DNA of 14,632 nucleotides from a bacterium (GTDB lineage Bacteria > Bacillota_I > Bacilli_A > Acholeplasmatales > JAEDCM01): the NCBI GenBank assembly GCA_024695185.1, contig JAILIR010000026.1, forward strand, positions 1-14,632. Direction: 5' to 3'. Of the stretch, positions 1 to 14,632 are shown piece by piece (within the stretch, counting starts at the first letter, position 1; each line of letters starts with the position of its first letter). Position numbers and translations under genes: made by a program. Under the pieces are notes generated by a model. That model made no database searches. It was not told where the DNA came from and worked only from the letters and a program-made list of their open reading frames with translations.

Positions 1-16
1 GGATGATTTTAATTTA

Positions 17-1060
17 TCAATACTTAGATGATTTAAAGTTAGAAAAGAAAAATTCGCTTAGAAATGATATTTTCCCTGGTTTACCAGAAGTTGAAAAGAG
101 CACAATTAAAAAAGCAAAAGCGCCTCTTATATAGTCAGGAAGCATTTCCCAGTATAATTTCCATGGACCAACAGGAATTAAATCGATATATCTAGAGTCA
201 GATATAATGACACCCTTACTATTGTTTGCTTCATATGGGAATGGGAATTTATCTTGCTTAATATTAGTTGCAGGATCAGATCCACCTCTAATAGCATATG
301 GATGTTTTCCATTCATAAATAATACATATATTAAAATTGCTAATGAGAAATTTTCATGTCCCCATTGTCTTAAGCAATCAGAGAATTTTGAACCTTTCTC
401 TAAAAGCTCTCTACATGTGAATTCGTTAGTTCCAACAGGACAAGGGAATCCTTCAATTTGATAACTATCTGTATCAACGAAATATACTTGCGTTGGTGAT
501 GTGAACATTATATTTCTTGTGTTAATATCTCCAACTATAATATTTCTTTCATGTAGATAATAGAACTTTTGGATAATTGTATAAGCTAATGTTACAATAT
601 CTTTTTTCTTCCATTTTGGGAAGTATTCTTGGACGAATGCTCTACTTTGGATTTTTGATAAAAGAAATCCTTTTGCAATTGGCATTGTATATCCAACTAT
701 TTCATTATATGAGTTCATTACTAAATCAATTGGCCAGCAAATATCTTGGTCATAAATCGGTTTAGAAATCATTAATTTAATCTTTTCAATTTTTGCTCTT
801 GTTAATTTACTTAAGCTATATATTTTACATGCTAGGTTTTTACCTATAGCATAAACTGTACCTTCTCCACCTTTGCCAACAGGACTTCCTAAATAAAAGG
901 CCATATTGCTTTTATAAGTCCTAACAATATCGCCTTCTGTTGGTACAAAAGAAACTGTAATAGGGGTTGATGGTGTTGTATTGACTTTAGTAGCCATTTT
1001 AAATTTTTCTTCTTCAGGCACAACTGTCTTTTTGACTGAAAGTTTGTATTTAGTCGCCAC
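17..1060 (-). CDS. Protein kinase-like protein, COG4248/YegI-type
   Basis: Predicted Ser/Thr protein kinase of the divergent family that also contains YegI (COG4248), 347 aa. Seen: a glycine-rich loop at residues 62-70 (GKGGEGTVY), the ATP-anchoring lysine in ACKIY (K79), a catalytic loop GDINTRN (D178, N183) in which HRD is replaced by VGD, and the metal-binding DTD (196-198) in place of DFG, followed by CPVGTNEF (207-214). These substitutions are usual for this family, so they do not argue for an inactive protein. The first 45 or so residues are a Lys/Thr/Pro-rich tail. Start chosen as GTG at 1060 because GGAGGTGAT lies just upstream; an inner ATG (residue 22) has no comparable site. The C-terminal end (after residue 310) is short and hydrophobic, with no helix-hairpin-helix or other added domain. 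Family members often sit beside a PP2C phosphatase and a von Willebrand A protein; neither is in the window, but the downstream side is cut off. Substrate unknown. Confidence 0.8.
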   Translation of the reverse strand: MATKYKLSVKKTVVPEEEKFKMATKVNTTPSTPITVSFVPTEGDIVRTYKSNMAFYLGSPVGKGGEGTVYAIGKNLACKIYSLSKLTRAKIEKIKLMISKPIYDQDICWPIDLVMNSYNEIVGYTMPIAKGFLLSKIQSRAFVQEYFPKWKKKDIVTLAYTIIQKFYYLHERNIIVGDINTRNIMFTSPTQVYFVDTDSYQIEGFPCPVGTNEFTCRELLEKGSKFSDCLRQWGHENFSLAILIYVLFMNGKHPYAIRGGSDPATNIKQDKFPFPYEANNSKGVIISDSRYIDLIPVGPWKLYWEMLPDYIRGAFAFLIVLFSTSGKPGKISFLSEFFFSNFKSSKY

Positions 1061-1115
1061 TTAAATCACCTCCATTTTTCCCTACACTTTTATAATAACA
1101 CATTTTTATTCTTTT

Positions 1116-1146
1116 TACTATAAAATACATAGTATTTTTTATAGTA
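1116..1146. repeat. AT-only imperfect inverted repeat
   Basis: Arms TACTATAAAATAC (1116-1128) and GTATTTTTTATAGTA (1132-1146) are complementary apart from two extra T residues, around a 3-base loop. It lies between the prepilin peptidase stop and the kinase start. Read on the minus strand no T-run follows, so it is a poor terminator for the peptidase gene; it may be an operator for the kinase gene or only an AT-rich coincidence. A weak -10-like TATTAT (minus strand, 1092-1097) lies between it and the kinase start. Confidence 0.35.
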
Positions 1147-1150
1147 TTTT

Positions 1151-1939
1151 CTAATCAATTCCTAGCAAATGGTTATAAGCATTTATAATTGCTTCTCCAT
1201 AATAAGCAGCTATGATCATTCCTATAGCTAAATATGGTCCAAATGCTACACCTTTTTCTTTTCTAATCTTTCTTAAAATAATACCTTCTACTATAAAGCC
1301 TAGTAGACTTCCTATGATTAATCCTAACAAACATCTTCCAGCACCTAGGAATAATCCACAAACACCCATTAGTTTGATATCTCCACCACCAAGGGCATCT
1401 TTATTTCCGGTTTTTCTAATAGCTATCCAAGCAATTACATAGAAGCCTACAAAGAATATTACGCCACCAAGTATACCCCATAAAACATCAGTATATTCAA
1501 ACACCATTGCTAAAATAGCAAGAATAATAACAATAATATGACATGTATCAGGTATAATAAATGTTTCAAAGTCTGTAAATATTATAATAATCATCGTTAA
1601 AGAGAATAATAAAACAATTATTCTATACATTTCAGTTGCATTATAAGCTTCACAATCTTTTACTTGAAATACAGTGAAGGCTGCTAAACCCATAGCAAAT
1701 ATAGGTACAAGTAGTCTTGAAACGCTCATCTTATGACCGCATTCGCCATATTTTCCTTTAGAGAATAAATAACCGAATAGTGGTATAAAATGCCACCAAC
1801 TTACATGATTATCGCACTCGTCGCATGCTGCTTGGTATTTAATTACATTTTTTTCTCTTGGAAGCCTATAAATCATCATAATTAGAATAAAGCTTAATAA
1901 ATAGGCTGCTCCAATATAAATAAGATATCTTGCTAACAT
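1151..1939 (-). CDS. Prepilin peptidase (A24 aspartic peptidase)
   Basis: Membrane-embedded aspartic peptidase that cleaves, and in full-length enzymes also N-methylates, type IV prepilins or competence pseudopilins at the inner face of the membrane. Full length for the family at 262 aa, with about seven hydrophobic segments. The two catalytic aspartates are visible: D123 in FTD followed by IPD (129-131), and D187 in GGGDIKLM; the conserved FGPYLAIG follows at 233-240. The N-terminal cytoplasmic domain has C39 and C42 and then KYGECGH, so the usual second Cys pair is reduced to one Cys (C67) with His nearby. ATG start with AGGAGGG five bases upstream. No pilin, secretion ATPase or competence gene is nearby, so the substrate must be encoded elsewhere. 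The gene begins 34 bases after the CorC-like gene, across a terminator, so its expression may depend on read-through from the efp promoter. Confidence 0.9.
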   Translation of the reverse strand: MLARYLIYIGAAYLLSFILIMMIYRLPREKNVIKYQAACDECDNHVSWWHFIPLFGYLFSKGKYGECGHKMSVSRLLVPIFAMGLAAFTVFQVKDCEAYNATEMYRIIVLLFSLTMIIIIFTDFETFIIPDTCHIIVIILAILAMVFEYTDVLWGILGGVIFFVGFYVIAWIAIRKTGNKDALGGGDIKLMGVCGLFLGAGRCLLGLIIGSLLGFIVEGIILRKIRKEKGVAFGPYLAIGMIIAAYYGEAIINAYNHLLGID

Positions 1940-1956
1940 AATACCCTCCTATATTC

Positions 1957-1980
1957 AAAAAACTAGGTGGAGCCTAGTTT
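1957..1980 (-). terminator. Intrinsic terminator after the CNNM/CorC gene
   Basis: On the minus strand AAAACTAGG - CTCCA - CCTAGTTTT forms a stem with a short loop and is followed by T residues. The TAG stop codon of the CorC-like gene (1974-1976) is inside the 5' arm. The prepilin peptidase gene starts only 34 bases after that stop, so the hairpin probably reduces rather than blocks its transcription. Confidence 0.75.
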
Positions 1981-3320
1981 TCTGTTTCATCAATATTTTC
2001 TATTTTTAAAATTACTTTAGTAATTCTTCTACCTAAGACTTCTTTTATGGTGAATGTTAATTTTTTATTCATTTCTACATAGTCATCATCTTCAGTTTTA
2101 GAAATATATGAAGCATCATAGAAAATTTGTTCTCCTGCCTTAGGCACATCATCTATTTGTTCATATAACCATCCAACTAATTTACTATGATCTGATGGTG
2201 CTTTTCCTAAATTTAATTCTTCAAATAAAACCTTTAGGTCTACTTTAGCATCAATTAGATATTCGTCATCATCAATTTTTGTGAATAATTCTTTTTCTTC
2301 ATCATCATGTTCATCATAGATTTCTCCTACAAGTTCTTCAAGAGCATCTTCCATTGTAACTAGACCAGCCGTTTCACCAAACTTACCACTTACAATAGCA
2401 ATATGTACTTTTTCTTTTTGTAGTTCTCTTATAAAATCATCAACAGGCATTTTTTTGTTGACATATTTTGCCGGTTTTAATATATCAATAATTTTAAATT
2501 CTTTATTTTCAATAAGGTATGTAAAGAAGTCTCTCTCGTAAAGTATCCCCAAAATTCTATCTTTATCATCTTTATATACTGGTATTCTTGAATATTGATT
2601 ATCGTAGAATACCTTTTTGATTTCATCAATTGGTTGATCAACTTCAATAGCAACCATATCAATACGTGGAATCATAATATCATCAACAATCTTATCGCTT
2701 AATTTTAAAGCGTTAATTATCAAGTCTGAATCATTTTCTTCGATTACACCCTCATCAGCCATATTATCAACGATTGTTTCTAATTCATCTTCAGTAACAG
2801 TTGGAGCTGGATCTTCTTTAATGTTTTTAGCAATTAATCTACTTAATCCATTAAATAAGATATTTAAAGGGAAGAAAAGTATGTTCAAAAAACTTAGTAT
2901 ATAAGCTGTTTTCATTGCTAAGCCTTCAGCATGTCTTTTAGCAAAGCTTTTTGGCATTATTTCTCCAAAGATTAAAACTATTAATGTTACTACAGCTGTA
3001 GATACAATTCCAGAAACTGTATCATCGGTAATTAATTTGGCCGCAATAAAAGCACCAATAGTAGCCATAGCAATGTTTACTATATTATTTCCAATTAGAA
3101 TACTTGATAATGTATTATCAAAGTTTTGATGAACTTTTAATGCTTTTGCAGCGCTCTTCTTACCATTTTCAGCGTAATTAGTTATTCTAACAATACTTAA
3201 TGATGAATAAGCTGTTTCAGATGCACTGAAAAAAGCAGACAATATTAGTAAAATTACAAATATAACCCACAAGACGGGGGGAATAGACACATCAGTCAAT
3301 ATCAGCGCGTAAGATTCCAT
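1974..3320 (-). CDS. CNNM/CorC (HlyC) family membrane protein
   Basis: Membrane protein of the CNNM/CorC (hemolysin C-like, UPF0053) family, several members of which export Mg2+ and support magnesium or cobalt resistance. Domains in order in 448 aa: DUF21 transmembrane domain (about 10-190, with the motifs SASETAYSS, ILIGNNIVNI and GEIMPKSFAKRHAE), a CBS pair (about 212-335, with IMIPRIDM at 215 and GLVTMEDALEELVGEI at 319-334), an acidic linker, and the CorC_HlyC domain (about 345-440). ATG start with AGGTGAGG upstream. It lies 18 bases downstream of efp with no promoter between, so it is very likely co-transcribed with efp. The transported ion is inferred from the family and is not visible in the sequence; older annotations as a hemolysin should not be trusted. 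Confidence 0.9.
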   Translation of the reverse strand: MESYALILTDVSIPPVLWVIFVILLILSAFFSASETAYSSLSIVRITNYAENGKKSAAKALKVHQNFDNTLSSILIGNNIVNIAMATIGAFIAAKLITDDTVSGIVSTAVVTLIVLIFGEIMPKSFAKRHAEGLAMKTAYILSFLNILFFPLNILFNGLSRLIAKNIKEDPAPTVTEDELETIVDNMADEGVIEENDSDLIINALKLSDKIVDDIMIPRIDMVAIEVDQPIDEIKKVFYDNQYSRIPVYKDDKDRILGILYERDFFTYLIENKEFKIIDILKPAKYVNKKMPVDDFIRELQKEKVHIAIVSGKFGETAGLVTMEDALEELVGEIYDEHDDEEKELFTKIDDDEYLIDAKVDLKVLFEELNLGKAPSDHSKLVGWLYEQIDDVPKAGEQIFYDASYISKTEDDDYVEMNKKLTFTIKEVLGRRITKVILKIENIDETEN

Positions 3321-3338
3321 CTAACCTCACCTACTTTA

Positions 3339-3896
3339 TTATTTTTCTCTAGATACATATTCTCCAGATTCTGTACTAACGATTACTCTTTCACCTTGGT
3401 TAATGAATAGAGGTACTTTAATTACCCAACCAGTTTCAAGAGTAGCATCTTTTGTTGCATTAGTCTTTGTATCACCAGCAACACCTGGAACACATTCAGT
3501 TATTTCAAGTACTACTTTATCTGGAAGGTCAACACCTAGTAATTCACCTTTATAGAAAGTAACATTTACTAACATATTAGGAACTAAGAAGTGTAATTCG
3601 TCTGTAATATGAGATGCAGGGATTTCAACTTGTTCATATGTTTCAGTATTCATGAAAACATGATTGTCTCCATCTGCATATAAGTATTGCATTTCTTGCT
3701 TATCAAGAATAGCTTGTTCAATTTTGATACCAGCATTAATACGCATTTCTAATACGCCACCAGTACGCATATCTCTAACTTTAGTTCTGATGAATGTATT
3801 ACCTTTACCTGGTTTTACATGCATAAACTCTAAGATTTTTAATAATTTACCATCGAATTCGATAGTCATTCCGTTTTTAAATTCATTACTTGTCAT
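3339..3896 (-). CDS. efp: Elongation factor P
   Basis: Translation factor that enters the ribosomal E site and relieves stalling at polyproline stretches. 185 aa, the normal length, with the KOW-like domain I and two OB domains. The tip loop reads VKPGKGNTF, placing the residue usually modified at K31. A somewhat unusual stretch follows: LEMRINAGIKIEQ replaces the more common TFRAGEKVE-like sequence at the end of domain I. The C-terminal domain has the expected VPLFINQGE and GEYVSR motifs. ATG start with AAGGTGG upstream. First gene of an apparent efp - CorC-like - (prepilin peptidase) transcript, reading from the promoter at 3933-3938. No EF-P modification gene is in the window. Confidence 0.97.
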   Translation of the reverse strand: MTSNEFKNGMTIEFDGKLLKILEFMHVKPGKGNTFIRTKVRDMRTGGVLEMRINAGIKIEQAILDKQEMQYLYADGDNHVFMNTETYEQVEIPASHITDELHFLVPNMLVNVTFYKGELLGVDLPDKVVLEITECVPGVAGDTKTNATKDATLETGWVIKVPLFINQGERVIVSTESGEYVSREK

Positions 3897-3932
3897 TTTT
3901 ATTTACCACCTTTTAAATTTAATATCTATGAT

Positions 3933-3938
3933 ATTATA
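3933..3938 (-). promoter_or_regulatory. Extended -10 promoter of efp
   Basis: On the minus strand ATGTTATAAT contains TATAAT preceded by TGn, an extended -10 element. The -35 region is weak, which is typical when TGn is present. It lies 37 bases upstream of the efp start and after the miaA terminator, so it should drive efp and the genes downstream. Confidence 0.65.
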
Positions 3939-3970
3939 ACATAACAGATACTAAAATAAAATAGTAAAAA

Positions 3971-3995
3971 AGAAAAAAGCCAAAATTATTGGCTT
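3971..3995 (-). terminator. Intrinsic terminator of mutL-miaA
   Basis: Minus strand: AAGCCAA (3995-3989), loop TAATT, TTGGCTT (3983-3977), then a T-rich tract (TTTTCTTTTTT). A classic Rho-independent terminator. The miaA stop codon TAA (3996-3994) supplies the first two bases of the stem. Confidence 0.88.
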
Positions 3996-4854
3996 AATTT
4001 CTATAGAAGTTTTCAATTAATTCAATGCATTTATCAAGTGGATTGTCTAAAATATCAATCATGTGAGCATTCATTTGATTTTTAAACCATGTGATTTGTC
4101 TTTTAGCATAATGTCTTGTGTTTTTCTTTATTTCTTCTATGGCTGTAGCTAAATCATAAACTCCATCAAGATAATTATTTATCTCTCTATAACCTATTTG
4201 CATAGCTTTATAGCCTTCATTTCTTAGTGATTTTACTTCATCAATTAAGCCCATTTCAATCATCTTATCAACACGTCTATTAATCCTATCATATAATATA
4301 TCTCTATCTGCAGTAAGGCATATCATTAATATATCATATAACGGCTTATTCTTGCCATTTCTACTAGAAAGAATATTATTATTTTTTGCTTGAATATATG
4401 CTCTAATAACTCTTCTACGATTGAATGGATCTACTGTTGTATTTGGATCAATTTCTTTAAGCATTTCATATAGCTTAGAAGTCTCAACATCATCATATGA
4501 TGCATCCTCATCTAAATCTCTTTTATTATCATCAAACTCATAATCGTATAGAGCTGCTTTAACATATAAACCAGTACCACCAACAATTAGTGGTCTATCT
4601 ATTGCTTCTATTTTTTCTCTAACATCTTTTTGAAAATCACATACAGAATAATCTTTATCCAAATCAAGGAAATCAATTAAGTGATGTTTAATACCTTTAA
4701 AATCTTTTAGCTTTGCACTACCTATATCAAGCTTTTTATATACTTGTACTGAATCTCCATTTATTACTTCATTATTAAAAATTTTTGCTACTTCTAATGA
4801 AATATCACTCTTGCCAACACCTGTAGCTCCTACAATACATACTACTTTTTTCAT
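3994..4854 (-). CDS. miaA: tRNA dimethylallyltransferase
   Basis: Transfers a dimethylallyl group to N6 of A37 in tRNAs reading U-starting codons, the first step toward i6A/ms2i6A. Seen in 286 aa: P-loop GATGVGKS (9-16), the catalytic and substrate-binding region GDSVQVYKKLDIGSAK (33-48), HHLIDF, the VGGTGLYVKA motif (about 92-101), the NRRRVIRAY motif, and RQITWFKNQM near the C-terminus. Slightly shorter than the usual 300-320 aa but complete. ATG start directly abuts the mutL stop (TAG ATG), with AAGGA eight bases upstream inside mutL, so it is translationally coupled to mutL. The mutL-miaA order is common in bacteria. Because of the coupling, the nonsense codon in mutL could have polar effects on miaA. 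Confidence 0.96.
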   Translation of the reverse strand: MKKVVCIVGATGVGKSDISLEVAKIFNNEVINGDSVQVYKKLDIGSAKLKDFKGIKHHLIDFLDLDKDYSVCDFQKDVREKIEAIDRPLIVGGTGLYVKAALYDYEFDDNKRDLDEDASYDDVETSKLYEMLKEIDPNTTVDPFNRRRVIRAYIQAKNNNILSSRNGKNKPLYDILMICLTADRDILYDRINRRVDKMIEMGLIDEVKSLRNEGYKAMQIGYREINNYLDGVYDLATAIEEIKKNTRHYAKRQITWFKNQMNAHMIDILDNPLDKCIELIENFYRN

Positions 4855-6579
4855 CTACATAATCCTTAGGAATAGTTTTTCTATTTCTTTTTGTGTAATA
4901 GATATTATAGTAGGCCTACCATGTGGGCAAGTGAATGGATTCTTACATTCAGATAATTGCGCTAATAAGGCATTTATTTCATCTATTTCTAGATTTCTAT
5001 TTGCCTTAATAGCTCCTTTACAAGCTATTCTTTTAGCAAGCTCATCTCTAATCGATTTTAAATCAATGGTATTCTTTTCAACAATGTATTTAATCATTTC
5101 TTCTGTTGAAGTAACAGGGTCTCCTAAAATCCAAACTGGAACACTTCTAAGATATATACTACTATCACTAGCATCTTCTATAGTTATTCCAAGATTAGAA
5201 AAATTATCTATATGACTATCAATAAATATCTTTTCTGTTTTTGTTAGTTCTATAATTGATGGAATCAATAATTCTTGACTAATCTTTGATGGGTTTGTTA
5301 GTTCAACAATATATTTTTCATATCTAATTCTTTCAGCGGCAGCATGTTGATCCATTAAAAACAACCCTGTTTCATTTTGGAATATTAAATATGTTCCAGC
5401 ATACTGACCGATATATTCTAAGTATGGTAATTTTTTATCTAATTCAACACTATCTTCATTTAGGAAGCTTTGTTTTTCATACTCCATTTTTTCAATATAG
5501 TCATTAGCCTTTTCTTCTTGTTTAACTTCTACTTTGTTTTCTATATTATGTAATGTATTTATTGGTTTAGGTTCTATATCAATTTTAGGTATAACCATAT
5601 TCTTATTTAAGGTATTTTTAATTGTACTAGTTATTAATTCTTTCATTAAATCTTCACTAGATAATCTAACCTCTTTTTTGGTTGGATGCACATTAACATC
5701 TACAAGCATTGGATCTATTTTAATAAATACAACAGCAAGAGGATATCTACCAACAGGTATATAAGTATCATAGCCTTCGATGATAGAATTAATGATTCCA
5801 TAGTTTTTAACATCTCTACCATTAACTATTAGAGTAATGGCGCTTTTACGCGATTTATTAACTAATGGATGTGCAAGATAACATCTTATTTTTATACCAT
5901 TTTTTTCGTTTTCTACTTCCATCATATTTTTAATAGAATCAACTCCATATATGTTACCTATGATACTTTTCATGTTGTTGTTTCCATTAGTTTGAAGTAA
6001 TACTTTTTTGTTATTAATTAGTTTAAATCTAACTGTTGGATTAGATATAGCAAGCTTATCTACTACTTCGCATACATTAGCTAATTAAACATTTTCATTT
6101 TTCAAATATTTTAATCTTGCTGGAGTGTTAAAAAATAAATTGCATACAGTAACTTCAGTACCTTTGTTTAAAGAAATAATACCTTCATCCATTAATTTAG
6201 ATGCTCTAAGATGAATATAATAGCCAATAGATCCATCATTAGATTTTATTGTCATATCACTAACAGATGCAATACTAGGTAGTGCTTCACCTCTAAATCC
6301 TAAAGTACTAATTCTAAACAAATCATATTGGTTTTTGATTTTACTTGTTGCATGTCTTAAATAACTTATTTTAAGATCTTCTTTATCCATTCCTATTCCA
6401 TTATCAGTTACTTTAATTTCTCTAATACCAGAATCAACTAATTCAATAGTAATTTCACTTGATTTGGCATCAAGAGAGTTTTCAATTAGTTCTTTTACTA
6501 CAGATGATACTCTTTCAACTACCTCTCCAGCAGCAATCATATTGGATAAATGTTCATCAAGTTGTACTATCTTTGACAT
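4855..6579 (-). pseudogene. mutL: DNA mismatch repair protein MutL, interrupted by an in-frame TAA
   Basis: Mismatch-repair ATPase and latent endonuclease. The reading frame is one continuous MutL of 573 sense codons broken by TAA at 6085-6087 (codon 165). Before it: GHKL ATPase motifs E30/N34, DNGIGM (59-64), GFRGEAL (94-100) and NTPARLKYLK (151-160). After it, in the same frame: LANVCEVVDKLAISNP, which has no start codon, then the transducer lysine region NVHPTKKEVR, an Asn/Glu/Lys-rich linker, the endonuclease motif DQHAAAERIRYE (410-421) and CPHGRPT. No frameshift is needed. The stop falls where other MutL proteins have Glu (TEL in Bacillus subtilis), so a single G-to-T change in GAA explains it. 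An ATG at 5973 has only a weak ribosome site. Start ATG 6579 with GGAGTGAT upstream. Either a true nonsense mutation (mutator strain), a sequencing error, or read-through. If the call is wrong, this is an ordinary intact mutL. Confidence 0.9.
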
Positions 6580-6602
6580 ATATCATCACTCCACTCAAAA
6601 TA

Positions 6603-6608
6603 ATTATA
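6603..6608 (-). promoter_or_regulatory. -10 element of mutL-miaA
   Basis: TATAAT on the minus strand, 24 bases before the mutL start. The -35 region is poorly matched. It shares the 99-base divergent region with the icd promoter, so the two promoters lie back to back. Confidence 0.5.
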
Positions 6609-6620
6609 CAATAATTTATT

Positions 6621-6648
6621 TTGTTTTTCCATAAATATATGTTATAAT
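6621..6648 (+). promoter_or_regulatory. Promoter of icd-popT
   Basis: TATAAT at 6643-6648 is preceded by TGT, giving an extended -10 (TGTTATAAT). TTGTTT at 6621-6626 is a partial -35 with a 16-base spacer. A strong AAGGAGG ribosome site follows at about 6664, before the icd ATG. Confidence 0.65.
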
Positions 6649-6678
6649 AACAATGTTGATATTAAGGAGGATAATATT

Positions 6679-7842
6679 ATGTACGAAAAAGAAATAGAAG
6701 CTGCAAAAGAGCAATTTGGAAAATTACTCGAAAAGCAATTAAAAAGAGTTGATGCAATGAAACTTCAAGGTGATTTCATTGACTATAAGAAATTAGATAA
6801 AATCATTATCGGTGTTTGCGGTGGAGATGGAATTGGACCAAGAATCACTCACGAAGCTGCAAGAATCCTAGAATTCTTACTTAAGGATGAAGTTAAAAAA
6901 GGAAAAGTTGAATTTAAATATATTGATGGACTAACTATTGAACGTAGAGCTGAATTATTAAAAGCTATTCCTGATGATACATTAGAGGAATTAAAAGGAT
7001 GCCATGTAATCTTAAAAGGGCCTACTACTACTCCAAGAAAAGGTGATCCATGGCCAAATGTAGAATCAGCGAATGTTGCTATGCGTAAAGAATTAGATTT
7101 ATTTGCTAATGTTAGACCTGTTAGAATTCCAGAACAAGGAATTGACTGGACTTTCTATAGAGAAAATACTGAAGGTGGATATGCTGCTGGTAAGGAAGGC
7201 GTTAATGTAACTGAAGATTTAGGAATCGATTTTACGGTAGTAACTTCACAAGGCTGCGATAGAATTATTAGAGCTGCTTTTGAATTTGCTAAAGCAAACG
7301 GAAAAACTAGAGTTACAGCCGTAACTAAGGCTAACATCATCAAGACAACTGATGGAAAATTCTTAGATACATTCTATAGAATAGCTCAAGAATATCCTGG
7401 CATTACATGCGATGACTGGTATATTGATATAATGACTGCAAAGCTAGTTGATGAAAAGAGAAGAAAAGATTTCCAAGTAGTTGTTTTACCTAACTTATAT
7501 GGTGATATTATTACAGATGAAGCTGCTGAATTCCAAGGTGGAGTTGGTACTGCTGGTTCTGCTAATATTGGTAAGCGTTATGCTATGTTTGAAGCAATTC
7601 ATGGTTCTGCTCCTAGAATGGTAGCTGAAGGTAGAGATATTTATGCTGATCCATGTAGTGTTATTAGAGCAGGTGCTATGTTATTAAATCACATTGGTTA
7701 TATTGCTGAAGCTAGCAAGCTATATAAAGCATTAGACATTTGTACAATTACTGAAAAGAAATTAGTAATGACTGGTAGAGATACTGGTGCTACTGGCGAA
7801 GAATTCGCAAACTATATTATGGATACAATAGCTAAAATGTAA
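6679..7842 (+). CDS. icd: Isocitrate/isopropylmalate dehydrogenase family, probably isocitrate dehydrogenase
   Basis: Beta-decarboxylating dehydrogenase, 387 aa. Substrate residues match isocitrate dehydrogenase: S130, N132 and R136 in SANVAMR, R146 in NVRPVR, and R161 in YREN. The catalytic Tyr160, Lys218 (VTKANI) and acidic residues D250 (WYIDIMTAKLV), D276 and D280 (GDIITD) are present. The nucleotide site reads HGSAPRM (309-315), with Arg at the place of the NADP-reading Lys of E. coli Icd (K344) but Met where E. coli has Tyr; this hints at NADP but does not settle it. The N-terminus carries an extra ~37-residue charged helix ahead of the Rossmann-like domain. Starts at ATG with AAGGAGG upstream. 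Likely supplies 2-oxoglutarate for glutamate synthesis; citrate synthase and aconitase are not nearby. Co-transcribed with popT. A related beta-decarboxylating activity (isopropylmalate, homoisocitrate) is less likely but not excluded. Confidence 0.8.
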   Translation: MYEKEIEAAKEQFGKLLEKQLKRVDAMKLQGDFIDYKKLDKIIIGVCGGDGIGPRITHEAARILEFLLKDEVKKGKVEFKYIDGLTIERRAELLKAIPDDTLEELKGCHVILKGPTTTPRKGDPWPNVESANVAMRKELDLFANVRPVRIPEQGIDWTFYRENTEGGYAAGKEGVNVTEDLGIDFTVVTSQGCDRIIRAAFEFAKANGKTRVTAVTKANIIKTTDGKFLDTFYRIAQEYPGITCDDWYIDIMTAKLVDEKRRKDFQVVVLPNLYGDIITDEAAEFQGGVGTAGSANIGKRYAMFEAIHGSAPRMVAEGRDIYADPCSVIRAGAMLLNHIGYIAEASKLYKALDICTITEKKLVMTGRDTGATGEEFANYIMDTIAKM

Positions 7843-7845
7843 TTT

Positions 7846-7860
7846 GAGGTGAGTATTTTG
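7846..7860 (+). promoter_or_regulatory. Ribosome site that sets a TTG start for popT
   Basis: GAGGTGAG (7846-7853) is a strong Shine-Dalgarno sequence. The upstream in-frame GTG at 7849-7851 lies inside it and cannot be the start; TTG at 7858-7860 is correctly spaced. Confidence 0.75.
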
Positions 7861-8781
7861 AAAGCAATTCTTTTATTGATTAAAGGATTTATCATGGGAA
7901 TTGCTAATGTTATACCTGGTGTTAGTGGTGGTACATTGGCTATCATTTTAGGTATATATGAAAAACTTATTAATATATTAAGTTGTTTGTGGAAAAATAT
8001 AAAAGAAAATTTAAAATTCTTAGTACCTCTATTCTTAGGTATGGGAATAGCTATTATTGCTGGTTCGTATGTTATAGATTGGGGGTTAACTAATTTCCCA
8101 ATTGCAACAACAATGTTTTTCATAGGATTAGTAATTGGTGGTATTCCATTCATATATATAAAAGTACATAAAAAATATAGTATATTAAATGTTTGTATCT
8201 TCATAATAATTATGGCACTTGTAATACTAATTAGTTTATGGAGTATGGATAGGACAGTATCTTTAAATAAATTAGACTTCCTATTAGTTCTTAGATTGTT
8301 CTGTGTAGGTGTTATTGCTGCAGCAACAATGATTATTCCTGGTATAAGCGGTTCATTAGTTTTAATGAATTTAGGTTATTATGAAAGTATCATTTCAGCT
8401 ATTAAAGGTTTATCTGATTTTAGCCAATTTGGACACAATTTCTGTGTTCTTCTACCTTTTGGAATTGGCGTTATTGTGGGATTAGTTCTTGTTGCTAGAC
8501 TGATTAAATGGTTAATCAACAGATTCCCTGTTCAATCATATTTTGGTATTCTTGCTTTTGTTATAGCAAGTATTGTTAGTATCATAATTGGTATGAATAA
8601 AACAGGATTCAATGTTAGTGAATTTGCTTTAGGATTCTTACTACTTGTTGTAGGTGCATTCATTACATTTATTCTTGCTAGATATGATTATATTAAGAAT
8701 GCAGCCTCCGAGGGTGAAGAGGAAAAAGAAATAGAGACAACAAATGAAGTTGTTGTTGAAAATAAAGAAAATATAGACTAA
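7858..8781 (+). CDS. popT: PopT polyprenyl-phosphate transporter (DUF368)
   Basis: Polytopic membrane protein of the DUF368 family, shown in other bacteria to move undecaprenyl phosphate across the cytoplasmic membrane so that the lipid carrier for peptidoglycan and other wall polymers can be reused. Seen in 307 aa: eight or so hydrophobic segments and the paired signature of the family, IPGVSGGT (about 19-26) and IPGISGSL (about 160-167), one in each half, reflecting an internal duplication. The C-terminus is an acidic, probably cytoplasmic tail (Glu/Asn/Val-rich, last 25 residues). Starts at TTG 7858 (see its ribosome site), only 15 bases after the icd stop, so it shares the icd promoter; no functional link between the two is known. 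Terminated by the hairpin at 8787-8811. The name rests on the family; the substrate is not visible in the sequence. Confidence 0.88.
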   Translation: MKAILLLIKGFIMGIANVIPGVSGGTLAIILGIYEKLINILSCLWKNIKENLKFLVPLFLGMGIAIIAGSYVIDWGLTNFPIATTMFFIGLVIGGIPFIYIKVHKKYSILNVCIFIIIMALVILISLWSMDRTVSLNKLDFLLVLRLFCVGVIAAATMIIPGISGSLVLMNLGYYESIISAIKGLSDFSQFGHNFCVLLPFGIGVIVGLVLVARLIKWLINRFPVQSYFGILAFVIASIVSIIIGMNKTGFNVSEFALGFLLLVVGAFITFILARYDYIKNAASEGEEEKEIETTNEVVVENKENID

Positions 8782-8786
8782 ATAAA

Positions 8787-8819
8787 AAAGGATGTTGAGT
8801 AAACATCCTTTATTTTTTT
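8787..8819. terminator. Bidirectional terminator between popT and the ROK kinase
   Basis: Perfect inverted repeat AAAGGATGTT (8787-8796), loop GAGTA, AACATCCTTT (8802-8811), followed on the plus strand by ATTTTTTT. The bases before the left arm are A-rich (AATAAA), giving a U-tract on the minus strand too, so it can end both convergent genes. Confidence 0.9.
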
Positions 8820-9678
8820 AGCATTGAGTTAAATATGCAGCACCAATAATACCTGCATCATTTCCTGCAGTTGCTTTTAAGATCTTTGTGTTCTTAACAT
8901 TTCTAAATGCTATCTTATCGAAGTGCTTTTGAATATTATCAATAATTATAGCACCACCATTTGAGATTCCACCACCAAAGATTATAGCAGATGGATTTGT
9001 AACACATGCAATAATACTTGCAGCATATGCTAAGTAATAACATACTTTATCAACAAGTGCGAATGCTTCTTCGTCACCTTCTCTTGCCAAATCAACTATT
9101 TCCTTAACTGATAATCCTTTTAGTCTAGCTGACTTACTAGCTATATGAGCAATACCCTTTGCAGCACAAGTTGTTTCAAGACAACCAATATTACCGCAAC
9201 CGCATTGTCCTTCATCAGTTACTTTAATATGTCCAACTTCTCCACCAGCACCGAAATCACCATTAAGGATCTTTCCATCAACTACTATTCCACATCCAAT
9301 ACCTGTACCAATAGTGATTGTTGCACTACTCTTTAATCCTTTCCCTGCGCCACATTTTGCTTCAGCTAATGCTGCCATATTTGCATCATTACCAACAAAA
9401 ATGTTATTGTTCTTTACATATTTTTCTAATTCAACTTTAACATTGACATTCTTTAAATTTGCATTTGGACAATCAACTACATTATCTACTACTGGTCCTG
9501 GAACACCAACACCATAGCTTACTATTTCATAGTCCTTATTCTTTAAACTTTCAGATACATCTTTAAAAATGTTTTCTGTTGTTTTGATTTGATACTTTTC
9601 TAATAAGTTCATATCTAAATCAAAGATACCAATTTTTACGGCTGTACCGCCTACATCAATTCCACAAATAGCTTTCAT
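8818..9678 (-). CDS. glcK: ROK-family glucokinase
   Basis: Cytoplasmic sugar kinase of the ROK family (repressor, ORF, kinase), most likely phosphorylating glucose to glucose 6-phosphate. 286 aa, somewhat shorter than the usual 300-320. Seen: ATP-binding IDVGGTAVKIGIFD (6-19), GVGVPGPV (about 57-64), GNDANMAALAEAKCGAG with the sugar-binding Asn-Asp pair, TIGTGIGCGI, the EVGH zinc His, and the ROK zinc signature CGCGNIGCLE; a second phosphate motif FGGGIS comes later. No N-terminal helix-turn-helix, so it is a kinase and not a ROK repressor. ATG start with AGGAGG. It begins 43 bases after the aldo/keto reductase stop, across a weak terminator, so it may be read from the reductase promoter. Fructose, mannose or N-acetylated sugars are possible alternative substrates. 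Confidence 0.85.
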   Translation of the reverse strand: MKAICGIDVGGTAVKIGIFDLDMNLLEKYQIKTTENIFKDVSESLKNKDYEIVSYGVGVPGPVVDNVVDCPNANLKNVNVKVELEKYVKNNNIFVGNDANMAALAEAKCGAGKGLKSSATITIGTGIGCGIVVDGKILNGDFGAGGEVGHIKVTDEGQCGCGNIGCLETTCAAKGIAHIASKSARLKGLSVKEIVDLAREGDEEAFALVDKVCYYLAYAASIIACVTNPSAIIFGGGISNGGAIIIDNIQKHFDKIAFRNVKNTKILKATAGNDAGIIGAAYLTQC

Positions 9679-9696
9679 ATAATCCTCCTACTATTT

Positions 9697-9723
9697 AAAA
9701 AGATGATTTTGCAATCATCTTTT
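9697..9723 (-). terminator. Terminator after the aldo/keto reductase gene
   Basis: Minus strand AAAAGATGATT (9723-9713), loop GCAA, AATCATCTTTT (9708-9698), then TAAATAG. The stem is AT-rich and the T-run short, so termination is probably partial; the ROK kinase gene starts 20 bases beyond it. The reductase stop codon overlaps the stem by two bases. Confidence 0.6.
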
Positions 9724-10738
9724 ATCTTTTTCTTCCTTTTGTTGGAGCATCACCATCAAGTTTTCTTAACTCATCTGGTGTGAATCCTAATTTCTTTAAT
9801 ACACCAATGTTTTCAGCTAATTGAGGTATCTTGCAAACACCAACTACAACAGTAGCGATTTTTTGGTTTCTAAGTACCCAAGCTAAACTGATTTGGCCAA
9901 TTGATTGTGCTCTTTGAGCAGCAACGATATTTAACTTAGTTAATGTTCCTCTTAATTCTTCAGTAACATCTTCTTTGTTTAATGTTGGGATAAAATCTTT
10001 AGTAGCTCTACATTCTTTTGGAACATCTTGGTTAATATACTTGTTAGTTAATAAACCTTGAGCTAATGATTGATAAGCCATAGTTCCTCCACCGAATTCG
10101 AATAGAGTATCTACAACACCATCATCTTCTGGGTCACGGATTAAATAAGAATATCTAATTTGACCACCAACGAATGGAACATCTAACTTCTTTAATAAAT
10201 CAGCCATTCTTCTAGCTTCAAGTGAAGTATAGTTTGTTAAACCAATGTATAGAGCTTTCCCTTGTTTAACAACTTCAGCTAATGCTAAAGCAGTTTCTTC
10301 AGGATTGATATCATGATCATAATTTTCATGGAATAATATATCAACATAAGGAACCTTTAATCTTGCTAAAGACTTATCGATTTGAGATAAAATTAATTTT
10401 CTAGATCCGCCTTCAGACATTGGTGCATCAGATAAAGTTCTTCCACCAACTTTTGTAGAGATTACGATTTCATCTCTATAAGGCATTAGATCGTCTTGCA
10501 TAATTTTACCAAATAATTCTTCTGTCATACCTTCTGGTTCACCGAAGTTACCAGCTAAGTCGAAATAGTTAATGCCATTATTGAATGCTGTTAAAACTAT
10601 TTCACGGCAAGATTTAAATTCTTGTGGTGTGTTAAAATTGTACTTTAAACCTAATGATACTACTGATACCTTAATACCAGTACTTCCCATTCTTCTATAA
10701 AGCATACGACGTGAACGTCCTGCATCTGCATTAAACAT
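9722..10738 (-). CDS. Aldo/keto reductase, YghZ/Kv-beta-like, with altered catalytic residues
   Basis: NADPH-type aldo/keto reductase fold, 338 aa, closest in pattern to E. coli YghZ (L-glyceraldehyde 3-phosphate reductase): RRMGSTGIKVSVVSLGL at the N-terminus, FDLAGNFGEPEG, ISTKVGG, GGSRKLILSQIDKSLARL, GKALYIGLTNY, and the coenzyme segment VVVGVCKIPQLAENI. The family tetrad Asp-Tyr-Lys-His appears here as Asp (FDLA), Phe where Tyr is expected (NFG, codon TTC), Lys (STK), and Glu where His is expected (ILFHENYD against the YSHRVD type, though a His sits one place earlier). A usual reductase mechanism is therefore doubtful; it may use another residue, bind NADPH as a sensor, or have lost activity. 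ATG start with GGAGGG upstream. Has its own well-matched promoter with a cre-like site over the start point, suggesting sugar control. Confidence 0.85.
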   Translation of the reverse strand: MFNADAGRSRRMLYRRMGSTGIKVSVVSLGLKYNFNTPQEFKSCREIVLTAFNNGINYFDLAGNFGEPEGMTEELFGKIMQDDLMPYRDEIVISTKVGGRTLSDAPMSEGGSRKLILSQIDKSLARLKVPYVDILFHENYDHDINPEETALALAEVVKQGKALYIGLTNYTSLEARRMADLLKKLDVPFVGGQIRYSYLIRDPEDDGVVDTLFEFGGGTMAYQSLAQGLLTNKYINQDVPKECRATKDFIPTLNKEDVTEELRGTLTKLNIVAAQRAQSIGQISLAWVLRNQKIATVVVGVCKIPQLAENIGVLKKLGFTPDELRKLDGDAPTKGRKR

Positions 10739-10775
10739 AAGTCATCCCTCCAAATTCAAAAATGTAAAAAAAATA

Positions 10776-10791
10776 TGCTAATACGTTTACA
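10776..10791 (-). promoter_or_regulatory. cre-like operator at the reductase transcription start
   Basis: Minus strand TGTAAACGTATTAGCA resembles the catabolite-responsive element consensus TGWAANCGNTNWCA in its left half (TGTAAACG) and only loosely in its right half. It sits 8-23 bases downstream of the -10 box, over the expected start of transcription, the usual place for repression by a LacI-type protein such as CcpA. No ccpA or lacI gene is in the window. Confidence 0.35.
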
Positions 10792-10798
10792 TAATTAT

Positions 10799-10827
10799 AT
10801 TATAATAAATACTTATTAAAATTTCAA
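10799..10827 (-). promoter_or_regulatory. Promoter of the aldo/keto reductase gene
   Basis: Minus strand TTGAAA (-35, 10827-10822), 17-base spacer, TATAAT (-10, 10804-10799). One of the best sigma-70-type matches in the window, about 60 bases upstream of the start codon. Confidence 0.8.
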
Positions 10828-10925
10828 CATTATTTTTAATTTTTGACCCAATATTTACTTTGAAAAGCCATAGCAAAAAACAAAGATTGCTTCTCAATTA
10901 GTAATTACTTGAAAAATCGCTTATT

Positions 10926-11372
10926 TTAGCCTTTTATTTTTTCAACTAACAATTCATAAGCTTTATCTACGTCATCAACATCTTCAAGCTTATATTTGTT
11001 GTTTTCAGTATTAATTATAATTGTTTTACCACTTCTACATATTAATGGTCTAACAACTTGTAGCCCTTTGATTTCTGAAAAGTTAAGTGTTATAGTTTCT
11101 TTTGACTTATCAGGTGTAAAAGTGATAGAGTCATCATCAATCTTTAAAATTAAGTCTGGTGTTTTTAAATAACCAATCAATGAGTTATAAGCAAATAAAT
11201 CGCCTACTATTGCGATAATTGGCACTATACACATAACTGGTATTGTCCAAGTTTCAGCTTCTTGTTTTGCTAAGAAAAATAGAAAAACAATAACTAAAAC
11301 AGTTAGAATTGTGGCAATTATAACACATGTTAAATAGATGCCTAAATATTTTTTGTCTTTTCTAATTTCCAT
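10926..11372 (-). CDS. Small membrane protein, two TM segments and a soluble PH-like tail
   Basis: Unrecognised beyond a loose resemblance to the STM3941-type small membrane proteins. From the ATG at 11372 it is 148 aa: a Lys-rich N-terminus (MEIRKDKKYLG), two hydrophobic segments (about residues 10-36 and 43-70), then a soluble region beginning LILKIDDDSITF and LNFSEIKGLQV, the beta-rich style of bacterial PH-like domains that follow a membrane hairpin. Start: an in-frame GTG at 11381 is only two bases from AAGGA, too close; the ATG nine bases on is preferred, though its spacing is long. A TATAAT (minus strand, 11400-11395) lies just upstream after the pyrophosphatase terminator. No function can be inferred from the neighbours. 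Confidence 0.75.
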   Translation of the reverse strand: MEIRKDKKYLGIYLTCVIIATILTVLVIVFLFFLAKQEAETWTIPVMCIVPIIAIVGDLFAYNSLIGYLKTPDLILKIDDDSITFTPDKSKETITLNFSEIKGLQVVRPLICRSGKTIIINTENNKYKLEDVDDVDKAYELLVEKIKG

Positions 11373-11394
11373 ATTAATCACTGTCCTTTATATT

Positions 11395-11400
11395 ATTATA
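11395..11400 (-). promoter_or_regulatory. -10 element of the small membrane protein gene
   Basis: TATAAT on the minus strand directly after the pyrophosphatase terminator, with no good -35. The predicted leader would be very short, ending at the AAGGA ribosome site. Confidence 0.4.
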
Positions 11401-11410
11401 CACCTTTTTA

Positions 11411-11445
11411 GAAAATAAAAAAATGACTTCTAATAGAAATCATTT
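11411..11445 (-). terminator. Intrinsic terminator of the pyrophosphatase gene
   Basis: Minus strand AAATGATTTCT (11445-11435), loop ATT, AGAAGTCATTT (11431-11421), with one G-U pair, followed by TTTTATTTTC. The stem starts on the last base of the TAA stop codon. Confidence 0.8.
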
Positions 11446-11975
11446 TAGCAACAGAATTTTATTATATAAGCATCAATAGCTGTTTGAATTGTTTTCTTTG
11501 CTTCAGCTGCACCAAGTACTTCTTTTACAACTGGTTGTTTTCCTTCAAGTTGTTTATATACTGTAAAGAAATGCATTATCTCTTGGAAAATATGTTGTGG
11601 TAATTCTGAAACATCTTTATAGCCATTATTTGCTGGATCGTGTTCACAAATTGCAATTATTTTTTCATCAACTTTATCATCATCTACCATCTTTAATACA
11701 CCAATTGGATAACAATCAACAAGTGCTAATGGAATAATAGGTTCAGAGCAAATAATTAATACATCTAGTGGGTCATTATCATCTGCATATGTTCTTGGAA
11801 TGAAGCCATAGTTTGCAGGATAGTGAGTTGATGTATAAAGAATTCTATCCAAAAATAATCTTCCTGTTTCTTTATCTAATTCGTATTTATTTTTACTACC
11901 CTTTGAAATTTCTACACAAGCAACGAACTTATCTTTGCTTATTCTTTTAGGGTTAATATTATGCCAAATGTTCAT
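11445..11975 (-). CDS. ppa: Inorganic pyrophosphatase, family I
   Basis: Soluble Mg2+-dependent enzyme that splits pyrophosphate to two phosphates and so pulls biosynthetic reactions forward. 176 aa, normal for the bacterial family. Seen: EISKGSKNKYELDKETG (near 24-40), LYTSTHYPANYGFIPRTY, the signature metal-binding DDNDPLD, PIGVLKMVDDDKVDEKIIAI with further metal-binding Asp residues, HFFTVYKQLEGK, and the closing VKEVLGAAEAKKTIQTAI. Start chosen at ATG 11975 because GGAGATGAT lies at the right distance; an in-frame GTG at 11990 overlaps that ribosome site and would add five residues. It ends in FCC, an unusual double cysteine. Most family I enzymes are essential; no other pyrophosphatase is in the window. 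Confidence 0.95.
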   Translation of the reverse strand: MNIWHNINPKRISKDKFVACVEISKGSKNKYELDKETGRLFLDRILYTSTHYPANYGFIPRTYADDNDPLDVLIICSEPIIPLALVDCYPIGVLKMVDDDKVDEKIIAICEHDPANNGYKDVSELPQHIFQEIMHFFTVYKQLEGKQPVVKEVLGAAEAKKTIQTAIDAYIIKFCC

Positions 11976-12028
11976 ATTAATCATCTCCACATTGTATATA
12001 ATATCACACTTGAAAATAAATGAAAGTT

Positions 12029-12056
12029 AGAAAATGTTTTCACTTTTACATTTTCT
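12029..12056 (-). terminator. Weak AT-rich hairpin after the DUF4190-like gene
   Basis: Minus strand AGAAAATG (12056-12049) pairs with CATTTTCT (12036-12029) over a 12-base loop. GC content is low and no clean T-run follows, so it is only a possible terminator. The same bases include a short palindrome, GAAAATGTTTTC, upstream of the pyrophosphatase gene. Confidence 0.3.
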
Positions 12057-12405
12057 TTGATATGTACATTACTATCCATAATCCACCTAATAATATACAT
12101 AAAGCAAATGCTACAACGTTATAAATAATTGTGCCTTTTATTTCAACATATTCATTTTTCTTTTTGCAAACATAAAGTCCTATACAAGAGAATAATAAGC
12201 CAAAATATGCAGCAAACCATACAACATCAAATAAAGATGCTAAAGCAAGTGCAATAGCCACTGAAGGAGCAATATATTCAGCGTGATGTGTGTTAGGAAT
12301 TTCTTCTTCAGCATTCTCTTCTTCTTCTAAATCTTTTTGATCTTGCCTTTCTAGAGCTCTATTAAATATTTCTTGTATTTCATCTTTTTCTTTATCGTCG
12401 TTCAT
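12046..12405 (-). CDS. Small membrane protein with acidic N-terminus (DUF4190-like)
   Basis: 119 aa, not firmly recognised. Residues 1-38 are highly charged and mostly acidic (NDDKEKDEIQEIF, EEEENAEEE), likely a cytoplasmic helix; residues 44-115 hold two to three hydrophobic segments (SVAIALALASLFDVVWF, YFGLLFSCIGLYVC and IIYNVVAFALCILLGGLW), with a Lys-rich turn KKKNEY between them, a layout like DUF4190 proteins. ATG start with GGAGTGAT seven bases upstream. It has its own extended -10 promoter. No function is suggested by the context. Confidence 0.75.
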   Translation of the reverse strand: MNDDKEKDEIQEIFNRALERQDQKDLEEEENAEEEIPNTHHAEYIAPSVAIALALASLFDVVWFAAYFGLLFSCIGLYVCKKKNEYVEIKGTIIYNVVAFALCILLGGLWIVMYISKKM

Positions 12406-12423
12406 AAAATCACTCCAAAAATG

Positions 12424-12432
12424 ATTATATCA
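12424..12432 (-). promoter_or_regulatory. Extended -10 promoter of the DUF4190-like gene
   Basis: Minus strand TGATATAAT fits the TGnTATAAT extended -10 form. It lies about 20 bases before the ATG, directly after the pdxK terminator, so the mRNA leader would be very short. Confidence 0.55.
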
Positions 12433-12436
12433 TACA

Positions 12437-12465
12437 AAAACAAAATGTGCTACTTAGAGCACATT
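12437..12465 (-). terminator. Intrinsic terminator of pdxK
   Basis: Minus strand AATGTGCT (12465-12458), loop CTAAGT, AGCACATT (12451-12444), then TTGTTTTTG. The TAA stop of pdxK overlaps the stem by two bases. Confidence 0.85.
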
Positions 12466-13303
12466 ATTTTTCTATTAATTCATGTAATACTTCTTCAAAG
12501 CATACACCATATTTTGAATCATAGTTTTCTTTTGCTTTAGTTGCTAAAATAGAATCAACTGTAAAATCTACGGCTTTTTTAGCACTATCAAGTAGGTCTC
12601 CACCTTTTGCTAATGCACCAACTAAAACACTTGCGAATATATCACCAGTACCATGATAATATCCTTTTATTTCTTCTCTAACATATGATCTAAATTCATC
12701 TCTATCAACATTATATGTAGCTACACCAACTGTTCCTTCTTTGAATGATACACCTGTAAGTACAATGTTTTTGATTCCCATCTTTGATAGTCTATAAATT
12801 AGTTCTGTAATATATTCTTTTGTTTGTACTCCTGGGATATATTCCATTTCTGTTAAAAGACAAGCTTCAGTAATATTAGGAACAATTACATCAGCCATAC
12901 AGCATAATTCCTTCATCTTTTCAACGTATTCCATATTAAATAAACTATATAATTTTCCATTATCAGCCATTGCTGGATCAACTAAAACTATATTGTCTTT
13001 TGTTGAAAAGGACTTTATATATTCTGATACTAATTCTATTTGATTACTCGAACATAAGAATCCACTATATATAAAATCATATTCTCTATTTAATTTTTCC
13101 CAATGTTTTCTAATTGGCTCAAATTGATTATCTAATGTTAGGCATGTGTAGCCATCAAATCCACCTGTATGTGTAGATAAAACTGCAGTTGGTAGGACGG
13201 AACATTCTATTCCCATCGCTGAAATAATTGGAAGTGCAACTGTTAATGAACATCTGCCAACGCATGATATATCATTAATTGCTAATCCCTTTATTTGAGT
13301 CAT
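12464..13303 (-). CDS. pdxK: Pyridoxal/pyridoxamine kinase
   Basis: Ribokinase-fold enzyme that phosphorylates pyridoxal, pyridoxamine or pyridoxine, making pyridoxal phosphate by salvage. 279 aa, normal for COG2240. Seen: the N-terminal NDISCVGRCSLTVALP (10-25), PTAVLSTHTGGFDGYT (38-53), the YSGFLCSSNQ stretch, VDPAMADNGKLY (about 109-120) with the Asp of the ATP/metal site, PNITEACLLTEMEY, and the catalytic GTGD motif (HGTGDIFAS) near residue 218. ATG start with GGGGGTG upstream. Single-gene transcript with a strong promoter (TTGACA, 17 bases, TATATT) whose spacer is filled by a palindrome, so expression looks repressor controlled. A hydroxymethylpyrimidine kinase activity cannot be fully excluded. 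Confidence 0.9.
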   Translation of the reverse strand: MTQIKGLAINDISCVGRCSLTVALPIISAMGIECSVLPTAVLSTHTGGFDGYTCLTLDNQFEPIRKHWEKLNREYDFIYSGFLCSSNQIELVSEYIKSFSTKDNIVLVDPAMADNGKLYSLFNMEYVEKMKELCCMADVIVPNITEACLLTEMEYIPGVQTKEYITELIYRLSKMGIKNIVLTGVSFKEGTVGVATYNVDRDEFRSYVREEIKGYYHGTGDIFASVLVGALAKGGDLLDSAKKAVDFTVDSILATKAKENYDSKYGVCFEEVLHELIEK

Positions 13304-13325
13304 AAAAACACCCCCTACTTATTCA

Positions 13326-13354
13326 AATATATATCAATAATTGATATATGTCAA
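13326..13354 (-). promoter_or_regulatory. Promoter of pdxK
   Basis: Minus strand TTGACA (13354-13349, perfect -35), 17-base spacer, TATATT (13331-13326, five of six). TGA lies ahead of an alternative -10, TATATA. This is the strongest -35 element in the window. Confidence 0.85.
13329..13349. promoter_or_regulatory. Palindromic operator inside the pdxK promoter spacer
   Basis: Perfect 9-base inverted repeat ATATATCAA (13329-13337), spacer TAA, TTGATATAT (13341-13349). It fills the space between the -35 and -10 boxes of pdxK, where a bound dimer would block RNA polymerase. No regulator gene is adjacent, so the binding protein is unknown. Confidence 0.6.
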
Positions 13355-13356
13355 AC

Positions 13357-13370
13357 AATAAACGTTTTCA
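13357..13370. promoter_or_regulatory. cre-like site between pdxK and the DUF308 gene
   Basis: AATAAACGTTTTCA fits the cre consensus TGWAANCGNTNWCA except for the first two bases; read on the other strand it again fits except for the last two. It lies just upstream of the pdxK -35 and 25 bases upstream of the DUF308 -10, where a LacI-family protein could affect both genes. Confidence 0.4.
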
Positions 13371-13394
13371 TATTTTTTTTAATCTTTTTTCGAT

Positions 13395-13400
13395 TATAAT
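13395..13400 (+). promoter_or_regulatory. -10 element of the DUF308 gene
   Basis: TATAAT at 13395-13400, followed by GGGGTGAT (ribosome site) and the TTG start at 13421. The -35 region is a T-run with no good match. Confidence 0.5.
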
Positions 13401-13420
13401 AATAAATGGGGTGATTCAAA

Positions 13421-14005
13421 TTGAAGAAAAATGACATTTCCCTATTCATTATGGGGGTTTTCTATGCCATAGTAGGAATTATCTTTTTGACTGTTCCAGC
13501 TGAAGATATTTTGAAATTTGTCTTCATTATTTTAGGTGTTATTTTAATAATAGCTAATGGTTTAGTTTTACTAGATTGTTTGCCTAAAATTAGGAAGGAT
13601 AAAGCATATATTGTAGTTTTAATCATATCTATTATTCAAATAATTATGGGTGTGTTTGTAATTGTAACAGAAAGCAAAACATTATTAATCATAACAGGTG
13701 CAATATTAGTTGCATTACCAACATTAGCTGTTATAGCAGCCAAAGATAAAAAGGAACAATTAAAACTTGAAATCACAAAGATTTCTCTTGGTGTAGTTTT
13801 TATTGTAATAGGTGCTACAGATGCAGCAAGACTTGTTTTCGTTTCACTAGGAATTATTAGTTTAATATTTGGTGCAATGTATTTAGTTATTGCCTTATTG
13901 ATGTCTATTATAAAAGATGAAATAGATTCGACAGAAAATAGCATATATAAGGATGGAAGACTTATTGCTTCCAATTATGATGAAAAGGATAAAAAAGATA
14001 AATAG
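13421..14005 (+). CDS. DUF308 (HdeD-like) membrane protein
   Basis: 194 aa integral membrane protein with about six hydrophobic segments in three pairs, the pattern of DUF308/HdeD. Repeated motifs are visible: IMGVFYAIVGIIFLTVP (10-26), IIQIIMGVFVIV, and ISLGVVFIVIGATDAARLVF, each a G-x-x-hydrophobic-x-x-G start typical of the family's internal repeats. The last 30 residues are charged and probably cytoplasmic. In E. coli the relative HdeD is linked to acid stress; the role here is unknown. Starts at TTG 13421, supported by GGGGTGAT at the proper distance; no in-frame ATG is nearby. Ends at a strong terminator that contains the stop codon. Confidence 0.82.
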   Translation: MKKNDISLFIMGVFYAIVGIIFLTVPAEDILKFVFIILGVILIIANGLVLLDCLPKIRKDKAYIVVLIISIIQIIMGVFVIVTESKTLLIITGAILVALPTLAVIAAKDKKEQLKLEITKISLGVVFIVIGATDAARLVFVSLGIISLIFGAMYLVIALLMSIIKDEIDSTENSIYKDGRLIASNYDEKDKKDK

Positions 14006-14032
14006 AGAAGGAAATGCCTTCTCTATTTTTTT
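14003..14032 (+). terminator. Intrinsic terminator of the DUF308 gene
   Basis: TAGAGAAGG (14003-14011), loop AAATG, CCTTCTCTA (14017-14025), then seven T residues. The TAG stop codon is the first three bases of the stem. The T-run also marks the probable right edge of the neighbouring IS element. Confidence 0.92.
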
Positions 14033-14135
14033 GTTGGACTTCTATTCTCATAGATTCTAAGTTATAAAATAACTTAATGGGTATCCCAACCATGTGCCCA
14101 AAATGAATTTCTAGTCACCTTAATAGGTGTTCCTA
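14033..14135 (-). ncRNA. Candidate omega-RNA scaffold / right-end structures
   Basis: In the minus-strand RNA, after the tnpB stop, three hairpins occur: CACCT-ATTA-AGGTG (14129-14116), TGGG-ATA-CCCA (14088-14078) and TAAGTTAT-TTT-ATAACTTA (14076-14058). GTTGG (14090-14086) could also pair with CCAAC (14037-14033), closing the structure over the last hairpin. TnpB guide RNAs are known to derive from the 3' end of tnpB plus the right end, with the guide taken from DNA just outside. The RNA itself is inferred. Confidence 0.4.
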
Positions 14136-14632
14136 TTTTGTAGGCTTTCTTCCGAAGCTAGCCTCCGTACTATACATATTCAAATATTTAGCCATGCCAC
14201 GCTTATAAATGTTTATTGCTGCATTTAAATCTCTATCTATACTTAATCCACAAACAGGGCAAATAAATGTTTCTGATGATCTTGGATCATGGATTGAACC
14301 ACACACAGAACACATTTTACTTGATGGAAATAGGCGTTCAACAAAGATAAGCCTCTTATTATACATCTTGCATTTATATGTAAGCATTTCTCTAATCATA
14401 TAAAGAGATGATTCTATTATTTTTCTTCTTATCACTTTTGATTTTTGTTGCTGGACTAGTTCTTTTATGGATAAATCTTCCATAAAAACAACATCATAAT
14501 TTTTAACTAATTCAGTTGTTGCTTTATCCAAAGTATCCTTAATATAGTTTCTCTTATAAAGGTATAATTTTGTGATTCTTTTTTTCGTTTTATACCAATT
14601 GTTTGATTCTTTTGTTTTTTTACTTAATTCTT
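14133..14632 (-). CDS. tnpB: TnpB RNA-guided nuclease, C-terminal part (cut by window end)
   Basis: RNA-guided DNA endonuclease of IS200/IS605 elements. The frame stays open to the end of the window (about 166 codons visible, beginning ELSKKTKES), so the gene continues outside and the inner TTG at 14531 is not a true start. Seen: the helical stretch before RuvC-II, RuvC-II with its catalytic Glu in FMEDLSIKE, the zinc ribbon FPSSKMCSVCG...ICPVCG with four cysteines, and RuvC-III DRDLNAAINIYKRG with the catalytic Asp. These look intact; the first RuvC Asp and the N-terminal domain cannot be seen. The short tail ends GRKPTK. The downstream structured region may be its omega-RNA. Whether it is an active element depends on the unseen half. 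Confidence 0.9.
   Translation of the reverse strand, partial: ELSKKTKESNNWYKTKKRITKLYLYKRNYIKDTLDKATTELVKNYDVVFMEDLSIKELVQQQKSKVIRRKIIESSLYMIREMLTYKCKMYNKRLIFVERLFPSSKMCSVCGSIHDPRSSETFICPVCGLSIDRDLNAAINIYKRGMAKYLNMYSTEASFGRKPTK

Follow-up and report, generated by a model that had tools for sequence, protein, structure and literature searches.

Mutator strains of Escherichia coli with mutL lesions have been described from culture collections and evolution experiments (available text of PMC5793043). In the Escherich strain covered there, loss of mutL function arose in an otherwise normal genome through a deletion of two residues in a repeat, and the mutational spectrum is documented. A mutL variant was also found in a suspected within-patient mutator, according to the accessible part of PMC8407408. 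In Phytoplasma and Mycoplasmatales mismatch repair has been lost, with both genes absent across whole lineages (PMC7301438, available portion), and mycoplasmas, in which MutS and MutL are missing, mutate no faster than E. coli (PMC4007778, available portion). The accessible section of PMC7064181 contains nothing on mutL alleles. Both mutL mutators and the loss of mismatch repair in Mollicutes are already known. Isolated nonsense errors occur in draft metagenome assemblies as well.

We analysed a stretch of 14,632 nucleotides (the window; contig JAILIR010000026.1 of assembly GCA_024695185.1, Acholeplasmatales), in which mutL carries an in-frame stop codon. Like the Escherich strain, as presented in the text cited above, the window has what would be a loss-of-function mutL lesion in an otherwise normal genome, but here the lesion is a nonsense codon, found in one assembly and known from sequence alone. 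Like the Phytoplasma and Mycoplasmatales of the portion cited, it would represent a member of the related Mollicutes without MutL function; however, mutS of its genome is open and its mutL otherwise undecayed, whereas these lineages lack both genes. The locus also resembles an isolated nonsense error of a draft assembly, in that the assembly is fragmented and the stop, single and private, falls in a conserved gene, and no other such private stop was seen in the sampled contigs. The mutL stop is very probably a private, very young lesion of a single codon in an otherwise normal, conserved gene and not a genetic system.

Frame and domain matches identify the gene for the DNA mismatch repair endonuclease MutL at positions 4855-6579 (minus strand) as a single frame of 575 codons that contains just two stops, TAA at codon 165 (positions 6087-6085, minus strand) and TAG at codon 575. 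The preliminary description had reported a mutL interrupted by one in-frame TAA with both flanks intact, and this was borne out. The TAA is the only break in the gene, and with it the sequence does not have the continuous translatable frame of a MutL. The upstream piece of 164 aa (6085-6579, minus strand) corresponds to positions 1-162 of the NCBIfam model TIGR00585 MutL (E = 2.5e-73) and contains only the GHKL ATPase sub-domain (HATPase_c_3 / HATPase_c; E = 1.4e-13 for HATPase_c_3), that is, the N-terminal GHKL ATPase region of MutL. It is followed by 37 MutL-like sense codons between the TAA and the next in-frame ATG (5974-6084, minus strand). From the ATG at 5973 an open reading frame of 372 aa (4855-5973, minus strand), a possible restart piece, corresponds to TIGR00585 positions 203-362 and contains most of DNA_mis_repair (E = 8.4e-33; the second N-terminal sub-domain) and MutL_C (E = 2.1e-34; the dimerisation domain) with DQHAAAERIRYE, a stretch that we take to be the endonuclease motif. 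The HATPase, DNA_mis_repair and MutL_C matches thus confirm the proposed order, in which the ATPase-like piece comes first and the C-terminal domain belongs to the second piece. In the mRNA the stop is followed by UUA (context UAA-UUA).

The mutL TAG abuts the ATG of miaA (4854-4857, minus strand), and miaA extends over positions 3994-4854 on the same strand. Judged from this arrangement, mutL and miaA are likely to be translationally coupled. At the other end of the window (14133-14632, minus strand) lies an IS200/IS605-type TnpB that runs off the contig end; what is present is its C-terminal part, with a Cas12f1-like TNB domain.

A search of 5.8 billion proteins with the second piece returned, besides the window's own piece, two full-length MutL proteins of 574 aa (P0002 and P0003) that are 99% identical to it and evidently come from the same species, as far as protein identity can tell. 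The conspecific MutL matches the window with 99% identity over residues 1-574, with '1 TAA' inside the match; residue 165 is Glu in both conspecific proteins, and the 37 codons past the TAA encode residues identical to both and read as MutL, as had been stated. Both same-genus genomes likewise have Glu at codon 165. Altogether, Glu was found in 221 of 221 aligned MutL homologues (213 distinct), which agrees with the previous statement that the stop replaces a conserved Glu. This alignment combines 105 genome loci with 116 full-length database proteins (not counting the window's own, 119 were listed, of which three with less than 531 aa were left out); the Glu codon at the genome loci is GAA in 82 cases and GAG in 23, while the conspecific copies were compared as proteins. 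The invariant Glu together with the conspecific match across residues 1-574 places the interruption, on comparative grounds, beyond chance. A Glu codon in relatives, which the preliminary description had named as refuting its observation, was thus obtained; it shows only that the stop is private, but not whether a mutation or an assembly error made it. Among named records, those closest to the second piece are the metagenome-assembled genomes bacterium RUI193 (68% identity) and Acholeplasmatales bacterium RGIG10196 (70% identity; its contig name says yak rumen). The organism of the window is thus an uncultured relative of rumen Mollicutes.

In the order, a MutL match was obtained in 125 of 160 genomes, and among the matches listed an internal stop was present solely in the genome of the window; several of the remaining matches cover only part of the gene or are split, so that not all were read end to end. 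The neighbouring CNNM-like protein served as control gene and was found in 107 of 160 genomes (E <= 1e-60), with 0 of 107 broken. Three of these control genes have a TGA within the matched stretch, and TGA recoding was rejected for them because the TGA is located upstream of the likely start codon; no tRNA was found on these three loci.

That a functional split has turned the two halves into separate working proteins is highly improbable. In favour of such a split, both halves have recognisable domains. However, the cut falls within the ATPase half and not at the linker, 37 conserved MutL codons precede the next ATG, with only a weak GGA upstream of it, and the listed matches of the order hold no second MutL with an internal stop.

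A search with the first piece was restricted by length to short fragments, and the best 120 matches were examined. At the site of codon 165, 107 of them continue with Glu and 5 with another residue, and the remaining 8, including the window's own, end before the site or have a gap there. Apart from the window's own, only P0206 among these 120 ends just before the conserved Glu; it is a distant MutL fragment of 164 aa with 57% identity to the first piece, located on a contig of 1,112 bases, and from its sequence a stop and a contig edge are indistinguishable as the reason for its end. P0124, which has a similar length, diverges from MutL a few residues before the site. The window's own piece belongs to a cluster of 3 member sequences on 1 contig, and the protein searches with both pieces showed no second copy of this species' stop allele.

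The frame is open and conserved past the stop, as it would be if programmed or suppressor-mediated read-through of UAA tuned the amount of MutL. The preliminary description had listed programmed read-through among the causes, and this can be considered very unlikely: this residue is Glu in the two conspecific proteins as well as in both same-genus genomes, so the stop is not kept in relatives, and no UAA-reading anticodon was present among 22 tRNA matches in the 72%-complete genome. UAA suppression and read-through were rejected for these reasons. Recoding of TAA was rejected too, since long open reading frames here end most often in TAA (68 of 100 counted with a complete stop codon), in agreement with the earlier view that the codon is not recoded.

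The window is one of 248 contigs (C152) of a draft genome of 1,103,994 bases that is 72.19% complete. Besides the stop, its MutL differs from both conspecific proteins at residues 32, 343 and 459 (3 of 574); at residue 32 the window has Ile, where 51 of 52 near relatives have Val. The CNNM-like neighbour differs from both conspecifics at 2 of 448 residues. By this protein comparison the two genes change at similar rates and mutL shows no excess decay, as the preliminary description had held; an old mutL pseudogene was rejected for lack of excess amino-acid change.

Further lesions were searched for in a sample of 60 of the 248 contigs, 25 of which were fully masked. Including the window, 36 contigs with 219,172 unmasked bases (188,935 called coding) were scanned, about a fifth of the 72%-complete genome. 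The coding model reported read-through stops in the window alone, namely the mutL TAA and the abutting mutL/miaA junction. No other broken gene was seen in the 219,172 bases, in a scan that catches 35 of 60 planted stops, and 0 convincing frameshifts were found in the called coding bases, where the scan finds 59 of 60 planted single-base deletions (controls were placed in 60 of 96 eligible genes). The scan thus performs well on frameshifts but only fairly on stops, and additional broken genes may have escaped it. Frame switches were proposed at 28 places. At 27 of them the new frame has a start codon at most 60 bases from the old stop, and the remaining one is situated 20 bases into a segment. 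As a set the candidates look like ordinary neighbours or an edge effect of the segments; six of them, inspected more closely by eye, look like ordinary neighbouring genes. The same applies by eye to the same-frame neighbour pairs (8 of 98 adjacent pairs, one in the window). Neither wholesale decay of the assembly nor a long-standing mutator was seen in the sampled contigs.

These data bear on the two main candidates for the origin of the stop, an assembly error and a recent mutation, between which the odds are near even. If the consensus or assembly is wrong at one base, mutL is intact in the cells, and we give this explanation just short of an even chance. It fits a metagenome draft of 248 contigs and low completeness, the intact state of both other same-species copies and the lack of a second stop allele in the protein searches. 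Moreover, about 5% of random substitutions in mutL give a stop, so in a coding sample of roughly 190 kb an error rate of only about 1e-4 is enough to produce one. Against an error speaks that the 219 kb contain no other broken gene, although the scan missed 25 of 60 planted stops, and that the contig of the window is longer than all 60 sampled contigs, which gives no obvious sign of very thin coverage.

The stop could about equally well be discussed as a real, very recent nonsense mutation, which would define a MutL-null and possibly mutator sub-lineage of a repair-proficient species; we rate this a little below even. A clean substitution in a gene that is intact in conspecifics argues for such a mutation, and the E. 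coli mutL mutators and the suspected within-patient mutator provide precedents, as far as the accessible texts describe them (PMC5793043; PMC8407408). The missing mutator imprint (0 convincing frameshifts, no excess amino-acid change) speaks against it, but a very young allele would leave none. Of the mutator strain suggested in the preliminary description, a long-standing state is therefore not supported by the sampled part of the genome, whereas a very recent mutation remains compatible with it. A real MutL null need not be a mutator in any case, because of the mutation rates of mycoplasmas given in the available portion of PMC4007778. No new mechanism is needed for the stop, either way.

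The MutS frame of this genome is open, with 845 aa to the contig end. Only one MutL match was found in the genome, which is incomplete, and a second mutL covering the loss was rejected since this match is the sole one. Across the order, 124 of 160 genomes gave a MutS_I match. In G000, G001 and G002 (genus g1) the mutS and mutL matches are on separate contigs; in many other genomes of the order mutL and a MutS_I match share a contig, with the match about 2.2 kb upstream of where mutL starts, the spacing expected of adjacent genes. The listed genomes G077-G091 (genus g23; 15 in all) gave a match to neither MutL nor MutS_I, and beyond those listed, further genomes were without a match (15 for MutL, 16 for MutS_I). 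The g23 genomes are small (0.3-0.9 Mb), some of them consisting of one or two contigs and being >90% complete. Judged by these protein matches, the whole mismatch-repair pathway has apparently been lost in g23, inside the order.

In the assembled sequence, translation of mutL would end at codon 165, and the predicted product of 164 aa would have neither the dimerisation/endonuclease domain nor the second half of the ATPase region. If translation restarted at the ATG at 5973, 37 codons on, the resulting protein would be without the ATPase sub-domain. With either piece incomplete, the gene is not predicted to yield a working MutL, which would disable mismatch repair although mutS is apparently intact. 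This expectation of a null rests on established MutL biochemistry. We infer the loss of MutL function and any mutator state in this way, as we do the cause of the stop. The early stop might also lower the translation of miaA, whose start abuts the end of mutL and which may be coupled to it.

If the stop is an error, one base of a draft genome makes a repair-proficient species appear to be a mutator. A real stop would instead be a MutL-null allele from nature, found at a stage before further decay, in a class with mismatch-repair loss elsewhere. It is conceivable, if unlikely, that the window captures incipient loss of mismatch repair in an uncultured Mollicute of the rumen type, whose living sub-population would have an open mutS and a mutL inactivated only just now, in an order of which another genus has lost both; no evidence favours this reading over an assembly error. 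Should it be true, the order and tempo of repair loss would be observable in nature.
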